The notes under the pieces are model-generated. The model saw only the letters and a list, made by a program, of their open reading frames with translations, was not told the origin of the DNA and did not search any database. 64,000 bases of DNA from Tractidigestivibacter scatoligenes (GTDB lineage: Bacteria; Actinomycetota; Coriobacteriia; Coriobacteriales; Atopobiaceae), in assembly GCF_001494635.1 (NCBI RefSeq), contig NZ_LOJF01000010.1, forward strand, positions 248,001-312,000, given 5' to 3'. This document shows, piece after piece, positions 1 through 64,000 of the stretch. A program made the position numbers and the translations under genes. Positions within the stretch are counted from its first letter, which is position 1. Every line of letters starts with the position of its first letter.

Positions 1-34
1 CCTTCCCGGCGACGACTTCTACTACGAGGCCTAG
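1..34 (+). CDS. C-terminal end of a probable ABC solute-binding protein (partial)
   Basis: Only the last ten codons are inside the window, reading LPGDDFYYEA before a TAG stop at 32-34. The next gene, a nitrate/taurine-type permease fused to its ATPase, starts 12 bases later. In such operons the periplasmic or lipoprotein substrate-binding component usually comes first, and a C-terminus of this kind would fit. The assignment rests almost wholly on position; the visible residues cannot prove the family. Confidence 0.35.
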   Translation, partial: LPGDDFYYEA

Positions 35-46
35 GCCGCAACTAGG

Positions 47-1465
47 GTGTCTGCCGAGAACAACAAAGCTTCCGTGACCCCGCGCGACGTTCTGCGCCGC
101 GCGGGCGCCGTTGCCTTCTGGCTCCTCGTGTGGCAGCTCGCAAGCATGGCCGTTGGCTCCGAGCTTCTGCTTGCCGGCCCCGTGACGGTGCTTGTGCGCC
201 TGACACAGCTCGTTCCCACGCCCGCCTTCTGGACCACGGTGGGCTTCTCGCTGGCGAGAATCGCCGCCGGCTTTGCCGTGGCGTTTGCGCTGGGTCTGGT
301 GCTTGGCCTTCTCGCTCACCGCTGGTACGCGCTGGCGGAGCTTCTCGCCCCGGCAGTGAGCTTCCTTAAGAGCGTGCCCATCGTCTGCGTGATTGTGCTT
401 TTGCTCATGTGGGTGGGGTCGGTGCGGGTCTCGGCCATCGCGGTCTTTCTCGCCGTGTTTCCCGCCATCTACTTCAGCGTGCTGGAGGGCCGCTCTGCGG
501 CGGATCCCGGCCTTGGCGAGCTGCTCCGCGTGATGGGCGTGTCCGGCTGGCGGCGCTTCCTGGCAGACGCCTGGCAGCAGCTCCTCCCGTACCTTGTGGC
601 AACGTGCAGGAACGCCTGTGGCATGGCCTGGAAGGCAGGCGTTGCCGCCGAGCTCATCGGCAGTCCGCGCGGCTCCATGGGCGAGCGCATCTACCAGGCA
701 AAACTCCTGCTCGAGACCGGCGACCTCTTTGCGTGGACCATCGTGGTGGTGACGCTTTCCTGGGCGTGCGAGAAGGCCTTCCTGGCGCTTCTGCGCGCAA
801 CCGCTGACTGGGCGCTTGCGGCAAGCGTGCCACGGGTTGCGGCGGCGCAGCGCAAGCAGGCGGCGCCCGCGCCGGCGGGAATCTTGCTCGACAACGTGAC
901 GCTGGGTTACGACGGTGTGCCCGTTGCCACCTGCAACCTCGCGCTTGCGCCGGGCTCGCGCACGGTGCTCGCCGACCCCTCCGGCGCTGGCAAGACCACG
1001 CTGGTGCGCACGGTCTGCGGACTTCTTGCTCCGCTCTCGGGGCGCGTCCAGGCACCGGGCTCGGTTGCGCTCTCCGTGCAGTTCCAGGACACCCGACTGG
1101 TGGAGGCAATGACTGCCGAGCAGAACGTGCTGCTCTGCTCGGCGGGTGCGCTCTCGGCGGACGAGGCGCACACGCTTCTGGCAGAGCTGCTGCCTAAGGA
1201 CGCGCTGGGTAGGCCGGTCTCGGAGCTCTCTGGTGGGCAGCGTCGCCGCGTTGAGCTTGCGCGGGCGTTCGCGCATCCCGGCGCGGCAGTTGTTCTCGAC
1301 GAGCCCTTTGCCTCGCTTGATGCTGCCTCGCACCAGGCGGCGGCGGCCTTTGTGCTGCGCCATCTGGGCGGTCGCACGCTGCTTGTGGCCTCGCATGCCT
1401 CCGGTGACGTGGATCTTCTCCGTGCGACGCCTGCGCGCCTGGGCGACGCGTGCGGCGAGAGGTAG
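47..1465 (+). CDS. ABC transporter, fused permease and ATPase (nitrate/sulfonate/taurine type)
   Basis: One 472-residue polypeptide carries both halves of an importer. Residues about 15-260 contain five or six hydrophobic segments and the EAA-like cytoplasmic loop typical of SsuC/TauC permeases (LGELLRVMGVSGWRRF). Residues about 280-470 form an ABC ATPase with a Walker A variant (DPSGAGKTT), a Q-loop (QFQDTRLVE), the signature LSGGQRRR, Walker B (AVVLDEP) and an H-loop (ASHAS). The start is GTG at 47, just after the preceding gene. These two components are normally separate genes, so the fusion is unusual. Substrate cannot be told from sequence; thiamine-precursor, nitrate, sulfonate and riboflavin importers all use this architecture. 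Confidence 0.85.
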   Translation: MSAENNKASVTPRDVLRRAGAVAFWLLVWQLASMAVGSELLLAGPVTVLVRLTQLVPTPAFWTTVGFSLARIAAGFAVAFALGLVLGLLAHRWYALAELLAPAVSFLKSVPIVCVIVLLLMWVGSVRVSAIAVFLAVFPAIYFSVLEGRSAADPGLGELLRVMGVSGWRRFLADAWQQLLPYLVATCRNACGMAWKAGVAAELIGSPRGSMGERIYQAKLLLETGDLFAWTIVVVTLSWACEKAFLALLRATADWALAASVPRVAAAQRKQAAPAPAGILLDNVTLGYDGVPVATCNLALAPGSRTVLADPSGAGKTTLVRTVCGLLAPLSGRVQAPGSVALSVQFQDTRLVEAMTAEQNVLLCSAGALSADEAHTLLAELLPKDALGRPVSELSGGQRRRVELARAFAHPGAAVVLDEPFASLDAASHQAAAAFVLRHLGGRTLLVASHASGDVDLLRATPARLGDACGER

Positions 1466-1477
1466 CGCGCCCCCGTT

Positions 1478-2884
1478 CTATGCCCTATACATCTGGTCAA
1501 GCGTCACAAGCATCACATCATTGCGGCTTTTGCACTTCTCAGCTGTTCCTTGCGAGACACTCTTTTTGGTAAAGAGCATGATGCCTTCTGTCGCATATCC
1601 CCTTACCAGTCCTCGCTTACCGTCGAGATCTGCAAGCTCGCTCGTCTCGTCAAACCCCTCGCGGTACTTGCATTCGCCTATAAGCATCGTGTGCTCCATG
1701 GGGTCCGCCGCGATGACGTCGATGTCGTCTTGTGCATGCGTGGAGGGGTTAGTTCCCCACCAGCTGCCCAGCCGCGTGACGGCAATGGGTAGCTGACCAG
1801 CGCGCGCCTGCTCTCCCAGCCACTCGAGACATAGACGCTCGAAACGGTGCCCCAGGTAGTCATCAAGCTGCTGCTCGGGAAGGCGATGGGCAAGGGTATC
1901 GCCAAAGCCCCCTTCAATGTCACTTACTCGAGGCATGACAAAGCGGAACCAAAAGTCATAGCAGGCGTCGCAGATCCGGTAGATTCCACGCTTGCTCGAG
2001 TGCTCGTTCTCCCCAAACGGCGTGGCCTTCTCGATGATGCCAAGCTGGCAAAGCGAGGAGAGGTACTTGGGGATTGTTGTGGCATCCACGCCGACTCTGT
2101 CCGCCATAAGCTTTGTCCGATTTGCACCGCCGGCAATTGCGCGGAGGAGGGACGCATAGAGTGCTGGCTCAGAGAACTCTTGACGCAACAGTCCATATGG
2201 TTCGTCAAAGAGAAACCCCGAGGGATTGAAGTAGAGATCTGCAAGGTTGTCTCTAAACCCGCGTTGAGGATCTACCTGTTCCAGGTAGTAAGGGACTCCT
2301 CCAAAGCATCCGTAATACTCGTATTGTTCCTGCGGAGAAAGGCCGGGAAACATCTGGGCAGCCTCAAGGTATCCCAGAGGCCCAATCTTCATCTGGGCTG
2401 TTCGCCTGCCGTAGAGTGGGCTCTTTCTCCCCAGGACATCGCTCTCCATAAAGCCTTCGTTGCTGCCGCAGAGCATCACGAATACATTTGTTTGCTTGAA
2501 GGCGCGGTCAATGGTGACCTGCAGCGCGGAGGGAATGGACTCGTTTCTCTGTGCGGCATAGGGAAGCTCGTCGAATACGAACACAAAGCGCTCGCGCTTG
2601 CCACGCTCGGCAATGAACTCGAAGGCATCCGCCCACGTGGCAAACGCACCTACCGTGGCGGGCAGGTCGAAGAATGAATAGACTGCACGGCTAAAGTCTG
2701 CAAGGTTGTCCTTGTCGGCCTGGTCAAGCGCGGTGAAGAAGAGCGTGCGCTTGTTCTCGCAGAACTTGGAGATAAGGGTGGTCTTGCCAACGCGTCTGCG
2801 CCCGTACACAACGACGAGCTGGAACTTCTCGGCTGTGTATAGCTGTTCGAGCTGTGCAAGCTCCCTCTGACGCCCAACGAACAC
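1478..2884 (-). CDS. AAA ATPase with C-terminal DUF234 (PD-(D/E)XK-like) domain
   Basis: This 468-residue protein starts with FVGRQRELAQLEQLY and has a Walker A motif GRRRVGKTTLI (about 30-40) and Walker B VFVFDELPYA. That is the pattern of the archaeal-type ATPase family (PF01637). The C-terminal third carries IDVIAADP followed by IGECKYRE, the D...ExK pattern of the DUF234 nuclease-like domain. Start is GTG at 2884 with an upstream GAGGAGG. Members are widespread in anaerobes and their role is not settled; some lie in mobile or defence contexts. It is transcribed toward the ABC transporter and its promoter region holds overlapping AT-rich palindromes, listed separately. Confidence 0.85.
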   Translation of the reverse strand: MFVGRQRELAQLEQLYTAEKFQLVVVYGRRRVGKTTLISKFCENKRTLFFTALDQADKDNLADFSRAVYSFFDLPATVGAFATWADAFEFIAERGKRERFVFVFDELPYAAQRNESIPSALQVTIDRAFKQTNVFVMLCGSNEGFMESDVLGRKSPLYGRRTAQMKIGPLGYLEAAQMFPGLSPQEQYEYYGCFGGVPYYLEQVDPQRGFRDNLADLYFNPSGFLFDEPYGLLRQEFSEPALYASLLRAIAGGANRTKLMADRVGVDATTIPKYLSSLCQLGIIEKATPFGENEHSSKRGIYRICDACYDFWFRFVMPRVSDIEGGFGDTLAHRLPEQQLDDYLGHRFERLCLEWLGEQARAGQLPIAVTRLGSWWGTNPSTHAQDDIDVIAADPMEHTMLIGECKYREGFDETSELADLDGKRGLVRGYATEGIMLFTKKSVSQGTAEKCKSRNDVMLVTLDQMYRA

Positions 2885-2952
2885 GATGGCCTCCTCGTCT
2901 GTTTGAGCCCCTTTGCCCGTGCCGTCACGTTGTGTCCGGCAGTGAGAGATGC

Positions 2953-2987
2953 ATTATTCTACAAAGAATAATTCTCTTGAGAATAAT
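2953..2987 (-). promoter_or_regulatory. AT-rich overlapping palindromes, probable promoter/operator of the AAA ATPase gene
   Basis: ATTATTCT (2953-2960) is paired with AGAATAAT (2965-2972). A third AGAATAAT follows at 2980-2987, creating a second palindrome ATTCTCTTGAGAAT (2971-2984). The block lies about 70-100 bases upstream of the GTG at 2884 and is a sharp AT-rich island in GC-rich DNA. It resembles a dimeric repressor operator overlapping a promoter. No regulator is identified. Confidence 0.45.
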
Positions 2988-3066
2988 ATATGCGAGAAAC
3001 CGACGCGCCCGGACCAGAGGACTGGGGCGCGGACGCTGAGCGGAGATCTTTATCGCCGAGGCGCGC

Positions 3067-3309
3067 CTACTTGGAGTACGCCGCCCGTACGCTGACGCCG
3101 GGAATGGCGCCAATGCGCCCGGCCAGCGCCGCAATGGCGTCTTGCGGCGCATCGACCGCCACGGAGATGATGTTCATGCGCCGCTTGGGATAGGGGATGC
3201 CCATGCGCCCGATGATGATGCCGGCATTCTCGTGCAGCACCTCGTTGAGGTGCGCGACCGAATCCGGGTCTTCCACGATGATGCCCAGCACCGCTACGCG
3301 AGTCTCCAT
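3067..3309 (-). CDS. TM1266-type iron-only hydrogenase system putative regulator (ACT-like)
   Basis: The 80-residue protein (METRVAVLGIIVEDPDSV... GIIIGRMGIPYPKRR...) matches the small ACT-like family named after Thermotoga TM1266. That family usually sits beside [FeFe]-hydrogenase maturation genes and is thought to be regulatory. Characteristic parts are the VLGIIVEDP strand, the HENAGIIIGRMGIPY centre and the final GVSVRAAYSK. An RBS-like GGAGG lies upstream of ATG 3309. No hyd gene is nearby, so the gene is an orphan here and its partner must be elsewhere. Confidence 0.8.
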   Translation of the reverse strand: METRVAVLGIIVEDPDSVAHLNEVLHENAGIIIGRMGIPYPKRRMNIISVAVDAPQDAIAALAGRIGAIPGVSVRAAYSK

Positions 3310-3377
3310 GGCTGCCTCCTGTGACCTGCGTTTCTCTCAGCTTCAACCGACAGAATACGCGCCTCAGGCGAGGTGAT

Positions 3378-3433
3378 GTCGCCGGAAGGCTCCGTATGTT
3401 GCAAATCGCGCCAAAAGGGAGGCTCCGGCGACA
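3378..3433. repeat. Palindromic element family C, copy 1
   Basis: A 56-bp unit bounded by a perfect 10-bp inverted repeat, TGTCGCCGGA (3378-3387) and TCCGGCGACA (3424-3433). A second similar unit follows at once in direct orientation. The pair fills much of the gap between the TM1266-type gene and helD. Confidence 0.6.
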
Positions 3434-3438
3434 AAATA

Positions 3439-3492
3439 TCGCCGGAGAGGAGGTTTTTGCGACAATCTGCGCAAAACGTGCCCCTCCGGCGA
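3439..3492. repeat. Palindromic element family C, copy 2
   Basis: A 54-bp unit bounded by TCGCCGGAG (3439-3447) and CTCCGGCGA (3484-3492). Inner sequence is related to copy 1: both contain a TTGC...GCGC.AAAA core. No T-tract follows either arm, so it does not look like a simple terminator. Confidence 0.6.
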
Positions 3493-3518
3493 CAAACGCC
3501 CGTGCCGCGCCCCGCGCC

Positions 3519-5639
3519 CTACCGTGCGAGAAGCGGCGTCAGCTCTCCCTGCGACACAATTGTGACCTCGTGCATCGCGCGGCTGATGGCGGTGTAGAGC
3601 CTGCGGCGGGCAAGCGGCGTGTCCGGGTAGACCTGGGCCTGTGCGTCGGGCACCACCACGTGGTCAAACTCCAGGCCTTTTGCCAGGCGCAGGTCCATGA
3701 GCACCACGCCGCTTGCCGGCATGAGCGAGTTGCGGTCCACAAGCTGCACGCTCTCACCCAGCTGCTTCGAGAGCCAGTTTGCGCGCGCGGCGTCGGCGGC
3801 GACGATGGCGGTGAGGCCCTCCTCGCCCGCGGCCTTCTCGGCAATGCGTGCCAGCTCAGCCACGTAGTGCCCCGCGTCGCCGTCCACCACCTCCACAACG
3901 CGCGGCGGCGTGCCCGCGCGCTGCACCGAGGTGAGGCGCGCACGCTCGTCCAGCGGCAGCAGGCTCGTGAACAGCTCCGTAATCTCGGGACTCGAGCGGT
4001 AGCTGGTGAGAAGCTCGCAGGTCTCGACCTCGCCATGCGTTGCCGAGAAGATCTGGCGCACCTGGTCGAAGGTCGCCGTGCCCTCGCGGATGGCCTGGTG
4101 CTCGTCGCCCAGCAGCATGAAGTGGGCGCGCGGGAAGTAGCGCGCCAGCACCATGAGCTGCGTCACGGTGTAGTCCTGCACCTCGTCCACCATCACGTAG
4201 CGCGCGGACTTCTCGCCCCCGCCCATCACCAGCAACTTGAGGTAGACCCACTCGGCCGCCGTGAGCGCGCTCTTGCCCAGCACGCGCATGCCAATGCGGT
4301 CGATGCGCAGCCAGTTGCCGCGCTCGATCTCGTCGTGAGCGCCGCTAAAGAGATGCCGCAGGTAGGTGAGGGCGTAGGCGGCGCACTCATCGTCGTCGGC
4401 GGGGCTTATCGTCTGGCCAAAGACCTCGACCTGCTCCTCCACGTCAAGGCCCAGCATCTCCTCCCAGACCTCCTCGCTCTTGGAGAGCGCCGCGAGCTTG
4501 CGGTCAAGGCGGTCGTGCAGCTCGTCCTTCACCAGTGCGGTGAGGCGCGGACCCACGGGAATCTGCGAGAACTTGGCCACGGCGCCCGCCACCGAGGACG
4601 CCTTGAGCATCACGCGCTCTCCGCAGCGGACCTCGCGCAGGTCATCGGGCTCAAGCGTCATCGTGCGCACGCCCTCCTCCAGGTGCGCGAGCTCCTCCGG
4701 GTCTCCGTCGCGCCCGTCGCCGCGCTCGGAGAGGCCCAGGCTGGCGAGAAAGCCGCGCCACGTGAAGATGCGCGGGTTCTTCTCGCCCATGCTTGGCAGC
4801 ACGGTGTCAATGTAGTGACGGAAGACGTCGTTGGGCGTGAAGAGAAAGATCTGGTCGGCCGAGAGGGTCTTGCGCTCCTGGTAGAAGAGGTACGCCACGC
4901 GCTGTAGCAGCACCGAGGTCTTGCCCGAGCCGGCGATGCCGCTCACGAGCAGCACCGGCACGTCCTCGTGGCGGATGACCGCGTTCTGCTCGCGCTGGAT
5001 GGTCGCGGTGATGGCCGCGAGCTTCTCGGAGTGGTGCTTCTTGAGCGCGCCGAGAAGCAGCGAGTCCTCGATGGCCACGGTGGTGTCGAAGTATGAGTTG
5101 AGCGTGTCGCGCGTGATGTCGAACTGGCGGCGCAGCAGCAGGTTGACGGTGCGCGTGCGGCCGTCCACCTGGTAGGAGGTGGGGCCCATCTCCTGGTTGT
5201 AGTAGGTCTCGGCCACGGGGCTGCGCCAGTCCACGATGAGCGGGCGCTTGTGCTCGTCGGTCATGCCCGCGGCGCCAATGTAGACGTCGCGCGGCGGACG
5301 GCCGGGGCGCATCTCGAGCGTGACCTTGGCGAAGTAGGGCTGGCGCAGCAACAGGAGCACGCGCTGGAGCTTCTCGACGGTGAAGTCGTGGTACTGGTTG
5401 TACGTGTCGATGACCGAGTTGAGCGTTTCGATGGCGGCGAGCGTCTCCATGGTCTCGTCAGTGCCGCCAAAGTCGGGACGAATCTCCTCGCTCATCTCGC
5501 GAAGGTCGTCCGCGGCGCCCTTGTGGCTGGTCTCAATCTCCTCGGTGAGGGTGTCGCGCAGGTCGCAGAGCTGGGCGTATATCGCGCTCAGGTGGTCCTG
5601 CTCCTCGCGGAACGTTGCGTCGTGCGTCTCGTCTGCCAT
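3519..5639 (-). CDS. helD: RNA polymerase recycling ATPase HelD (UvrD-like)
   Basis: The 706-residue protein has the HelD layout. An N-terminal coiled-coil region (EEQDHLSAIYAQLCDLRDTL...) reaches toward RNA polymerase. It is followed by a superfamily 1 motor with Walker A GIAGSGKTSVLL (about 210-222), motif II MVDEVQDYT, motif III MLLGDEHQAI and motif VI YTAISRAMHEV. HelD removes stalled RNA polymerase from DNA and helps recycle it. A GGGAGGACGC ribosome site precedes the ATG at 5639. Length and motif order agree with Gram-positive HelD and nothing is missing. A generic UvrD helicase is less likely because of the N-terminal arm. Confidence 0.9.
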   Translation of the reverse strand: MADETHDATFREEQDHLSAIYAQLCDLRDTLTEEIETSHKGAADDLREMSEEIRPDFGGTDETMETLAAIETLNSVIDTYNQYHDFTVEKLQRVLLLLRQPYFAKVTLEMRPGRPPRDVYIGAAGMTDEHKRPLIVDWRSPVAETYYNQEMGPTSYQVDGRTRTVNLLLRRQFDITRDTLNSYFDTTVAIEDSLLLGALKKHHSEKLAAITATIQREQNAVIRHEDVPVLLVSGIAGSGKTSVLLQRVAYLFYQERKTLSADQIFLFTPNDVFRHYIDTVLPSMGEKNPRIFTWRGFLASLGLSERGDGRDGDPEELAHLEEGVRTMTLEPDDLREVRCGERVMLKASSVAGAVAKFSQIPVGPRLTALVKDELHDRLDRKLAALSKSEEVWEEMLGLDVEEQVEVFGQTISPADDDECAAYALTYLRHLFSGAHDEIERGNWLRIDRIGMRVLGKSALTAAEWVYLKLLVMGGGEKSARYVMVDEVQDYTVTQLMVLARYFPRAHFMLLGDEHQAIREGTATFDQVRQIFSATHGEVETCELLTSYRSSPEITELFTSLLPLDERARLTSVQRAGTPPRVVEVVDGDAGHYVAELARIAEKAAGEEGLTAIVAADAARANWLSKQLGESVQLVDRNSLMPASGVVLMDLRLAKGLEFDHVVVPDAQAQVYPDTPLARRRLYTAISRAMHEVTIVSQGELTPLLAR

Positions 5640-5747
5640 GCGTCCTCCCAGTGCCCGGCACGAAAGCGTGACGGACTATTGTAACGCGAGAGGAGCGGGC
5701 GGCGCAGCGCTCGAACGACGCCGGCGCGGCGGGCAGGACCGCGGGCG

Positions 5748-6098
5748 CTAGGCCGTGGCTTCCTCGCTCGTCACGATGCGCACGGTGCAGGAGGGGAAGC
5801 CCCCGGCGTTCGAGTACGTCACGGTGCAGGGGATGCGGGCGGGGAGCGCCTTGGGGTCGAGGCCTGCGCCCAGCGCCAACGCGCCCATCTCCTTTGCGTT
5901 GATACGGCCAACCAGCTCCTCGAAGACCTGACAACGCCAGGTGGAGCCAATGCCCAGCGGGCCCTTCTCGCGCACGAACTCGCCCGGCGCCGAGGTGACG
6001 GAGTGCTTGGTCATCTCGAGACCGGCGGCAAGGACCATCGTGGTGCTCTCAAAGACAAACTCCTCGAGCCTCTCGGGCTCGCGCCTACGTGCCGACAT
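5748..6098 (-). CDS. Conserved hypothetical protein, 116 residues
   Basis: I do not recognise this protein. It starts MSARRREPERLEEF at ATG 6098, chosen because AAGGAGACAC lies just upstream. A longer in-frame extension exists but would overlap engB on the same strand. The product looks soluble and mixed alpha/beta, with no membrane segment or signal peptide. It has two cysteines near the C-terminus (PCTVTYSNAGGFPSC) and a GSTWRCQVFEE stretch. It lies between helD and engB on the same strand, about 83 bases after engB, so it may be co-transcribed with engB. Confidence 0.6.
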   Translation of the reverse strand: MSARRREPERLEEFVFESTTMVLAAGLEMTKHSVTSAPGEFVREKGPLGIGSTWRCQVFEELVGRINAKEMGALALGAGLDPKALPARIPCTVTYSNAGGFPSCTVRIVTSEEATA

Positions 6099-6181
6099 GC
6101 GTGTCTCCTTGTTGCGTTGGTGTTCTCGATGCGGGCGGCGTGCAGCGGCGGGTCGCGCTGACCGGTCTCGTCGTGTGCTGC

Positions 6182-6766
6182 CTAGTCGCAGGCCTTCTCG
6201 ATGCGGTGGCGCAGCTCGTCGATGCCCAGGCCGGTCTGCGCGGAGGTAAGCAGCATCTGCTCGCGCGGCACCTCGAGCTGCTGCGAGAGAAGCTCCACCT
6301 GGCGCGTCTGCTTGGGTCGGCTGAGCTTGTCGGCCTTGGTGAGCGCAACCACAAAGGGGAGGTCGTTCTCGCGGAGAAACGCGAGCATGTCCTGGTCGAG
6401 CTTTTGCGCCTCCAGGCGCACGTCGACAAGGGCGATGACCAGGTTGAAGCTGCGCTCCTGGGCAAAGTAGCCCGAGATGAGGTTTGCCCAGCGCTGGCGC
6501 TCGGCCATCGAGACGCGCGCGTAGCCGTAGCCCGGCAGGTCTACAAAGCTGATGCCGTCTGCCTCGAAGAAGTTCACGTTGGCCGTCTTGCCCGGTTGCG
6601 ACGAGACCTTCGCGAGCGCCTTGCGCCCCAGCAGCTTGTTGAGCAGCGACGACTTGCCCACGTTGGAGCGGCCGACAAAGGCGACCTCGGGCGTGGTGGG
6701 GGCGGGGAGCCCGTCGACGGTGCCGTATGAAGCAATGAAGCGAGCGTTCTGCAGGTTGAGCGCCAT
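6182..6766 (-). CDS. engB: Ribosome biogenesis GTP-binding protein EngB/YsxC
   Basis: The 194-residue protein shows the TrmE-Era-EngA-EngB GTPase set: G1 GRSNVGKSSLLN (about 32-43), the switch region SSQPGKTANVNFF, G3 DLPGYGYARVS, G4 TKADKLSR and G5 SAQTG. The protein assists late assembly of the 50S ribosomal subunit and is usually essential. Length is normal for the family. ATG at 6766 has AGAGG upstream. The next gene downstream is a hypothetical on the same strand. Confidence 0.95.
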   Translation of the reverse strand: MALNLQNARFIASYGTVDGLPAPTTPEVAFVGRSNVGKSSLLNKLLGRKALAKVSSQPGKTANVNFFEADGISFVDLPGYGYARVSMAERQRWANLISGYFAQERSFNLVIALVDVRLEAQKLDQDMLAFLRENDLPFVVALTKADKLSRPKQTRQVELLSQQLEVPREQMLLTSAQTGLGIDELRHRIEKACD

Positions 6767-6864
6767 GGTTTCCTCTTTTCGCGATGCCTTTGGGTGACGA
6801 TTCTACCCGAAGCAGGCGGTGCCGCCGCGTTTCTCGGCGTCGAATCCCTTGCTGCTTGGGCTTT

Positions 6865-6958
6865 GCGTTCGCGACGCTGCCGTTCTCCTCTAGATTCTGC
6901 GCTCGCGACGCTGCCGTACTCCCCTGGATCTCGCGCTCGCGACGCTGCCGTACTCCCC
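6865..6958. repeat. 34-bp tandem repeat array next to element A1
   Basis: Three units of 34-bp period begin at 6865, 6899 and 6933 and share GCG(T/C)TCGCGACGCTGCCG followed by T.CTCC. The last unit runs straight into the left terminal repeat of palindromic element A1. There are no spacers of differing sequence, so this is not a CRISPR array. Confidence 0.65.
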
Positions 6959-7038
6959 AAACTACGCACGGTCGCAATTCAGGTTTGTGGATTGCTGGGC
7001 TTTTGTCCGCCCCGTCTTCAGTCGTGCGTAGTTCGGGG
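6955..7038. repeat. Terminal-inverted-repeat element family A, copy 1
   Basis: CCCCAAACTACGCACG (6955-6970) is matched, with one mismatch, by the inverted CGTGCGTAGTTCGGGG (7023-7038). The 38 internal bases at 6970-7007 reappear in inverted orientation at 8731-8768 with one difference. The element is too short to code for a transposase. It lies 200 bases upstream of a nuclease-like gene. Confidence 0.75.
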
Positions 7039-7237
7039 AGCTGGTACGCGTTGCGAGAAGGGCCTCGCCGCTGAATGGGGCCCACTGCAGACAAGGGCTT
7101 GCTGCCCGGATGTACCTCTGACAGGAAACTTGCACGAAGCAGTCAAAACTTTTTCGCCGTCCGCCGACGAATCCCTGGTACAGGCCACAGCCGAGATACG
7201 GTGAGTCCACCAAAACCAACGGCCCCCCGGAGAAGCC

Positions 7238-8404
7238 ATGATTCAAACGCTTACCGATGACATTGCCGCATGGAAACCCGTCGTGTTCGTGAGCCACGAG
7301 TCGGCGAGAATTGCCTGTTGGAATCTAGTGGGGCGTGAGGTGGGGCGTTGGCCCGTTGGGCGTTCGCGGCTCCTTCTGCCAGACGACGGTTGCATTACGC
7401 GCCAGAGAGAGTTCGCAAAGCTTGCTGCAACCATTGACCTGCATGCGCTTGGCCTGGACACGGCTCCTGTCGACCTTCTCGTCCCCACGGCTTCCGCGCG
7501 CTCGCGTGGCAAGCGCGCGATTCTTCACGTGTGGCAAGATGCAATTCTCCGCAAGAGCTTCCTTATTGCTGAGAGGCGCCTGTTGGTGAGCAGCCCGTGC
7601 TTCACAGTGCTCCAAATGGGATGCGCGCACCGGCCAACCCAGCTGTCACAGGAGCGCGCCAGCACAGAGATGGAGGCAGAGCGAGTGGTGCGCGCGTCTC
7701 TCGGCCTGCCGGAGCAGGACTTCTCCGCAACAGACCTTGTGGCGTGGGATAACATCTGGCGTCTTGTATGCCTTGCGCGAACGGTCACCGAGTTCGCTGG
7801 GACTTATCGGCCAGCCGTCCCGCCTTGTAACCAGGTGACCTTTGGGTATCCGCCGCTCGCCACGCGAGATGAGATGCGCGCGTTTATCGGCGTTCTTCCC
7901 GCCTCGGCCGGCGTGATGCGGGCGAGAAGGGCTATCGAGCTGGGTTTTGACCGCGCGGCGTCTCCCATGGAGACGGCGTTGGCGCTCATGCTGTCTCTCG
8001 ATGTTGATCTTGGTGGCTTTGGCTTGCCTCGACCAACGCTTAACCATCCGATAGTCGTTGACCCACGGTGGCGTGACCTTGCGAGTCAGGATTGCATGGA
8101 GGTCGATCTTGCGTGGGATGGGGTTCGCCTTACCATAGAGTATGACGGTGATGATCACCATCCGGTTGAGGATACCGAGAAGGCCGCCGATGACAACGAA
8201 CGGCAAAACTCCCTGGTAGCAATGGGTCATATGGTGCTACGCGTGCGCTATCCGCAGGTTGCGGACTACTCTCGACTGGCGCTTCTCGTGCGGCAGATTG
8301 CCCATATTCTTGATTTTGAGCTGGTGCAGCCAACTGATTTACAGATGGTTCGCCGGCGCAGACTCCACGCGGCGCTCCTGGGCCGCGGGACTACGTGCGG
8401 ATAA
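7238..8404 (+). CDS. Uncharacterised protein with DUF559/Vsr-like endonuclease core (paralog 1)
   Basis: The 388-residue protein has no clear named family. Its C-terminal part shows the Vsr/DUF559 pattern: D290, E301 in IEYDGDDHH, H308, a following D...R..N.L helix and MGHMVLRVRYPQV. Four other blocks are shared with the gene at 21641-22585: an N-terminal H-x-S-A...W motif (SHESARIACW), SSPCFTVLQ, EFAGTYR and SPMETALALMLSLDVDLGG. ATG 7238 has GGAGAAG upstream. Inverted copies of repeat element A lie on both sides (6955-7038 and 8705-8778). The catalytic-site spacing is intact, so a nuclease or nicking role is plausible but inferred. No methylase or partner gene is adjacent. Confidence 0.65.
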   Translation: MIQTLTDDIAAWKPVVFVSHESARIACWNLVGREVGRWPVGRSRLLLPDDGCITRQREFAKLAATIDLHALGLDTAPVDLLVPTASARSRGKRAILHVWQDAILRKSFLIAERRLLVSSPCFTVLQMGCAHRPTQLSQERASTEMEAERVVRASLGLPEQDFSATDLVAWDNIWRLVCLARTVTEFAGTYRPAVPPCNQVTFGYPPLATRDEMRAFIGVLPASAGVMRARRAIELGFDRAASPMETALALMLSLDVDLGGFGLPRPTLNHPIVVDPRWRDLASQDCMEVDLAWDGVRLTIEYDGDDHHPVEDTEKAADDNERQNSLVAMGHMVLRVRYPQVADYSRLALLVRQIAHILDFELVQPTDLQMVRRRRLHAALLGRGTTCG

Positions 8405-8608
8405 GGCCGAGAAACGCGACGGCCTGTCTCTGCGTCAGCAAGATGGTATCTTCCGCGGCCCTGTGTCGGTGCTGTCGGGCAGTTTTCGGACAGAATTCGC
8501 CGCTGGGGGGTGCCCAAAACGTCTACTTTCTGCCCGGTAGCGCCCGTGGTCACAGAAGAACGCTGCACAGGGGTTAATCTCCGCGTGCAGAGAAGACGGC
8601 TGCACAAG
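8405..8608. other. Gap after nuclease-like gene, no gene seen
   Basis: About 200 bases of GC-rich sequence between the nuclease-like gene and a tandem repeat array. No open frame with a ribosome site was found. Confidence 0.5.
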
Positions 8609-8710
8609 GTATGCTCGGCGGCCCAACATGTGTTGGAACTACGTATGCTCGGCGGCCCAACATGTGTTGGAACTACGTATGCTCGGCGGCCCAACATGTG
8701 TTGGAACTAC
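8609..8710. repeat. Three perfect 34-bp tandem repeats beside element A2
   Basis: Units at 8609-8642, 8643-8676 and 8677-8710 are identical. Each contains the short palindrome CCAACATGTGTTGG and ends GGAACTAC, which overlaps the first bases of palindromic element A2. The unit length equals that of the unrelated array at 6865, which also abuts an A element. Confidence 0.85.
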
Positions 8711-8778
8711 GCACGGTAGAGGTTGAGGATGACAAAAGCCCAGCAATCCACAAACCTGAATCGCGACCGTGCGTAGTT
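8705..8778. repeat. Terminal-inverted-repeat element family A, copy 2 (inverted)
   Basis: AACTACGCACGG (8705-8716) and CCGTGCGTAGTT (8767-8778) are perfect 12-bp inverted ends. The 38 bases at 8731-8768 match the reverse complement of 6970-7007 with one difference. Relative to copy A1 it is inverted, so the two copies bracket the gene at 7238-8404. Confidence 0.75.
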
Positions 8779-8885
8779 CGGGAGAGCCGGGAGGAGCTCG
8801 GGAGGTGGGGGAGCCGGGAGGGGCTCGGGAGGAGCTCGGGGGAGCCGGGAGGGGCTCGGGAGAGCCGGGAAGGGAGCCGGAAGTA
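8779..8885. repeat. Purine-rich GGAGCCGGGAGGGGCTCGGG repeat tract
   Basis: About 105 bases built from imperfect GGAGCCGGGAGG and GGCTCGGGAGGAG units with almost no pyrimidine runs. It starts directly after element A2. The strand could form G-rich secondary structure. No coding sense is evident. Confidence 0.6.
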
Positions 8886-8975
8886 AGGATTCCGCCGCCC
8901 GGAGTGCGTTTCTGACCCCTTGCAACTCGGGGTAGAATGTCGCCGTGCAAAAAGCAGGCGAGGAGGTGTGGAAGC

Positions 8976-9209
8976 GTGAGCGAGAACCCCAAGGACCAGA
9001 GTCCGGACGAGCAGCCTAGGCGCTCCATTCTCGTCACGCTTCTCATTGCCGCGGCAATCGCGCTGCTCGCGGGGTTTCTCGCCTGGGGCGTTCCCGTGAT
9101 GCTAAAGGCCGGCGCGCGCGAAGACGCGCAGGACACCTTCGCAATCTTGGACGCCGAGCCCCAGGACCCCGGCCAGCAAGCCCCCGCGCCAGCTTCTCTC
9201 GCTGAATGA
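8976..9209 (+). CDS. Small single-pass membrane protein
   Basis: This 77-residue protein is not recognised. I place the start at GTG 8976 because AGGAGG (8961-8966) lies nine bases upstream. A longer version from ATG 8937 lacks such a site. Residues about 16-42 (SILVTLLIAAAIALLAGFLAW) form one membrane helix after a charged N-terminus, and the tail is acidic and proline/alanine-rich. Its TGA stop lies at the left edge of a palindromic hairpin (family D). It precedes uppP on the same strand. Confidence 0.6.
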   Translation: MSENPKDQSPDEQPRRSILVTLLIAAAIALLAGFLAWGVPVMLKAGAREDAQDTFAILDAEPQDPGQQAPAPASLAE

Positions 9210-9234
9210 GACAAAGGGAAACTCCCTTTGTCTC
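9208..9234. repeat. Family D hairpin, copy 1
   Basis: A 12-bp perfect stem, GAGACAAAGGGA and TCCCTTTGTCTC with a 3-base loop. It contains the last two bases of the preceding stop codon. The same palindrome occurs at 17127-17155 after tyrS. No T-run follows, so factor-independent termination is not assured. Confidence 0.7.
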
Positions 9235-9360
9235 GCATAGTTTTTCGCTGAATGCGCCGTGCCTGCGGCCCGTGCGCCGCGCTGCCCCTTCATCATTGAC
9301 CCAAACGCAACAAATGCAAGCACCCGCGCCCGTCGCCGGACGGCGCAAGGAGGGGGAAAC

Positions 9361-10326
9361 GTGGATCTTCTCGAGCTTCTCAAGGCTGCAATCTATGGCG
9401 TGGTCGAGGGCATCACCGAGTGGCTGCCCATCTCGTCGACGGGGCACATGCTCCTTCTCGAGCAGTTCATGCCTCTCAGCGTCTCGAAGGACTTCTGGGA
9501 CATGTTCCTCGTGGTGATCCAGCTTGGCGCCATCATTGCCGTGCTTGTTGCCTTCTTCCACGAGCTCAACCCCTTCTCGCGCTCCAAGTCCGCCGACGAG
9601 CGCCGCTCCACTTGGACGCTCTGGGGCAAGACCATCGTCGCCTGCATCCCCGCCGCGGTGGTTGGCCTGCCGCTTGACAACTGGATCGAGGACCACCTGG
9701 GCACACCCTTCGTGATTGCCGCCGCCCTTATCGTCTACGGCATTGTCTTCATCGTGATCGAGACCGTCCGCGAGCGCCGCGCGCAGCGCCTGATGGCCGC
9801 CCCCGCCCCCACCGCAGCTCAGGCGTCCGGCCCCTATCGCCCGCGTCACCTTGCCGCAGCCACACCACAGCCCCAGCAGGAGCTCACGATCTCGCAGGTG
9901 GCAGACGCCGACGCACGCATCCAGGACATCGACGACCTCGACTGGAAGACCGCCCTGGGCATCGGTCTCTTCCAGGTGCTCTCCATCGTGCCGGGCACCT
10001 CGCGCTCCGGCTCCACCATCATCGGCGGCCTCATCCTGGGCTGCTCGCGCACCGTTGTGGCGCAGTTCACGTTCTACCTGGCCATCCCCGTCATGGTTGG
10101 CGCCTCGGGTCTTCGCCTGGTGAAGTACTTCCTCAAGGGCAACACGTTTTCCGGCACCGAGGCGGCAATCCTTCTCACCGGCTGCGCCGTAGCCTTCCTG
10201 GTCTCGCTTGCTGCCATCCGCTTCCTCATGGGCTTTGTGAAGAAGCACGACTTCAAGCCCTTCGGCTGGTACCGCATTGTGCTGGGCGTTGCAGTTATCG
10301 CCTACTTTGCGCTGGTGGCGGCCTAG
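9361..10326 (+). CDS. uppP: Undecaprenyl-diphosphatase UppP (BacA)
   Basis: The enzyme dephosphorylates undecaprenyl diphosphate so that the lipid carrier can be reused for peptidoglycan and capsule synthesis. The first signature is [18 protein letters not shown] (about 12-29) and the second is [14 protein letters not shown] (about 210-223); between them they hold the catalytic Glu, Ser and Arg residues. GTG 9361 is preceded by AAGGAGGGGG, which fixes the start and gives 321 residues. A polar Pro/Ala/Gln-rich insertion of about 45 residues (roughly 143-188) between helices is longer than usual for the family. It may be a cytoplasmic or external loop. Confidence 0.93.
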
Positions 10327-10386
10327 GCGCAGGCGCTGCAACCGCCGGCAGGCGAGAAGAAAACACAGCCGAGAGGAGCACGTATC

Positions 10387-11307
10387 ATGCTCAAGGAGCG
10401 CGAGGGTTACATTCCCTTTGCGGGATACCAGACCTACTACCGGGTGGCGGGAGAGTGCCAGCTGGGCAGGCTGCCCCTTCTCGTCCTGCATGGCGGCCCG
10501 GGTGCCGCCCACTACTACCTGCAGTCCCTTGACGGCATAGCCGAGAAGTACGGTCGCGCCGTCATCTACTATGACCAGATCTCCTGCGGCCGATCCAAGA
10601 CGCCTCCCATGCCGGAGCGCTGGGGCTGCTCGCTCTTCCTTGACGAGCTTGCCTGCGTGCGCGCCTTCTTGGCCGCAACGTTTGGCTGGGACTGCCTGCA
10701 CATCCTGGGCCAGAGCTGGGGCGGCATGCTTGCCATGATGTACGCCATCGGAAAGCCCTGGCACGAGCACGGCCACGAGGGCCTGGCCTCGATGGTGGTG
10801 GCAAGCTCGCCCGCAAGCATGGACCTGTGGCTCCACGAGGCCATACGCCTTCGCCACTACCTGCCGCGCGAGATGGACGAGGCCCTCGCGCAGGCCGACG
10901 TCGACGGCGACTACGGCCGTCCCGAGGTGCGTGCGGCGACGGCCGAGTACTACCGCCGCCACGTCTCAAAGGTGCCGGAGGATGAGAGGCCCGCGAACCT
11001 CCACAGCCCCGAGCCAGACCCGGTGGGCGACGAGTGCTATCACTTCATGCAGGGCATGAGCGAGTTTGTGGTCACGGGCGCACTCTCGCACTGGAGCGTG
11101 GTTGACCAGCTGCCCACGATCGACGTCCCCACGCTCGTGACCTCCGGCGCGGCAGATGAGTGCACGCCGCTTGTGGCCAAGCAGGTGGCAGACGGCATCC
11201 CTGGCGCCCGTTGGGAGCTCTTCCCCGACGGCACGCACTGGGTGCACGGCGAGCAGCCCGAGCGCTACAACGCCTTGGTTGAGCGCTTCCTCGAGGAGCA
11301 CGAGTAG
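10387..11307 (+). CDS. Proline iminopeptidase-type alpha/beta hydrolase
   Basis: The 306-residue protein is an S33-family hydrolase. The oxyanion HGGPG motif lies at about 37-41, the nucleophile elbow GQSWGG at about 113-118, the acid in SGAADECTP and the catalytic His in GTHWVHGE near the C-terminus. Members release N-terminal proline or other hydrophobic residues from peptides, or hydrolyse amino acid amides. ATG 10387 has GAGAGGAGCACGT upstream. There is no signal peptide, so it is likely cytosolic. It follows uppP by 60 bases and may share its transcript. Confidence 0.85.
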   Translation: MLKEREGYIPFAGYQTYYRVAGECQLGRLPLLVLHGGPGAAHYYLQSLDGIAEKYGRAVIYYDQISCGRSKTPPMPERWGCSLFLDELACVRAFLAATFGWDCLHILGQSWGGMLAMMYAIGKPWHEHGHEGLASMVVASSPASMDLWLHEAIRLRHYLPREMDEALAQADVDGDYGRPEVRAATAEYYRRHVSKVPEDERPANLHSPEPDPVGDECYHFMQGMSEFVVTGALSHWSVVDQLPTIDVPTLVTSGAADECTPLVAKQVADGIPGARWELFPDGTHWVHGEQPERYNALVERFLEEHE

Positions 11308-11336
11308 CGCGAGCAGCCGCGGCCTCCGCGCGGGTC

Positions 11337-11376
11337 GCCGCCCGTTGCCCGCCGCCCGTTGCCGCCGCCCGTTGCC
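11337..11376. repeat. Short tandem repeat GCCGCCCGTTGCC x3
   Basis: Three 13-bp copies lie at 11337-11349, 11351-11363 and 11364-11376 in the gap between two convergent genes. No function is evident. Confidence 0.75.
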
Positions 11377-11393
11377 CCCACCCGGCGTCCCAG

Positions 11394-12497
11394 CTACGAC
11401 GCCATCTTTGTGAGCGCGTAGAACTTGCCCGTGGATGAGCTGGCAAGTGTGTCGGCGTCCCAGGTCTTTGCCGTCACACTGCTCGACGTGGGGTCGTGCA
11501 CGGTGTAGGTGCCGTCGGAGCCCTGCTCAACAATCAAGATCCAGTGCTCGTACGAAGTGAGGCTGTCTGCCCTGACCTCCATGGCAAGCACCGTCCCAGA
11601 CGTAAGCACCGTCGAGATGTTGTCCGCCGAGGTGTCGTAGGTGTGATAGACCACGCCCAGCGAGTTGGCCTCGGTGGTGAAGAAATCGCCGCTCATACCG
11701 GAGTCACCGGTGGCCAGGCCGTCCTTCTCGGCCAGCGCGGCAATGGTCGCGGGCGTGTTGTCGGTCGAGCCGGTGAGGCCAATCGTCGCCATGGCCATAA
11801 CCGTGGGGCCAGAACCCGTCACTGCAAGCGCGCTGCCGGCGTAGTCCACGGCACCCCAGCGGGAATCCCAGTCGAAGAGCTGCGGATAGCTGCCAGCCGA
11901 TGCCTCCTCGCCATAGGCCTGCGCCGTCTTGTTGGACTCCAGGTAGCCGGCGACAAGCGAGACGGCGTCCGGCTCGTTGAGCGCCAGCTCAACCAGACGC
12001 TCGTCCGGGTACTGGTCCGCATTGCTCGCAATCTGGGCGATCTGGTCGTCCTGGTCAAGCCGGGCAGTAAGCTCCTGCGAGAGGCTATCCGAGATGCCCG
12101 TAGCCACGCGGGGCTTCTCGACTGCGGCCTCTTCTTGCTGCTGAGCGGCATTGTTTGCGACGCAGCTGGACACCGCAAAGATGAGAAGCACAATAGCGAG
12201 AATGGCTAGAACCAGCGCAAGCACCATGCGGGCGTCAAAGCCGCCAATGCGCCGGCGGCGCCCCGCGTTGCCAAAGTCGATGCTGCGGCTGCGCAGCTCG
12301 TAGCCGTGCTGCCTGTTGCCACGCGACCCAGAGTTGAGGGGGCGCTGCTGGCGCGGCCGCCCGGCCCCGCTCATCCCACGCCCATTGCGCGAGCTGTTGC
12401 CCCTGCGTGACGGTCCCTCTCCGCTATATGGGCGCGAGCTGCGAGAACGCCCCGCGTCTCGCTGGGGCCTCTGGGACCTGCCGTCGGAGTACTCCAT
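11394..12497 (-). CDS. Membrane-anchored C39-like protein lacking the catalytic Cys
   Basis: The 367-residue protein starts at ATG 12497 after AAGGAGGGGGTC. An Arg/Ser/Gly-rich cytoplasmic N-terminus of about 90 residues precedes one membrane helix (MVLALVLAILAIVLLIFAV). The external C-terminal domain follows the Peptidase_C39_2 pattern: DSRWGAV...GSGPTVMAMATIGLTG, then SYEHWILIV and VHDP. His318 and Asp335 are in place, but the usual GCGPT motif reads GSGPT, with Ser229 in the Cys position. It is therefore probably not a thiol protease and may bind peptide or cell wall. The gene is convergent with the hydrolase and divergent from argR. Confidence 0.75.
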   Translation of the reverse strand: MEYSDGRSQRPQRDAGRSRSSRPYSGEGPSRRGNSSRNGRGMSGAGRPRQQRPLNSGSRGNRQHGYELRSRSIDFGNAGRRRRIGGFDARMVLALVLAILAIVLLIFAVSSCVANNAAQQQEEAAVEKPRVATGISDSLSQELTARLDQDDQIAQIASNADQYPDERLVELALNEPDAVSLVAGYLESNKTAQAYGEEASAGSYPQLFDWDSRWGAVDYAGSALAVTGSGPTVMAMATIGLTGSTDNTPATIAALAEKDGLATGDSGMSGDFFTTEANSLGVVYHTYDTSADNISTVLTSGTVLAMEVRADSLTSYEHWILIVEQGSDGTYTVHDPTSSSVTAKTWDADTLASSSTGKFYALTKMAS

Positions 12498-12802
12498 GAC
12501 CCCCTCCTTGCGTGGCGCGCGGGCTTGCGGCACGTGGTCGTGCTCAAGGTCGATGCAGCTTTGCGAATGGACGACATCTTGGGCCGGCCATTCGGAATGC
12601 CACCTCACATGTCATGTATGCACTATAAGACAGCGTTGCGTTTGCGGCATGCGAGAGTCCCCCGAGTGGTGCCAATGCGATAAAACAAGTACTCAAGCGG
12701 CACGGCGTTGGCCTCTCGCTGAGAAGCGCCTCTCGTATTCTGCAGGTATGGTGCATGTGTGACCCCTGTGTGAACGCGTACATATGAGTCAACTTTGATA
12801 CG

Positions 12803-12808
12803 TATAAT
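12803..12808 (+). promoter_or_regulatory. Probable -10 box of the argR promoter
   Basis: A perfect TATAAT lies 69 bases upstream of the argR GTG, inside a short AT-rich stretch. No good -35 box is seen at 17 bp. The following bases (GTATTCACCATTA) are weakly like half an ARG box, which would suit autoregulation, but the match is poor. Confidence 0.35.
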
Positions 12809-12876
12809 CCGAAACAAGTATTCACCATTACTAGTGGTGGAGCAAAAGGTAGCAGCTGTTAGTTGAGGGGCGTCAC

Positions 12877-13311
12877 GTGGCTAAGCAGAGAAACGACAGA
12901 CAAGAGGCCATAAGGCAGATAATTCGTGAGAAGTCTATTCGCACCCAGCGCGCACTGGTGGAAGAGCTCCAGGAGTTGGGCTTCTCGTGCACGCAGGCAA
13001 CGGTCTCGAGAGACATCACCGAGATGGGCCTGCGCAAGCTCCCCGAGGGCATCTACGTACTCTCCGAAGACCTCCACCTGCAGCGCATGCTCTCCGAGTT
13101 TGTGGTGGACGTGCTCCGGGCCGAGAACCTCGTGGTGATCAAGTGCCAGCCGGGAACTGCCTCGGGCGTGGCCGCTGCCATCGACGGCGCCGCGCTCTCC
13201 CACGCGCTGGGCTCCGTCGCCGGCAACGACACGGTGCTTGTGGTTGCGGTTGACGGCAAGCAGGCCGCCGACCTGCAGGCGCTTGTGAAGAAGCTCGGCA
13301 GCTCCAAGTAG
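12877..13311 (+). CDS. argR: Arginine repressor ArgR
   Basis: The 144-residue protein has an N-terminal winged helix (RQEAIRQIIREKSIRTQRALVEEL and TQATVSRDITEMGLRKL, about 8-60) and a C-terminal arginine-binding hexamerisation domain (PGTASGVAAAIDG, then VAGNDTVLVVAVDG). It senses arginine and controls biosynthesis or catabolism genes. Start is GTG 12877; the region upstream has no strong Shine-Dalgarno, GAGGGG being the nearest. No arginine genes are in this window. Length is slightly below the family norm of about 150. Confidence 0.93.
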   Translation: MAKQRNDRQEAIRQIIREKSIRTQRALVEELQELGFSCTQATVSRDITEMGLRKLPEGIYVLSEDLHLQRMLSEFVVDVLRAENLVVIKCQPGTASGVAAAIDGAALSHALGSVAGNDTVLVVAVDGKQAADLQALVKKLGSSK

Positions 13312-13376
13312 CACCTCTGCCGGCAGCGCCGCCTGGCTGGCGAGAAGGACTGGCGAGAAGAACCATCGTCACAGAG

Positions 13377-13407
13377 AAGGGCCCCGGCGCATCGCCGAGG
13401 CCCCTTT
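13377..13407. terminator. Bidirectional terminator between argR and the PBP gene
   Basis: A GC-rich hairpin (AAGGGCCCCGGCG, loop CAT, CGCCGAGGCCCCTTT) with a one-base bulge lies between the convergent ends of argR and the penicillin-binding protein gene. It has T residues on the + strand side and a matching A-rich flank that gives T residues on the other strand. Confidence 0.7.
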
Positions 13408-13441
13408 CATGTTCTGCGCGGGCGCAGCTCCGCCTTGAGCG

Positions 13442-15691
13442 CTACCGACCCGTAGTTCCGCCGCCAGTATTCTCGCCAGTGCCACCGCCGCCAGTCTCGC
13501 CGGTGCCGCTGGTCCCACCGCCACCGGTTTCGCCGCCAGTGGTGCCGCCGGTGGTGCCGCCGGTGTTGCCGGAGCCGCTACCGGACCCACTGCCAGATCC
13601 GCTGCCGCCAGTGCCGCTGCCCGAGGTGCTTCCGCCGTTGCCGGTCTTGGAGCCCGTGCTCTCGGATGTGGTGGGGTTTGTCGTCGACTGCGAGTCCGTG
13701 GTGGTTGTGGTGGTCTCGCTGACGGTGTTGTACGAGGTCGAGTTGGTGGAGGCTGAGGTGCCCACGAAGGTCCACGAGCTGTTGTCCTTGTAGTCGACCG
13801 TATCGGTTGTGGTGGGGAACTCCTCGCGCGCCACGCCGGCAAGCACCTTGTTCATGAAGTTTGTCCAGATGGGCTGTACGGTGTTCTGTGTTGTGCCTAC
13901 GCCCCCGTTGACGGTGACCGCAACGCGCGCGTCGGGGTAGCCCGACCACACCGCGCAGGTGATCTGGGGTGTGTAGCCGCAGAACCACAGGTCCTCGGCG
14001 TCGTCGGAGGTACCGGTCTTGCCGGCGATGGGCTGGTTGGTGGTGTTATAGTCGGCAACGTAGTAACCGGTGGCGCCGTTGGCGACAACGCCCTCGAGCA
14101 CGTTGGTCACGGCTTCTGCCACAGCCTCGCTCACGGCGCGCGTGGGGTTGTCCTGGTGCTCGTAGACCACGTTGCCGTTGCGGTCCTCGATCTTGGTGAT
14201 GCACACCGCGTCACGGTGCAGGCCGCCGCTGGCAAGCGTGGAGTAGGCGTCGCACATCTCAAGCGGCGAGACACTCACGGCGCCAAGCGTGATGGACAGG
14301 TAGCGCGAGAGCGTGGAGGTAATGCCCATCGAGTAGGCGGTGTCGACGATGGCATCGGCGCCAATGGCTTCCGCCACCTGGGCGTATGCCGTGTTGGACG
14401 AGATGGCCGTTGCGCTTGCCAGAGATCGGTAGCCATATTGGTGGTTGCCGTAGTTCTTGACCGTCCATGTGCTTGTGATCTGCATGGGCGAGCTGCAGTT
14501 GAGGGTGATGTTGGGGTTCATGCCCGCGCTTATCGCCGCGGTGAGGGTGAACGTCTTGAAGCTTGAGCCTGCCTGTCGCGTTGACTGCGTGGCCAGGTTG
14601 AACTGGCTCGAGGAGTAGTCGCGGCCGCCCACCATGGCCTTCACGTAGCCGGTGTCGTTGTCGATGCACACAAGGGCGGCGCTCAGGCGATCGTTGTTGG
14701 CGCTGTCGAGCGTGGTGCTCACGGCCTCCTCGGCGGCCTCCTGGTAGGTGGGGTCGAGGGTGGTGTAGACGCGCAGGCCGCCCTTCAAGATGGTGTCGTT
14801 GTCAAAGTCGCTCTGGAGGAGCGTCTTCACGTAGTCGGTGAAGTAGGGGTACGAGCCGGACGTCTCGTCCTGCAGCGAGCCGGGGTTGAGGGTGAGCTCC
14901 TCGGCCGCGGCCTCGTCGTACTCCTCCTGCGTGATGTCGCCCATCTCAAGCATGTTTCCAAGAACTTTGTTGCGGCGCTCGACGCAGGCGTCCGGGTTCA
15001 CGAAGGGGTCGTAGTAGGAGGGCGAGTTGGGGATGCCCACAAGCGTTGCGGCCTCGGCCAGCGTAAGCTCGCTCGCGTGCTTGTTGAAGTAGGTGACGCT
15101 TGCTGCCTCAATGCCGTAGGCACCCTCACCGTAGTAGATGGTGTTGAGGTACATGTTGAGGATCTGGTCCTTGGAGTAGGTCTTCTCCATCTGGATGGCG
15201 ATGTACGCCTCGCGCACCTTGCGCTTGAGCGTCTGGTCGAACTGCTCGGACGAGAGGACCGTGTTTCTCACCAGCTGCTGGGTGATGGTGGAGGCGCCCT
15301 CGGAGCGGCCGCTGAGCTGGCTCACGATGGCGCGCAGGATGCCCTGGGGGTCAACGCCGTTGTGCTGGTAGAAGCGCTCGTCCTCGACGTCGACGGTGCC
15401 CTTCTTCACGTAGTCCGAGATGTCGTCGAGCGTGACGGAGCGGCGGTTCTGGAGGTAGTACTGGGCTATCTCCGTGCCGTCGGCGGCATAGACAATGGTG
15501 GGCTCGGCCACGAGGTAGGCGTCTGCCGACTCGTAGTCGGGCAGGTCTTGGAGCCACGAGTCCACGACCGAGCCCAGCGACAGGGCGAGCGCCAACGCGA
15601 AGAGCGCTATGAAACCAAAAACGCCGGCAATGCCAAAGCCGACGGCGTGCGTACTGGAGTGCTTGTGAGCCCTGCGGGTTCTGATGCCCAT
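13442..15691 (-). CDS. Bifunctional class A penicillin-binding protein (glycosyltransferase/transpeptidase)
   Basis: The 749-residue enzyme polymerises lipid II and cross-links stem peptides. ATG 15691 follows AAGGAGGTTCC. One membrane helix (about 20-42) precedes a GT51 domain with EDERFYQHNGVD, EGASTITQQLVRN and KVREAYIAIQME. The transpeptidase has the active-site SSFK, an SSN motif and AGKTGTSDDAEDLWFCGY. The last 90 or so residues are a low-complexity Ser/Thr then Gly/Thr-rich tail that probably crosses the wall; its codons create a long artefactual reading frame on the other strand. Which PBP class name applies in this lineage (PBP1A or 1B/2A-like) is not certain. Confidence 0.93.
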   Translation of the reverse strand: MGIRTRRAHKHSSTHAVGFGIAGVFGFIALFALALALSLGSVVDSWLQDLPDYESADAYLVAEPTIVYAADGTEIAQYYLQNRRSVTLDDISDYVKKGTVDVEDERFYQHNGVDPQGILRAIVSQLSGRSEGASTITQQLVRNTVLSSEQFDQTLKRKVREAYIAIQMEKTYSKDQILNMYLNTIYYGEGAYGIEAASVTYFNKHASELTLAEAATLVGIPNSPSYYDPFVNPDACVERRNKVLGNMLEMGDITQEEYDEAAAEELTLNPGSLQDETSGSYPYFTDYVKTLLQSDFDNDTILKGGLRVYTTLDPTYQEAAEEAVSTTLDSANNDRLSAALVCIDNDTGYVKAMVGGRDYSSSQFNLATQSTRQAGSSFKTFTLTAAISAGMNPNITLNCSSPMQITSTWTVKNYGNHQYGYRSLASATAISSNTAYAQVAEAIGADAIVDTAYSMGITSTLSRYLSITLGAVSVSPLEMCDAYSTLASGGLHRDAVCITKIEDRNGNVVYEHQDNPTRAVSEAVAEAVTNVLEGVVANGATGYYVADYNTTNQPIAGKTGTSDDAEDLWFCGYTPQITCAVWSGYPDARVAVTVNGGVGTTQNTVQPIWTNFMNKVLAGVAREEFPTTTDTVDYKDNSSWTFVGTSASTNSTSYNTVSETTTTTTDSQSTTNPTTSESTGSKTGNGGSTSGSGTGGSGSGSGSGSGSGNTGGTTGGTTGGETGGGGTSGTGETGGGGTGENTGGGTTGR

Positions 15692-15899
15692 GGAACCTCC
15701 TTGTGTGGACACAATCGTCCCCATTATAGGGAATGGGCTTTATGGGCTTGTGTCCGTTCTGCGTGGACGCAAGGCGAGAGGTGCTCGCGCACGCCCTGTG
15801 CGGCAGGCGCGTGGCGCCAACCTGCGCTATCCTTGTGCGTGCGCGGTCGCACCAGATGCGGTCCGCGAAGACATACGAACTCACACGGAGGACAGAGCC

Positions 15900-17117
15900 T
15901 TGCTGCCAGTCGAAGAACAGCTGAAGGTCATCACGTCGGGCACCATGCAGATTGTGCCCATGGACGAGCTTCGCAAGAAGCTTGAGCGCGGGGTGCCGCT
16001 CAACATCAAGCTGGGCGTCGATCCCACCAGCCCCGACCTTCACCTTGGACACGCAGTCCCCCTGCGCAAGATGCGCCAGTTCCAGGACCTGGGCCACAAG
16101 GTCACGCTCATCATTGGCAACGGCACCGCCCTTATCGGCGACCCGTCCGGCCGCGACTCCACCCGCCCGCCCCTCACCGAGGAGCAGGTAGAGGCCAACG
16201 CCAAGACCTACGTTGCGCAAGCCATGAAGGTGCTGGACCCCGAGAAGACCACCATCGTCCACAACGGCGACTGGCTTAAGCCCCTTGACCTCTCCAAGAT
16301 GCTCAAGCTCATGAGCCAGTTCAACGTGGCGCGCATCCTCGAGCGCGAGGACTTCCACAACCGCTACACCAACGGCCAGTCCATTGCCCTGCACGAGTTC
16401 ATCTACCCCGTCCTTCAGGCCTACGACTCCGTTGTGGTGAAGGCGGACGTCGAGATGGGCGGCAACGACCAGATCTTCAACCTCCTTGCCGGCCGCGACC
16501 TCATGCGCGCCATGGGCATGGAGCCGCAGGTGGCGCTCACCGTGCCGCTGCTCGTGGGCACCGACGGCGTGAAGAAGATGTCCAAGTCCTACAAGAACTA
16601 TGTTGGCCTCACGGATCCCGCGGATGACATGTACGGCAAGATCATGTCCATCACCGACGAGCTGGTGCCGCTCTACTTCCGCCTGTGCTCCACGCTTTCC
16701 GTGGACGAGATTGACGCCATCGATGCCCAGTTCAAGGACGGTACTGCCGACCCGTACGCCCTCAAGCGCGAGCTTGCCCGCAACATCTGCGACCTCTACC
16801 ACGGCGCGGGCGCGGGCGATGCCGCCCAGGCGGCCTTCGACGCCACGTTCAAGAAGGGCGAGGTCCCCGAGGACATCGCGGAGTTCCCGCTTTCCACGGT
16901 CCAGGTGAACGACGAGGGTAAGGTCTACCTGGCCAAGCTCCTGGTGGATGTGAAGATTGCCAGCGGCACGGGCGAGGCGCGCCGCCTCATCGACGGCGGC
17001 GGCGTCAAGATCGACGGCAAGGCCGTGGCGCCCAAGTGCTACAACGTTGACCCCGCACTCTTCTCGGCAGGCACCGTGCTGCAGAGCGGCAAGAAGCGCT
17101 GGGCTAAGCTGGTGTAG
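15900..17117 (+). CDS. tyrS: Tyrosyl-tRNA synthetase
   Basis: The 405-residue class I enzyme charges tRNA-Tyr. The HIGH-like motif is HLGHA (48-52) and the KMSKS motif is at about 226-230 (VKKMSKSYKN). YDSVVVKADVEMGGNDQ recognises substrate. The C-terminal 60 residues form an S4 RNA-binding domain (SGTGEARRLIDGGGVKIDG). I choose TTG at 15900 as start because GGAGGA lies about eight bases upstream; the longer open frame runs back into the divergent PBP gene. It belongs to the TyrRS subfamily with HLGHAVPLRK. No T-box structure was identified in the 200-base leader. Confidence 0.95.
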   Translation: MLPVEEQLKVITSGTMQIVPMDELRKKLERGVPLNIKLGVDPTSPDLHLGHAVPLRKMRQFQDLGHKVTLIIGNGTALIGDPSGRDSTRPPLTEEQVEANAKTYVAQAMKVLDPEKTTIVHNGDWLKPLDLSKMLKLMSQFNVARILEREDFHNRYTNGQSIALHEFIYPVLQAYDSVVVKADVEMGGNDQIFNLLAGRDLMRAMGMEPQVALTVPLLVGTDGVKKMSKSYKNYVGLTDPADDMYGKIMSITDELVPLYFRLCSTLSVDEIDAIDAQFKDGTADPYALKRELARNICDLYHGAGAGDAAQAAFDATFKKGEVPEDIAEFPLSTVQVNDEGKVYLAKLLVDVKIASGTGEARRLIDGGGVKIDGKAVAPKCYNVDPALFSAGTVLQSGKKRWAKLV

Positions 17118-17126
17118 GGGGCTGCG

Positions 17127-17155
17127 TGAGACAAAGGGACAGTCCCTTTGTCTCA
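17127..17155. repeat. Family D hairpin, copy 2
   Basis: A perfect 13-bp palindrome, TGAGACAAAGGGA and TCCCTTTGTCTCA with a 3-base loop, starts ten bases after the tyrS stop. It is nearly identical to the hairpin at 9208-9234. It may act as a transcript end, but lacks a T-tract. Confidence 0.75.
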
Positions 17156-17326
17156 GGGGCGGCCGTCCCGCGCGGGTGGCGGGTTGTCGCTGCGTGGTCT
17201 TTTCGCACGTATGATGCGTCTGGCCTTGCCAGGCGCCCAATAGTTTCAGAATGGTTCATCCGTGGCCCGCGCACGTGTGGCGGGCTGCGGATGAACTTTT
17301 GTTGGCGAGACACTCAAGAGGTCTTC

Positions 17327-19852
17327 ATGCACTTCCCCAACTTTCGAGATACGCATTCCGTGCCAGAGCTCCTGGCGCCAGCCGGCGGGCCAGAGGCGTT
17401 CAACGCTGCGCTTGCAGCCGGCGCCGACGCCATCTACTGCGGCTTGGGCAACAGCTTCAACGCCCGCCGCGGCGCTCACAACTTCACCGACGAGACCTTT
17501 GGCGAGGCGTGCCGCCGCGCGCACCTTGCCGGCGCTCGCGTCTACGTGACGGTGAACATCGCCGTTGCCACGCGCGAGATCCCGCAGGTGCTCGAGCTCA
17601 TCCGCCGGGCCTGGCTGCTGGGAGCGGACGCCTTCATCATCCAGGACTGGGGGCTTCTCGCCGAGGTGCGTCGCAGCTGGCCGCAGATTGAGTGCCACGT
17701 CTCCACCCAGGCAAACGTGCACGACGCCCGTGGTACCGCCTGGTGCCGCGAGCTGGGCGTGGGCCGCGTGACGCTCTCGCGCGAGCTCTCGCTCGACGAG
17801 ATGCGCACCATCGCGAAGGAGGGCGTGGAGCTTGAGGCCTTTGGACACGGGGCACTGTGCTTCTGCTACTCCGGCGTGTGCATGATGAGCTCGCTTGCCG
17901 GCGGGCGCTCGGCCAACCGAGGCCTCTGCGCGCAGCCTTGCCGTCTGCCATATGACCTGGTGGACGAGGAGGGCCACGCAATCGAGGCTCCCGGTCGCAC
18001 GCGGCCCCTCTGCCCCAAGGACTATTGCGTTGTTGATGATCTTCCCCAGCTGCGTGACGCGGGCGTGGCCTCTCTCAAGGTTGAGGGGCGCATGAAGTCG
18101 CCAGACTACGTGTACGCCGTGATCTCTGCGTACCGTTCGGCGCTCGACGCGCTTGGCGCCGGTGGCGAGAAGGACTCGCGCGCCGACGCTGCGCGCCACC
18201 GCACGTTGCGCCGCGTCTTCAACCGCGACTTCACTGACGCCTACCTATGGGGCCGCTCCGGCGACGAGATGATGAGCTACGAGCGCTCCAACAACCGCGG
18301 CGAGCTGGTGGGCGAGGTCGTCTCGTCTCGCAAGCTGGAGGACACGCTGGTGCGGCGCGGCGGCTCGGATGGCGGGCGCGAGCGCATGCGGCGCCTCACC
18401 CGCGCGGACGTGGAGATTCGCCTTGACCAGCCGGTGGGGGAGGGCGACCTGCTCGAGCTGCGGCCGCTGGATGACCCCTCGCAGTTCCTCACCGTGCGCG
18501 CCGAGCGCGCGGCCGTAGCCGGCGAGACGATCACCTGCCGCGCTTCTCGGCCCATACCGGCTGGCGCGGTGGTGCGCGTGATTCGCTCGCAGGCGGCGAT
18601 GGACGCCGCTGCGCGTGTCTCGGGGCTGGACGTGCCGCGTCGCCGTCCCGTCACCGTGAGCGTGCGGGCGCGCCTGGGCGAGCCCTTCTCGGTGACGCTT
18701 GCCTGCGCGGACGGGAGCGCCGTTGCCACGACTGAGGGCTTTGTGATGGAGCCTGCCCGCACCAAGGCTGTGACCAGGGAGGACCTTATCGAGCACGTGG
18801 GTCGCATGGGGCAGAGCCCCTTCGAGCCCGTCTCGTTTGAGGTGCAGATGGACGAGGGCGCAGGCATGGGATTCTCGGCCGTGCACAAGGTACGCGCACA
18901 GGCATGCGAGGCGCTTGAGCAGCAGATTCTTGCTCCGTACGATGCGCGCGCGGAGCGGCTTGCCGTTGCGCCCTCGGCACGCGGCGTGGCCGGGCGCCTG
19001 GCAGAGGTGCGCGAGAAGGACGGCCTTGCCGCGCCGGATGCGTGGACAAGGCCCGCGCCGGAGGCCTGTGCGCTGGTTGCTTCCGCCGAGGCGGCACGCT
19101 CTGCGTTTGACGCCGGTGCCACGCGCGTCTACGCGACGGCAGACGCGCTTGCGGATGGCGCCGCGTGGCCGGAGGGCGTGATTCCCTGGCTTGACGAGGT
19201 GTGCCGCGAGGGCGACCACGCACGTCTCGACCCCTGGGTGGGCGCCGGGCAGCCCGTGGGTGTGGGCAACGTCTCCGAGCTGGCGCTCGCCGCATCGCGC
19301 GGGGCGCTGGCCGAGATTCGCACCTGCATTCCTGTACACAACGAGAGCTGCCTTGTGGCACTCGAGGAGGCGGGGGCAGCGGGCTTCTGGCTCTCGCCCG
19401 AGCTCACGCTTGAGGAGGTCTGCGCACTGGCGGGGGCTGCCTCCGTGCCGGTAGGACTTGTGGTCTCCGGACGCGCCCGCGCCATGACCAGCGAGCACTG
19501 CGTGTTGCAGGCCGCCGGCCGCTGCATCCATGACTGCCCTAACTGCGAGCTGCGCCGCCGGCGCCTCTCGCTGCGCGACATCGACGGCAACCTCCTGCCG
19601 GTGCGCACGGACGTCCATGGGCGCTCGCGCATCTGGGCGGCGCACCCGCTGGATGCAACTCCGCAGGCAGACGCCCTTGTCGCAGCTGGCGTCACGCGCC
19701 TTATGGCCGATGCCACGCTCCTCTCGCCCGAGGAGTGCGCGTTTGCCGTCGAGCGCGTGGTGCGCGCGCTTGCCGCCGCGGCGGCGGGGAAGCGGCCTGC
19801 TCCTCGTGTGCAGGGCGCAACCTCCGGGCATCTTTTCACGGGCATTGGGTAA
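17327..19852 (+). CDS. U32 peptidase-family protein with DUF3656 (RlhA/TrhP-like RNA hydroxylation)
   Basis: The 841-residue protein begins MHFPNFRDTHSVPELLAPAG at ATG 17327, with AAGAGG five bases upstream. Residues about 12-330 form the U32 domain, including the family signature LEAFGHGALCFCYSGVCMMSS with its cysteine cluster (GLCAQPC). A DUF3656-like central region and a C-terminal U32-like repeat with another cysteine pair (GRCIHDCPNC) follow. E. coli relatives RlhA and TrhP hydroxylate 23S rRNA C2501 or tRNA U34, so an RNA-modifying role is more likely than proteolysis. It lies between tyrS and a NifU-domain gene, in keeping with an Fe-S requirement. Confidence 0.85.
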   Translation: MHFPNFRDTHSVPELLAPAGGPEAFNAALAAGADAIYCGLGNSFNARRGAHNFTDETFGEACRRAHLAGARVYVTVNIAVATREIPQVLELIRRAWLLGADAFIIQDWGLLAEVRRSWPQIECHVSTQANVHDARGTAWCRELGVGRVTLSRELSLDEMRTIAKEGVELEAFGHGALCFCYSGVCMMSSLAGGRSANRGLCAQPCRLPYDLVDEEGHAIEAPGRTRPLCPKDYCVVDDLPQLRDAGVASLKVEGRMKSPDYVYAVISAYRSALDALGAGGEKDSRADAARHRTLRRVFNRDFTDAYLWGRSGDEMMSYERSNNRGELVGEVVSSRKLEDTLVRRGGSDGGRERMRRLTRADVEIRLDQPVGEGDLLELRPLDDPSQFLTVRAERAAVAGETITCRASRPIPAGAVVRVIRSQAAMDAAARVSGLDVPRRRPVTVSVRARLGEPFSVTLACADGSAVATTEGFVMEPARTKAVTREDLIEHVGRMGQSPFEPVSFEVQMDEGAGMGFSAVHKVRAQACEALEQQILAPYDARAERLAVAPSARGVAGRLAEVREKDGLAAPDAWTRPAPEACALVASAEAARSAFDAGATRVYATADALADGAAWPEGVIPWLDEVCREGDHARLDPWVGAGQPVGVGNVSELALAASRGALAEIRTCIPVHNESCLVALEEAGAAGFWLSPELTLEEVCALAGAASVPVGLVVSGRARAMTSEHCVLQAAGRCIHDCPNCELRRRRLSLRDIDGNLLPVRTDVHGRSRIWAAHPLDATPQADALVAAGVTRLMADATLLSPEECAFAVERVVRALAAAAAGKRPAPRVQGATSGHLFTGIG

Positions 19853-19950
19853 TATGTCACCTTGTAACCCATCATTGCGCTAGGAATTCGCACATCGTGA
19901 GTTCGAGCGAGACTACAGGCGCGGGGGCACCCGCGCGGGAGGAGAGGACC

Positions 19951-20250
19951 ATGGCAGAGAACGAGACCCCCAGCACCGAGCAGACCGCTGGCGACCAGGC
20001 GGCCGAGGCCAAGCCGGTGCTCAACCGCAAGCTTCTGTCCGAGACCATCGACATCATCCGCCAGAGCCTGCAGGCCGACGGCGGCGACATTGCCCTTATC
20101 GACTGCACCGACGACGGCGTGGTGACCCTCGAGATGCAGGGCGCCTGTGCTGGCTGCCCGCTCTCGACCTACGACATGTCCGAGGGCATCGAGCGCATCC
20201 TCAAGGAGCACGTGCCTGGCGTCACCCGCGTGCAGCCTGCGGTTCTCTAG
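19951..20250 (+). CDS. NifU C-terminal domain Fe-S scaffold protein
   Basis: The 99-residue protein has an acidic leader of about 30 residues and then a complete NifU domain: IRQSLQADGGDIALIDC, VTLEMQGACAGCPLSTYDM and ILKEHVPGVTRVQPAV. The CxxC (GACAGCPLS) binds a transient Fe-S cluster for delivery to target proteins. ATG 19951 has GGAGGAGAGGACC upstream, which excludes the longer open frame. It sits 98 bases after the U32 gene, whose cysteine motif may be a client. Confidence 0.9.
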   Translation: MAENETPSTEQTAGDQAAEAKPVLNRKLLSETIDIIRQSLQADGGDIALIDCTDDGVVTLEMQGACAGCPLSTYDMSEGIERILKEHVPGVTRVQPAVL

Positions 20251-20265
20251 GCCGGGTGCTGCCCC

Positions 20266-21114
20266 GTGTGGCTGAACGACTTCTACCACTCGCTGAATCC
20301 CATCGTGTTCACGCTTGGACCCTTCCAGGTGCGCTGGTATGGCATCGCGTACCTGGCGGGGTTCGTGTGCGCGGGGCTGGTGATTGCGCGCGTGGCCAGG
20401 CGCTGGAAGCTTGACCTTTCCACCGACGACGTCCTCTCGGTGATGATTGACGTCGCCGTGGGCGTCATTGTGGGCGCGCGCGTCTTCTACGTGGTGTTCT
20501 ACGGCGCGGGGTACTACCTCGAGCATCCGCTCGAGATCTTCGCCCTCAACCAGGGCGGCATGAGCTTCCACGGCGGGCTGGTGGGCGCCCTTGTCGGCGG
20601 CACCATCGCGTGCAAGCGTTGGAAGCTCTCGGTGCTCACGGTGGCCGACCTCGCCGCCATTGGCGCGCCTATCGGGCTATTCTTTGGCCGCTGCGCCAAC
20701 TTCGTGAACGGCGAGCTGTGGGGCAAGGAGACGTCGCTGCCGTGGGGCGTGATGTTCCCCACTGGCGGTGCGGTGTATCGGCACCCCTCGCAGCTCTACG
20801 AGGCCCTGCTCGAGGGCGTGGTGCTGTTCTGCGTTCTGTTTCGGCTGTCGAGGCGTCAGCCGGCGAGGCCGCAGGGCACCTTCATAGGGACGTTTCTCAT
20901 GCTGTACGGCGTGTTTAGGTTTCTCATCGAGTTCGTGCGGCTGCCGGATGCACAGCTGGGATATCTTCTCGGCACCGGCTGGCTCACGATGGGCCAGGTC
21001 CTGAGCCTGCCGCTTGTGGTGGCGGGGGCTGTGGTGCTGGTGCTGGCCTCGCGGAACAATCGTCCGCAGGTGGGGCACCTCGACGCCGCGACGGATGACG
21101 TCGCGGCGGCGTAG
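20266..21114 (+). CDS. lgt: Prolipoprotein diacylglyceryl transferase
   Basis: Lgt adds diacylglycerol to the lipobox Cys of lipoproteins at the membrane. The 282-residue protein has seven hydrophobic segments and the signature FFGRCANFVNGELWG (about 140-154), which holds the key Arg, Asn and Glu. It also has YGIAYLAGF near the N-terminus and YRHPSQLYEALLEG. Start is GTG 20266, 15 bases after the NifU stop, with only a weak Shine-Dalgarno, so translation may be coupled. Confidence 0.94.
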   Translation: MWLNDFYHSLNPIVFTLGPFQVRWYGIAYLAGFVCAGLVIARVARRWKLDLSTDDVLSVMIDVAVGVIVGARVFYVVFYGAGYYLEHPLEIFALNQGGMSFHGGLVGALVGGTIACKRWKLSVLTVADLAAIGAPIGLFFGRCANFVNGELWGKETSLPWGVMFPTGGAVYRHPSQLYEALLEGVVLFCVLFRLSRRQPARPQGTFIGTFLMLYGVFRFLIEFVRLPDAQLGYLLGTGWLTMGQVLSLPLVVAGAVVLVLASRNNRPQVGHLDAATDDVAAA

Positions 21115-21145
21115 CGGCGCGCCGGGGCGGGGCGCCGGGCCCCGC

Positions 21146-21212
21146 CACACATTCGGGCGCGAATCTGTATCCCGCGCAGGTCGATACACGTTCGGGCAAC
21201 GAATCTGTATCG
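21146..21212. repeat. Double-palindrome element family B, copy 1
   Basis: A 67-bp unit with two imperfect hairpins, CACATTCG...CGAATCTGTATC and GATACACGTTCG...CGAATCTGTATC, joined by CCGCGCAGGTC. It is one of five copies in the window. Confidence 0.8.
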
Positions 21213-21230
21213 CGAGAGGCCGGGGGCTGC

Positions 21231-21297
21231 CACACATTCGGACACGAATCTGTATCCCGCGCAGGTCGATACACGTTCGGGCAACGAATCTGTATCG
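21231..21297. repeat. Double-palindrome element family B, copy 2
   Basis: Direct repeat of copy 1 at an 85-bp interval, identical at 65 of 67 positions. The two lie between lgt and the second nuclease-like gene. Confidence 0.8.
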
Positions 21298-21640
21298 GCT
21301 GAGGCCATCGCCAGGCTCTTGTCTGTGGCTCTCCCAGAATCTGCGTGTTGAAACCTGCCGCATATGACCGCGACGCGGTGTGCACGCCTAGAACAGCAAA
21401 TCTTTGATGCTCGTTCCCTTCACGTTGTCTTCATATCTCACACGTGCTCTGAACTGGGCATTTCCCGTGGCGATCACGATACGCTGCAAGCGAGGATAAC
21501 TGGAAGCCCGAAAAACGCACCCACGTTTTCCTGCGCAAACCCCGTGTGCTGCAAGTTGGCTGTCTGGCACGTGCAAGAACCCTGTCGGCCTTTCTCGGAA
21601 ACTTGATCGCTCGCCTGGCAAGTGCCCATATGCTTGGGCC
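21298..21640. other. Gap upstream of nuclease-like paralog 2
   Basis: About 340 bases without a supported gene. Short open frames on both strands lack ribosome sites. It presumably holds the promoter of the gene at 21641. Confidence 0.5.
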
Positions 21641-22585
21641 ATGGCAATCTATTTGGGACATACCACGGCTCTTGAGTACTGGCGCATCCACGACTGGCCG
21701 CCGGCGGGTGCGCCGGGGCCGGTTCGAATAGCTCGGCTTGGCTCGACCAACTCCTCGGAAAGGCAAGCAGCTGCCTTGGCTCCGTCGGTCATGGGGCTCA
21801 CGACTCCTTGGGAAGTGCTCGTCAATAGTTCTGCTCGGCGCAACTGCACCTCTCTAGCAAGTCTCCGTTTCTGGAAGTGGGGAGGATTATTCCTACCGAT
21901 TGGCAATGACGTCTTTGTTGCGTCTCCCGAGGACACGATTCTCCAGCTTTCACATGACTTTGACTTCCTCGAGCTGCTTCTTCTTAGCTACGAGCTCTGC
22001 GGCTCGTACCGCTTTCCGGTGCAAGGAGAAGAAACAACTTATGGACGCCCCGTCTGCTTGACGCCCGTATCGCTGCAGCGCGCGTTGGATGGGCGAGAAG
22101 GGATGCATGGCATAAAGAAAGTCCGTCTGACGTTGCGGTACTTGCTGCCAAGGTCTGCTTCCCCAATGGAGTCGGTGTTGGTACTCGTGCTCACCCTGCC
22201 CCCGCGTCTGGGCGGGTACGGATTCCCTGCGCCGGAGCTCAATATGCGCTGCTACGTCGATGAGTGCGGGATAACGTATTACATACCAGACCTCTGGTGG
22301 CGATATCGGAACGTGGTTCTGGAGTACTTTGGCGGGCGAGACCACACGGAGCTGCACGACATGGTGTCCGACAATCTGCGACGGAACGATCTGCTCGACA
22401 ATGGGCAGCAGGTACTGGTTGCCGTGTATGAGCACCTGATCAACGGGGCGAGCATGGATCACCTGGCGGTGCAACTGTCTCATCAGCTTGGGCTTGGCGA
22501 GATTGACATGTCGCGAGAGGCGCGGGAGCGTCGGCGCGAGCTGAGGACTGAGCTTCTACGCTGGGAGGGCGGCCTGCCCCGGTAG
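21641..22585 (+). CDS. Uncharacterised protein with DUF559/Vsr-like endonuclease core (paralog 2)
   Basis: The 314-residue protein is a diverged paralog of the product of 7238-8404. Both share an H-x-[ST]-A...W block near the N-terminus (GHTTALEYW), V(A)SP..T.LQ, E(L)CGSYR and SPMESVLVLVLTLPPRLGGYG. The nuclease-like core has D217, E228 in LEYFGGRDH and H235, with the same D-to-E and E-to-H spacings (11 and 7) as paralog 1. Upstream ribosome site is weak. Inverted pairs of family B repeats lie on each side (21146-21297 and 22637-22803). Function is unknown; toxin, repair nicking enzyme or repeat-processing nuclease are all possible. Confidence 0.65.
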   Translation: MAIYLGHTTALEYWRIHDWPPAGAPGPVRIARLGSTNSSERQAAALAPSVMGLTTPWEVLVNSSARRNCTSLASLRFWKWGGLFLPIGNDVFVASPEDTILQLSHDFDFLELLLLSYELCGSYRFPVQGEETTYGRPVCLTPVSLQRALDGREGMHGIKKVRLTLRYLLPRSASPMESVLVLVLTLPPRLGGYGFPAPELNMRCYVDECGITYYIPDLWWRYRNVVLEYFGGRDHTELHDMVSDNLRRNDLLDNGQQVLVAVYEHLINGASMDHLAVQLSHQLGLGEIDMSREARERRRELRTELLRWEGGLPR

Positions 22586-22636
22586 AACGGTGAGAGCGTG
22601 CGGCGGCGGGTTGTCGGGCTGGGCGGGTACGTCCGG

Positions 22637-22705
22637 CGGATACACATTCAGGGTCCGAACGTGTATCGACCTGCGCGGGATACGGCTTCGGGTGCAAATG
22701 TGTGG
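22637..22705. repeat. Double-palindrome element family B, copy 3 (inverted)
   Basis: Reverse-complement relative of copies 1 and 2, sharing the central GTATCGACCTGCGCGGGATA exactly. It begins 52 bases after the stop of the nuclease-like gene. Confidence 0.75.
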
Positions 22706-22735
22706 CAAGCCCCGGCCCCTCGCCCCGGCCGCTCG

Positions 22736-22803
22736 CGATACAGATTCGGGCCCCGAACGTGTATCGACCTGCACGGGATACGGCTTCGGGTACGAATGTG
22801 TTG
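22736..22803. repeat. Double-palindrome element family B, copy 4 (inverted)
   Basis: Second inverted copy, about 98 bases after copy 3. Its central segment differs from copy 3 by one base (CCTGCACGGG). Confidence 0.75.
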
Positions 22804-22854
22804 CGAGGTCGCTGCGCATTGAGGACTGCGAGCGCTTCTCGTCTATACTTCAGG

Positions 22855-23040
22855 CAACATTCAAACCGAGGGCACGGTTTGGGCAGCTGTGAGGCCTGCA
22901 AATGGATCCCGGTTCTACTCCGGGTCAGCAACCAGAACTGTGCTCAGTCGCGCGCGCCGCGTAATCGTTGGCGCTGCGCCATGAGGCTACCGTCGCCACT
23001 CGACGGCCCTGCCTGCCCTCGAGCTCCCAAGGGAGCACAA
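22855..23040 (+). promoter_or_regulatory. Structured leader of the DUF4430/ECF operon, partly cobalamin-riboswitch-like
   Basis: The 5' leader contains a strong hairpin CAAACCG (22862-22868) with CGGTTTG (22875-22881). After it come GCAGCTGTGAGG...GGATCCCGG and CCGGGTCAGCAACCAG. In order, these recall cobalamin riboswitch pieces: the CCGG stem, the CUGUGAGG...GGA segment and the 3' GUCAGGAnACCUG box. The core GCCACUG and GGGAAGGC boxes are not recognisable, so it is either a divergent variant or another structured RNA. The downstream genes encode transcobalamin-like domains, which supports a link. Confidence 0.35.
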
Positions 23041-23056
23041 GACAGGGAGGCGGGGA

Positions 23057-26000
23057 ATGAAACCCACGGAACCCACAACCATGCCTGTGCGACGGCTGTG
23101 CGACCGCATTCTGGCGGTGACGTTGTCGCTGGTCACGGCGGCGTCGATGGTGCCCACGCGAGCGCTTGCCGAGGCCGCGGCGGAGGCGTCGCCGGCAGCG
23201 ACGGCAGCAGCCGCTTCGGCCGAGGCAAGCGCCTCCGATGCCGCGTCGGTCAGCATCTACTCGACCTACCTCACCACCAGCGCAAGCTCCACGAGCGGTA
23301 CCTATGCCTTTGCCGCCTCGGACACGCTGTGGGCATGGGCGCGCGAGAAGGGCTCCGGCACCCCCATCGACCCCGCCACTCTCACCTACCAGTGGCAGGT
23401 CAGCAGCGATAACTCAACCTGGGAAGACATCCCGGGTGCCACCGCGCAGTCCCTCTCGCTTGCAAGCTACGCCGGTCGCTACGTGCGCTGTACGCTCGCA
23501 ACCGCCGACGTCAGCTCCTCGCGCACGACGCGCAGCCGCAACAAGGTGGCTGCTGCCGGTTCGGTCAACCTCGTGAACGTGTCGCTGAGCAACGCCGGCA
23601 AGCTTGCCCCCGGCAACACCATCACCGCTACAGCAAAGGACGCAAGCGGTGCCGACGCCACCTCCAACGCCAGCGTGACCTGGTCGTGGTACGCCAGCGA
23701 CTCGGCGTATGGCACGGGCGAGAAGATCGCAGGCGCCACAACCTCAACGCTTACCGTGACCTCTGACCTTCTCGGCAAGTACGTCTACGCAAGTGCGGAC
23801 GGCGGCTACGGTGCAACCAAGAGCTTGGCAGCGGGCCCCGTGCAAGAGGCCGGCACCGTCATGCTGTACAAGGTGACGGTCGACGCGTCCGGCTCCGCGA
23901 AGGTTGGCCAGACCCTTACCGCCACGGCCTATACCAGCTCCTACACCCAAGCGTCCTCCACGGACGTCGTTCTCTACCAGTGGCAGTGGGCCGCAAGCAA
24001 GACGACAGATGACTCCGCGTTCACCGACATTTCGGGCGCCACCTCTGCCACCTTTACCGTTCCCGAGCAGACCTCTGACGGCACCTCGCTTCTGGGCACG
24101 TACCTGCGCGTCAAGGCAACAAGCGGCAACTCGGTGGTCTCGACCAGCGCGCCTTCCTACTACGGAACCACCGCGACTGACCCGGTGGGACCCGTTGCGC
24201 TTGCGGGCGCCTACGACGTCTCGAGCGTGAAGCTCTCGTCCTCGGCCACAAACGCGCAGGTAGGGGCAACGCTTACGGCGCAGCCTCAGTACGAGAAGAC
24301 CAGCAGCTGGGGTTCGTACGAGACGGACCTGCCCTCGGACGCCAAGCTCACGTGCACCTGGTACGCGGCCGATGACGCGGCGGGCACCAACGCGCGCGAG
24401 CTCACGCCCGAAGACGGCGCCACCGGCGTCACGCTCAAGCTCTCCTCGCCCCTTGAGGGCAAGTACGTGTGGGCAAGCTGCAGTGCGCTCATGGCGTCTG
24501 CCGAGAGCGAGAAGAGCCAGGTCAAGGCTGCAGGTGCGTACGACCTCCACCACATTGTGCTGTCACCCTCGTCGAGTGCGCTTGTCACCGGCGACACTGT
24601 GAAGGCAGTGGTCTACGCCTCGCAGCTTTCTGGCAGCAACGTGGACGTGACCGGCAATGACGGCGTAAGCCTGCAGTGGTACGTCGCCGACACGCCGTCA
24701 GGTGAGTGGCAGCCGCTTGACGGCTGCACGTCCGCAAGCCTGCAGGTTCCGGAAAGTGCAGCGGGAAAGTACCTCAAGGTTGTGGCAACGAGCGGCACGG
24801 CCACTGTTGAAAGTACCTTTGACCAGGCCGTTGTTGGGGCCAACACGCTCGCGGGTGCCGCCGCGCGCCTCAAGAACGAGAACTGGCGCCCCTCTCTCAC
24901 CTATGGCACCGACACCAACGTGAACGACGTGCTTCTCGCCAAGCTGGCAGACGAGGGCGTGGACACTACGGGGCTCGCCGTGCGCGTGAGCAACGTGTCC
25001 TTCTCGGACGCCGACGCCAACGCTACCGTGGGAATCTCCACCGCAGACGCGGACAACGGTGCCATCACGTACTTCTCGTGCGACACCGATAAGGTCTCTA
25101 GCTGGAACATTTCCTCGCTTCAGACGGTGAGCTCGATTACGTTTACGCTCACCCGCGGAGACGAGACCGTAACCTACACCCCCAACCGCACCTTCCAGGT
25201 GCCTTGGGACGAGAACGCCGCGCGCGCCGTGCTCCAGAAGAAGGCCGATGCCATTACGCTTGGCTTTGCTCAGGGCGACTCCGCGGACTCCGTGACGCAG
25301 GCCTTCACGCTGCCCGCAAGCCTGGGCGGTGCCAGTGCAACGTGGACCGCAAGCGACAGCTCCGTGAGAGTATCCGGAGAGAGCTGGGACAGCACGCTCA
25401 CGGCAACGCCCACGCGCGGCTCTTCTGACACGCCAGTCACCCTTACGGCAACCGTGTCCTTCACGGGCTACGGTATGCCCGAGGTCTCGGTGACCAAAGA
25501 CTTCCCGATTACCGTCAAGGCAGACCCAGAGGCGGTGGCTGCAGCTCAGACCGAGCTTGTGGCTAAGGTCGAGAGCAGCTTCGCCTACGACAAGGTGACC
25601 GCTTTCTCCACCGGTGACGTCATCGACCCCACCGCGGTGACTGGCGATCTGCAGCTTCCCACCACGCGCACGCTTGGCGTGGACGGCAAGTACTACGCCG
25701 TTGCGTATAGCAGCAACGATTCTCTCGTCAGCTTCAATGGGTACCACGCAACGGTTGTGCGCCCGCTTGGCACCGCGCGCACCGTTACCATTACCTGCAC
25801 GGTTACCGACAAGTCAAACCCCGAGATAACCTCATCGAAGTCGCTAGAGTTCACGCTCTCTCCCGTGAGCGAGCAGGAGATTGACGCGGCGGTTTCGCTT
25901 ATGGAGAAGGCCAAGGCGGGGTATGCCCTGGCGCTCCTTGACGGACAAGACGCCAGCAACGTGACAGGTAACCTGCGAAGTTTCCTGGGCGCCTACGAGG

Positions 26001-28783
26001 ACGCATCGGGGAACCTCGCCTGGGCGCGCGACCGCGCCACGCAGTCCGCGCACCCCGGCATTGTGCCGGTTGACCTGCCCGGATACAGCGACATGGGCGG
26101 CATGACCTGGCGCACCTTCAAGTCCAGCCGTCCGGACGTAATCTCCAACGAGCTTCTCGCCTATACCCAGCCCACCGACAACACGCGGGTTACCGTTACC
26201 TCGCGCCTTGCTGACGAGCGCTTCCAGGCCTACTACGAGTTCTACAAGGATGACCCCACGGTAAGCGACCAGCTCAAGGCCAAGCTGGCAAGCCTTGTAG
26301 ACCAGGACGTCTCGGCCACTATTACGGTTACGGGCACCTCGGGCAAGGACGCGCCGGAGCAGGTTACCGCTAGCTGCTCGGTTATTGGCTCCAATGCTGC
26401 TGGCGCCAACGTGAGCTGGGCGCCGGAGACCTCGCTTTCCGTCGAGCCGGGAACCACCGCGGCAGGCCTCACCAAGAAGATCCTTGATGCCAACGGCATC
26501 ACTTACGACAATGGCCTCTACACCTTTACCAAGGACGGCAACTCGCTGGGCTATGACGCCGCAACCGGCAAGTGTTGGCAGCTCTTCATCAACGGCGAGT
26601 CTGCCACGGTGATGGCGTCGAACTACGTCCTCAAAGAGGGCGACCAGGTTGTTTGGTACTACTCCGCCTGGGGAGACTCGCTTCCTGGCCAGGTTACTGG
26701 TTCGGTGAAGGTGATTGGCAAGGACGCCTCGGGTCTGGATCAGGTGTGGGCCGATACCACGTCGCTCACGCTTGTCGAGGGTTCGACGGCGGCGGATCTC
26801 TCGGAGGCGGCGTTTTCTGCGTGCGGCCTCACGCGTGCCTCGTCTACCAGCAGCTGGGGTTACTACCTGAGCACCATCACTTCGCCCGTGGACGGACGTG
26901 TGTTGGGCTGGGATGCCTCGACGGGCGCGTACTGGCACCTGTTTGTAAACGGTAAGGCGTCGCAGGTTGGCGCAAGCAGCGTGAACATTGCCAACGGCGA
27001 CGAGGTCGTCTGGTACTACTGCACGGATTCTGACAGCCTTCCCAAGAGCGATGCGCTGGTAGTGGACCCATCGGCAACGCGCCCCACAAGCCTGAGCGCC
27101 GCTTGGCCTGGCTACAAGGGCACGGACGAGACGGGCGTAGTGCGCGGGCTCGCCACACCAGTGCCCGGCTCAAGCACCTATGCTAGGCTTGACTGGGCGC
27201 GGTCACGCACTACGACCAGCATGTTTGTCAACGCGAGCGACGCGATTGTCGTTAACGGCGACGTCTACGATGCCGCGCAGACGCAGCTCTATCGCCGTGA
27301 CGCGTCCACGGGTGTGGTTCTTGACGAGGCGCGCCTGGCTGCAAGCGTGGACTCCACTGCGCGCCTGCAGTACGCCGACGGTCTCATACTTGTGCCGCTG
27401 CACGGAGGCCGTATCCAGGCGCTCACGGCAGACACGCTGACCACGGTTTGGGTCTCGGCCGCGCTGCCTGCCTCTACCAGTGCGAGTGGCAAGGCCGTTG
27501 ACCAGCAGCTCCTCTCGTCCGTCACCGTGCGTGACGGCAAGGCGTACTTCTCGACCGTGGCACCTGACGGCAGCGATTCCTGCGGAGGCTACGTGGCCTG
27601 CGTGAGCTTGGCTGACGGCAGCCTTGTGTGGTCGCACGAGGGAACGGACGCAGGCTACTACTGGACGGGCGCCGTGCCCACTTCTGCCGGCGTGCTTACC
27701 GCCAACGACGAGGGGCGCGTCTCGCTGTTCGATACCGCTACGGGGGAGGAGCTTTCCTCGGTCGAGCTGGGGACGCGTTGCCGCGCACAGCTGGCAGTGA
27801 GCGGAAATACGGTCTACGCGGTCACGACCGACGGCACGCTGCACGAGCTCTTCCTGGGTTCTGACGGCTCGCTGACGGCAGGCCGCAGCGTGAGGTTCGG
27901 CTCGTACTCCACCTCGTCGCCTGTCATCTGCGACGGGCGAATCTACGTGGGCGGTTCCTCCTCCGCAGACGTGACGCGCGGCGCGCTCTTCGTGATTGAC
28001 CTTGCCTCCATGAGCGTGGTGCACGAGGTACTGGTGCCTGCGACCGCTGTCGAGGGCCAGGTGGGGACCGGTGACGTTAAGAGCGCACCTCTGGTGAGCG
28101 TTGCCCTCGATGGCAACACGTACGTGTACTTCACAAGCAACGGCAAACCTGGCGGCGTGTACGCCTACCGGCTTGGGGACGCCGAGGCCACCACGCTCTA
28201 CCAGCCCGCGAGCGACCTCTGGCAGTACTGCATGAGCTCCATCGCCTGCGACGCAAGCGGCAACCTCTACTATTTCAACGACTCCGGCACCCTCTTCAAG
28301 CTGGACGCGGGCGCAGCCACGGCCGCGCCGGGCGAAAAGGGCCAGGGCGGCGAGAACAACGCTGGCTCTGCTGGCGGCAGGGGCAACGCTGGTACCAACG
28401 GTAACGCAGGTGGTAACACTGCGGGCAGCGCCTTTGGCAACGCCACGTCGACCTCATCCGCAGCGAAGCCGTCAAAGCCTCACGTAACCGTCTCTGGCGG
28501 CAATGCGTCGACTGGCTCCGCGACAGCCGACGCCCTCGCGTCAGAGAACAGCTCGCTTCTCGGCAGCTACTCCTCGGAGGACGTGACCGCCGTCACCTCC
28601 ACGGGGGCCAAGGAACCCGCTGAAACCGGCGAGACTTCTGCAAGCGAGACTTCAGCGAACCAGTCGGGCCTTCCCATCTGGCCCATCATTGGCACCTGCG
28701 TTGGTGCGGCGCTGCTCATCCTGCTGCTTGCCACGCGTCGTCGCCGCGGCGATGACGGAACCGCCGAGGGGAGGCGCGGCTAG
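23057..28783 (+). CDS. Large surface protein with Ig-like repeats, two DUF4430 domains and a PQQ-type propeller
   Basis: The 1908-residue protein has a signal peptide (about 1-36, ending TRALAEA) and a C-terminal membrane anchor (IWPIIGTCVGAALLILLLATRRRR, about 1870-1893) with no LPXTG motif. Residues about 75-600 contain repeated Ig-like modules with the YQWQ/WYAS pattern. Two DUF4430 domains, the fold of the transcobalamin C-terminal domain, are at about 1114-1205 and 1221-1326 (KCWQLFINGES, EGDQVVWYYSAW). A PQQ-type beta-propeller follows (about 1375-1750), then a Gly/Asn/Ser linker. It is the first gene of an ECF locus and likely binds the vitamin or its carrier at the cell surface. GGGAGGCGGGG precedes ATG 23057. 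Confidence 0.8.
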   Translation: MKPTEPTTMPVRRLCDRILAVTLSLVTAASMVPTRALAEAAAEASPAATAAAASAEASASDAASVSIYSTYLTTSASSTSGTYAFAASDTLWAWAREKGSGTPIDPATLTYQWQVSSDNSTWEDIPGATAQSLSLASYAGRYVRCTLATADVSSSRTTRSRNKVAAAGSVNLVNVSLSNAGKLAPGNTITATAKDASGADATSNASVTWSWYASDSAYGTGEKIAGATTSTLTVTSDLLGKYVYASADGGYGATKSLAAGPVQEAGTVMLYKVTVDASGSAKVGQTLTATAYTSSYTQASSTDVVLYQWQWAASKTTDDSAFTDISGATSATFTVPEQTSDGTSLLGTYLRVKATSGNSVVSTSAPSYYGTTATDPVGPVALAGAYDVSSVKLSSSATNAQVGATLTAQPQYEKTSSWGSYETDLPSDAKLTCTWYAADDAAGTNARELTPEDGATGVTLKLSSPLEGKYVWASCSALMASAESEKSQVKAAGAYDLHHIVLSPSSSALVTGDTVKAVVYASQLSGSNVDVTGNDGVSLQWYVADTPSGEWQPLDGCTSASLQVPESAAGKYLKVVATSGTATVESTFDQAVVGANTLAGAAARLKNENWRPSLTYGTDTNVNDVLLAKLADEGVDTTGLAVRVSNVSFSDADANATVGISTADADNGAITYFSCDTDKVSSWNISSLQTVSSITFTLTRGDETVTYTPNRTFQVPWDENAARAVLQKKADAITLGFAQGDSADSVTQAFTLPASLGGASATWTASDSSVRVSGESWDSTLTATPTRGSSDTPVTLTATVSFTGYGMPEVSVTKDFPITVKADPEAVAAAQTELVAKVESSFAYDKVTAFSTGDVIDPTAVTGDLQLPTTRTLGVDGKYYAVAYSSNDSLVSFNGYHATVVRPLGTARTVTITCTVTDKSNPEITSSKSLEFTLSPVSEQEIDAAVSLMEKAKAGYALALLDGQDASNVTGNLRSFLGAYEDASGNLAWARDRATQSAHPGIVPVDLPGYSDMGGMTWRTFKSSRPDVISNELLAYTQPTDNTRVTVTSRLADERFQAYYEFYKDDPTVSDQLKAKLASLVDQDVSATITVTGTSGKDAPEQVTASCSVIGSNAAGANVSWAPETSLSVEPGTTAAGLTKKILDANGITYDNGLYTFTKDGNSLGYDAATGKCWQLFINGESATVMASNYVLKEGDQVVWYYSAWGDSLPGQVTGSVKVIGKDASGLDQVWADTTSLTLVEGSTAADLSEAAFSACGLTRASSTSSWGYYLSTITSPVDGRVLGWDASTGAYWHLFVNGKASQVGASSVNIANGDEVVWYYCTDSDSLPKSDALVVDPSATRPTSLSAAWPGYKGTDETGVVRGLATPVPGSSTYARLDWARSRTTTSMFVNASDAIVVNGDVYDAAQTQLYRRDASTGVVLDEARLAASVDSTARLQYADGLILVPLHGGRIQALTADTLTTVWVSAALPASTSASGKAVDQQLLSSVTVRDGKAYFSTVAPDGSDSCGGYVACVSLADGSLVWSHEGTDAGYYWTGAVPTSAGVLTANDEGRVSLFDTATGEELSSVELGTRCRAQLAVSGNTVYAVTTDGTLHELFLGSDGSLTAGRSVRFGSYSTSSPVICDGRIYVGGSSSADVTRGALFVIDLASMSVVHEVLVPATAVEGQVGTGDVKSAPLVSVALDGNTYVYFTSNGKPGGVYAYRLGDAEATTLYQPASDLWQYCMSSIACDASGNLYYFNDSGTLFKLDAGAATAAPGEKGQGGENNAGSAGGRGNAGTNGNAGGNTAGSAFGNATSTSSAAKPSKPHVTVSGGNASTGSATADALASENSSLLGSYSSEDVTAVTSTGAKEPAETGETSASETSANQSGLPIWPIIGTCVGAALLILLLATRRRRGDDGTAEGRRG

Positions 28784-29956
28784 ATGTCAGACAACGGCAT
28801 GAAACTTGACAGTCAGCAGCCAGCAAACGGCAAGCACACTGCCAGGGTGATTCTCGCGATTCTCGCCGCTGCGCTCATTGCCTTCTGCGTTTGGGCGATG
28901 TCCGTCTACGCGCAGGGCGGCGACCCGCTTGCCTGGGCAACCGGGTCTGCTGCATTCCAGACCACGACCGAGGAGGGCCAGCCCGCCGACCAGGACGCCG
29001 CTGTGTCGCAGGAGGCATCTCAGGCGCTCAAACTCACCACGGACGACGTCTACTCCGCTCTTGCGACGCTCCAGTTTGACGGCACAGACGTCTCGCTCGA
29101 GAAGGGCGTTGCCCGTGTGGTCCTCTCCTCAGATGGCATCTGGGTTGAGGAGGCAAGCTCCGCTGATGCGCCGGACATGGTGCTTGTCTGCGCTCAGCGC
29201 TCGGCTGCCCTTGCGGCCTGGGCCTCTGAGCAGGGTGTGGGTATCCCAGGTGCCACCTGGATTTGCGAGGACGGCACCGGCGCCGTGCGCATGGCCATAA
29301 CCATGCCCACGGCCGGTGCCCCTACCACGGGAGACTTGGCAACGCTCCTCTCGGCAGCAACTGGCTACGGAATCTCCGGCGACGCGTACGCCAAGCTGAA
29401 CGCAGACAACATTTCCCAGTTTGCTGGCGTGGCTCCGACACTTCCGGACGGCACGGCCGTCTCGATCAATGCCAACGTCACGTCTGCTGGCGAGAACCTC
29501 TCCGCTACAGATGTCGCAACGCGTCAGAAGGACGTCAGCTCCGGGACAGTTGGCGTCACTGGCACTGGCACGTCCAGCGGCGTCGGGAGTTCCTCGTCGG
29601 CAACCGGCGCGCAATCGGGAAGCTCGTCCGCGCAGTCCACGCAGAACGCCAAGGTTCGCGTCACCGTGACCATCGACGCCCGTGCTGACGGAGGATCGTC
29701 CAGCTCGTACACCGTCTCGCTCGACCCTGGAGCCACCGCATACGACGCCCTGGTGGCAACCGGTGCAGGCGTCAACGCGCGCAGCACGGCCATGGGCATC
29801 TACGTTGCTGCCATCAACGGATATGCCGAGAAGGACCAGGGCGGGGAGAGCGGCTGGAAGTACGCGGTTAACGGGAGCTACCCCAACTACTCGGCGGGCT
29901 CCTACACCCTCGCGGATGGCGATGCGGTGACGTGGGTCTACGTCACGTCGGCATAG
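28784..29956 (+). CDS. Membrane-anchored DUF4430 protein of the ECF locus
   Basis: The 390-residue protein starts immediately after the stop of the large surface protein (ATG 28784, RBS GAGGGGAGG). An N-terminal membrane helix (RVILAILAAALIAFCVWAMSVYA, about 20-42) precedes a unique domain of about 180 residues and a Ser/Thr/Gly-rich linker. The last 100 residues form a DUF4430 domain (ATAYDALVATGAGVN...GWKYAVNGSYPNYSAGSYTLADGDAVTWVYV). DUF4430 is related to the cobalamin-contacting domain of animal intrinsic factor and transcobalamin. The protein may hand substrate from the surface protein to the ECF transporter. Confidence 0.8.
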   Translation: MSDNGMKLDSQQPANGKHTARVILAILAAALIAFCVWAMSVYAQGGDPLAWATGSAAFQTTTEEGQPADQDAAVSQEASQALKLTTDDVYSALATLQFDGTDVSLEKGVARVVLSSDGIWVEEASSADAPDMVLVCAQRSAALAAWASEQGVGIPGATWICEDGTGAVRMAITMPTAGAPTTGDLATLLSAATGYGISGDAYAKLNADNISQFAGVAPTLPDGTAVSINANVTSAGENLSATDVATRQKDVSSGTVGVTGTGTSSGVGSSSSATGAQSGSSSAQSTQNAKVRVTVTIDARADGGSSSSYTVSLDPGATAYDALVATGAGVNARSTAMGIYVAAINGYAEKDQGGESGWKYAVNGSYPNYSAGSYTLADGDAVTWVYVTSA

Positions 29957-29972
29957 CGTCAGAGATTAGAAA

Positions 29973-30866
29973 GTGCGTCATACTCGTCACATGCTGACCA
30001 TGCGAGACACACACACCGCCTTCGACACCTGCCACCCGGCTGTGCCGGCGACGTACTTTGCCGCAACCATCCTCATCGCCATCTTCGCGATGCAGCCGGT
30101 CTGCGTGGGCATCTCGCTGGCCGGTGCGCTTGTGTTCTCGCTTGCCGCGCGTGGATGGCGACGCACGCTCGGCGGCCTTCGCTGGCAGCTGCCCATGGTG
30201 GCCCTTGTCGCCGTGGCCAACCCTCTCTTCTCGGCGTCTGGCTCCACGCTGGTGGCGCAGCTTGGGCCTATGGCTATCTACCAGGAGAGCATTGCCTACG
30301 GCGCCTGTGCTGGAGCGCTTCTGGTGGCGGTGGTCCTGTGGTTTGAGGATGCCGCCTGCGTGCTCACGCAGGACCGTCTGCTCCAGCTGGGTGCCCGCGT
30401 TCTTCCAACGGTGACGCTTGTGACCTCGATGGCAGCGCAGCTGGTGCCCCAGCTCATGCAGCGCTCGCAGACCGTGCGGGCAGCCACGCTCGCTACCACG
30501 GCGGCCGCACCGGAAGGCTCGCGCGATCGCGGCGTGCGCGTGGCCGACCAGCTCATGAGTTGGTCGATGGAGGATTCCATCGAGCGCTCCGACGCCATGC
30601 GCGCCCGCGGGTGGGGTGCCACGGACCGCCGCAGCTGCTATCTGCCGGATTCCTTCCGGAACTCCGACGCGTTTGCGCTTGCGGGTATTGTCCTGCTTGC
30701 CGCCGTGAGTGCATTTCTCGTCTACGCGGCTTGCTCGCAGTGGCACTTCTATCCCACCATGCCGCGCCTGGTTGCCTGGTGGGGCTATGCGCCGCATGCC
30801 GTGCTGGCATTCCTTCCCACGGCGCTAGACCTGGGACAACGTCTTCGATGGGGGAGGGTTGCATGA
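29973..30866 (+). CDS. ecfT: Energy-coupling factor transporter transmembrane protein EcfT
   Basis: The 297-residue protein has about six hydrophobic segments and two cytoplasmic coupling motifs with the EcfT Ala-Arg-Gly pattern (DAMRARGWG near 210). EcfT couples ATP hydrolysis by the A subunits to the S component. GTG 29973 is the longest start; ATG 29991 and ATG 30000 are alternatives and none has a clear Shine-Dalgarno. The stop overlaps the start of the ATPase gene (ATGA), which shows tight coupling. Confidence 0.82.
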   Translation: MRHTRHMLTMRDTHTAFDTCHPAVPATYFAATILIAIFAMQPVCVGISLAGALVFSLAARGWRRTLGGLRWQLPMVALVAVANPLFSASGSTLVAQLGPMAIYQESIAYGACAGALLVAVVLWFEDAACVLTQDRLLQLGARVLPTVTLVTSMAAQLVPQLMQRSQTVRAATLATTAAAPEGSRDRGVRVADQLMSWSMEDSIERSDAMRARGWGATDRRSCYLPDSFRNSDAFALAGIVLLAAVSAFLVYAACSQWHFYPTMPRLVAWWGYAPHAVLAFLPTALDLGQRLRWGRVA

Positions 30867-32290
30867 ATGCGCTCGAGCTTAGGGACGTGAGTTTCTCCTA
30901 CCCCGCAACAGACACAGAGCCCAGCCCCGCGCCGGTTCTTGAGCATGTCTCGCTCGTTGTGCCCGAGGGAGCGTTTGCGCTGCTCACGGGTAGTACCGGC
31001 TCTGGTAAGTCGACGCTTCTGCGCCTGGCCAAGCCGGAGGTGACGCCGGCGGGCGCACTTGTCGGCCACGTGCTCGCGTTTGGCAAGGATGTGCGCACGC
31101 TCTCGCCGGTGGAGTCCGCGCAGACCGTGGGGCTCGTCTTCCAGAGCCCCGACAGCCAGATTGTGTGCGACACTGTGTGGCATGAGATGGCATTTGGCCT
31201 GGAGAACCTGGGGACGCCGGTGTCCGAGATGCGTCGCCGCGTGGCTGAAACCTGCATGTTCTTTGGCATGGAGCCCTGGTTTCGCCGTCAGACGGCAAGC
31301 CTCTCCGGCGGTCAGCGCCAGATGCTCGCACTTGCTGCAACGCTCGCCATGCGGCCGCGCCTGCTGCTTCTGGACGAGCCCACTTCGATGCTCGATCCGG
31401 TAGCCGAGAAGGACTTCCTAGCCATGCTTTTCCGCGCAAACCGCGAGCTGGGAGTCACCGTTGTTGTGGCAACGCATGCGCCCGAGCCCATGCGCGACGT
31501 GGCTACCTGTGCCTTTCGTGTGGAGCAAGGCCGCGTGCGCGAGCTCTCGCTTAACGAGGCCATTGCTGCCTGCGCCTTTAGACCGGAGGTAGTGAAACGC
31601 GCCACCGGCAAGCCAACTGTCAGCCACTCGAAACCCGCACTCTCGCTGCGCGATACGTGGTTTCGTTACGAGCGCAATTCCGACTGGGTCCTGCGCGGTC
31701 TGGACCTCGCGGCGCCCGAAGGCGAGGTTACGGCAATCGTCGGCGGCAATGGCTCGGGCAAGACGACCCTCTTGCAGCTGGCGTGCGGCGTTCTTGCACC
31801 GCAGCGCGGACGTCTTTCTCGTCCCCATGCGGCGTCGCAGGCGTACCTGCCGCAGAGCCCGCGTGCCATTCTCTCTGCGCAGACCGTACGCGAGGAGCTC
31901 ATGCTCTGGTCAAAGGGCGCGGGCTACGGCGAGGCCCAGGTCACGGCAATGATGGAGCGCCTGGGGCTCACGGGCGTGGCGGCGAGAAACCCGCTCGACC
32001 TCTCCGGTGGCCAGCAGCAGCTCGTGGCCTTTGCAAAGCTGCTGCTCACAAGGCCAAGCCTGCTCATTTTGGACGAGCCTACCAAGGGCCTCGACGCCGC
32101 AGCTCGCACGAAGCTTGCCCGTCTCGTGCAGGAGCTGCGCCAGGAGGGGAGGAGCGTCCTTCTCGCCACGCACGACCTTGCGTTTGTCTCTGCGGTGGCA
32201 GACTCCGTGTCGCTGCTCTTTGACGGGACCGTGACGTGCACAGAAGGACCCGACGAGTTTCTCGCCGGGTCTTGGCTCTACCATGCGTGA
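30863..32290 (+). CDS. Energy-coupling factor ATPase with two ABC domains
   Basis: The 475-residue protein fuses two ABC modules. The first has Walker A GSTGSGKST (about 38-46), Q-loop FQSPDSQIV, LSGGQRQM and LLLLDEPTS. The second has GGNGSGKTT (about 293-301), LPQSPRAIL, LSGGQQQL and LLILDEPTKG. FQSPDSQIV and similar Q-loops are typical of EcfA. It starts at ATG 30863, overlapping the ecfT stop by four bases, with GGGGAGGG just upstream. A longer in-frame start inside ecfT is not needed. A single polypeptide with both A domains replaces the usual EcfA1/EcfA2 pair. Confidence 0.9.
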   Translation: MNALELRDVSFSYPATDTEPSPAPVLEHVSLVVPEGAFALLTGSTGSGKSTLLRLAKPEVTPAGALVGHVLAFGKDVRTLSPVESAQTVGLVFQSPDSQIVCDTVWHEMAFGLENLGTPVSEMRRRVAETCMFFGMEPWFRRQTASLSGGQRQMLALAATLAMRPRLLLLDEPTSMLDPVAEKDFLAMLFRANRELGVTVVVATHAPEPMRDVATCAFRVEQGRVRELSLNEAIAACAFRPEVVKRATGKPTVSHSKPALSLRDTWFRYERNSDWVLRGLDLAAPEGEVTAIVGGNGSGKTTLLQLACGVLAPQRGRLSRPHAASQAYLPQSPRAILSAQTVREELMLWSKGAGYGEAQVTAMMERLGLTGVAARNPLDLSGGQQQLVAFAKLLLTRPSLLILDEPTKGLDAAARTKLARLVQELRQEGRSVLLATHDLAFVSAVADSVSLLFDGTVTCTEGPDEFLAGSWLYHA

Positions 32291-32345
32291 GTTGTGGCGC
32301 GCCGCCGCGTGAACGTCGTGCCGTCAGCGCGCCGTCGGCTGCTGG

Positions 32346-32786
32346 CTAGAAGGTGAGGAATGGCTCCTCCATGCCCTCTTCTTCGAGGTCATCTTCCGAA
32401 AGGTCGTCAAGGTCCTCCATGTCCTCGAGCTCGATCTCGTCGCCGTCATCCTCGCCCCAGCCGTATGCGCTGGCGGCAAGCTCGTCCACGCTCGTGTCGG
32501 GAAGTGCGCTCGTCACCGAGCACAGGCCGTCAATGGCGGGCACGATCTTCTGCCACTGCGTGATCACCGGGTCCTGCGGCACGCCCTCCAGCTCAACAAG
32601 GGAGTCGAGGTAGATCTCGCTTGCGCCCTCAAGCAGGTCAGACTCGGCGCGCACGCTCGCGAACTTTGACGCAAACTTCTCGAGGGCCTCGTCCGCCGAG
32701 TCCGCCTCAACCACGCACGGCATGAGGCAGTAGTTGTTTGCCTGGTCCTTGTCATCGTTGTAGCTAAAGTTTCCAACGTAGAGCAT
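32346..32786 (-). CDS. Acidic hypothetical protein
   Basis: The 146-residue protein is not recognised. It begins MLYVGNFSYNDDKDQANNYCLMPCVVEADS at ATG 32786, after GGAGGAGGCCCC. A compact N-terminal domain of about 100 residues carries no membrane segment. It is followed by a very acidic tail (GEDDGDEIELEDMEDLDDLSEDDLEEE). It lies on the opposite strand between the ECF ATPase and the S component, so it interrupts that operon and is probably not part of it. Confidence 0.65.
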   Translation of the reverse strand: MLYVGNFSYNDDKDQANNYCLMPCVVEADSADEALEKFASKFASVRAESDLLEGASEIYLDSLVELEGVPQDPVITQWQKIVPAIDGLCSVTSALPDTSVDELAASAYGWGEDDGDEIELEDMEDLDDLSEDDLEEEGMEEPFLTF

Positions 32787-32927
32787 GGGGCCTCCTCCGG
32801 TCGATGGGTGCGGCACATGCCCATCTTAGGCAATTCTGCGCAGGTTGGTGGTTGTTTCCTGTAAGCGGGCGGTACGCTGTGGCATAGAGTGTTGCGTGCG
32901 GGTTTTCTGACGAGAAAGGCAAGGGCC

Positions 32928-33635
32928 ATGGCAACGAGCAGCGCGAGCGCAACCTGCCAACGTGTCATCGCTGCCCTCGAGGTGCCGTCGATAGTCGCCG
33001 TTCCCGCGGTTCTCGTTGCCTGTGCCGTGAACGGCGTGCAGGCGGCCGCGGGGCTCACGCTTCTGGTGGTGGTTCTCTGCGTGGGGCTCTTCATGGCCAG
33101 CTTCGAGGCCTCACGGCCTGCGCTTCGACAGGTCATGCCCACTGCCACGCTCGCGGCGCTGGCGGCGGCCGGGCGAATCCTCTTTGCCCCCATTCCCGAC
33201 GTCAAGCCCGTCTCGGCGATTGCCATTGTCGTGGGTGCCACGCTGGGCAGGAGCGAGGGCTTCATGGTGGGTGCGCTGGCTGCGCTGTTGTCGAACTTCT
33301 TCTTTGGCCAGGGCGTGTGGACGCCCTGGCAGATGTATGCGTGGGGGCTTGTCGGCTACCTCGCGGGCGTGCTGGGCGAGCGCGGTCTTCTTAGGCGCCG
33401 CGGCGCGTTGCTCGCGTACGGGTTTCTCTCAGCACTCTTTTACGGGGCGATTCTCAACGGCTGGTACGTGATTGGATACGTGGAGCCCATCACCTGGTCT
33501 ACCGTGGCCGCAGCGTATGCGGCTGGGCTTCCGTGGGACTGCCTGCACGGAGCCGCCACGGTGGGCTTCCTCGCGGCGATATGGGTGCCGTGGGGCGCGC
33601 GCATCCGACACGCCGTCGCGAAGTACGGCCTGTAG
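32928..33635 (+). CDS. ECF transporter S component (predicted corrinoid/vitamin specificity)
   Basis: The 235-residue protein has about six hydrophobic segments. It shows the pattern of S components seen next to DUF4430 genes: AAGRILFAPIPDVKPVSAIAIVVG, LGRSEGFMVGALAALLSNFFFGQGVWTPWQM and WGLVGYLAG. ATG 32928 has GAGAAAGGCAAGG upstream. It would bind substrate in the membrane and pair with the EcfT and two-domain EcfA encoded just upstream. The substrate is inferred as cobalamin or a precursor from the DUF4430 partners. Other vitamins remain possible. Confidence 0.75.
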   Translation: MATSSASATCQRVIAALEVPSIVAVPAVLVACAVNGVQAAAGLTLLVVVLCVGLFMASFEASRPALRQVMPTATLAALAAAGRILFAPIPDVKPVSAIAIVVGATLGRSEGFMVGALAALLSNFFFGQGVWTPWQMYAWGLVGYLAGVLGERGLLRRRGALLAYGFLSALFYGAILNGWYVIGYVEPITWSTVAAAYAAGLPWDCLHGAATVGFLAAIWVPWGARIRHAVAKYGL

Positions 33636-33678
33636 CTGCAAGTCCCGGCCTACGGCTGGAACTTTCGGGGACTGCCCC

Positions 33679-33748
33679 CGATACACGTTCGGAGCCGAAT
33701 CTGTGACCCGCCCAGGTCGATACACATTCGAAGAACGAATGTGTATCG
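33679..33748. repeat. Double-palindrome element family B, copy 5 (solo)
   Basis: Same orientation as copies 1 and 2. Its second half is a perfect 13-bp inverted repeat, CGATACACATTCG (33718-33730) and CGAATGTGTATCG (33736-33748), with a 5-base loop. This is the least degenerate copy. No nuclease-like gene is adjacent. Confidence 0.8.
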
Positions 33749-34020
33749 AACCGCCGCCTCAACCAGCCCCCAAGCCCCTCTTCACTCCCCAAATGTGAAG
33801 AAACCCGGACTTCCACCCCGCGCCGCGCCACCCCGCACCCGCTCACCCTTGCGTCGCAGCCGCCAGAGAGTAGAATTTCTTAGGTTACATGGGTATCGAC
33901 CGCGTCCGCAGCCCCCACGGCCGCCAAAGGGCGGCATCCGGCCGCGCACAGTCGCACCCGCATCAAGTACAAGCGCGGACCTCGCAGCCAGGCTCGCGCG
34001 CGGTGTGGATAGGAGACTCA

Positions 34021-34824
34021 ATGTCCGGACACTCTAAGTGGGCTACCACCAAGCACAAGAAGGCGGCCATCGACGCCAAGCGCTCGTCGCTCTTCTCCAA
34101 GCTCTCGCGCAACATCACCGTTGCCGCCAAGATCGGTGGCGACCCCAACCCGGACAACAACGCCACCCTCGCCGCTGCCGTCCAGCGCGCCCGCATGGTC
34201 TCCATGCCCAACGCCAAGATCAAGGCAGCCATCGACAAGGCCTTCGGTGCCGGCGCCGACGCGGCCGTCTACGAGGAGATCACCTACGAAGGCTACGGCC
34301 CCGCAGGCGTTGCCGTCTACGTTGACTGCCTGACCGACAACAAGAACCGCACCGCCGCAGACGTCCGTTCCGCCTTCACGCACGCTGGCGGCAACCTGGG
34401 CACCTCCGGCTCCGTCGCGTTCCAGTTCGAGCGCAAGGGCTCCATCGCCGTCGAGAAGGTCATCCACAGCGACGAGAAGAAGGTCCCCGACCGCGAGAAC
34501 GCCGTGGACGAGGACGAGTTCATGCTCGCCGTGGCCGAGGCCGGCGGCGAGGACTACGAGGACGCCGGCGACGAGTGGATCGTCTACACCGCGTACGACA
34601 AGATGCAGGACGTCCAGAAGGCGCTCGAGGCCCAGGGCATCGAGGTCAAGGGCTCCGAGCTCACGATGATGCCCACCACCCCCACCGACGTCTCGGTCAA
34701 CGACGCCAAGAAGGTCCAGCGCCTCATCGACCGCCTGGACGAGCTCGAGGATGTCCAGAACGTCTACAGCACCATGAACGTCACAGACGAAATCGCCGAG
34801 GCCCTCGCAGAAGACGAGGACTAG
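34021..34824 (+). CDS. yebC: YebC/PmpR-family DNA-binding regulator (translation factor TACO1-like)
   Basis: The 267-residue protein opens with the family hallmark MSGHSKWATTKHKKAAIDAKRSSLFSKL, followed by IGGDPNPDNNATLAAAVQRAR and GYGPAGVAVYVDCLTDNKNRT. Members act as transcription regulators or as factors that relieve ribosome stalling at proline runs. ATG 34021 has AGGAGA five bases upstream; the longer open frame is rejected. It is somewhat longer than the usual 240-250 residues because of a charged segment around 140-165. Confidence 0.93.
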   Translation: MSGHSKWATTKHKKAAIDAKRSSLFSKLSRNITVAAKIGGDPNPDNNATLAAAVQRARMVSMPNAKIKAAIDKAFGAGADAAVYEEITYEGYGPAGVAVYVDCLTDNKNRTAADVRSAFTHAGGNLGTSGSVAFQFERKGSIAVEKVIHSDEKKVPDRENAVDEDEFMLAVAEAGGEDYEDAGDEWIVYTAYDKMQDVQKALEAQGIEVKGSELTMMPTTPTDVSVNDAKKVQRLIDRLDELEDVQNVYSTMNVTDEIAEALAEDED

Positions 34825-34833
34825 GCACGCATC

Positions 34834-34862
34834 GGCGCCGGTGACCCTAAGGCACCGGCGCC
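34834..34862 (+). terminator. Terminator after yebC
   Basis: A perfect 10-bp stem, GGCGCCGGTG and CACCGGCGCC with a 9-base loop, begins nine bases after the yebC stop and is followed by the pyrimidine-rich CTCTCTTCTC. It separates yebC from the capsule locus. Confidence 0.75.
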
Positions 34863-34925
34863 GCTCTCTTCTCGGCGTCTGTTCGCAATGCTTCCAAGCC
34901 AAACTCCCGTACAGGGGAAAGGCCT

Positions 34926-35585
34926 ATGACACTTCTCGAACTGTTCCATCTGCTGCGCAAGCACCTCAGGCTTGTCATCCTGCTTCCCATAGCCTGCGCA
35001 GTAGTCACCGGCGTGTACGCCCATTTCCTCCCCAACCAGTACACGGCCAGCACTTCGATGTACGTTCTCTCCAAGTCCACGGCAGCAGACGGCACCACAG
35101 CGGTCACCCAAGGCGACCTCTCTGCATCCCAGATGCTCACCAACGACGTGGCCACCCTCATCAAGTCGGACCGCGTGAAGGGTGACGTGGCCAAGCAGCT
35201 GGGCCTCGACGGCCTCAACGGCTACAGCATCGACGTCACAAGCTCCACCACTACGCGCGTGATTGATCTCGCCGTTACCGGTACGGACCCCAATGAGTCC
35301 GCCCAGGTGGCTAACGCTCTGGTGGCGGACGTCTCGGACGTTGCCGTGCAGGTCATGAACGTGCAGTCCGTCAACGTGATCGACTCTGCCGTGGCACCCA
35401 CCTCGCCCTCTGGCCCCAGGCGCGCGCTGTACACGGCAGTGGCGTTTCTCGTCGGGCTCTTTGCCGCAATTGTGATTGTGGTTGTGGCAGACATGGCGGA
35501 CACGCGCGTGAGAAACAGCAAGGACGCCGAGGTGATCGCTGACCTGCCTGTTGTGGGCCACTTCCCAAAGGTCGAAGGGATGTAA
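34926..35585 (+). CDS. Capsule chain-length modulator CpsC/Wzz-type
   Basis: The 219-residue protein has the Wzz topology: a helix near the N-terminus (LVILLPIACAVVTGVYAHF, about 16-34), an external domain and a second helix near the C-terminus (ALYTAVAFLVGLFAAIVIVVVADM). PTSPSGPRR before the second helix is the usual proline-rich motif. In Gram-positives this protein activates the adjacent tyrosine kinase and controls polymer length. AGGGGAAAGG lies upstream of ATG 34926. It is the first gene of the polysaccharide locus. Confidence 0.9.
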   Translation: MTLLELFHLLRKHLRLVILLPIACAVVTGVYAHFLPNQYTASTSMYVLSKSTAADGTTAVTQGDLSASQMLTNDVATLIKSDRVKGDVAKQLGLDGLNGYSIDVTSSTTTRVIDLAVTGTDPNESAQVANALVADVSDVAVQVMNVQSVNVIDSAVAPTSPSGPRRALYTAVAFLVGLFAAIVIVVVADMADTRVRNSKDAEVIADLPVVGHFPKVEGM

Positions 35586-35589
35586 GCAG

Positions 35590-36648
35590 ATGCCTAGGAG
35601 AAACCAGCGCGCCGAGGAGCAGGGCCAGGCAGTTGCAAACGCTGCGCAGACCCTCTTTGCCAACATTCGCTTCATGAGCGTTGACAATCCCGTCCACGTC
35701 CTTGCCATCACGTCTTCCATCTCCAACGAGGGCAAGACCTTCGTCTCTATGAACCTCGCCTCCGCCATCGCGGCATCCGGCGCCTCCACGCTCCTCGTTG
35801 AGTGCGACATGCGCCGCCGCAGCATGGCAGCCCGCATTGGCGTGCACGCGCAGTCTGGCATCTACTCCGTGATGACCGGCCAGGTCTCGCTGGAGCAGGC
35901 GGCCGTGCGCACGCCTACCAAGAACCTGTACTTCCTGGATGCCGAGCCGCACATTCCCAACCCCTCGAACATCCTCAACTCGCACCACTTCCAGAGCTTC
36001 CTGGACAACGCCCGCAGTCGCTTTGACTACGTGGTCTTTGACACTCCGCCCGTGACAACCTTCGTGGACGCGGCCGTCCTGGGTACCAAGGTTGATGCCG
36101 TGCTGCTGGTTGCACGCGAGAACTTCGTCAAGCGAGCCGAGCTTCAGCAGGCTGTTGATCAGCTCCGTGCTTCTGGCTGCAACCTTGCCGGCATCGTGAT
36201 GAACGGCTGCGACTTTGGCAAGGGCAACAGCTACTACTCGTACTACTACGAGAATGGCGAGGGCGGCCGCCGCAACCGCGCGGAGGAGGAGTCGAACGCT
36301 CCAAAGTTCGTGCCCGCCAAGCCCCAGCAGTCATCCGCAAAGTCCGCCAGCAACGCGCGCAAGGGTGGCGCTGCCCCTCAGCAGTCCGTCCCGGCAGGCC
36401 CGCCTCCGCGCAGGAGCCAGGCTCAGCCCGCGGCTCAGCCCGCCCAGTCGCAGGCCCGTGCGGCCCAGCCCCAGGTGGCAACTGCGCAGCGTCCCGTCCA
36501 GCAGCCACAGGTGGCAACGCAGCCGCAGCTCCAGCGCACCCACATGGCCGGCCCCGGTGACACGGCCATGTACCAGCGCTTGGCGGAGCAGTCCCGCGTT
36601 GCGCGTACTGGTCGCAGCTACCCGCGCTACGATGAAGAGGACTACTAG
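35590..36648 (+). CDS. Bacterial tyrosine kinase CpsD-type
   Basis: The 352-residue BY-kinase has Walker A SSISNEGKTFVSMNLA (about 38-53), Walker A' VECDMRRRSM and Walker B YVVFDTPPV. The domain ends at about residue 215 with the Tyr cluster YYSYYYENG, which is the expected autophosphorylation site. A further 120-residue Pro/Gln/Ala-rich tail ending SYPRYDEEDY is unusual and may provide an extra phosphorylation or docking segment. Start ATG 35590 is four bases after the CpsC stop. Confidence 0.9.
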   Translation: MPRRNQRAEEQGQAVANAAQTLFANIRFMSVDNPVHVLAITSSISNEGKTFVSMNLASAIAASGASTLLVECDMRRRSMAARIGVHAQSGIYSVMTGQVSLEQAAVRTPTKNLYFLDAEPHIPNPSNILNSHHFQSFLDNARSRFDYVVFDTPPVTTFVDAAVLGTKVDAVLLVARENFVKRAELQQAVDQLRASGCNLAGIVMNGCDFGKGNSYYSYYYENGEGGRRNRAEEESNAPKFVPAKPQQSSAKSASNARKGGAAPQQSVPAGPPPRRSQAQPAAQPAQSQARAAQPQVATAQRPVQQPQVATQPQLQRTHMAGPGDTAMYQRLAEQSRVARTGRSYPRYDEEDY

Positions 36649-36670
36649 CCAAGGGTAGAAAAGCGCCATT

Positions 36671-37312
36671 GTGCACGATATTCACTGCCACATACTTCCC
36701 GGTGTAGACGACGGCTCCTCCTCTATGGAGGAGTCGCTTGCTATGCTTAAGGCCGCGCGTGCCGCCGGCGTGACGGAGATAACCTGCACGCCTCACTGCC
36801 GCGACCCGTACTTTGACTACGATGCCATGTGGCAGGCCTTCTACCAGCTGCAAGACGCTGCGGGAGACTTCCCCCTCCACATGGGCTTCGAGGTTAACCA
36901 CCACAAGCTCATGGACCTGGGGATGGGTTGGGCGCGGGTGCTTGGCTGCTACGGCACGGCGGACTTCTTGTTGGAGCTCTCGGTAAACGCATCGCCTTCG
37001 CGCTTTGCGGACTACGAGAGGACCATCTTTAAGCTCCAGGGGATGGGCTACAACGTAATCATTGCGCACCCAGAGCGCTACGTGGCGGTGCAGAAGGACG
37101 TTGGCCTGGCTCGGGAGCTGGTGGACATGGGCTGCAGGCTCCAGGCCTCCGCGGACTTCATTGCAGGGGGGCGTCTGGGTGCCGAGAAGCGCCCGGCCAT
37201 TGAGCTCATGAAGCAGGGCCTCTACACGTTTATTGCGAGTGACGCGCACTGCGTGAAGCACTACCAGTACCTGGCCAAGGCGCTGAGAAAGTACGGGAGC
37301 TGCCTTGCGTAG
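36671..37312 (+). CDS. Tyrosine phosphatase CpsB/YwqE-type (PHP fold)
   Basis: The 213-residue metal-dependent phosphatase has the PHP motifs HDIHCHILPGVDDG at the N-terminus, TPHCRDP, the Glu in GFEVNHH, IIAHPERY and the final ASDAHC. It dephosphorylates the BY-kinase and so switches polymer assembly. GTG 36671 starts the protein; a usable but weak ribosome site (AAGGGTAG) lies upstream. Together with the two preceding genes it completes the CpsBCD regulatory triad. Confidence 0.92.
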   Translation: MHDIHCHILPGVDDGSSSMEESLAMLKAARAAGVTEITCTPHCRDPYFDYDAMWQAFYQLQDAAGDFPLHMGFEVNHHKLMDLGMGWARVLGCYGTADFLLELSVNASPSRFADYERTIFKLQGMGYNVIIAHPERYVAVQKDVGLARELVDMGCRLQASADFIAGGRLGAEKRPAIELMKQGLYTFIASDAHCVKHYQYLAKALRKYGSCLA

Positions 37313-37423
37313 ACCAAGGGCAGCCTGCTGCCTGTGCACAACATGCCAAAGGCTACAGGCTATGGGCTTGGTTCGACATACCGATGTGATGATTGTGACG
37401 TGCAGGACTGAATGTCCTTTCCA

Positions 37424-37505
37424 TTGGCCTGAAACGCGACCAAGACATAGAATGGACTTACACCAAAAGATAAATTGTGATCCCCGAAAATTGCTCGGGG
37501 GGAGG
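37424..37505 (+). promoter_or_regulatory. Possible internal promoter and RBS-adjacent hairpin before the priming transferase
   Basis: TTGGCC (37424-37429) and TAGAAT (37448-37453) are 18 bases apart and could form a promoter. A hairpin CCCCGA (37482-37487) with TCGGGG (37495-37500) ends directly against the Shine-Dalgarno GGAGG (37501-37505) of the next gene and could limit its access. Confidence 0.35.
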
Positions 37506-37510
37506 TCTTC

Positions 37511-38341
37511 GTGGAGCGACAGAGTTGCGAACAATTATGCTTGGCTGAAGCCGGTCAAGCATCGAGGGAGCAGGCGTCGGTAATGCCCTCTAAGTCTCGC
37601 AAGTCTACCGAGTTCACAACTCTCCAGGGCACCAAGGATGCCGTAGCCACCTCTGCTAACTCGGAGCGCATCACCGGCGTAGGGTATCAGGACGACGATA
37701 AGGTCAGGGCTTCCGTGGAGCGCCTTGCGCATCGGTATGGCTACCGCTTTGTCAAGCGGCTATTCGATATCGCCTTTAGCCTCCTGGTGTTCGCCCTGTT
37801 CTGGTGGGTCTACGTTATTGCTGCAATTGCAATAAAGATCGATGACCCAAATGGCCGGGTTTTCTTCGTGCAAGAGCGCATGGGCAAGAACGGGGTGCCC
37901 TTCAAGATGTTCAAGTTCCGCTCGATGTACGCGGATGCCGAGGAGCGCCTGGTCGAGCTTAGGGACCTCAATGAGAAGGATGGTCCGGTCTTCAAGATCA
38001 AGGATGACCCACGCATCACCAAGGTGGGCCGATTCATCAGGAAAACGAGCATCGACGAGCTGCCACAGTTCTTCAATGTGCTTCTTGGTAACATGAGCAT
38101 TGTGGGTCCGCGTCCTGCACTGAAGAGAGAGACTGATCTCTACACGTCGCACCAGCGTGAGCGTCTTCTCGTTAAGCCAGGCATTACGTGCTACTGGCAG
38201 ACGAGAATGAACCGTGATCTCATCAGCTTTGACGAGTGGGTTGACCTTGATCTGCTCTACATCAATCAGTGCAGCGCCTGGGCGGATTTCAAGCTTGTGA
38301 TTCAGACCGTTGGGTGCGTTCTTACGGCACAAGGAAACTAA
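37511..38341 (+). CDS. Undecaprenyl-phosphate sugar phosphotransferase (priming glycosyltransferase)
   Basis: The 276-residue protein starts repeat-unit synthesis by moving sugar-1-phosphate to undecaprenyl phosphate. A single helix (about 78-103) is followed by the polyprenyl transferase domain: FFVQERMGKNGVPFKMFKFRSM, DDPRITKVGRFIRKTSIDELPQF and NMSIVGPRPAL, with the catalytic Asp-Glu pair in DELPQ. Start is GTG 37511 with a strong GGGGGGAGG site. It lacks the extra N-terminal helices of full WbaP, so it is a short PglC/CpsE-like form with an 80-residue polar leader. The sugar is not predictable. Confidence 0.9.
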   Translation: MERQSCEQLCLAEAGQASREQASVMPSKSRKSTEFTTLQGTKDAVATSANSERITGVGYQDDDKVRASVERLAHRYGYRFVKRLFDIAFSLLVFALFWWVYVIAAIAIKIDDPNGRVFFVQERMGKNGVPFKMFKFRSMYADAEERLVELRDLNEKDGPVFKIKDDPRITKVGRFIRKTSIDELPQFFNVLLGNMSIVGPRPALKRETDLYTSHQRERLLVKPGITCYWQTRMNRDLISFDEWVDLDLLYINQCSAWADFKLVIQTVGCVLTAQGN

Positions 38342-38391
38342 AATAACACTTGGCTTTGCGTGTTCGGCTATGAGGGCTGTTAGGAATCAGC

Positions 38392-39522
38392 TTGCGTATT
38401 GCGATGATTGGACATAAGCGCTTCGGCTCTCGGGAGGGTGGAGTCGAGGTTGTTGTCACTGAGCTGGCCAAGAGGATGGCTGCTCTCGGCCACGAGGTTA
38501 CCTGCTATGATCGATCGGGTTCCGATGTTATGACTGGTGATGCGGCCGAGACTCGTGAACGCATTATAGATGGCGTCCGTGTCGTGCCAGTTAAGACCAT
38601 CGACAAGAAGGGACTCGCCGCTGCGAGCGCTTCATACTATGCAACTAAGGCGGCGATTGCCGATAAGCCTGACGTTATTCACTTCCATGCTGAGGGGCCG
38701 TGCGTGTGTCTTCCTATGGCGCGTAGGGCGGGAATTCGTACCGTCGCAACCATCCATGGGCTTGACTGGCAGCGCGCCAAGTGGGGAAGGCTTGGGTCTG
38801 CCTATATCAAGCATGGCGAAAAGGCTGCTGCCGAGAGCGCGGATGAGATTATCGTGCTCTCGCATTCGGCGCAGGATTACTTCGAACAAACTTATAATCG
38901 AAGTACTGTTTTTATCCCCAACGGCATGAATCCTAAGGAATATCGACCAGCAGACGAGATTGAGAAACGTTGGGGTTTGGAGAAGAACTCCTACATACTC
39001 TTCCTGGGAAGACTTGTTCCGGAAAAGAGACCAGAGCTGTTGATTGAAGCTTTCAACAGGCTTGATACAGACAAACGGCTCGTGATTGCTGGCGGTGCCT
39101 CTGATACCTCGGAGTACGAGAAACAGTTGCGGGATATGGCAGAGGGCGACAAGAGAGTTCTGTTTACGGGCTTCGTGACTGGCAATACTCTGGCGGAGCT
39201 CTACTCTAATGCCTATTGCTACGTCTTGCCCTCGGATGTTGAAGGCATGCCCATGAGTCTCCTAGAAGCCATGGCATACGGAAGATGCTGCGTAACGTCT
39301 GATATCCCCGAGTGCGCCGATGTGCTTGCCGGACATGGGATGACGTTCGAGAAGGGCAATGCTGATGCGCTGGAAACGGTACTCGAGAACATATTAGAAG
39401 CACCAGAACGAGTGAAGCTGCTTGGCAAAGCTGCAAGAGAACATGTAACAAGAAGTTACGATTGGGATATCGTCGCTCAACAAACTCTAGAAATATACTC
39501 CGGCACGCGTGAAAGGTACTAG
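38392..39522 (+). CDS. Glycosyltransferase family 4 (GT-B fold)
   Basis: The 376-residue enzyme has a GT-B layout. The N-terminal domain starts RIAMIGHKRFGSREGGVEVVVTELA, with a glycine-rich acceptor loop. The C-terminal domain has LFLGRLVPEKRPELLIEAF and the donor-site motif PSDVEGMPMSLLEAMAYG, whose E-x7-E holds the nucleotide sugar. Start is TTG 38392 with AGGAA upstream. G+C content starts to fall in this gene compared with the CpsBCD genes. Confidence 0.9.
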   Translation: MRIAMIGHKRFGSREGGVEVVVTELAKRMAALGHEVTCYDRSGSDVMTGDAAETRERIIDGVRVVPVKTIDKKGLAAASASYYATKAAIADKPDVIHFHAEGPCVCLPMARRAGIRTVATIHGLDWQRAKWGRLGSAYIKHGEKAAAESADEIIVLSHSAQDYFEQTYNRSTVFIPNGMNPKEYRPADEIEKRWGLEKNSYILFLGRLVPEKRPELLIEAFNRLDTDKRLVIAGGASDTSEYEKQLRDMAEGDKRVLFTGFVTGNTLAELYSNAYCYVLPSDVEGMPMSLLEAMAYGRCCVTSDIPECADVLAGHGMTFEKGNADALETVLENILEAPERVKLLGKAAREHVTRSYDWDIVAQQTLEIYSGTRERY

Positions 39523-40743
39523 ATGGCAAAGTCAGAAAAGAAGCTAAATGGGACAATAATAGTCACCTATCGCTGTAATGCTCGCTGCACGATGTGCAAT
39601 CGCTATAAGGCGCCAAGCCGTCCGGATGAGGAGATATCTCTCGATACGATCAAGAAGCTCCCCAGGATGTATTTCACGAACATCACGGGAGGAGAGCCTT
39701 TCATCCGTGAGGATCTTCCTGATATCGTGCGCGAACTCTACAAGAAGAGCGACCGCATCGTCATCTCTACGAATGGCTACTTCACAGACCGCATCATCAA
39801 GCTTGCCGAGGAGTTCCCCAAGGTAGGCATCCGCGTATCTATTGAGGGTCTCGAGCAGACCAATAACGAGATACGTGGCCTGCCCGATGGCTTCAACCGT
39901 GGCTACTCAACGCTCAAGAAGCTTGTCGAGATGGGACATCCCGATGTGGGCTTTGGCATGACGGTACAGGACAAGAACGCCCCGGATCTTGTGCCGCTCT
40001 ACCATCTGGCCAACGAGCTGCATATGGAGTTTGCTACGGCAAGCCTGCATAACAGCTTCTACTTCGTTGAAGCCAAGAACATCATCCATGACCGTCCGAT
40101 GGTTGCGCAGAACATCGAAGACCTGATCAATGAGCTCCTGAAGAGCAACGAGCCTAAGAAGTGGTTCCGTGCCTACTTCAACCATGGCCTCATCAATTAC
40201 ATCTATGGACAGCCTCGTTTGCTTCCTTGTGATATGGCTTTCGATACCTTCTTCATCGACCCCTATGGGGATGTGATGCCCTGTAATGGCACAAAGGACA
40301 AGGAGGTCATGGGCAACCTCAACAAGCAGAGCTGGGATGAGCTCTGGAACTCCGAGCAGGCAGAAAAGGTACGCAACGTTGTACGCAATTGCGATAGGAA
40401 CTGCTGGATGATAGGCAGCGTTTCTCCTGCCATGCACAAGTACATCTGGAAGCCAGCAGCATGGGTGCTTGCCCATAAGCTGCGTCCTGGCAAGAAGTAC
40501 GACATGCATGAGCTCAAGATCGTACGTGACTATGAGGATGGAAAGGTCACCAAGGAAGAGCTAGACAAGCTTTCTACCTGCGATATGTTTGCCGTTGTAA
40601 ACGATGGCCTCTCTGAAGCAAGCAAGGCCGAAGCGCATGTGTTTGAGACAAGCGAAGTTCTTGCGCACGCTGAGGAAGCTGTAAGACAAGCAAAGGCTCA
40701 GCAGTCATTGTCAGAAGGCCAGGGAGGTAAAGAAGATTGGTGA
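39523..40743 (+). CDS. Radical SAM/SPASM-type protein in capsule locus
   Basis: The 406-residue protein has the radical SAM cluster motif CNARCTMC (about 19-26), the GGEP motif (NITGGEPFI) and a C-terminal cysteine set PCDMAF...MPCNGT...CDRNCW that probably binds a further Fe-S cluster. Such enzymes do radical chemistry on peptides or sugars. The position between a glycosyltransferase and further sugar genes suggests modification of a sugar nucleotide, lipid-linked sugar or a small peptide. The start ATG follows the preceding stop directly. The target is unknown and no precursor peptide was seen nearby. Confidence 0.8.
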   Translation: MAKSEKKLNGTIIVTYRCNARCTMCNRYKAPSRPDEEISLDTIKKLPRMYFTNITGGEPFIREDLPDIVRELYKKSDRIVISTNGYFTDRIIKLAEEFPKVGIRVSIEGLEQTNNEIRGLPDGFNRGYSTLKKLVEMGHPDVGFGMTVQDKNAPDLVPLYHLANELHMEFATASLHNSFYFVEAKNIIHDRPMVAQNIEDLINELLKSNEPKKWFRAYFNHGLINYIYGQPRLLPCDMAFDTFFIDPYGDVMPCNGTKDKEVMGNLNKQSWDELWNSEQAEKVRNVVRNCDRNCWMIGSVSPAMHKYIWKPAAWVLAHKLRPGKKYDMHELKIVRDYEDGKVTKEELDKLSTCDMFAVVNDGLSEASKAEAHVFETSEVLAHAEEAVRQAKAQQSLSEGQGGKEDW

Positions 40744-41074
40744 TTGGTCATGGCTTTCGCCATAGGCATTTGGACAACCGCCCGTTTTATTAAGGTAGGT
40801 CAAGCAACATTGGACTGAACGGGCTCTTGCTAAGGTGTGGCACTACGAGGCATTGATGCTAGAGAGAAACGTGGCATAGCTTGGTCGGCCATATCCCCAG
40901 CCAATGCAGAACGTTGACTTCTGCTTCAACGACTGCTGGATTCTCACTTGAGAACCCGAATCCATTGACATGCTATCGCAACTGTCGGGGCCCGCTCTTC
41001 TGCACAATACCTATCATTTATCTGCGGCTTCATCCACTTTATTTCTGTCTCAGATCTTAGATGGGATACGTCAT
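40744..41074. other. Gap inside the capsule locus, possible gene remnant
   Basis: About 330 bases break an otherwise tightly packed gene row. Only short broken frames exist. It may be the trace of a deleted gene or mobile element, but no residual domain was recognised. Confidence 0.4.
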
Positions 41075-42091
41075 ATGCCTACGTTTAGCGTCATTGTGCC
41101 TATATACAACGTTGAGAAATACCTTGATCGGTGTATCCAAAGCATCCTGGGACAGAGCTATCGCGACTACGAGCTTATCCTTGTGGATGATGGTTCCCCC
41201 GATGGCTGTCCAGAGATGTGCGACGCCTATGCATCTCAAGACCCACGCGTCAAAGTTGTGCATAAGACAAATGGCGGACTTTGCAGCGCTCGCAATGCGG
41301 GCCTTGCCATAGCAAGAGGAGAATACATAGTCCCTGTTGACTCCGATGATTGGCTTGTCGATGGTGCGCTCGAAGCCATCTGGGATAAAGCAATTTCTCC
41401 TTATGCGCCAGATGCTGTGATATTCAATGCTAAAAAAGTCTTTGTAGATCATGAAGAGAAAATTCCCTGCTATGCCGAACCTGGTTTCTACAATCGGGAG
41501 CGAATGCTCAGCGAGGTTCTCCCCTATATGATTTGGGACAAACGACAGCCTTTTTGCAGGGGAATATTCAATCCAGCTGCTTGGAATAAGATTTATAAGC
41601 GTTCCATCCTATTGAGTCACTACTGCACAGATGAGCGTATTCGGATGGGCGAGGACAATGCTTATATCTTTGAGTGCCTTTATTACTCGAACTCCCTCTG
41701 CATTCTTGATGACGTGCTCTACAACTACTATCAAGAGAATGCTAAATCAATTACGAGTAGCTATGATGCAGGACGTTTTCGTAATAACCGTCTCCTTGTT
41801 GACTACCTCGTTGCGCGCCTTGGAGGTAAGGAAGCCTGGCTGGATGATGAACTCAATGCATTCAAGGCGTACTGGCTCTTCATGGCAATCTTTCATGAAG
41901 CAAGGGCAGGTTCTGGCTTCCGCTCTGGCTGCAAGCATATCAAGCGAGAAATCGAGGCAAATCGCTCTGCTGATGATATCGACTGCTCGCGTTTGCCCAA
42001 AGCGGCGGCTCTCTATCTCGGACTAATAAGGTCGGGCTTTTTTTCTCTGGCCCTTGGAGCAGCAAAGCTTGCTGTAAAGATCAAAGGTTAG
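41075..42091 (+). CDS. Glycosyltransferase family 2
   Basis: The 338-residue GT-A enzyme begins FSVIVPIYNVEKYLDRCIQSIL and has the donor-site DDGSPDG and the DxD-type PVDSDDWL. Start is set at ATG 41075, right before the conserved first strand; the longer frame adds 35 residues with no homology sense. It would add one sugar to the lipid-linked repeat unit. A C-terminal helical region likely contacts the membrane. Donor and acceptor are unknown. Confidence 0.88.
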   Translation: MPTFSVIVPIYNVEKYLDRCIQSILGQSYRDYELILVDDGSPDGCPEMCDAYASQDPRVKVVHKTNGGLCSARNAGLAIARGEYIVPVDSDDWLVDGALEAIWDKAISPYAPDAVIFNAKKVFVDHEEKIPCYAEPGFYNRERMLSEVLPYMIWDKRQPFCRGIFNPAAWNKIYKRSILLSHYCTDERIRMGEDNAYIFECLYYSNSLCILDDVLYNYYQENAKSITSSYDAGRFRNNRLLVDYLVARLGGKEAWLDDELNAFKAYWLFMAIFHEARAGSGFRSGCKHIKREIEANRSADDIDCSRLPKAAALYLGLIRSGFFSLALGAAKLAVKIKG

Positions 42092-42092
42092 G

Positions 42093-43055
42093 ATGAGCTA
42101 CTTGGCCCCCGCGATTAGCATAATAGTCCCTGTCTACGAGGCGAAAAGTACCCTTGAGCGATGCGTGAATTCTCTCATTGATGAAGAATTCACAGGGCAA
42201 TACGAGATCATCTTGGTGGATGATGGATCGCGAGACGGCTCAGGAGTTCTCTGCGATGCCTTAAGACAGAGGTACCCCTCTCTTGTACATGTAGTTCACC
42301 AAGAAAATGTAGGGGTCAGTGCTGCCCGCAATGCAGGAATTGACATTGCGGCTGGAACTTACCTTTCCTTTGTGGATTCCGATGACTATGTGACCAGTGA
42401 TTTTGTTCGCATATGCGCTTCGATGACACGAAGTGATAGCGACATTATCTTTTTCGACTATGTTCGCGAACGGCCTGGTATTCGCCATATCGTGAAGCCG
42501 CCTGTCATACCGAACGATCTAGAATCCGCTAGGCTCTTAGCACTTACCTGCGAAAGCAATTCTCCTTGTACGAAACTCTACAAGAGGGCATTGTGCAAAG
42601 GGGTGAGGTTTCCTCTAGGCCAAAGCCTGGGGGAGGACTTGATATTCAATTTGCGTTTTCTTGCGGTCGCAAGTAGCGCTGCCTATATTCCCGATGCGAT
42701 GTATGTTTATGTGGAGAACGATGGCAGCAGAACGGAAAGCGAAGCTTGCCTTCAGGACGTTCGAGAATACGAGCTTATGCTGCAGGGCTTGCTGGATTTC
42801 TGCTCTACATGTCGGCTGGGCAATCAAGGTAGAGACCTGGCACTCTCTTCCATGAGGCGAGTCATCGCAAACTACGCAGCCCGCCTTAGGAGGCAAGGTT
42901 TTGATAAGCTCAAGATCGCACGTGCGCTTGGCAGCATCGAGAGGATTCAGGATGTAATAGATGCGCCTACTGTTGGCTGGAAAGATGTTTTCAGAAGGGC
43001 TGTTCTATCACATAGACTCTATTCGCTTGCCAGCTTTGCATTGAAAGGCAAATGA
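42093..43055 (+). CDS. Glycosyltransferase family 2
   Basis: The 320-residue GT-A enzyme has ISIIVPVYEAKSTLERCVNSL, ILVDDGSRDGSG and FVDSDDYV. It starts one base after the preceding stop with AAAGG upstream and overlaps the next gene by four bases (ATGA), so the row is translationally coupled. It resembles its neighbours at 41075 and 44325 but is clearly diverged from both, which suggests three different sugar linkages. Confidence 0.88.
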   Translation: MSYLAPAISIIVPVYEAKSTLERCVNSLIDEEFTGQYEIILVDDGSRDGSGVLCDALRQRYPSLVHVVHQENVGVSAARNAGIDIAAGTYLSFVDSDDYVTSDFVRICASMTRSDSDIIFFDYVRERPGIRHIVKPPVIPNDLESARLLALTCESNSPCTKLYKRALCKGVRFPLGQSLGEDLIFNLRFLAVASSAAYIPDAMYVYVENDGSRTESEACLQDVREYELMLQGLLDFCSTCRLGNQGRDLALSSMRRVIANYAARLRRQGFDKLKIARALGSIERIQDVIDAPTVGWKDVFRRAVLSHRLYSLASFALKGK

Positions 43056-44290
43056 TGAAGGAAATCAGCCTCGCCAAGAGTGAAAAACTTACGCTTGCAG
43101 TCTTTTCAGTCCTGTTCGTCATAATGTACGCCAGCAGGGTTCTCGTGATTTCTCAGGTCATTGAATCATCCAATATAACGATTTTCATCCAGCTTGTTTA
43201 TTTGGGATTCGTTAGTCTCTTATGGCTGATGGAGCTCAAATACGGGCATTATCAGCCTACGGCTTTCAGCCTGTTTGTCGTACTCATGGTCCTACATCTA
43301 TTCTTATTTTGTTTTGTATTAGTAAATCCAGTCATGCCTTCCAATTTGAGCCTGGCCCAAACAAATGGACTATTTCTTCTAATTATTATATTTACTGCTT
43401 GGTTTGTGAGAAGCCGCAGCATTCCTCTGCGCCTTGCCTCGATGTGTTTCTATGTTTTAGGTGCTGTTCTTCTTTTGCAGATGTTGCTCCATCCAGCAGA
43501 TATAAATCTCAGCGGCGTTGGTACTGTCTTCGATGCTGAAGGAAGGACTAGAAGCGTTTTTGGCTTTGGACATGCGAATACGCTTGGCGGAATGTGTGTT
43601 GCTCTTTTTATGATGTACCTCTATCGGTTGACTACCGCCGAAATACACAGAGGGGTTTTCGTAAGATGCTTAGACTACGTGCTTCTAACAGTTGCCGTGA
43701 TCATGCTCTTGTGCAGCGCTTCGAGGAGTTCAATCATTGGACTTGTTCTATTGCTAGGTTCTTGGATGATAGGCAGTTTTTCGCTCAACGCGAACGGGGG
43801 AAAAGCTTCGCGTCGTATTGCGGTGCTGTTTATCGCTTTAATGCTGCTCTACAACGTACTTAGTTCGATTGATTCAACTAACCTGCAAACCGCAATCAAC
43901 CAGTCGAACCGTATTTGGCTCTTCGAGTATGCTGTACCCTCGCTGTTCAATAGCGGAAGAGTTCTGATAGGACTTGGATATGTTTCCAATACCGCCTATG
44001 GAGAAGGACTTACTCCTTATCACACTCTGTGGCTTGATAACGGATATATTTATTATCTTGTTGCTACAGGAGTTATTGGCATCCTAATCATTATGGCGGC
44101 CCTCTTCGTTCTTTTCAGAAGCGCCCTCCAATATACAGATGGACGTGAGCATGTGTTTGTGCTTGCTGCTATGGTGACGTATCTGTTTATAGGCTTGTTT
44201 GAAGATATGATTTTGAACGGGAACCCTATGAATTATTTCTTGATACCAGTGCTGCTGTCTATGGTTCCGAGGCCGTTGACTGCCAGATAA
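43052..44290 (+). CDS. wzy: Polysaccharide polymerase Wzy (O-antigen polymerase/ligase-like)
   Basis: The 412-residue integral membrane protein has ten or more hydrophobic segments and a larger external loop between about 280 and 330 that contains HTLWLDNGYIYYLVATGV. The segment GFGHANTLGGMCVALF followed by LLCSASRSSIIGL fits the Wzy_C/O-antigen ligase family. It would join lipid-linked repeat units outside the membrane. It overlaps the previous gene by four bases. Sequence conservation in this family is low, so the call leans on topology, motif and locus. Confidence 0.82.
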   Translation: MMKEISLAKSEKLTLAVFSVLFVIMYASRVLVISQVIESSNITIFIQLVYLGFVSLLWLMELKYGHYQPTAFSLFVVLMVLHLFLFCFVLVNPVMPSNLSLAQTNGLFLLIIIFTAWFVRSRSIPLRLASMCFYVLGAVLLLQMLLHPADINLSGVGTVFDAEGRTRSVFGFGHANTLGGMCVALFMMYLYRLTTAEIHRGVFVRCLDYVLLTVAVIMLLCSASRSSIIGLVLLLGSWMIGSFSLNANGGKASRRIAVLFIALMLLYNVLSSIDSTNLQTAINQSNRIWLFEYAVPSLFNSGRVLIGLGYVSNTAYGEGLTPYHTLWLDNGYIYYLVATGVIGILIIMAALFVLFRSALQYTDGREHVFVLAAMVTYLFIGLFEDMILNGNPMNYFLIPVLLSMVPRPLTAR

Positions 44291-44324
44291 CGATTGAGGC
44301 TTGCCAACAGGAGAAGATGCGCTG

Positions 44325-45338
44325 ATGTCTGAAGTACTATTATCTATAGTAATACCTGTATATAACACGCAAATGTATCTCGACAGGTGCATAAAGAGCA
44401 TTCTCTTGCAGGACGGAAGCTCTTACGAGATAGTGCTGGTGGATGACGGGTCGGTTGATGGTTCATCAGAGCTCTGCGACGCTTACGGAAAAGAGTACAA
44501 AAATGTGAAGGTTGCCCACCAGGCTAACGCTGGAGTGTCTTCTGCTCGAAATCGTGGCCTGGCGCTTGCATCTGGCAAATATATCTGGTTCTGTGACAGT
44601 GACGATCGTTTGCTTCCGCATGCGCTTGAGATTGTTCTTAAAACTATAGCTGTATCCATGCCAGATATGATTGTTTTTCCCGTGGTGGAGGAAGACTCTG
44701 ACGAAAGAGCGTTGGGTATTATCCCTGCTCCCACAAAAGCGGACTATGCTAAGAATGGACCTCTTGTTTCAGGCGACCTGCTGTATCTTTATGCACATGT
44801 GCTGAGCAGAAAAATTATTCGAGACGAGAGATTTGATAGTAGCCTCAGCCTGCTCGAGGATCGAGACTTCCTTTATCGCGTATGCTGCAACGTTAAGGGA
44901 AAAATAGCAATAATTGATAAGCCGCTGTATGCATATTTTATTTCCAGGGCGGATTCTGCAGTAAATTCGCAGGGTGTGTCTAAATATGTAGACGCTAATG
45001 AAGTACAGCTGCATATTCTCAAGGCGGAGCTTAGGCAATCGCGATGCTGTCCCGCATACGAGTTTTTTGTAACACATACGCTTGGAGTTCTAGCGCTTCT
45101 CTGCAAGCAGGGCAGATTCGGTGAATCCTTCGAACTGCTCAGGAATAGATTGCTTGCTTTCGATTACTTACATGATCATCTCCGAGGTAATTTGCGCAGG
45201 CGATATTTATTATGCAAGCATTTCCCATTCCTATACAGAGTCTCGTATATCATCAAGGGAAAGCTCTCAAAGACGAGAAGACTTGGATCGACAGTTATTG
45301 GTGATGCGAACCCAATACAAGAGGGTTCAAATACATGA
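44325..45338 (+). CDS. Glycosyltransferase family 2
   Basis: The 337-residue GT-A enzyme begins LLSIVIPVYNTQMYLDRCIKSIL, with LVDDGSVDGSS and FCDSDDRLLP. ATG 44325 has AGGAGAAG nine bases upstream, which favours it over a frame starting at 44301. It follows wzy by 34 bases and is the fourth sugar transferase of the locus, counting the GT4 enzyme. Confidence 0.88.
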   Translation: MSEVLLSIVIPVYNTQMYLDRCIKSILLQDGSSYEIVLVDDGSVDGSSELCDAYGKEYKNVKVAHQANAGVSSARNRGLALASGKYIWFCDSDDRLLPHALEIVLKTIAVSMPDMIVFPVVEEDSDERALGIIPAPTKADYAKNGPLVSGDLLYLYAHVLSRKIIRDERFDSSLSLLEDRDFLYRVCCNVKGKIAIIDKPLYAYFISRADSAVNSQGVSKYVDANEVQLHILKAELRQSRCCPAYEFFVTHTLGVLALLCKQGRFGESFELLRNRLLAFDYLHDHLRGNLRRRYLLCKHFPFLYRVSYIIKGKLSKTRRLGSTVIGDANPIQEGSNT

Positions 45339-45351
45339 ATGATAAGGCGGT

Positions 45352-46440
45352 ATGAAAGTGAGAGTAGGTATCATAACTTTCCATGCCTCGTATAATTTTG
45401 GATCGGCACTACAGGCTTATGCTCTGCAAACAGCTATTGAACGTTTGGGTCATCAATCTAAGATAATTGACTATCGTTCTTGGGATTTTGAACAGTACCG
45501 TTTGTTTCGTCCCGAGCACCCGCGCATCATGTATAAGACAATGAAGAAGTTGGTGCCGTATCTAGAGCGGAAGAATAGTTTTGAATCCTTCTGGCGGGAG
45601 CATTTCACTATGACCTCAAGAAGGTATTCGTTCAAAGATGAAGCTGCTTTAAATGAGTTGTCAAGTCAATTTGACTGCTTTGTTTGCGGGAGCGACCAAA
45701 TTTGGAATCTCGACGCAACACGGGGCATTGTAAAGCCCTTCTTTCTGTCATTTGCGGGAGATGGGAGGAGGGTTGCATACGCTCCCAGTCTTGCTCACAC
45801 ATCTTTTCGGCCTGAGTATTTTGATAAGGAGGAGCTTTCCCGGCTTCTTGCGCCGTTTTATGCGATTTCGGTTAGAGAACAGGAGACAGTTAACCTGTTC
45901 CAGCCGCTTGTGAATAAGCGTATTGAAATATGCGCAGATCCTACGCTGCTTCTTGATGCAACCTCATATGAGCCGCTGCTCCAAGGGGCTCGGCAGAAGA
46001 TGGAAGAACCATACTTATTCGTATATATGTTGAGAAGCTGCCCTGAACTCGTTGAGAGTGCCTCGCGCGTGGCTGAGTTATTGGGCGTGAAGGTGTTTTA
46101 CGTTTCCGAAGAAGCGCTGGATATCGCAAATTCGGAGAATCTTTTCGGGGTAGGACCAGAAGAATTCCTCTGGCTCATCAAGAATGCAACTGGAGTGCTC
46201 ACGAACTCTTTTCACGCAACGCTCTTCTCGGTTATATTCCATACGCCTTTTAGGACTTTTGCAAGTGACTTGAGCTCATCTCGCGTACGAGGCTTTCTTA
46301 AAGACTTAGACATTGATCAATGCCTTTCAACGAAAACCGACATTCGCCCTCTGACTATTGTTGATTGGAGCGAGTCTGATAAGAGCGTGATTGGCATGCG
46401 GGAAAGGTCTTGGAACTTTCTAAAGGAGGCGCTTGCTTAG
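45352..46440 (+). CDS. Polysaccharide pyruvyl transferase
   Basis: The 362-residue protein shows the PS_pyruv_trans pattern: GIITFHASYNFGSALQAYALQTAIE at the N-terminus, CFVCGSDQIWN, the YAPSLAH loop, ISVREQETV and VLTNSFHATLFSVIF. It is expected to add a pyruvate ketal from phosphoenolpyruvate to a sugar, giving the polymer negative charge. The stop codon's last base is the first base of the wzx GTG. This type often travels with an FrhB-family gene, as found here two genes later. Confidence 0.88.
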   Translation: MKVRVGIITFHASYNFGSALQAYALQTAIERLGHQSKIIDYRSWDFEQYRLFRPEHPRIMYKTMKKLVPYLERKNSFESFWREHFTMTSRRYSFKDEAALNELSSQFDCFVCGSDQIWNLDATRGIVKPFFLSFAGDGRRVAYAPSLAHTSFRPEYFDKEELSRLLAPFYAISVREQETVNLFQPLVNKRIEICADPTLLLDATSYEPLLQGARQKMEEPYLFVYMLRSCPELVESASRVAELLGVKVFYVSEEALDIANSENLFGVGPEEFLWLIKNATGVLTNSFHATLFSVIFHTPFRTFASDLSSSRVRGFLKDLDIDQCLSTKTDIRPLTIVDWSESDKSVIGMRERSWNFLKEALA

Positions 46441-47873
46441 TGGGGGAAAGCAAGAGACTGGTAAAAAACACTGGCATTATCGCAATCGGCGGTCTGGCGA
46501 CAAAGCTCGTATCCTTCCTGCTTCTGCCGTTGTATACTACCGTTCTCTCCACTGCAGAGTATGGCATGGTGGATTACCTACAAACAATTGCGCTCTTCTG
46601 CGTGCCTATCATGTCGATACTTATGGACGAGGCACTTTTCCGATTTCTAATTGATTGCGATACGGTAGAACAGAGAGCAAGAGTCGTGACATCTTCCTGT
46701 GCCGTATTGCTGGCGGGGTGTGTGATTTTCGCACTTGGAGCAGGGATAGTATGGCTTCTCGTCCATCCTGCAAATATGGGCTGGATAGTGGTGCTGGTCC
46801 TGTCTGCCAGTTTCCTGCAGATGGCCTCTGCCTTTCTTAGGGGTTTTGGCGATACGGTTGGCTATGCCCTTATGAATTTTGCGGCTAGTGCTATCACCAT
46901 TGTCCTGAACGTGGTCTTTATCGCGGTGTTCAGGTGGGGAGTTACGGGCATGCTGTCGGCTACATCCATCGCGCAGTTCGGATCGGCTCTTGTGTTCTTG
47001 ATATGGAAGCGCCTGTGGCGCTATGTTGATCTCTCTGCACTGGATAAGAACGAAGTGCGGGAGCTCGTTCGATACTCGGTGCCGCTCATTCCTAATAAGG
47101 TCTCATGGACCATCATGAATATGCTCGATCGTCTGATTATCATGAATACCATTGGCGCAGACGCCGCTGGCGTCTATGCGGTAGCCTACAAATTCCCTAA
47201 TGTAATGGATCAGGTGTATGGCTTCTTCTATCAGTCTTGGAAAGAGAGCTCAGCTCGTATTCTGGGCTCGAACGAGGATAACAATTCTTTTTACAATGCT
47301 GTCTACAGATCCTTGCGTCGCTTCATGATGGGCGTTGTCTTGGGCATGACTGCCTTGATGCCTTTCGTCTACGGTGTTTTGGTGAAAGGCGATTACAGGG
47401 ACGGTCTGCTCTATGTGCCGATACTTCTCCTTGCAACCTTCTATAGCAATATGAGCGGATTCTACGGCGGCATATTCACCGCATATAAGGATACGGGAAT
47501 CATGGGGACGACTACCATGCTATCGGCGGCAATTTGTGTGGCTCTGTGTTTCGCATTAATCCCGCCCCTGGGGCTCTATGGAGCTTCAATTGCCACAGTT
47601 GCCTCGACTTTCGTTGTGAATGAATATCGCAGGCTTAAAGTTGCCAAATATGCCACCCTCATCGAAGACGCGCGAGAGCAGGTGCTTACAACACTCTGTT
47701 GTATGGCTGTTTTTACCCTTTACTATATAAATGTATATACAGGCAATCTCGCAGCCCTACTGGGCTGCCTGGCCATAGCTTGCTCTTTCTTCACCGTTGC
47801 AAATCGCGCTGTTGTCGTTAAATTCATGGCGGTAGTCAGGGAGAAAATGGATTGGCATAAAAATGGTCGATAA
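46440..47873 (+). CDS. wzx: Polysaccharide flippase Wzx
   Basis: The 477-residue membrane protein has about 12 to 14 hydrophobic segments and the MATE-like Polysacc_synt start KRLVKNTGIIAIGGLATKLVSFLLLPLYTTVLSTAEYG. It flips the undecaprenyl-linked repeat unit to the outer face for Wzy. GTG 46440 is preceded by AAAGGAGG and overlaps the previous stop by one base. The end overlaps the next gene by 11 bases. Confidence 0.9.
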   Translation: MGESKRLVKNTGIIAIGGLATKLVSFLLLPLYTTVLSTAEYGMVDYLQTIALFCVPIMSILMDEALFRFLIDCDTVEQRARVVTSSCAVLLAGCVIFALGAGIVWLLVHPANMGWIVVLVLSASFLQMASAFLRGFGDTVGYALMNFAASAITIVLNVVFIAVFRWGVTGMLSATSIAQFGSALVFLIWKRLWRYVDLSALDKNEVRELVRYSVPLIPNKVSWTIMNMLDRLIIMNTIGADAAGVYAVAYKFPNVMDQVYGFFYQSWKESSARILGSNEDNNSFYNAVYRSLRRFMMGVVLGMTALMPFVYGVLVKGDYRDGLLYVPILLLATFYSNMSGFYGGIFTAYKDTGIMGTTTMLSAAICVALCFALIPPLGLYGASIATVASTFVVNEYRRLKVAKYATLIEDAREQVLTTLCCMAVFTLYYINVYTGNLAALLGCLAIACSFFTVANRAVVVKFMAVVREKMDWHKNGR

Positions 47874-49125
47874 CGAGAAGGGCGGAAGTGTCCCCACGCT
47901 GTTCTCGGGGAAGAATGATTGCTGCGGCTGTCAGTCTTGCGCAGCTATCTGCCCTATGGATGCCATAGAGATGGTTTCAGACGAGAACGGCTTCATGTTT
48001 CCAGTGATTCATCAGGAGAGCTGTGTCGGTTGCAGAGCCTGTACGAGGGCATGCGGTCTCCATCAGCATGTTGGTCAGCAGACTGAAGGACCTTGGTATG
48101 CCGCTTCCGGCAATGGTGATGTATCTCAGTCGGCTTCTGCAGGAGTCTTCGTCTCTTTGGCACGCGAGATAATTGCTCAAGGAGGAACTGTTTTTGGGGC
48201 TGCATATCATCTGACGGATGATGGCCTACATGTTAGCCATATCGAGGCGACTGATGAGAATCGCCTTGCAGCCCTCCAAAATTCTAAATACGTGCAGAGC
48301 GCGGCTGGGCCCTGCTTCCCAAGGGTGAGACAGGAGCTTATTGAAGGAAAGACTGTTCTGTTCTGTGGGACGCCCTGCCAAGTTGCTGGGCTTAGGGCTT
48401 TTCTGGGGAAGGGAGGGCCATGGCCCAATCTCTACACGGCTGATCTTGTGTGCCATGGAGTGCCTAGTGAGCAGATGTTCCGCGACTGGGTGGAGAGCGA
48501 AGAGTCTCGGCTGAGACAAAAAATAGTAGATGTTCGCTTCCGATGCAAAAATAACGGTTGGGGACATTCCCTGCTGCTTCTGCAGCTACAGGGTGGCTCA
48601 GAAGAACTGATTCCAGCTGACCGTTCCGCATACTACGCTATGTTCTTAGGCTTGGAGACATTGCGGGATAGCTGCTATGTTTGTCCCTATGCGAGCGGAT
48701 TTCGCGCTGGAGATCTCACACTCGGTGACTTCTGGGGCATTCAGAAGACTCGGCCTGAAGTGATGAATGATGAGGCTCACTTCAATATGAAGCGTGGAAT
48801 TTCTTGTCTGCTCGTGAATAACGCTCATGGGCGCGAGGTCTTGGAAAAATTCGGCGCTAGGCTTAATCTGAGGGAAGTCAGTTTCAATGACATCGCATCA
48901 GGTAATGATCAGCTACGCCATCCAAGTACATTGCCATCGGATAGAAAAAGCTGCCTAAAAGCTTATCGTGATGGCGGTTGGAGCAAAGTCGAAAAGTGGT
49001 GGCGATGGCACCATGTTATACCAGATAATGTAAAAGAAAAAATTAAGAAATTGATACATCGAGTTCTTCTTGTTCCTGTGGTCAAGCACAGTAAGAATTC
49101 ATTGAAAAGAAACGGTACATACTAA
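47863..49125 (+). CDS. Coenzyme F420 hydrogenase/dehydrogenase beta-subunit family ferredoxin protein
   Basis: The 420-residue protein has two 4Fe-4S motifs at the N-terminus (CCGCQSCAAICP and CVGCRACTRACG), followed by FrhB N- and C-terminal regions with VLFCGTPCQVAGLRAFL and LTLGDFWGI. Such proteins bind flavin and iron-sulfur clusters. In capsule loci they often lie beside pyruvyl transferase genes and presumably reduce a sugar or lipid intermediate; the reaction is not known. It overlaps wzx by 11 bases and ends the coupled gene row. Confidence 0.85.
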   Translation: MVDNEKGGSVPTLFSGKNDCCGCQSCAAICPMDAIEMVSDENGFMFPVIHQESCVGCRACTRACGLHQHVGQQTEGPWYAASGNGDVSQSASAGVFVSLAREIIAQGGTVFGAAYHLTDDGLHVSHIEATDENRLAALQNSKYVQSAAGPCFPRVRQELIEGKTVLFCGTPCQVAGLRAFLGKGGPWPNLYTADLVCHGVPSEQMFRDWVESEESRLRQKIVDVRFRCKNNGWGHSLLLLQLQGGSEELIPADRSAYYAMFLGLETLRDSCYVCPYASGFRAGDLTLGDFWGIQKTRPEVMNDEAHFNMKRGISCLLVNNAHGREVLEKFGARLNLREVSFNDIASGNDQLRHPSTLPSDRKSCLKAYRDGGWSKVEKWWRWHHVIPDNVKEKIKKLIHRVLLVPVVKHSKNSLKRNGTY

Positions 49126-49521
49126 GGCTGCGGGTCAATGCACCCATGGATTTAATGGGGCAAATTTCGTAGTGCTGTCAAGGTACACTGATTAATCAGC
49201 GCGTGTATACATGGAGCTTCAAGTTACACAAGACACAAGCGTAGTATCCTAAGCAACTCATTTTCAAATCAGGCACTTCTGCATAGCTGTTTTTTCGTAT
49301 TAAACCATTCACACACTATTTGCTAAATTCGATTTAGCAAAACTTCCATTAAGCTTATAGTTACATAAATTGCGGAAGGGGGCCATAATGCAATCTCTGT
49401 GCCGGTAATGTAGCAGGTATCATTTCTGTGGGAACCAAATTTCTGTGCCGCAGTTAGAGCGTCGAGGGCAGGCAGATAAATGCTGTCAAAGTGATTTTGT
49501 GGATTAAGGAGCCATCAGGTT
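49126..49521 (+). promoter_or_regulatory. AT-rich upstream region of the giant secreted protein with a 10-bp palindrome
   Basis: Almost 400 bases without a gene. TTTGCTAAAT (49319-49328) and ATTTAGCAAA (49332-49341) form a perfect palindrome with a 3-base centre, fit for an operator or a hairpin. AAGGAG lies about ten bases before ATG 49522. No clear terminator for the capsule row was identified. Confidence 0.45.
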
Positions 49522-52500
49522 ATGAAGCACAGATGCTTAATGCGGTGTGGTATGGCCGTATTGCTTGCGGCATGTCTCACTGCAGCCCCGGGATTGTGTC
49601 CGACACCTGTACTAGCTGAGGACGCCAATACTGCTAGCGCCTCGCAAACGCAGGATATTTCAAAAGGTTCAGCTATTGACGGAACGGATTACTCGGTTAC
49701 TTCGGTAAAGACATATGCCATTGCGCCAGATATAACCGAGCGGACGATCGTTACCAATAATGCTGCAGGCACCTCGCAGACTGTTGCCAATGTGATGGAG
49801 ATCAACACCGCGAATGGCAATGCGAAGCTTGCCGCAAGCTACGGCAATGTCGATCCGGCTAAAGATGGCTGGAAGATGTCGACCCTTACGGATCAGACGC
49901 ATCTGTACGAGAAGACTTACAACGAGAATGTTGTAGGCGGCATCAATGCATCGCTCTTCAACATCACGACGGGTGAGCCCATGGGCTATCTCCGCATGGG
50001 GGGTACGACATACAAGGATGATGCAAAGATTCCGTTCGTTGCCGTATTCAGCGATGGCTCTGTTGGAATTTATCCAGCAGGAACGACACTCGACCAGGCA
50101 GCCGCTGAGCAGAGCAAGAAAGTCGGCTCTACGGTCACAGTCACGGATGCGGCGGGTGGCTGGTGCATCCTCGTGGATGGCAAGACTGTTGCAACGCAGG
50201 GTTCCAATGGTGGATATTACTCTCGCAGCGCTATTGGTCTGAAGGCAGATGGCACGGTCGTTATGCTTCAGGCTGACGGCACCATGCCTCCGCGTTCCCT
50301 CGGGTACACTCTTGAGGAAATGGGCCGCATGATGCAGAGCCTGGGGTGCACCTATGCCCTGGAGCTCGATGAAGGCGGATCATCCGAGTTCGTGTCCCAG
50401 CGCGAAGGCGAGTCTGACATTGCAATGCGCAATACGCCCGCAGGCGGTGGCGAGCGAGTAATCTCTACCTCCCTTCTCGCGGTTTCAACGGCAGCGCCGT
50501 CTGGCGAATTTGACCATGCGGGCATTACCCCCAACGACAATATTTTCACACCCAATACGACAGTTGCTCTTACTGCAACAGGCATGGACTACTCTGGTGC
50601 AGCAGCCAAGAGCATACCCTCAGGTGTGTCATGGTCTCTGACGGATGACAGTAAGAGTCTTGGCGAACTAAAGGCCGGGGATGTTTCTGGAGACACCGCT
50701 TCTGCAACGTTCGTCTCTAACGGAACCTGTGGAACGGCGACCGTACAGCTTATGTATCAGGGCAAGGTTGTCGGGAAGACGAGCATCCGTATTCAGAATC
50801 CAGATACCCTCTCGTTCACTTCGGACGAAGTCAACCTTAACTATGAGGAGAAGAGCGACCTGGGTCTTACCGCACTCTATCAGCAAGAGCCGGTCATCCT
50901 CAAAGATGGAGATATCACTTGGGCCATCGATGACACGAAGGCGGGCTCTTTTGAGGGTAACACCTTTGTGACCACGAGTGATGTTACAGTGTCGACGAGC
51001 CCCAAAGTCACCGCCAAGTATGGAAGCCTCACGGCTACCACGACCGTGAATGTAGGCAAGCAGCCGACCATCGTTCTCGACGGTGGCGACGATGACGGCC
51101 ATGATTACAGCACGATTGGCACAACGGTACACAGCTTTGATGGAATGAGTGCCAGTGCAGTGGCTACCTATAGCTATCCTAGCCGTGGCGGTATAGTTAC
51201 CGGCTCGGTCGTGTCGGATACCGATTCGGACTTTGCAGACATCATTCGCTTCGGGCATAAGGCAGTGAAGCTCGACTTCGATTGGACCGGGATTACAGGT
51301 ACAGATGGTGCCTGTCTTGGATTAGGTAGTAATATTGATGTTCCAGGAACCCCGACGGCGCTCGGTGCTTGGGTGTATATACCTGAAGGTGCCCCGGTTC
51401 CTTGGCTGCGTGCACAGATTGCAACGTCCAAAGATGGCTCGACTTATACGAATGCTTATATCAACTTTACTGATCAAAACTCGAACGGTAAAGATGCTAA
51501 AGCGGGATGGAATTATTTCGAAGCTGACATGACGCAGTATGCTGGCCAGAAGATTCGCGTCAACAGTGGCATGCTGTTCCGCGCTATGGTCACCCAGAGC
51601 GGCATCGGCTGGTATACGACCGATGGCACCAAGCTCTCCAAAGATCAGCTTAAGGGCTACATCTTGGTTGACAACATCTCCTTTGTCTATGGTGCCAATA
51701 ATCAGGACGTGACGGCACCTACGGTGAAGTCTCTCCAGATTATCAATGATGACGGTACGAAGTCTGATTTGGCGGATGGGGCCGAGCTCAAGACGAATGC
51801 CCCTGCGTTCTATGCCACTTACGACGACAATGAGGATACGGACAAATTCGCAACTGGCGTTGAGTCTGCATACTTCTATCTTGATGGCACCTACTATGGA
51901 GCTGGCGACAAGGACAATCTGGGTTCGACGCTGAAGGGCGTCCAGATTCCCAATGGCGAGCACTCTCTTACGTTCTATCTCAAGGATGGATTTGGCAATA
52001 TCACTCGAGAAACCCGTCATTTCACTGTCAATGGTTCCAATGCCGTTACGATAGACGGCAAGGAGACACAGCTCACTGGCGTTAGCTTTGCCACCGACGG
52101 CGAGCCGATTGTCGGCAAGGACTGGAAGCTGCATCTCACGACCAATAATATTTCCGACATTGTGGAGATGACAGCTACCGTGCAGCTGAGCCGTGGCTAC
52201 AAGCCGACGGTCCAATTCTCCAGCGGAGTTACCGGAACTTATGAATACGCCGACGATACGGGTAAGCTCACTGTCAGCGTCACAAAGGTGGAGAATGCAT
52301 CGGGCAGCGAGATTGCTACGATTACCGTTCCTGTCTCCGAGACCTCTGCTGAGGGCTCGGAAATCAGCGTCCAGGTAGTTTCGGGTACCTACAAGGTCAA
52401 CTCCGTGACGTCTGATAGCAATTCCTACTGGATGGGCTTCAGCACGCCGTCTGAGACCCACAAGATTACTGCTGCCTACACGCTTTCTACTGAAGCCATG

Positions 52501-55500
52501 GTTGTCGGCCTTCCGACTACGATCACGGTGAAGAATTCCGATGGCAATGCTGCTGCCGATGTCGATGTGTATGCCGACGACTCAACTGACCTGGGCAAGA
52601 CGGACTCCGATGGCCGCTTGACTACTTCGGTGCTCACAAAGGCCGAAGGCACGCATACGCTGTATGCAAAGGATTCTAAGGGCAACAGGTCTTACGCGTA
52701 TTCCTGCACTGCATACAAGTCGACGGAAGACGACACCGGTAAGGAAGGCTTGCCTCAGTACGTTCACTTCAATGTATCCAAGGATTCGACCACGCAGAAG
52801 AACATTGCATGGTATAGCAGCCCGTCCGCTTCTGCCGCTACGGCGCAGGTGAAGGTCGCTGCATCTAAGGACATGTCTGACGCAACGGTTGTGGATGGAA
52901 CTTCACAGCTTGGCTCCTATACGCAGAGCGGTGTTGTGAGCCGAATCAACTATGCAAACCTTACTGGCCTTGAAGCAGGCAAGACCTATTACTTCCAGGT
53001 TGGCGATGGCCAGAAATGGTCTGATGTCAGTTCGTTCACCACTGCTGTGCACAAGAACAGCGAGAAGATTTTCCTGACTGCAGATATTCAGGAAGACGAC
53101 GCGCTTACCGGCTTCGGTCGCATCGCGTCTCACATCAAAGACGGCGGATATGATCTTGGAATCCAGCTGGGCGACGCTGTTGATAACGTTCGCTACTACA
53201 ACCAGTGGACCGATGCACTCAAGCTATTTACGCTTGATGGCATTGCCGACAAGGACATGCTGCATGTCGTAGGAAACCATGAGGCGGATGACGACGGCAA
53301 TGGCGCAGCTCTTGCAAAGGAGACCTTCAACCTTGCCGGCAATTGGTACTCTGTCGAATATGGCGATGTCTATATCGCCGTGCTCAACTATACGAGCAGC
53401 CAGGACCAGCTTGAACAGTTCAAGGATTGGCTGGTGCAGGACGCATCTGCATCCAACTGCAACTGGAAGATCCTGGTTACGCATATTCCGGTCTATTACA
53501 CCAACCCGACTGGCGGCGGCGAGGAGTATCTTGCCGAGCTGCCTGATGCTGTCGAAAAGGCAGGCATCGACTTCTACTTTGCTGGCAACGACCACAGCTA
53601 TGCGCGTACGGAGCCTCTGGCACAGGGCAAGGTGGATAAGGAAAATGGCGTTGTCTACTACATCTGCGGTTCTACGGGCGGTAAGTCCTACAGCGTCGTG
53701 AACAATCCTGATTTCCACTTCGATATTGCGACGCTTGACTTCAACAGTATCTATGTCTCCTTCGAGACCAATGGAGACAAGGCTACGGTTACGGCATACA
53801 ACGTCGATACCAACGGCAACCAGAGTGTTCTGGATACCTATACCAAGTCAAAGACTTGTGCCAACGATGAGCACAACTATGTCTATGACAAGGACTCTAA
53901 GAAGCTGGTATGCACCAAGTGCGGCTACGAAACTGATCCTGTCGATGAAAAGTACAACGGTTTTGTCCAAGAGAAGCAGTCTGGCAAGACGATGTGCTTT
54001 GTGTCGGGTGAGTTGGTAAAGGGTTCTGTACGGTTTGGCAACAAGTTCTATTTCGCCGACGACGATGGCTATGCCTATGACGGTGACTATACGATTGACG
54101 GTACTGTCTGTACGTTCAAGGGCGGTTATTTCGAGTCCAGTCCTGATGGCGATGTCCTGGCAGCAGGACGTGCGGGAGATAAGGTTGATTTCATTCTTCG
54201 CAATGACGGCGTGATGAAACTTGTCGGCACTGGCGATATGTATACTTACTATCGTGAACCGGTAGTACCGTGGTCTACTTTTGAAAGCTCCATCAAGGAG
54301 CTCGACGTCGCGGCCGGCGTGACGAGCCTGTCCGACTGGGCGGTCTACCACTGCTCCAACCTCCAGAAGGTCGTCTTCGCCGAGGGCAGCAAGCTCACCT
54401 CCGTGGGCATGAACGCCTTCGACGGCTGCACCAGCCTCGCCTCGGTGGAGCTCCCCTCCGGCGTCACCAGCATCAGCTGGAATGCCTTCGCGCACTGCGG
54501 CTCGCTCACGGACCTCTATCTCCCAGACGGCGTCGCCTGGATCGGCGGCGGCTCCGGCTACGACTTCACCAAGGAGTCCACAGTGACCCTCTCCGTCGCC
54601 CGCGGCACGTATGCCGAGCAGTGGGCGAAGGACCACAACGTCAGGTACACCTCGCGAGAGCCCAAGGACATCGCATCCGGCACCTGCGGCGACGGCCTGA
54701 CGTGGAAGCTCTCCGCCGACGGCGTCCTCTCGATTGACGGAGACGGCGCGATGGCGAACTATGCCGGCGCGGGCGACGTGCCCTGGTGGCAGTACCGGAG
54801 CTCCATCAAGGAGCTCGACGTCGCGGCCGGCGTGACGAGCCTGTCCGACTGGGCGGTCTACCACTGCTCCAACCTCCAGAAGGTCGTCTTCGCCGAGGGC
54901 AGCAAGCTCACCTCCGTGGGCATGAACGCCTTCGACGGCTGCACCAGCCTCGCCTCGGTGGAGCTCCCCTCCGGCGTCACCAGCATCAGCTGGAATGCCT
55001 TCGCGCACTGCGGCTCGCTCACGGACCTCTATCTCCCAGACGGCGTCGCCTGGATCGGCGGCGGCTCCGGCTACGACTTCACCAAGGAGTCCACAGTGAC
55101 CCTCTCCGTCGCCCGCGGCACGTATGCCGAGCAGTGGGCGAAGGACCACAACGTCAGGTACACCTCGCGAGAGCCGCAGGCGATTGCGTCACTCGAGACT
55201 ACGTCGAGCGCTCAAAGCACGGAGGAAAAGCTGAATGCTTCTGAGGACGTAGCGGCAGAGACCAGCAGCACGGATACGGTGGCAACGGATTCTGCTTCAT
55301 CTGATGCAGGCACTGTTGAGGATGAGGGAAATGCATCTGCGGAGGAAGGTAACGCTGAGCAAGAATCTGCTGACTTGCGGGTAGATGCTAAACAGGGTAG
55401 CTGTGGAGAAGCGCTCACCTGGTCTCTCGATGACGATGGAACCTTGACAATCGATGGCGATGGCAAGATGACTGATTATTCCGAAAAGTCATCTGCTCCT

Positions 55501-55920
55501 TGGGACGAGCTGGCCCAGGACATTGTTTCCATTCACGTCGGCGCGAAGGTCGAGACGATTGGCGCATATGCATTCAGTGGCCTTGAGAAGGTCGAAAGCG
55601 TGACTTTCGATGACGAGAGTGAGCTTACCGAAATCAGGGACTTTGCATTCAGTGGATGCAAAGCGCTCAAGACTGTTGAACTTCCCAAGAAGCTCGAGAA
55701 GATTGGCCAGGGTGCTTTTGAAAAGTGCGAGAAGCTTGAGCTCGTTAAGCTTCAAGAGTCTGTTACTTCTATCGGAGAAGTACTTGTAGAGCAGGATACC
55801 GATCAGGCAGCAAACGAGCAGCAGCCTGTAGATGCCTTTGCAGACAGTCTATTGGTGAAGATTGAAGCTCCAGAAGACAGCTACGCGCTTCAATATGCGG
55901 AGGAGCACAAGCTCGTCTAG
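49522..55920 (+). CDS. Giant secreted protein: phosphodiester glycosidase, metallophosphatase and BspA-type leucine-rich repeats
   Basis: The 2132-residue protein has a signal peptide (about 1-32, ending PVLAED). Residues about 130-325 match the NAGPA phosphodiester glycosidase domain (GGINASLFNITTGEPMGYL, SRSAIGLKADGTVVML, LELDEGGSSEFV). Ig-like and carbohydrate-binding-like modules follow. A calcineurin-type metallophosphatase spans about 1176-1420 (TADIQEDD, QLGDAVD, GNHEADD, VTHIPVY, GNDHSYA) after a purple acid phosphatase N-like module. BspA-type repeats fill about 1588-1884 and 1990-2085. No sortase motif or C-terminal anchor was seen. The gene follows the capsule locus and may trim or turn over phosphodiester-linked surface glycans. 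A 377-bp exact duplication lies inside. Confidence 0.8.
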   Translation: MKHRCLMRCGMAVLLAACLTAAPGLCPTPVLAEDANTASASQTQDISKGSAIDGTDYSVTSVKTYAIAPDITERTIVTNNAAGTSQTVANVMEINTANGNAKLAASYGNVDPAKDGWKMSTLTDQTHLYEKTYNENVVGGINASLFNITTGEPMGYLRMGGTTYKDDAKIPFVAVFSDGSVGIYPAGTTLDQAAAEQSKKVGSTVTVTDAAGGWCILVDGKTVATQGSNGGYYSRSAIGLKADGTVVMLQADGTMPPRSLGYTLEEMGRMMQSLGCTYALELDEGGSSEFVSQREGESDIAMRNTPAGGGERVISTSLLAVSTAAPSGEFDHAGITPNDNIFTPNTTVALTATGMDYSGAAAKSIPSGVSWSLTDDSKSLGELKAGDVSGDTASATFVSNGTCGTATVQLMYQGKVVGKTSIRIQNPDTLSFTSDEVNLNYEEKSDLGLTALYQQEPVILKDGDITWAIDDTKAGSFEGNTFVTTSDVTVSTSPKVTAKYGSLTATTTVNVGKQPTIVLDGGDDDGHDYSTIGTTVHSFDGMSASAVATYSYPSRGGIVTGSVVSDTDSDFADIIRFGHKAVKLDFDWTGITGTDGACLGLGSNIDVPGTPTALGAWVYIPEGAPVPWLRAQIATSKDGSTYTNAYINFTDQNSNGKDAKAGWNYFEADMTQYAGQKIRVNSGMLFRAMVTQSGIGWYTTDGTKLSKDQLKGYILVDNISFVYGANNQDVTAPTVKSLQIINDDGTKSDLADGAELKTNAPAFYATYDDNEDTDKFATGVESAYFYLDGTYYGAGDKDNLGSTLKGVQIPNGEHSLTFYLKDGFGNITRETRHFTVNGSNAVTIDGKETQLTGVSFATDGEPIVGKDWKLHLTTNNISDIVEMTATVQLSRGYKPTVQFSSGVTGTYEYADDTGKLTVSVTKVENASGSEIATITVPVSETSAEGSEISVQVVSGTYKVNSVTSDSNSYWMGFSTPSETHKITAAYTLSTEAMVVGLPTTITVKNSDGNAAADVDVYADDSTDLGKTDSDGRLTTSVLTKAEGTHTLYAKDSKGNRSYAYSCTAYKSTEDDTGKEGLPQYVHFNVSKDSTTQKNIAWYSSPSASAATAQVKVAASKDMSDATVVDGTSQLGSYTQSGVVSRINYANLTGLEAGKTYYFQVGDGQKWSDVSSFTTAVHKNSEKIFLTADIQEDDALTGFGRIASHIKDGGYDLGIQLGDAVDNVRYYNQWTDALKLFTLDGIADKDMLHVVGNHEADDDGNGAALAKETFNLAGNWYSVEYGDVYIAVLNYTSSQDQLEQFKDWLVQDASASNCNWKILVTHIPVYYTNPTGGGEEYLAELPDAVEKAGIDFYFAGNDHSYARTEPLAQGKVDKENGVVYYICGSTGGKSYSVVNNPDFHFDIATLDFNSIYVSFETNGDKATVTAYNVDTNGNQSVLDTYTKSKTCANDEHNYVYDKDSKKLVCTKCGYETDPVDEKYNGFVQEKQSGKTMCFVSGELVKGSVRFGNKFYFADDDGYAYDGDYTIDGTVCTFKGGYFESSPDGDVLAAGRAGDKVDFILRNDGVMKLVGTGDMYTYYREPVVPWSTFESSIKELDVAAGVTSLSDWAVYHCSNLQKVVFAEGSKLTSVGMNAFDGCTSLASVELPSGVTSISWNAFAHCGSLTDLYLPDGVAWIGGGSGYDFTKESTVTLSVARGTYAEQWAKDHNVRYTSREPKDIASGTCGDGLTWKLSADGVLSIDGDGAMANYAGAGDVPWWQYRSSIKELDVAAGVTSLSDWAVYHCSNLQKVVFAEGSKLTSVGMNAFDGCTSLASVELPSGVTSISWNAFAHCGSLTDLYLPDGVAWIGGGSGYDFTKESTVTLSVARGTYAEQWAKDHNVRYTSREPQAIASLETTSSAQSTEEKLNASEDVAAETSSTDTVATDSASSDAGTVEDEGNASAEEGNAEQESADLRVDAKQGSCGEALTWSLDDDGTLTIDGDGKMTDYSEKSSAPWDELAQDIVSIHVGAKVETIGAYAFSGLEKVESVTFDDESELTEIRDFAFSGCKALKTVELPKKLEKIGQGAFEKCEKLELVKLQESVTSIGEVLVEQDTDQAANEQQPVDAFADSLLVKIEAPEDSYALQYAEEHKLV
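54286..54662 (+). repeat. 377-bp exact repeat inside the giant protein gene, copy 1
   Basis: Identical to 54799-55175 at every base and in the same reading frame (offset 513). It encodes BspA-type leucine-rich repeats. Codons are almost all G- or C-ending, unlike the rest of the gene. Confidence 0.95.
54799..55175 (+). repeat. 377-bp exact repeat inside the giant protein gene, copy 2
   Basis: Second copy of 54286-54662. The 136 bases between copies are also G+C rich, while the sequence after about 55,190 returns to the lower G+C of the host gene. Confidence 0.95.
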
Positions 55921-55952
55921 CGCATCAATCGACATGTAGGTACCTAACACGA

Positions 55953-55978
55953 ATGGCGGCTCCTCTTGGAGCCGCCAT
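55953..55978 (+). terminator. Hairpin after the giant protein gene
   Basis: A perfect 11-bp stem, ATGGCGGCTCC and GGAGCCGCCAT with a 4-base loop, lies 33 bases after the stop. There is no T-tract, so its strength as terminator is uncertain. Confidence 0.6.
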
Positions 55979-56449
55979 CCATGTATGTCGCCTTTCTCAA
56001 GCTGCAGGCAGCAAATAGGCTCCACTTTATGCGCGAGCACGCGGCCATGCTTAACGATTATTACGTTAACTCCGGATGGGTTGTTGGGATCTTCTCCCCC
56101 TGCTGCGTTGTTGTGCCTGGGAGCACAGATGCGCTTCAAACAGACAGGACGCGGATGGGGTCATTCGAGAACTTTCGAGCCTGCGACGCTACTCACATAC
56201 GATGAGCTTCTCGGTAGGGCAGATGACCTGCTGGGAATCCTTGCTTGCTACAGATGATTCCGGCGCTGCAGGTGCGCAGGACCGTGCAAATTCCGATGAC
56301 GATTCTTTCATAGCTCAATGGATTGGTGGGTCCCTCATTGTGGCTGAAATCTGAAAGAGTGATATGCTGCCGATATACAACATTGGTTCATTATTTCCGC
56401 TATTTCTTTTCGCTCAAATAAGCCAATCGTAGGGAGGTCGCTAATATCA
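55979..56449. other. Gap before the DUF2971 gene, no supported gene
   Basis: About 470 bases with overlapping short frames of 79 to 92 codons on the + strand. None has a convincing ribosome site or recognisable domain. A decayed gene is possible. Confidence 0.45.
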
Positions 56450-57310
56450 ATGAAAGATGGGGAAAGCAAAAATAAAGCACCTCTCGATATGGCGTTTTCG
56501 GAGTATCGCAATCAGCTGTCTGATGCAATCCAGCGGTCACCCGATACGCAAGGCGAGCATCTGGATGGCTATTACAAAATATTGGAATACCTTGCCTCAA
56601 AGGGATCAATGCACCATCATTACCGGCATTACGTCTCGCGCAGTCGAGCAGAAAGTATTCTTGAACAGTCTGCCATCTATTTGACGGATGGTTCTAGCTG
56701 GAATGATATATTTGATTATCAGCATTTCAATCCAGCCTTTTCATCCTATAGGCATTTCGGCAGTTGTTTTTCTGCTTCTACTGATGAGAGCATTGCCATG
56801 TGGATGCTCTACGGTGGTCCCCATAGAGATGGCGTAATGTTTGACTTCACTCGTGAAATCCTGAATAAGGCAATAAACGAGACGCCCCATTATGAGGGCG
56901 GATACTTCGACGAAGGGCACTTCCAGAAGATCCGTGATATCCCACGCAACCTACTTGAACTGAGATTGGTTGATATTCTCTACTTTAGAGAACTAAATAA
57001 TGGAGATGATGCCAATATCTCAGTTCGTAGAATAGGCGATAGCAAACGGGTGGACATTACTCGCCAAGAGCTCGAAAGCATCCCTCAGTTAACCAAACAC
57101 GTCGCTTGGTCTTATGAAAAAGAAGTAAGATTGGTGGCTAGAATCAAGCGAAGCGATTATATTTATAATTCAAAAATAACTTGTATCAAAATACCACTGC
57201 AGCTTTCCCAATCTTTTGTAGAGACTCGCGTATTTGATTCCCCACTTTATTCTGGCCGGAGTAGCTATTCGGACAGTTGCTTACATGGGACAGTCAAATG
57301 GAATAATTAA
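56450..57310 (+). CDS. DUF2971-family protein
   Basis: The 286-residue protein carries the DUF2971 pattern: HHYRHYVSRSRAESILEQSAIYLTD, SCFSASTDESIAMWMLYGGPHRDGVMFDF and VAWSYEKEVRLVARI. The biochemical function of this domain is not known to me; it is frequent in accessory DNA. ATG 56450 has AGGGAGG 12 bases upstream. Lower G+C than the flanking core genes supports acquisition. It is the first gene of a small accessory island. Confidence 0.75.
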   Translation: MKDGESKNKAPLDMAFSEYRNQLSDAIQRSPDTQGEHLDGYYKILEYLASKGSMHHHYRHYVSRSRAESILEQSAIYLTDGSSWNDIFDYQHFNPAFSSYRHFGSCFSASTDESIAMWMLYGGPHRDGVMFDFTREILNKAINETPHYEGGYFDEGHFQKIRDIPRNLLELRLVDILYFRELNNGDDANISVRRIGDSKRVDITRQELESIPQLTKHVAWSYEKEVRLVARIKRSDYIYNSKITCIKIPLQLSQSFVETRVFDSPLYSGRSSYSDSCLHGTVKWNN

Positions 57311-57410
57311 CAATAGTTATATTAATATACAATAGACCATAGTGACGGGAACAACAGCTGTCTAAGGAGCATGAGAAATCTATGCTCTTACGAGGTTGGT
57401 CTATTCTGTG

Positions 57411-57575
57411 ATGACTGGCAAGGAGAAGCCTACAAGAATAGATGACCAAGCTCTCGCGGAATTCACGCGGAGGGGGATAGACTTGGAACATCCTGAACGT
57501 CCCTATAAGGATGACGAGGAAATCCACGAGGCATTTGAGCGAATGGTCCGCAAGGCCACCTCGTTCCAGCGCTGA
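57411..57575 (+). CDS. Small hypothetical protein, 54 residues
   Basis: Not recognised. ATG 57411 opens a 54-codon frame: MTGKEKPTRIDDQALAEFTR and so on, ending MVRKATSFQR, highly charged and predicted helical (DDEEIHEAFERMV). The ribosome site is weak (GAGG about 15 bases upstream); a GTG directly before the ATG is an alternative start. Codon use is sensible and a protein of this charge pattern could be an antitoxin or a truncated gene end. Either reading is a guess. Confidence 0.4.
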   Translation: MTGKEKPTRIDDQALAEFTRRGIDLEHPERPYKDDEEIHEAFERMVRKATSFQR

Positions 57576-57874
57576 CGATAGTTGATGTTCCTCTTTCTCT
57601 CCGCGTGTATTCTTAAGATGCAAGTGCCGGTTTGACCACCGTGTAATGGACGGTAGTCGCGCCGATAATGTAGTGCCTGCGTCGCGGGATGAGGTTAAAA
57701 GTTCTCTCTGGTAGGAGTTTTCTCTCGCTGACTTTCTCGGCGAGCCAATCGTTGGTGCCGAGCGCACCCGCTGGGAATATTCTGTTCGACGCAGATTAAG
57801 CTCCCCACTACGTTCCGGAGTTTGGGCATTGCTAGTCGCTGGAACTAGCTCTTTGGCCTATTGTGTTATGAGAT
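57576..57874. other. Gap before the DUF4365 gene
   Basis: About 300 bases with no supported gene. A long frame on the minus strand across this gap overlaps the small + strand frame and lacks a ribosome site. Confidence 0.45.
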
Positions 57875-60800
57875 ATGTTAATAATCCCCGCGCTTAGAGC
57901 CATCAAACAGCTGGTGAAGCATATGGATATCAATATTTCTGACATGAATACGATGGGTTCTCCAAATACAAGAAATACGGGCAATCGGGGTGAGGAGGAA
58001 GTCAGGCACTTCTTCAGTAGGAATGGTATGAGCGTAATTGATTATCCTCAAAGCCAGGATGTTGGTACTGATTTAATTGTGGATGTGCAACTCGAGGATT
58101 CTAACACGGGTAACACTCTTGATTTGGGATATCCTGTGCGAGTGCAGGTAAAAACTGGCACCTCATACTTTTCCTCACCAGGGTGTTCCCTCGATAACAA
58201 CGGCAAAGAGGTAGATGGTTGGTGGTTCAGCTGTGATGGCAGACACCACAATTATTGGACAAGACACTTCGATAGTTTTCTTCTGATTCTGGTTAAGCTT
58301 AACGACGAATCGGATTATCACGAGGCACCAGAGATGTACTGGCAGTGGCTTGATGAGGAGGGCCGCTACTGTCCGACTCGGAAGCCTATAACTCCTGATG
58401 GTTTACAGAACGAATCATCACAAAACGACATGCACTATAAGATTTTCATTCCTAGCAGCCAAATTGTTGACGAAGGCCTGTGCGATATTCTCAAGGAAGC
58501 AGCATACAACCATTGGCTTAGCACGAGAGTGGCGTCTGCTGACATTTACAACTTTAATATTGAGGAAGTGCCTGCTTCTCAGCAAGCGCGTTACGCAATG
58601 CTATTGCCAGACCTTACGGCTCCACATGTAAATAAGGGCTATGACCATGCAATATCTTGGCCTGAAGCTCTTGCCCTTTGCGTTCTTCATCATCCGAGCA
58701 GATGGAGTAACGATTACTACAGCTTTGCAGACCAGTTCGAAGAAGTTCCTAATATCAAAGAGGCAAAATCTAGCAGTGATGCTGGTTGGCAATTTGCAGG
58801 CTGGTATTATGACTATCATTTTCTGAACGGCAATGAAAATCCGGATGGTTTTGAAGAACTATCAGGTCTTCCTGCAGAACTTCAAGCTGCGCGTGCTGTC
58901 ATTGTATCTGCCAGAGCTTATCACGAAAAACAATTCCACCTTGCTATCCAAGTCATTGATGCCGCAATTGACGGCATCAAGGCTAAAGGCATTGATGACA
59001 TCGACATGGCATGGCTGTTAATCCAGAAAGGCAATAGCTTATGTGAACTTGCCAAAATAGACGAAGCGACAAGTGCCTATGCTAAGAGCCAGCGACTTAC
59101 AAGAGCTAGCAAAACAAATGAAACTGATTTAACGGCAAAGCTGCTTCACAGTGTAGCTACAGTCGCTATCTATTACCTTCAAACGCCGCCTAGAAGAGAT
59201 GTAGGGGGTCTCATTTCCGCAAACGATAACGAACTTGCCAGGTTTTCACTGAGGAGAGAAGCCGCGAACTTCGATAAACTCATTGATGAGAGGTTTGATG
59301 CGTGGAGCCCTTCCGGTGACATTACCTTTGGGGCCTCAGGCACCCTATTGATTAATTGCCAGGTTAGTCTGGATGTCAGCCTTCTGTCAGGCAATGTGCC
59401 GTCGTACCGACAGTCTCTCTCACAGATGGCAATGATTGAACTGTCAGAACGGGGGGCTGAAGGAGATGCTGCTGTCGGATATCTCTCCGCACTGCTGCGG
59501 GCGGGCGACGCCAATCGACTCGGACAGGCACTCGAGAAAATAAAGCGCACTTATGACCCAAAGATAGTAACTGACTTTATAGAGAGACTGTCACCCGCCG
59601 ATGTCACGCCAGTGACCTCTGCTGCTTATTTTAAGGCCATTGTTATCTGCGGGGAGTTTCTGAGTAAGTCTCGTTCGGATGAATGGTTCGCTTTCCTTAT
59701 TGCCGCTCTTGAGGATCCAATAATTTTTGCAAAGCGATATACCCCTCCTGGCGTCTACCGTTTCTGGCCAACAGAAGCCATTAAGTGTATGTGTTCAATG
59801 CGCTACCAACTCAGCTCTAACGTGATGAATCGGATTGTTAACTCTATCATTTCGAGCAAAGTATCCCTCGAACCCGCCTCCAGCGAAATCCGTGGTCTGC
59901 TTCTTGCTCTCAATGATGATCCCGCTCGTACGAGAGAGCGCATAACAACTGCTGGTGAACCGATTCCCCAATGGCTAGAACCGATATTAAGCGAAGCTTT
60001 CACTGGTGTGACACAAGAAAAGCGTGAAGCAATTCATCGGGAGATTCTTAGCGGAAATCTGTCACATATAGAACAGATTGGATCTTTTGACAGTATTGAA
60101 CCCGATGAGATAGTTGCAATCATCAATAAAGGCCTTGCTATCCTGAAAGAAATTTGTGTTCAGGCTAATGACGGGGTGTATACAGGAAGATCAATCGATT
60201 ACGGCTATCTGACTACGTATCTCGTGACGCACTATCCTGAATACTCAAATTGCGATATTGATCGATGGTGGGACAGAATAATTGAGTTGCTTGAAAAACC
60301 ACTAATCAATAATCGCGAGAAAGTGTCTGCAGCGAAGGTGATAATTTCAAATATTATGCGTGTGCCAGTGGAACAGGCAAGGAAGATTGATGCGCGTGGA
60401 TCGATGATATTGAAGTCTGTTGATTGGGGGCTGCTTCCGTCCGATGGCGGAGATGAACGCATCGTGTTGCAAGCGATGCTGATAGCGGCATATGGTCGTG
60501 TAAGAGGGTTCGATGAAGCTATACGGATGGCGGCATGCGATTTGGAAGGCATTAATAGATACAATGTCTCTCTTCTGGAATACACGGCAAATCCTGGGCT
60601 TAGTTTACTTGCTGCTTGCTCTTCTGATGATTACGAAATCAGGTACAAAGCATTCGAAACTTTAGTGAGTGTTTGCTGCGAAGACGAGCGGAGGTTTAAG
60701 GAGTATTCAGACTTCTTTTCAAAAAGGTGTCTTAGCGGATGTAGCGACTATGCGAGGGGTTTAATTAATGCTCTCTACTGCCATCAAAACCATGATTCCG

Positions 60801-60886
60801 AGGCAAAGAAGCTTCTAGATAAACTCGCGAACAGTCACCCTTCAGCAATTGTGCGCCACCATGCGAATAACCTACTCTCAAGGTAA
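57875..60886 (+). CDS. Large protein with N-terminal DUF4365 (PD-(D/E)XK-like) domain and helical-repeat body
   Basis: The 1003-residue protein has an N-terminal DUF4365 domain (about 35-210). NRGEEEVRHFF, QDVGTDLIVDV (D62, D66) and VRVQVKTG (Q91, K93) match the nuclease-like active-site order. The rest is alpha-helical with TPR-like stretches (FHLAIQVIDAAIDGIKAKGIDDIDMAWLLIQKGNSLCELAKIDEATSAY) and HEAT-like repeats toward the C-terminus. ATG 57875 lacks a clear ribosome site; an ATG at 57923 (MDINISDM) may be the true start. G+C is well below the core genome. An antiviral or stress nuclease role is possible but unproved. Confidence 0.7.
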   Translation: MLIIPALRAIKQLVKHMDINISDMNTMGSPNTRNTGNRGEEEVRHFFSRNGMSVIDYPQSQDVGTDLIVDVQLEDSNTGNTLDLGYPVRVQVKTGTSYFSSPGCSLDNNGKEVDGWWFSCDGRHHNYWTRHFDSFLLILVKLNDESDYHEAPEMYWQWLDEEGRYCPTRKPITPDGLQNESSQNDMHYKIFIPSSQIVDEGLCDILKEAAYNHWLSTRVASADIYNFNIEEVPASQQARYAMLLPDLTAPHVNKGYDHAISWPEALALCVLHHPSRWSNDYYSFADQFEEVPNIKEAKSSSDAGWQFAGWYYDYHFLNGNENPDGFEELSGLPAELQAARAVIVSARAYHEKQFHLAIQVIDAAIDGIKAKGIDDIDMAWLLIQKGNSLCELAKIDEATSAYAKSQRLTRASKTNETDLTAKLLHSVATVAIYYLQTPPRRDVGGLISANDNELARFSLRREAANFDKLIDERFDAWSPSGDITFGASGTLLINCQVSLDVSLLSGNVPSYRQSLSQMAMIELSERGAEGDAAVGYLSALLRAGDANRLGQALEKIKRTYDPKIVTDFIERLSPADVTPVTSAAYFKAIVICGEFLSKSRSDEWFAFLIAALEDPIIFAKRYTPPGVYRFWPTEAIKCMCSMRYQLSSNVMNRIVNSIISSKVSLEPASSEIRGLLLALNDDPARTRERITTAGEPIPQWLEPILSEAFTGVTQEKREAIHREILSGNLSHIEQIGSFDSIEPDEIVAIINKGLAILKEICVQANDGVYTGRSIDYGYLTTYLVTHYPEYSNCDIDRWWDRIIELLEKPLINNREKVSAAKVIISNIMRVPVEQARKIDARGSMILKSVDWGLLPSDGGDERIVLQAMLIAAYGRVRGFDEAIRMAACDLEGINRYNVSLLEYTANPGLSLLAACSSDDYEIRYKAFETLVSVCCEDERRFKEYSDFFSKRCLSGCSDYARGLINALYCHQNHDSEAKKLLDKLANSHPSAIVRHHANNLLSR

Positions 60887-60962
60887 TAGCCGTGCTGTAC
60901 CTTTAGCATTATCACCAGCCAGTGGGCAGCAATCCAGGTAAGTGATAAGCCGTCTGCAATGT

Positions 60963-61000
60963 GTAACCCCCTCTCGAATGTGTATTCGAGAGGGGGTTAC
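60963..61000. terminator. Strong bidirectional terminator hairpin
   Basis: A perfect 17-bp stem (60963-60979 with 60984-61000, arms beginning GTAACCCCCTCTCG) and a GTGT loop lies between the convergent ends of the DUF4365 gene and the PTS gene. No long T-run is present on either side. Confidence 0.75.
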
Positions 61001-61032
61001 CTATGGGTTGCGCTAGACGCGTGGAGTTCTGG

Positions 61033-62850
61033 TTACTTCAAGGCTGCTAATGGTTGCGGATCACTCACCAACACAACCGTTTCAATGCTTTTCCCTGCGT
61101 TCTCAATTGCTTTGATGTCAAACGTTTCCAGCAGTTGGCCAGCCTTCACCCGTTGTCCTTGCGTTACCTCTACTGAGAAAGGTGCGCCCTTTAGCTCTAC
61201 GGTGTCAATACCAATATGAATAATGACCTCGCTGCCCGAATCGGACGTTAGTCCAATGGCGTGCCCAGTCTCTGCAACAGCCGTAACAGTGCCATCAAAA
61301 GGTGCGACCACAGTTCCCTCTGAGGGAATGATGAGTATTCCCCTGCCCAACGTTCCCTTTGCAAATGCTAGGTCTGAGCACTCGGAAAGTGGCTTCACTT
61401 TCCCGGTGACGGGTTGAATAAAGTCGACGCTATCCCCACTGGTGCTGCTCGTTGCGGATGGCTCCTTCTCGTCTTCAAAGTCGTCCTCGTCAAAGCCAAT
61501 GAGCCACGTTGCGATGAAGGCAACTGCGAATGTCAGACCCATTCCAATTATTGCAAGGACGAAATTGCTCGAGCCTGCAGGATCAATAAACTGGGGAAGG
61601 CTAACTAGCGAGACGGTTACAAGCTCGAATACCTTGACCTGGGCGAGACCGCAGTACAGGCCGCCAACGGCGCATGCAATGAAGGTTGCGATGAGGGGCT
61701 TCTTCAGCTTGAGAGTCAGGCCAAACATGCAAGGTTCGGTAATTCCGGCGGTAGCAATAGGAAGCACTGCGCTGCCAGCGAACGACTTGAGGTCGCGGCT
61801 CTTTGCCTTGAGAAAGATGGCCAGGGAAACGCCCAGTTGAGAGAAGTTGATAACAGCGAAACCAACCCAGAGGAAGGGGTCGAAGCCCATCGTCTGCATG
61901 TTAGAAAGTGCCGTGGGCATAAACACCCAGTGGCTGCCGGTAAGGATGAATAGCGGCATAAGAAAACTAACCATGAATACGCCAAGGACATAGTAGTTTT
62001 GATAAAGAGAGAGCATGGCGTCAGCGATGACCTCGCCAATTATCGAGCCGAGGGGGCCTGTGACCAAGAGGGTGAGCGGTGCCATGATAAGGAAGATGGG
62101 AAGCTGAGAGAGGAGCAAACCCCAATTGCGCACCCTAGTGCTCAAGATTCCCTTCTCAACCAAGGACTGGACCCAAACCGTTATAAGCATGGGCAGCAAG
62201 CTCGCGCTATAGGAAATTGCGTGCACGGGTAGTCCGAATAGGCTGATGGCTCCTCCGTCTGAAACCATTTGGGAAAAGGTGGGATGCATGAGAATGCCAG
62301 CAAGTATCATTGCTATGACGGTGTTGCAGCCAAAGTGCACAGATGCACTGTATGCCACGAGAAACGGCAAAAAGTAGAAGAACGAATCACCCATCATATT
62401 TAGCAATATGTATGTCTGACTGTCGGTAGCAAGCCATCCGCAGAGTACTGCGATGGAGAGAAATGCTTTGAACAGTCCGGTGACTACGAGGCCGGAGAGA
62501 ATCGGCGTAATTGTCGCAGAGATTGCATTCAAAATTTGGCCGCCCCAATACTTGAAGCCATGTCTCTCCTCGTGTGGCGTTGGGCTTGGGTATACCGTTT
62601 TCCCATCAAGCTGAGCAGTGACGGCCTTGTATATGCTGTCGATTGACTGGCCAACGATGACTTGATAAGTGCCTCCGGATCGCGCGATTCCAGCTACCTC
62701 GGGCAGTTTTTTCAGGCCGTCGTCATCCGCGAGAGAAGGGTCAACTAGTTTGAAACGCAAGCGCGTGAAGCAATGAGAGACTTCGCTGATGTTTCCAGGT
62801 CCGCCAACGCCTTCAATGATGCTCTGAGCTGCTTTTTCGTAACTGCTCAT
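61033..62850 (-). CDS. PTS beta-glucoside-type transporter IIBCA
   Basis: The 605-residue permease imports and phosphorylates a glucoside. The IIB domain (about 1-85) has the phosphocysteine in SHCFTRLRF. The IIC domain (about 100-455) contains ten or so membrane segments with GITEPCMFGL. The IIA domain (about 470-605) has TGHAIGLTSDSG and the active histidine in EVIIHIGIDTVELKG. AAAGG precedes ATG 62850. The B-C-A order is that of BglF/ScrA-like permeases; beta-glucoside, sucrose and trehalose are all possible. Only a regulator gene is adjacent and no phospho-glycosidase is in the window. Confidence 0.92.
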   Translation of the reverse strand: MSSYEKAAQSIIEGVGGPGNISEVSHCFTRLRFKLVDPSLADDDGLKKLPEVAGIARSGGTYQVIVGQSIDSIYKAVTAQLDGKTVYPSPTPHEERHGFKYWGGQILNAISATITPILSGLVVTGLFKAFLSIAVLCGWLATDSQTYILLNMMGDSFFYFLPFLVAYSASVHFGCNTVIAMILAGILMHPTFSQMVSDGGAISLFGLPVHAISYSASLLPMLITVWVQSLVEKGILSTRVRNWGLLLSQLPIFLIMAPLTLLVTGPLGSIIGEVIADAMLSLYQNYYVLGVFMVSFLMPLFILTGSHWVFMPTALSNMQTMGFDPFLWVGFAVINFSQLGVSLAIFLKAKSRDLKSFAGSAVLPIATAGITEPCMFGLTLKLKKPLIATFIACAVGGLYCGLAQVKVFELVTVSLVSLPQFIDPAGSSNFVLAIIGMGLTFAVAFIATWLIGFDEDDFEDEKEPSATSSTSGDSVDFIQPVTGKVKPLSECSDLAFAKGTLGRGILIIPSEGTVVAPFDGTVTAVAETGHAIGLTSDSGSEVIIHIGIDTVELKGAPFSVEVTQGQRVKAGQLLETFDIKAIENAGKSIETVVLVSDPQPLAALK

Positions 62851-63192
62851 GGGTTAACCTTTCGTGAGGGCGCGGCAATACGTCGCAGCCATGTTTGTCC
62901 TAGGCTTCCAGTCGGCCCGCGGTGCTCGTACTGGTTGGACTTGATTATGGTTCATATGTGAGATTATTCGTGATTCATTTGATGAAGCACTTTTTTGGCT
63001 TGATTTATCACGGCGACTAGCATAAACACAAGCCGTCTTATTACCAGTTGTAGTCCCATCCGATGTGCTGCGAGCTTCAGGACTCTTCGGTAGTGCTGGC
63101 TGAAGTGTTTGGACTCTTTATCTCCTCGTATGCAAGCCGTTCGGGTTCGTGTGCATGTTAGGCGTAATTTTCCTGGACGGCCTCACGGGGCG
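62851..63192. promoter_or_regulatory. Intergenic region between the PTS gene and its probable regulator
   Basis: About 340 bases. Near 62,940-62,990 there is an AT-rich stretch with CATAAT and TATG elements on the minus strand that may be the PTS promoter. No clear inverted-repeat operator or antiterminator hairpin was recognised. Confidence 0.35.
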
Positions 63193-63981
63193 TCATTTGG
63201 GTTGAGCCAAGATGGGAGAACCAAAGAGGTGAAGGTAGGAGGATGAAAGCAGGTCGAAGAAGTATGAAATCCCATACTTTCCGTAGATGCCCAACGCGTC
63301 CCGTCCCTCCTGGTCTTCGGAGAGACACAATACGTGGTCGTAGGCATCCCAATTCAAAAGTTCCAGGTTGGCTGTAATGAGTATCTTGCTCGCATTTGCT
63401 TGGCGTATAAGGTAATCAAAGCTGCGTGCAAATACGCCAGACGCCGAGACCACCACCAGCAAAGACGCACTCTGGATTGGTTTTCTGGTTAGCATGCTCT
63501 CATAGTCGCTGGTAACAACTTCGGTTAGCTTTCCGGCGAAGAACAACTCCTGCTGGAAGCGATTGAGGACACCGCTAGTATTACCGGCGCATGCCAAGGT
63601 GACATGCGCATGCTCATGAAGCTCCCGGGCCAATTCTTCAATTACATCGTCATTCACAGTTTGCTTCATCTGCATAAACATGCGCTGGATTCCCGAATCG
63701 AGCGCATTCCTATACGAGCTGAGGTCCTGCTCCAAATCACGGGCATTTAAGTCGCTTGGGAACAGCGCACTGGATATCCCGTCTTTGAGATCGGAGAAGC
63801 TGGTGAATCCCATGCGATTGCAGAATCGTCGTACTGCAGAGCGAGTTACGAAAGCGTTGTCCATTATCTCGGTGATTGAGATATGCTGGATATTTGCCAA
63901 ACGCGGCATCAAGTAGAGAGCAATCGCATAGTCGCTATTATGTTGCCCGGAGTTGAGGACAAGGCAAAACGTATTTAACAA
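63193..63981 (-). CDS. RpiR/MurR-family transcriptional regulator (5' end may lie outside the window)
   Basis: The 262-residue protein has an N-terminal helix-turn-helix (SITEIMDNAFVTRSAVRRFCNRMGFTSFSDLK, about 35-66) and a SIS sugar-phosphate-binding domain (VTLACAGNTSGVLNRFQQELFF, LLVVVSASGVFARSFDYLIRQANASKILITAN). TTG 63981 is the first available start inside the window, but it has no ribosome site and the frame stays open to the window edge, so the true start may be outside. It likely controls the PTS gene next to it, sensing the imported phosphosugar. Confidence 0.82.
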   Translation of the reverse strand: MLNTFCLVLNSGQHNSDYAIALYLMPRLANIQHISITEIMDNAFVTRSAVRRFCNRMGFTSFSDLKDGISSALFPSDLNARDLEQDLSSYRNALDSGIQRMFMQMKQTVNDDVIEELARELHEHAHVTLACAGNTSGVLNRFQQELFFAGKLTEVVTSDYESMLTRKPIQSASLLVVVSASGVFARSFDYLIRQANASKILITANLELLNWDAYDHVLCLSEDQEGRDALGIYGKYGISYFFDLLSSSYLHLFGSPILAQPK

Positions 63982-64000
63982 GCCGAAGCCGTTGACGTTC

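Follow-up and report, generated by a model that had tools for sequence, protein, structure and literature searches.

A putative corrinoid acquisition operon combining membrane-anchored DUF4430 proteins with a CbrT-like ECF transporter in Coriobacteriia

The window analyzed here, a 64,000-nt stretch of a 2.47-Mb Tractidigestivibacter scatoligenes genome assembled in 16 contigs, contains forward-strand genes for a very large surface protein (BIG), a smaller DUF4430 protein (D2), the ECF transporter subunits EcfT and EcfA, and an S component (Table 1). BIG and D2 abut, 16 nt separate D2 from ecfT, and the likely EcfA start (ATG, 30863) falls 4 nt within ecfT; given this abutting and overlapping spacing, the four appear to form a single transcription unit. 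The S component, whose start is ambiguous (GTG 32889 or ATG 32928), begins 0.6 kb past EcfA, beyond a single opposite-strand gene of 156 aa. At loci L013, L015, L016 and L019, S directly follows EcfA and the homologue of the 156-aa gene is missing, which argues that S is part of the system. The order BIG-D2-EcfT-EcfA-S also occurs in Olsenella, Tractidigestivibacter, Adlercreutzia and other Coriobacteriia, and its recurrence across families of the class places the arrangement far beyond chance. The initial annotation had described a 1908-residue surface protein with two DUF4430 domains, a second DUF4430 protein, EcfT and a two-domain EcfA as fused in an operon, with an S component following. 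This inventory holds up: PF14478 is found in two stretches of the BIG reading frame (Pfam, E = 2.9e-21) and in D2 (1e-15), and the EcfT and EcfA assignments are borne out by the structure-chain and domain matches given below. The operon is indeed tight, but "fused" is loose wording for genes that are separate and abutting, and the S component is present downstream with the minus-strand gene lying in between.

Table 1. Genes and protein features of the locus, in positions of the window
Feature	Position	Strand	Basis or remark
BIG, 1908-aa surface protein	23057..28783	+	ORF; PF14478, aBig_2 and PQQ_2 in Pfam
BIG, aBig_2 Ig-like domain (better of two stretches)	25238..25522	+	Pfam, residues 728-822
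BIG, DUF4430 domain 1	26450..26665	+	Pfam, 45.3 bits
BIG, DUF4430 domain 2 (matched part)	26864..27019	+	45.2 bits; conserved in relatives
BIG, beta-propeller, BamB/PQQ type	27278..28186	+	Pfam; model pLDDT 87.6; BamB, TMt up to 0.78
BIG, C-terminal transmembrane anchor and RRRR (approximate)	28676..28753	+	Read from translation
D2, 390 aa, one DUF4430	28784..29956	+	Pfam
D2, DUF4430 domain	29729..29944	+	PF14478; fold match to human transcobalamin beta domain
EcfT, divergent transmembrane coupling subunit	29973..30866	+	Profile match to PDB EcfT chains
EcfA, single chain with two ATPase domains	30863..32290	+	TIGR04520; ABC_tran twice
Intervening 156-aa gene, between EcfA and S	32346..32816	-	ORF
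CbrT-like S component	32889..33635	+	PDB sequence and profile searches

The translation of BIG begins with a signal-like sequence, and no LPXTG motif was seen on its inspection. D2 consists of an N-terminal membrane segment, a variable middle and a C-terminal DUF4430 domain, the last being the only part kept throughout its relatives. Given the C-terminal anchor of BIG and the N-terminal membrane segment of D2, both proteins should face outward on the membrane. In Foldseek, the best matches to the BIG propeller are BamB and, lower down, YxaL, with BtuG outside the 50 best; this search of a BIG fragment was dominated by BamB-like propellers and is uninformative on the DUF4430 domains of the protein, which are assigned by Pfam match. 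A sequence search of BIG against the PDB returned chance matches only, and the length and N-terminal part of the protein differ between relatives.

The fold comparison for DUF4430 was made on the D2 domain, for which the model (pLDDT 89) has the human transcobalamin beta domain as its best match (TM 0.82, 8.6e-7). The 19 matches at E<=0.001 are exclusively to transcobalamin, haptocorrin, intrinsic factor and the bacterial structure 3u7z, and other beta-grasp folds appear from 3e-3, the first of them with TM 0.54 and all with TM 0.57 or less. The initial annotation had likened DUF4430 to the C-terminal domain of transcobalamin and intrinsic factor and had proposed structure prediction as a check, and the D2 model supports the likeness. 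By sequence, D2 alone found chance matches only in the PDB, and a DUF4430 profile found 3u7z weakly, with transcobalamin absent from its matches; the relationship between DUF4430 and transcobalamin is visible by fold and shared Pfam family only. The beta domain of human transcobalamin has been crystallized by itself with cyanocobalamin and with cobinamide (PMC5599065).

EcfT has no significant match in Pfam, which misses the EcfT family of this class in 20 of the 20 members tested, yet a 20-member profile retrieves EcfT chains exclusively from the PDB (1.6e-12), indicating a gap in the family models. EcfA matches TIGR04520 in NCBIfam (1.7e-85) and contains two ABC_tran domains, and the locus carries both the EcfT and the ATPase module of a CbrT-type ECF transporter. 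Searched as a single sequence against all PDB chains, S matches CbrT (6fnp) at 3e-9, the rest being noise, and with a 15-member S profile the CbrT match reaches 6e-13, followed by 4hzu_S as the second-ranked S component at 0.012. S is homologous to CbrT over nearly its whole length and is closer to it in sequence than to the remaining S components with known structures; its nearest relatives, from Olsenella and Tractidigestivibacter, are 86-95% identical to it. ECF-CbrT binds and imports both cobalamin and cobinamide (PMC5997447). The initial annotation had drawn its corrinoid reading of the locus solely from the DUF4430 likeness and the gene layout, and held that a closest characterized S component with another proven substrate would speak against it. 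The outcome is the opposite, the closest being CbrT, and the same reading draws further support from the DUF4430 fold and from the riboswitches and metH linkage described next.

AdoCbl-II riboswitches (Rfam) precede the operon in L068, L071 and L072. Across the class, AdoCbl-II matches occur in 97 of 298 genomes (28 above Rfam's own cut-off, the others weaker), and in at least 74 of these 97, a lower bound taken from the DUF4430 and S genes listed, a same-strand DUF4430 gene (within 12 kb) or S gene (within 15 kb) lies downstream of the riboswitch; chance placement would account for about 1% by a rough estimate. The riboswitch stands ahead of BIG-type genes in L016, L068, L071 and L118-L120, and 25 aligned matches share the near-invariant core GCTRTRCCAGYAACCGT. 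The Collinsella-like genome G142 has riboswitch-BIG-D2 at one locus (L117) and EcfT-EcfA-S, without DUF4430, at another (L062), which suggests that B12 regulates the DUF4430 proteins independently of the transporter. No cobalamin riboswitch was found upstream of the operon in the window: Rfam finds none in the window at gathering or at E<=10, a class-specific model (R1), which has only 8 base pairs and is thus mainly a sequence profile, finds none either, and the core motif is absent upstream of the operon with 3 mismatches allowed. Nor was the riboswitch found in the genome as a whole or in any Atopobiaceae locus searched.

In three genera, metH lies within, beside or one gene away from the operon. 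L060 reads metH-ecfT-ecfA-S, with the DUF4430 genes missing; metH and S stand tail-to-tail in L058 and L077, and yebC alone separates them in L059 and L076. MetH of L060 and L058 has homocysteine, pterin and two B12-binding domains, and the genome containing the window encodes a MetH of the same make-up. Among the listed genomes of the window's family, MetH is present in 56 of the 59 that bear S and in 11 of the 28 that do not (Fisher tests on these counts ignore phylogeny), and DUF4430 is present in 58 of the 59. S-bearing genomes lacking a MetH match at 1e-60 number three in family f1 and about thirty in f2. A search limited to the PduO type found no adenosyltransferase in the genome, consistent with MetH-only use of cobalamin, and MetE gave partial, weak matches only. 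As a separate observation, MetH at L004 and L060 (10556-13081) stops after the B12-binding domain, the reactivation domain being unmatched. L005 was considered as a further B12-binding protein; its match is weak, it reads as a radical-SAM-type protein, and it was left uncounted. Pfam identified no BtuC/FecCD permease or BtuF-type binding protein among the locus proteins scanned, and two clear FecCD permeases are encoded outside the locus, so the genome may contain another corrinoid importer.

The genes for BIG, D2, EcfT, EcfA and S very probably constitute an operon for the acquisition of corrinoid, either vitamin B12 or cobinamide, with putative binding and transport functions. In such a system, membrane-anchored, extracellular BIG and D2 would bind corrinoid outside the cell through their DUF4430 domains, BIG acting as an extended catcher and D2 sitting closer to the membrane. 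Gene order and anchoring suggest that the ligand could be handed from BIG to D2 and on to S. The CbrT-like S component, together with its own EcfT and the fused EcfA, would then import the corrinoid with ATP, and the cobalamin-dependent methionine synthase MetH may be its main user in the organism.

The substrate might instead be another micronutrient, such as a thiamine precursor, queuosine, heme or riboflavin, to which the DUF4430 proteins would also bind. Substrates do vary between relatives within S families, the top Pfam label for S is ECF-ribofla_trS (1.2e-7), and at L070 thiamine genes and a TPP riboswitch neighbor the ECF genes, which have no adjacent DUF4430 gene. We take the label to be a broad family name, however, and no S structure besides CbrT matches apart from the weak hit to 4hzu_S; moreover, the operon is tracked by cobalamin riboswitches and metH, and the thiamine genes of L070 are on the opposite strand to its ECF genes. 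We regard this alternative as very unlikely. L070 belongs to a 1.4-Mb genome (G137) in which DUF4430 genes and B12 riboswitch matches occur elsewhere.

The other two alternatives accept the corrinoid and differ on the role of the surface proteins. BtuG2 of Bacteroides, also a propeller protein, takes B12 from intrinsic factor (PMC6143338), and by analogy BIG and D2 might sense corrinoids, or receive host B12 bound to its carriers, instead of supplying the transporter in general. We regard this as very unlikely, as the operon structure with its abutting genes and the riboswitch control in relatives fit uptake, and no sensory output domain was seen by Pfam. It is also unlikely that S, EcfT and EcfA import corrinoids while BIG and D2 serve as adhesins or scaffolding, their DUF4430 domains binding no ligand. 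The Ig-like region, propeller and anchor give BIG an adhesin-like build, the variation of its length and N-terminal part between relatives would suit such a role, and the transporter is kept in L060 without DUF4430 genes; but the riboswitch at L117 stands before BIG-D2 apart from the transporter, DUF4430 accompanies S in all but one of the S-bearing genomes of the family, and the DUF4430 fold matches a ligand-binding domain.

As a corrinoid acquisition operon, the locus can be compared with several known systems. ECF-CbrT of Lactobacillus delbrueckii (6FNP) has a homologous S component and shares the ECF module, whereas the operon described here adds two large extracellular DUF4430 proteins, and its EcfA is fused and its EcfT divergent. 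DUF4430 corresponds to the C-terminal beta domain of transcobalamin, intrinsic factor and haptocorrin, but the alpha domain of these carriers (Cobalamin_bind) was not found by Pfam in BIG or D2; in contrast to the animal proteins, BIG and D2 are membrane-anchored, and BIG contains tandem DUF4430 copies, a propeller and Ig-like parts. BtuG of Bacteroides is a beta-propeller surface protein that captures B12 ahead of import (PMC6143338). A surface protein with a beta-propeller occurs in the BtuG/BtuB system and at this locus, but the BIG propeller is of the BamB/PQQ type and an ECF importer replaces the BtuB route. We consider it possible, while leaning against it, that the tandem DUF4430 domains and propeller of BIG are the counterpart of a two-lobed animal B12 carrier, and that BIG, D2 and S form a relay passing corrinoids from the surface to the membrane, comparable to Gram-positive heme relays. 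If so, the ligand-binding beta domain of animal carriers would be common to bacterial B12 uptake machinery.

For Lacticaseibacillus rhamnosus, a published annotation lists an "additional lipoprotein component of putative cobalamin ECF transporter", and the same work locates a gene for a DUF4430 protein adjacent to rtpR (PMC9963975). That lipoprotein is 14 kDa, as opposed to the 1908-aa multidomain protein and second anchored protein encoded here. The wording of the annotation is that of the SEED/RAST annotation system, and rtpR is the gene for B12-dependent ribonucleotide reductase; since an annotation of this type exists, the general idea is not new. The available open-literature passages on DUF4430 do not directly treat bacterial B12 uptake. 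The new elements are the size and domain architecture of BIG and D2 and the evidence taken together; neither ECF-CbrT nor the animal carriers combine the parts seen at this locus. To our knowledge, the capture of B12 outside the membrane by Gram-positive gut bacteria is poorly known, whereas BtuG of Bacteroides is well studied. If the proposed function is correct, DUF4430, a domain with no function assigned so far that is present in 191 of 298 Coriobacteriia genomes, would be corrinoid-binding in bacteria as in animals, and the operon would provide a testable molecular basis for B12 competition by Olsenella, Collinsella and Eggerthella relatives.

Two other features of the locus deserve mention. 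An intergenic repeat of about 85 bp lies on both sides of the operon (21127-21299, 22639-22807 and 33663-33747). The repeat, which contains the hairpin GATACACRTTCG...CGAATSTGTATC, has 28 matches genome-wide and looks like a dispersed REP-like element; because the repeats are spread across the whole genome, we dropped them as candidate regulatory elements of the operon. The 156-aa minus-strand protein encoded between EcfA and S had no match in Pfam and NCBIfam scans. It is 96-99% identical among Olsenella-type relatives, exceeding the conservation of its neighbors, and a homologue of its gene adjoins lgt in L059 and L076.

Follow-up and report, generated by a model that had tools for sequence, protein, structure and literature searches.

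In the 64,000-nt stretch of Tractidigestivibacter scatoligenes DNA analysed here (the window), a giant gene contains a block of two BspA-type leucine-rich-repeat (LRR) modules in which a 377-bp sequence occurs twice and whose codons end in G or C far more often than those of the surrounding gene. We consider it likely that G+C-rich BspA modules were imported into this gene by recombination near module boundaries, giving an R-S-R array (repeat copy, spacer, repeat copy) whose copy number can change in frame. Module import and duplication would then be found together in one gene, with the joins visible almost to the base. Identical-DNA module repeats are a known bacterial route to longer and shorter surface proteins. 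As module repetition is already known in such proteins, the case is real but ordinary in kind.

The giant gene and its exact repeat

The gene lies at 49522-55920 on the forward strand and its open reading frame encodes 2132 aa. In Pfam the protein matches NAGPA (PF09992), the purple-acid-phosphatase N domain (PF16656), metallophosphoesterase (PF00149), LRR_5 (PF13306, at 180.5 bits against a gathering cut-off of 27.7) and LRR_8 (PF13855). The N-terminus has an export signal, as judged by eye, and the product is probably secreted. No wall-anchor domain was matched in Pfam or NCBIfam and no LPXTG motif was seen by eye; the C-terminus is a BspA module. A protein search of seven congeners found no match to the product in any of them, and LRR_5 is likewise matched in none of the seven. 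In the family LRR_5 is present in 70 of 140 genomes and, under a stricter limit, in 102 of 256 class genomes (completeness at least 95%). The 1588 aa before the block are matched in nine of the 139 other family genomes, with identities of 27-34%; the matches span about 430-450 aa in two of them and about 75-170 aa in seven, and no orthologue of the gene was found in the family.

Direct sequence comparison shows that the repeat copies R1 (54286-54662) and R2 (54799-55175), both on the forward strand, are 377 bp each and 100% identical. The original prediction of a perfect in-frame duplication within this open reading frame is thus borne out, and its distance of 513 bp holds as a start-to-start offset, the actual gap being 136 bp. 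Since 513 is 3 x 171, the duplication is in frame, with an offset of 171 codons. The gap is a single-copy spacer, S (54663-54798, forward strand), that codes for the N-terminal cap (N-cap) of the second module. The absence of any difference over 377 bp suggests either that the copies are young or that conversion has kept them alike. Each copy opens with a hairpin-like AGCTCC, five bases, GGAGCT (54286-54302 in R1), and carries the palindrome CTCGCGAG (8 bp) close to its 3' end (about 54651-54658 in R1); both may be chance.

The composition of the block was described by GC3, the share of codons with G or C at the third position. GC3 is 0.95 across 54286-55173, as opposed to 0.60 upstream and 0.53 downstream in the same gene, and the predicted contrast between a repeat with nearly all codons ending in G or C and a host gene richer in A/T-ending codons is therefore real. 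With the unit counted once, 161 of its 171 codons end in G or C (binomial P ~8e-26 for an expected share of 0.59). When change points were fitted to third codon positions without the repeat coordinates as input, the block was placed from 54286 to 55167 (best) or 55182 (next best), with a log-likelihood ratio of 92; GC3 is 0.95 within these limits and 0.585 beyond them. Among 30 permutations, for which block lengths were scanned more coarsely, no ratio exceeded 9.2. The 2-log-unit support runs from 54286 to 54298 for the block start and from 55155 to 55188 for its end. Within the resolution of the fit, the outer ends of the repeats are the composition breaks. The spacer shares the high GC3 (0.91, computed on 54661-54798), so it is the whole R-S-R stretch that deviates and not the repeat copies alone.

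Modules, joins and predicted fold

Three BspA-type modules can be delimited on the forward strand. Module 1 (54157-54660) is chimeric: an A/T-ending N-cap, which is the host gene's own version, is joined at 54286 to a G/C-rich LRR part. Module 2 (54661-55173) is a complete G/C-rich module whose 171 aa equal the repeat period. The two have 83% amino acid identity over about 168 aa, about 125 aa being identical. The C-terminal module (55384-55917), which matches LRR_5, has the composition of the host gene, with a GC3 of 0.40-0.62 per 40-codon segment and 0.77 in the last 13 codons, and it has 37% amino acid identity to module 2 over 55384-55776. Had all BspA repeats of the gene shared one composition, the case for an insertion would have been weakened; within this gene the C-terminal module shows that they do not.

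The DNA 5' of R1 and the DNA 5' of R2 are homologous, with 56 of 118 columns identical and none of 300 base shuffles as high. The upstream join lies between the N-cap and the repeats, in homologous register. On the 3' side, the sequences that follow R1 and R2 are not significantly similar (39 of 300 shuffles as high over 30 bp, and 56 of 300 over 110 bp).

An AlphaFold2 model of both modules (337 aa, with seven sequences in the alignment) has a mean pLDDT of 87.6 and a pTM of 0.70. Each of the two units in the model begins with a set of N-terminal strands, continues with LRR strands and closes with a strand-helix-strand element. Residue 42, which marks the 5' join, follows the strands of the N-cap and precedes the first strand of the LRR part; just before it, at residues 31-40, pLDDT drops to 64. 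Given this placing of the join, the chimeric module would be expected to fold, and the 171-aa period is predicted to be one whole BspA module, that is, a capped leucine-rich-repeat unit. The best Foldseek matches to the model are the BspA-type structures 4gt6, 4h09 and 4fs7, and the same three again rank first in a sequence search of the PDB. The whole-chain TM of about 0.3 in the Foldseek matches is put down to the model consisting of two short units while the whole chain was the query. Duplication had been expected to vary the number of leucine-rich repeats. Our results agree as to the amount of leucine-rich repeat but not as to steps of single repeats, since the predicted step is a whole capped module.

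The scenario that we favour, import of G+C-rich modules, starts with a gene in an A+T-rich island that already had BspA-type modules of its own composition. From a G/C-rich BspA array, an R-S-R stretch (an N-cap between two LRR parts) would have arrived by recombination with the module sequence, with one crossover at the N-cap/LRR boundary (5') and the other near the module end (3'), and the incoming stretch would have replaced or extended the gene's own module. As homology there is not significant, we only infer the 3' crossover. The identical copies may have been preset in the donor array or may have been made after arrival. Once in place, the 377-bp identity would allow recombination or slippage to remove or add whole 171-aa modules, following the pattern R(SR)n; as the offset is divisible by three, the frame would survive each such change. 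The length of the protein would then differ between cells or strains, with 1961, 2132 and 2303 aa expected for one, two and three modules.

The number of copies is the part of this structure that the assembly is most apt to have altered. It is possible, though we think the opposite appreciably more probable, that n in R(SR)n differs from 1 in the true array and that the loop count was guessed by the assembler. An exact repeat of 377 bp is longer than usual short-read k-mers, so that the count could indeed be guessed, the genome is a 16-contig draft, which makes copy number the least certain item, and mis-assembly of such repeats is known, as PMC13339910 and PMC6868369 indicate. Against this, the frame is intact throughout and similar arrays are present in G048, a family genome that is a single contig. 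The spacer is also unlike the host N-cap, from which at least one S and one R must exist. Such an artefact would alter n and not the import, and the two explanations are compatible. The length given for this gene in the draft genome is not to be trusted without long reads.

Which part is foreign, and the search for a donor

The A+T content of the gene is part of a wider pattern. In 2-kb steps, the G+C of the window is 0.605-0.70 in the first 38 kb and 0.45-0.58 thereafter; it falls from about 0.64 at approximately 37511 and stays low to the window end. From base composition and Pfam matches, 37511-64000 (the start being approximate), which contains the giant gene, is probably a variable island. 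Ten neighbouring genes were profiled with Pfam. Those at about 38.4-49.1 kb, a polysaccharide synthesis locus, have matches to glycosyltransferases, to a family of polysaccharide export proteins and to a polysaccharide pyruvyl transferase, among others; the CpsB/CapC gene at 36671 still has a native-like GC3 of 0.81. Downstream of the surface gene, two A+T-rich genes (56450-60886) have DUF2971 and DUF4365 as their sole Pfam matches, the latter in the 1003-aa protein of the second gene. Outside the island, a second giant gene (23057-28783, 1908 aa) has a possible export signal by eye and a native-like GC3 of 0.79.

In 18 sampled stretches the T. scatoligenes genome has a mean G+C of 0.625 (range 0.58-0.68), and the median GC3 of 92 native genes is 0.81; these genes were filtered from long ORFs by a base-composition rule on two codon positions only, and false ORFs may remain among them. 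The repeat unit has a codon-usage score per codon of -0.73 under native usage, -1.20 under island usage and -1.01 under the usage of its own gene. The corresponding scores for the gene upstream of the block are -1.18, -1.11 and -1.03, the last flattered because the own-gene model was trained on the gene's flanks. With a GC3 of 0.94 the unit stands close to the upper limit of native values, a level that 5 of 199 native windows reach. The codon usage of the block thus resembles that of the rest of the chromosome, and it is the surrounding gene that looks foreign. The original prediction was of an insertion, foreign to its host, from a high-G+C BspA-like gene, followed by duplication. Import remains our preferred reading and the exact in-frame duplication stands, while the foreign composition has to be given up, the unit scoring better under native usage than under that of its own gene. 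Whether a composition is 'foreign' has to be assessed relative to the genome, not to neighbouring codons.

We did not find the donor. For its DNA, the eight genomes of the genus (its own included) yielded, besides the block itself, one 47-bp stretch at 81% identity in its own genome and a like stretch in one other, G001; in the 140 family genomes, with no more than a few candidates scored in each, the matches were short, about 30-140 bp at 69-93% identity, the strongest being 72% over 115 bp in G048. At the protein level the genus genomes gave the self-match alone, and the best identity in 396 class genomes (E <= 1e-20) was 49%. In contigs of named genomes there were 14 loci, none of them close (13 at 30-42% and one 17-residue stretch at 65%), and this search, designed for close relatives, is the one that covered other phyla. 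Viral contigs gave no match, and 23 phage and 10 plasmid records were each below 60% identity. A search of the genome for the donor had been proposed with the original prediction and came back empty: LRR_5 is matched in the giant gene alone, which makes a donor elsewhere in this genome unlikely. No RNA families or tRNAs were found in the window, and there is accordingly no sign there of a tRNA-borne insertion. We also weighed a donor whose codon usage would be that of G048. The unit is equalled or exceeded in likeness to G048 by 54 of 195 native windows, and in likeness to native usage by 6 of 88 G048 windows, which leans towards its own genome over a G048-type donor without deciding between them. 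In the collection of papers searched by word combinations there was none joining BspA-like proteins with Coriobacteri, and none combining leucine-rich repeat, BspA, horizontal gene transfer and domain shuffling.

The native-like codon usage would also be expected if the G/C-rich block were an older native remnant around which the A+T-rich gene was built by recombination, and composition mosaics of both directions do occur in the genes of relatives (see below). However, the gene on either side of the block is of one and the same kind in GC3 (0.60 and 0.53), and with LRR_5 in none of the seven congeners no native remnant is visible; we regard this as unlikely. Less probable still is a chimeric contig, in which R-S-R from another organism in the sample was misjoined into this gene. 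The sharp composition break at both block ends, the estimated contamination of 1.29% and the lack of a second LRR_5 gene in the genome would fit, but the frame is kept, as is the module register at the 5' join, which is unlikely for a random misjoin, and the codon usage of the block matches that of the T. scatoligenes genome.

Module arrays in relatives and in known surface proteins

Relatives were sampled at 56 loci (L084-L099 and L130-L169), in which 37 genes were counted, each an ORF where a pattern of our own finds three or more LRR motifs; loci lacking such an ORF were dropped. Exact repeats of at least 100 bp occur in two of the 37, both in G048, which may be an underestimate, since exact arrays may drop out of fragmented drafts such as many of the other genomes. 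The two G048 arrays (L084 and L141) have periods of 501 and 495 bp, exact and in frame, and when shifted against themselves they match exactly over 1520 and 1764 bp. They resemble the array described here in being exact in-frame repeats of BspA-type modules with high GC3, but they are longer and the remainder of each gene is G/C-rich too: GC3 is 1.00 in the exactly repeated modules and 0.93 and 0.85 elsewhere in the two genes, the G048 genome median being 0.79 (39 filtered genes).

A GC3 block with a log-likelihood ratio of at least 45 is present in six of the 37 genes. In L141 and L139 the block is the LRR modules, while in L084 it spans the LRR array and several hundred codons beyond; in L133, L136 and L088 we read the G/C-rich part as a different, C-terminal kind of domain. 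L139 (4193-12628) is a reverse mosaic with sharp edges, in which the LRR block has a GC3 of 0.47 and the rest of the gene 0.87. Mosaics in the BspA-type genes of relatives thus run in both directions. We speculate, with considerable doubt, that cassettes of G/C-rich BspA modules move between the giant surface genes of this lineage. Homologous recombination at the boundaries of modules would bring them into genes of A+T-rich islands, where they would later expand or contract. If so, the repertoire and the length of surface proteins would change together.

In a wider survey of 473 ORFs of at least 350 aa from 102 sources, six, including this gene, contain internal repeats that are exact over at least 100 bp, and the spacing of the longest repeat pair in each is a multiple of three. 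Repeat GC3 is clearly higher than that of the rest of the ORF in three of the six (this gene included), lower in one (0.26 against 0.43) and about equal in two (0.49/0.45 and 0.58/0.57). The composition of amplified modules is often unlike that of their own gene, yet not always richer in G+C. GC-biased gene conversion, by which recombination among identical copies would have raised GC3 with no import, could account for the repeated modules of G048 but hardly for this distribution, which does not support it as a general rule, nor for the high GC3 of the single-copy spacer, and we give it very little weight. The ORF with the lower repeat GC3 is the LRR_5 gene L177 (3893-8860), which has exact 891-bp repeats 1050 bp apart and reaches a contig end. 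Another, in L178 (2-16204, relative G289), has at least 5400 aa (5922 aa) and exact repeats of up to 648 bp with a spacing of 636 bp.

The closest parallel may be with the Periscope Proteins, surface proteins in which the number of long, nearly identical tandem domains varies; as outlined in PMC8201768, their authors screened for tandem repeats of more than 50 residues and at least 80% identity with the program T-REKS. Modules 1 and 2 are adjacent and reach that identity. The giant gene resembles the Periscope genes described there in coding for a large protein in which long, near-identical domains stand side by side, and in a DNA identity that should permit gain and loss of whole domains. N-terminal to its repeats lie the NAGPA and metallophosphoesterase domains; in Periscope Proteins the N-terminal functional domain binds a host ligand. 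The repeats of Periscope Proteins form an elongated stalk; for the repeats here two capped units are predicted. Unlike the proteins of that outline, however, it has two modules only, the first of them chimeric, and neither Pfam nor NCBIfam matches a domain for C-terminal wall attachment. It may work like a Periscope gene but, having no recognised anchor and a variation that we only infer, it is not assigned to that class.

With BspA-type LRR proteins the giant protein shares its LRR_5 match, its PDB relatives and, in the model and the Foldseek matches, LRR strands as in the solved structures. It differs from other BspA-type proteins in the fusion to NAGPA and metallophosphoesterase domains and in the composition mosaic within the gene. 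A further parallel is cmbA of Limosilactobacillus reuteri, the longest gene there, in which, according to the abstract of PMC13339910, an intragenic macrosatellite of identical tandem repeats of ~290 bp is hard to sequence and assemble and has 8 and 11 copies in two genomes. The gene described here has 1.7 periods, and it has a composition break, of which the cmbA abstract makes no mention.
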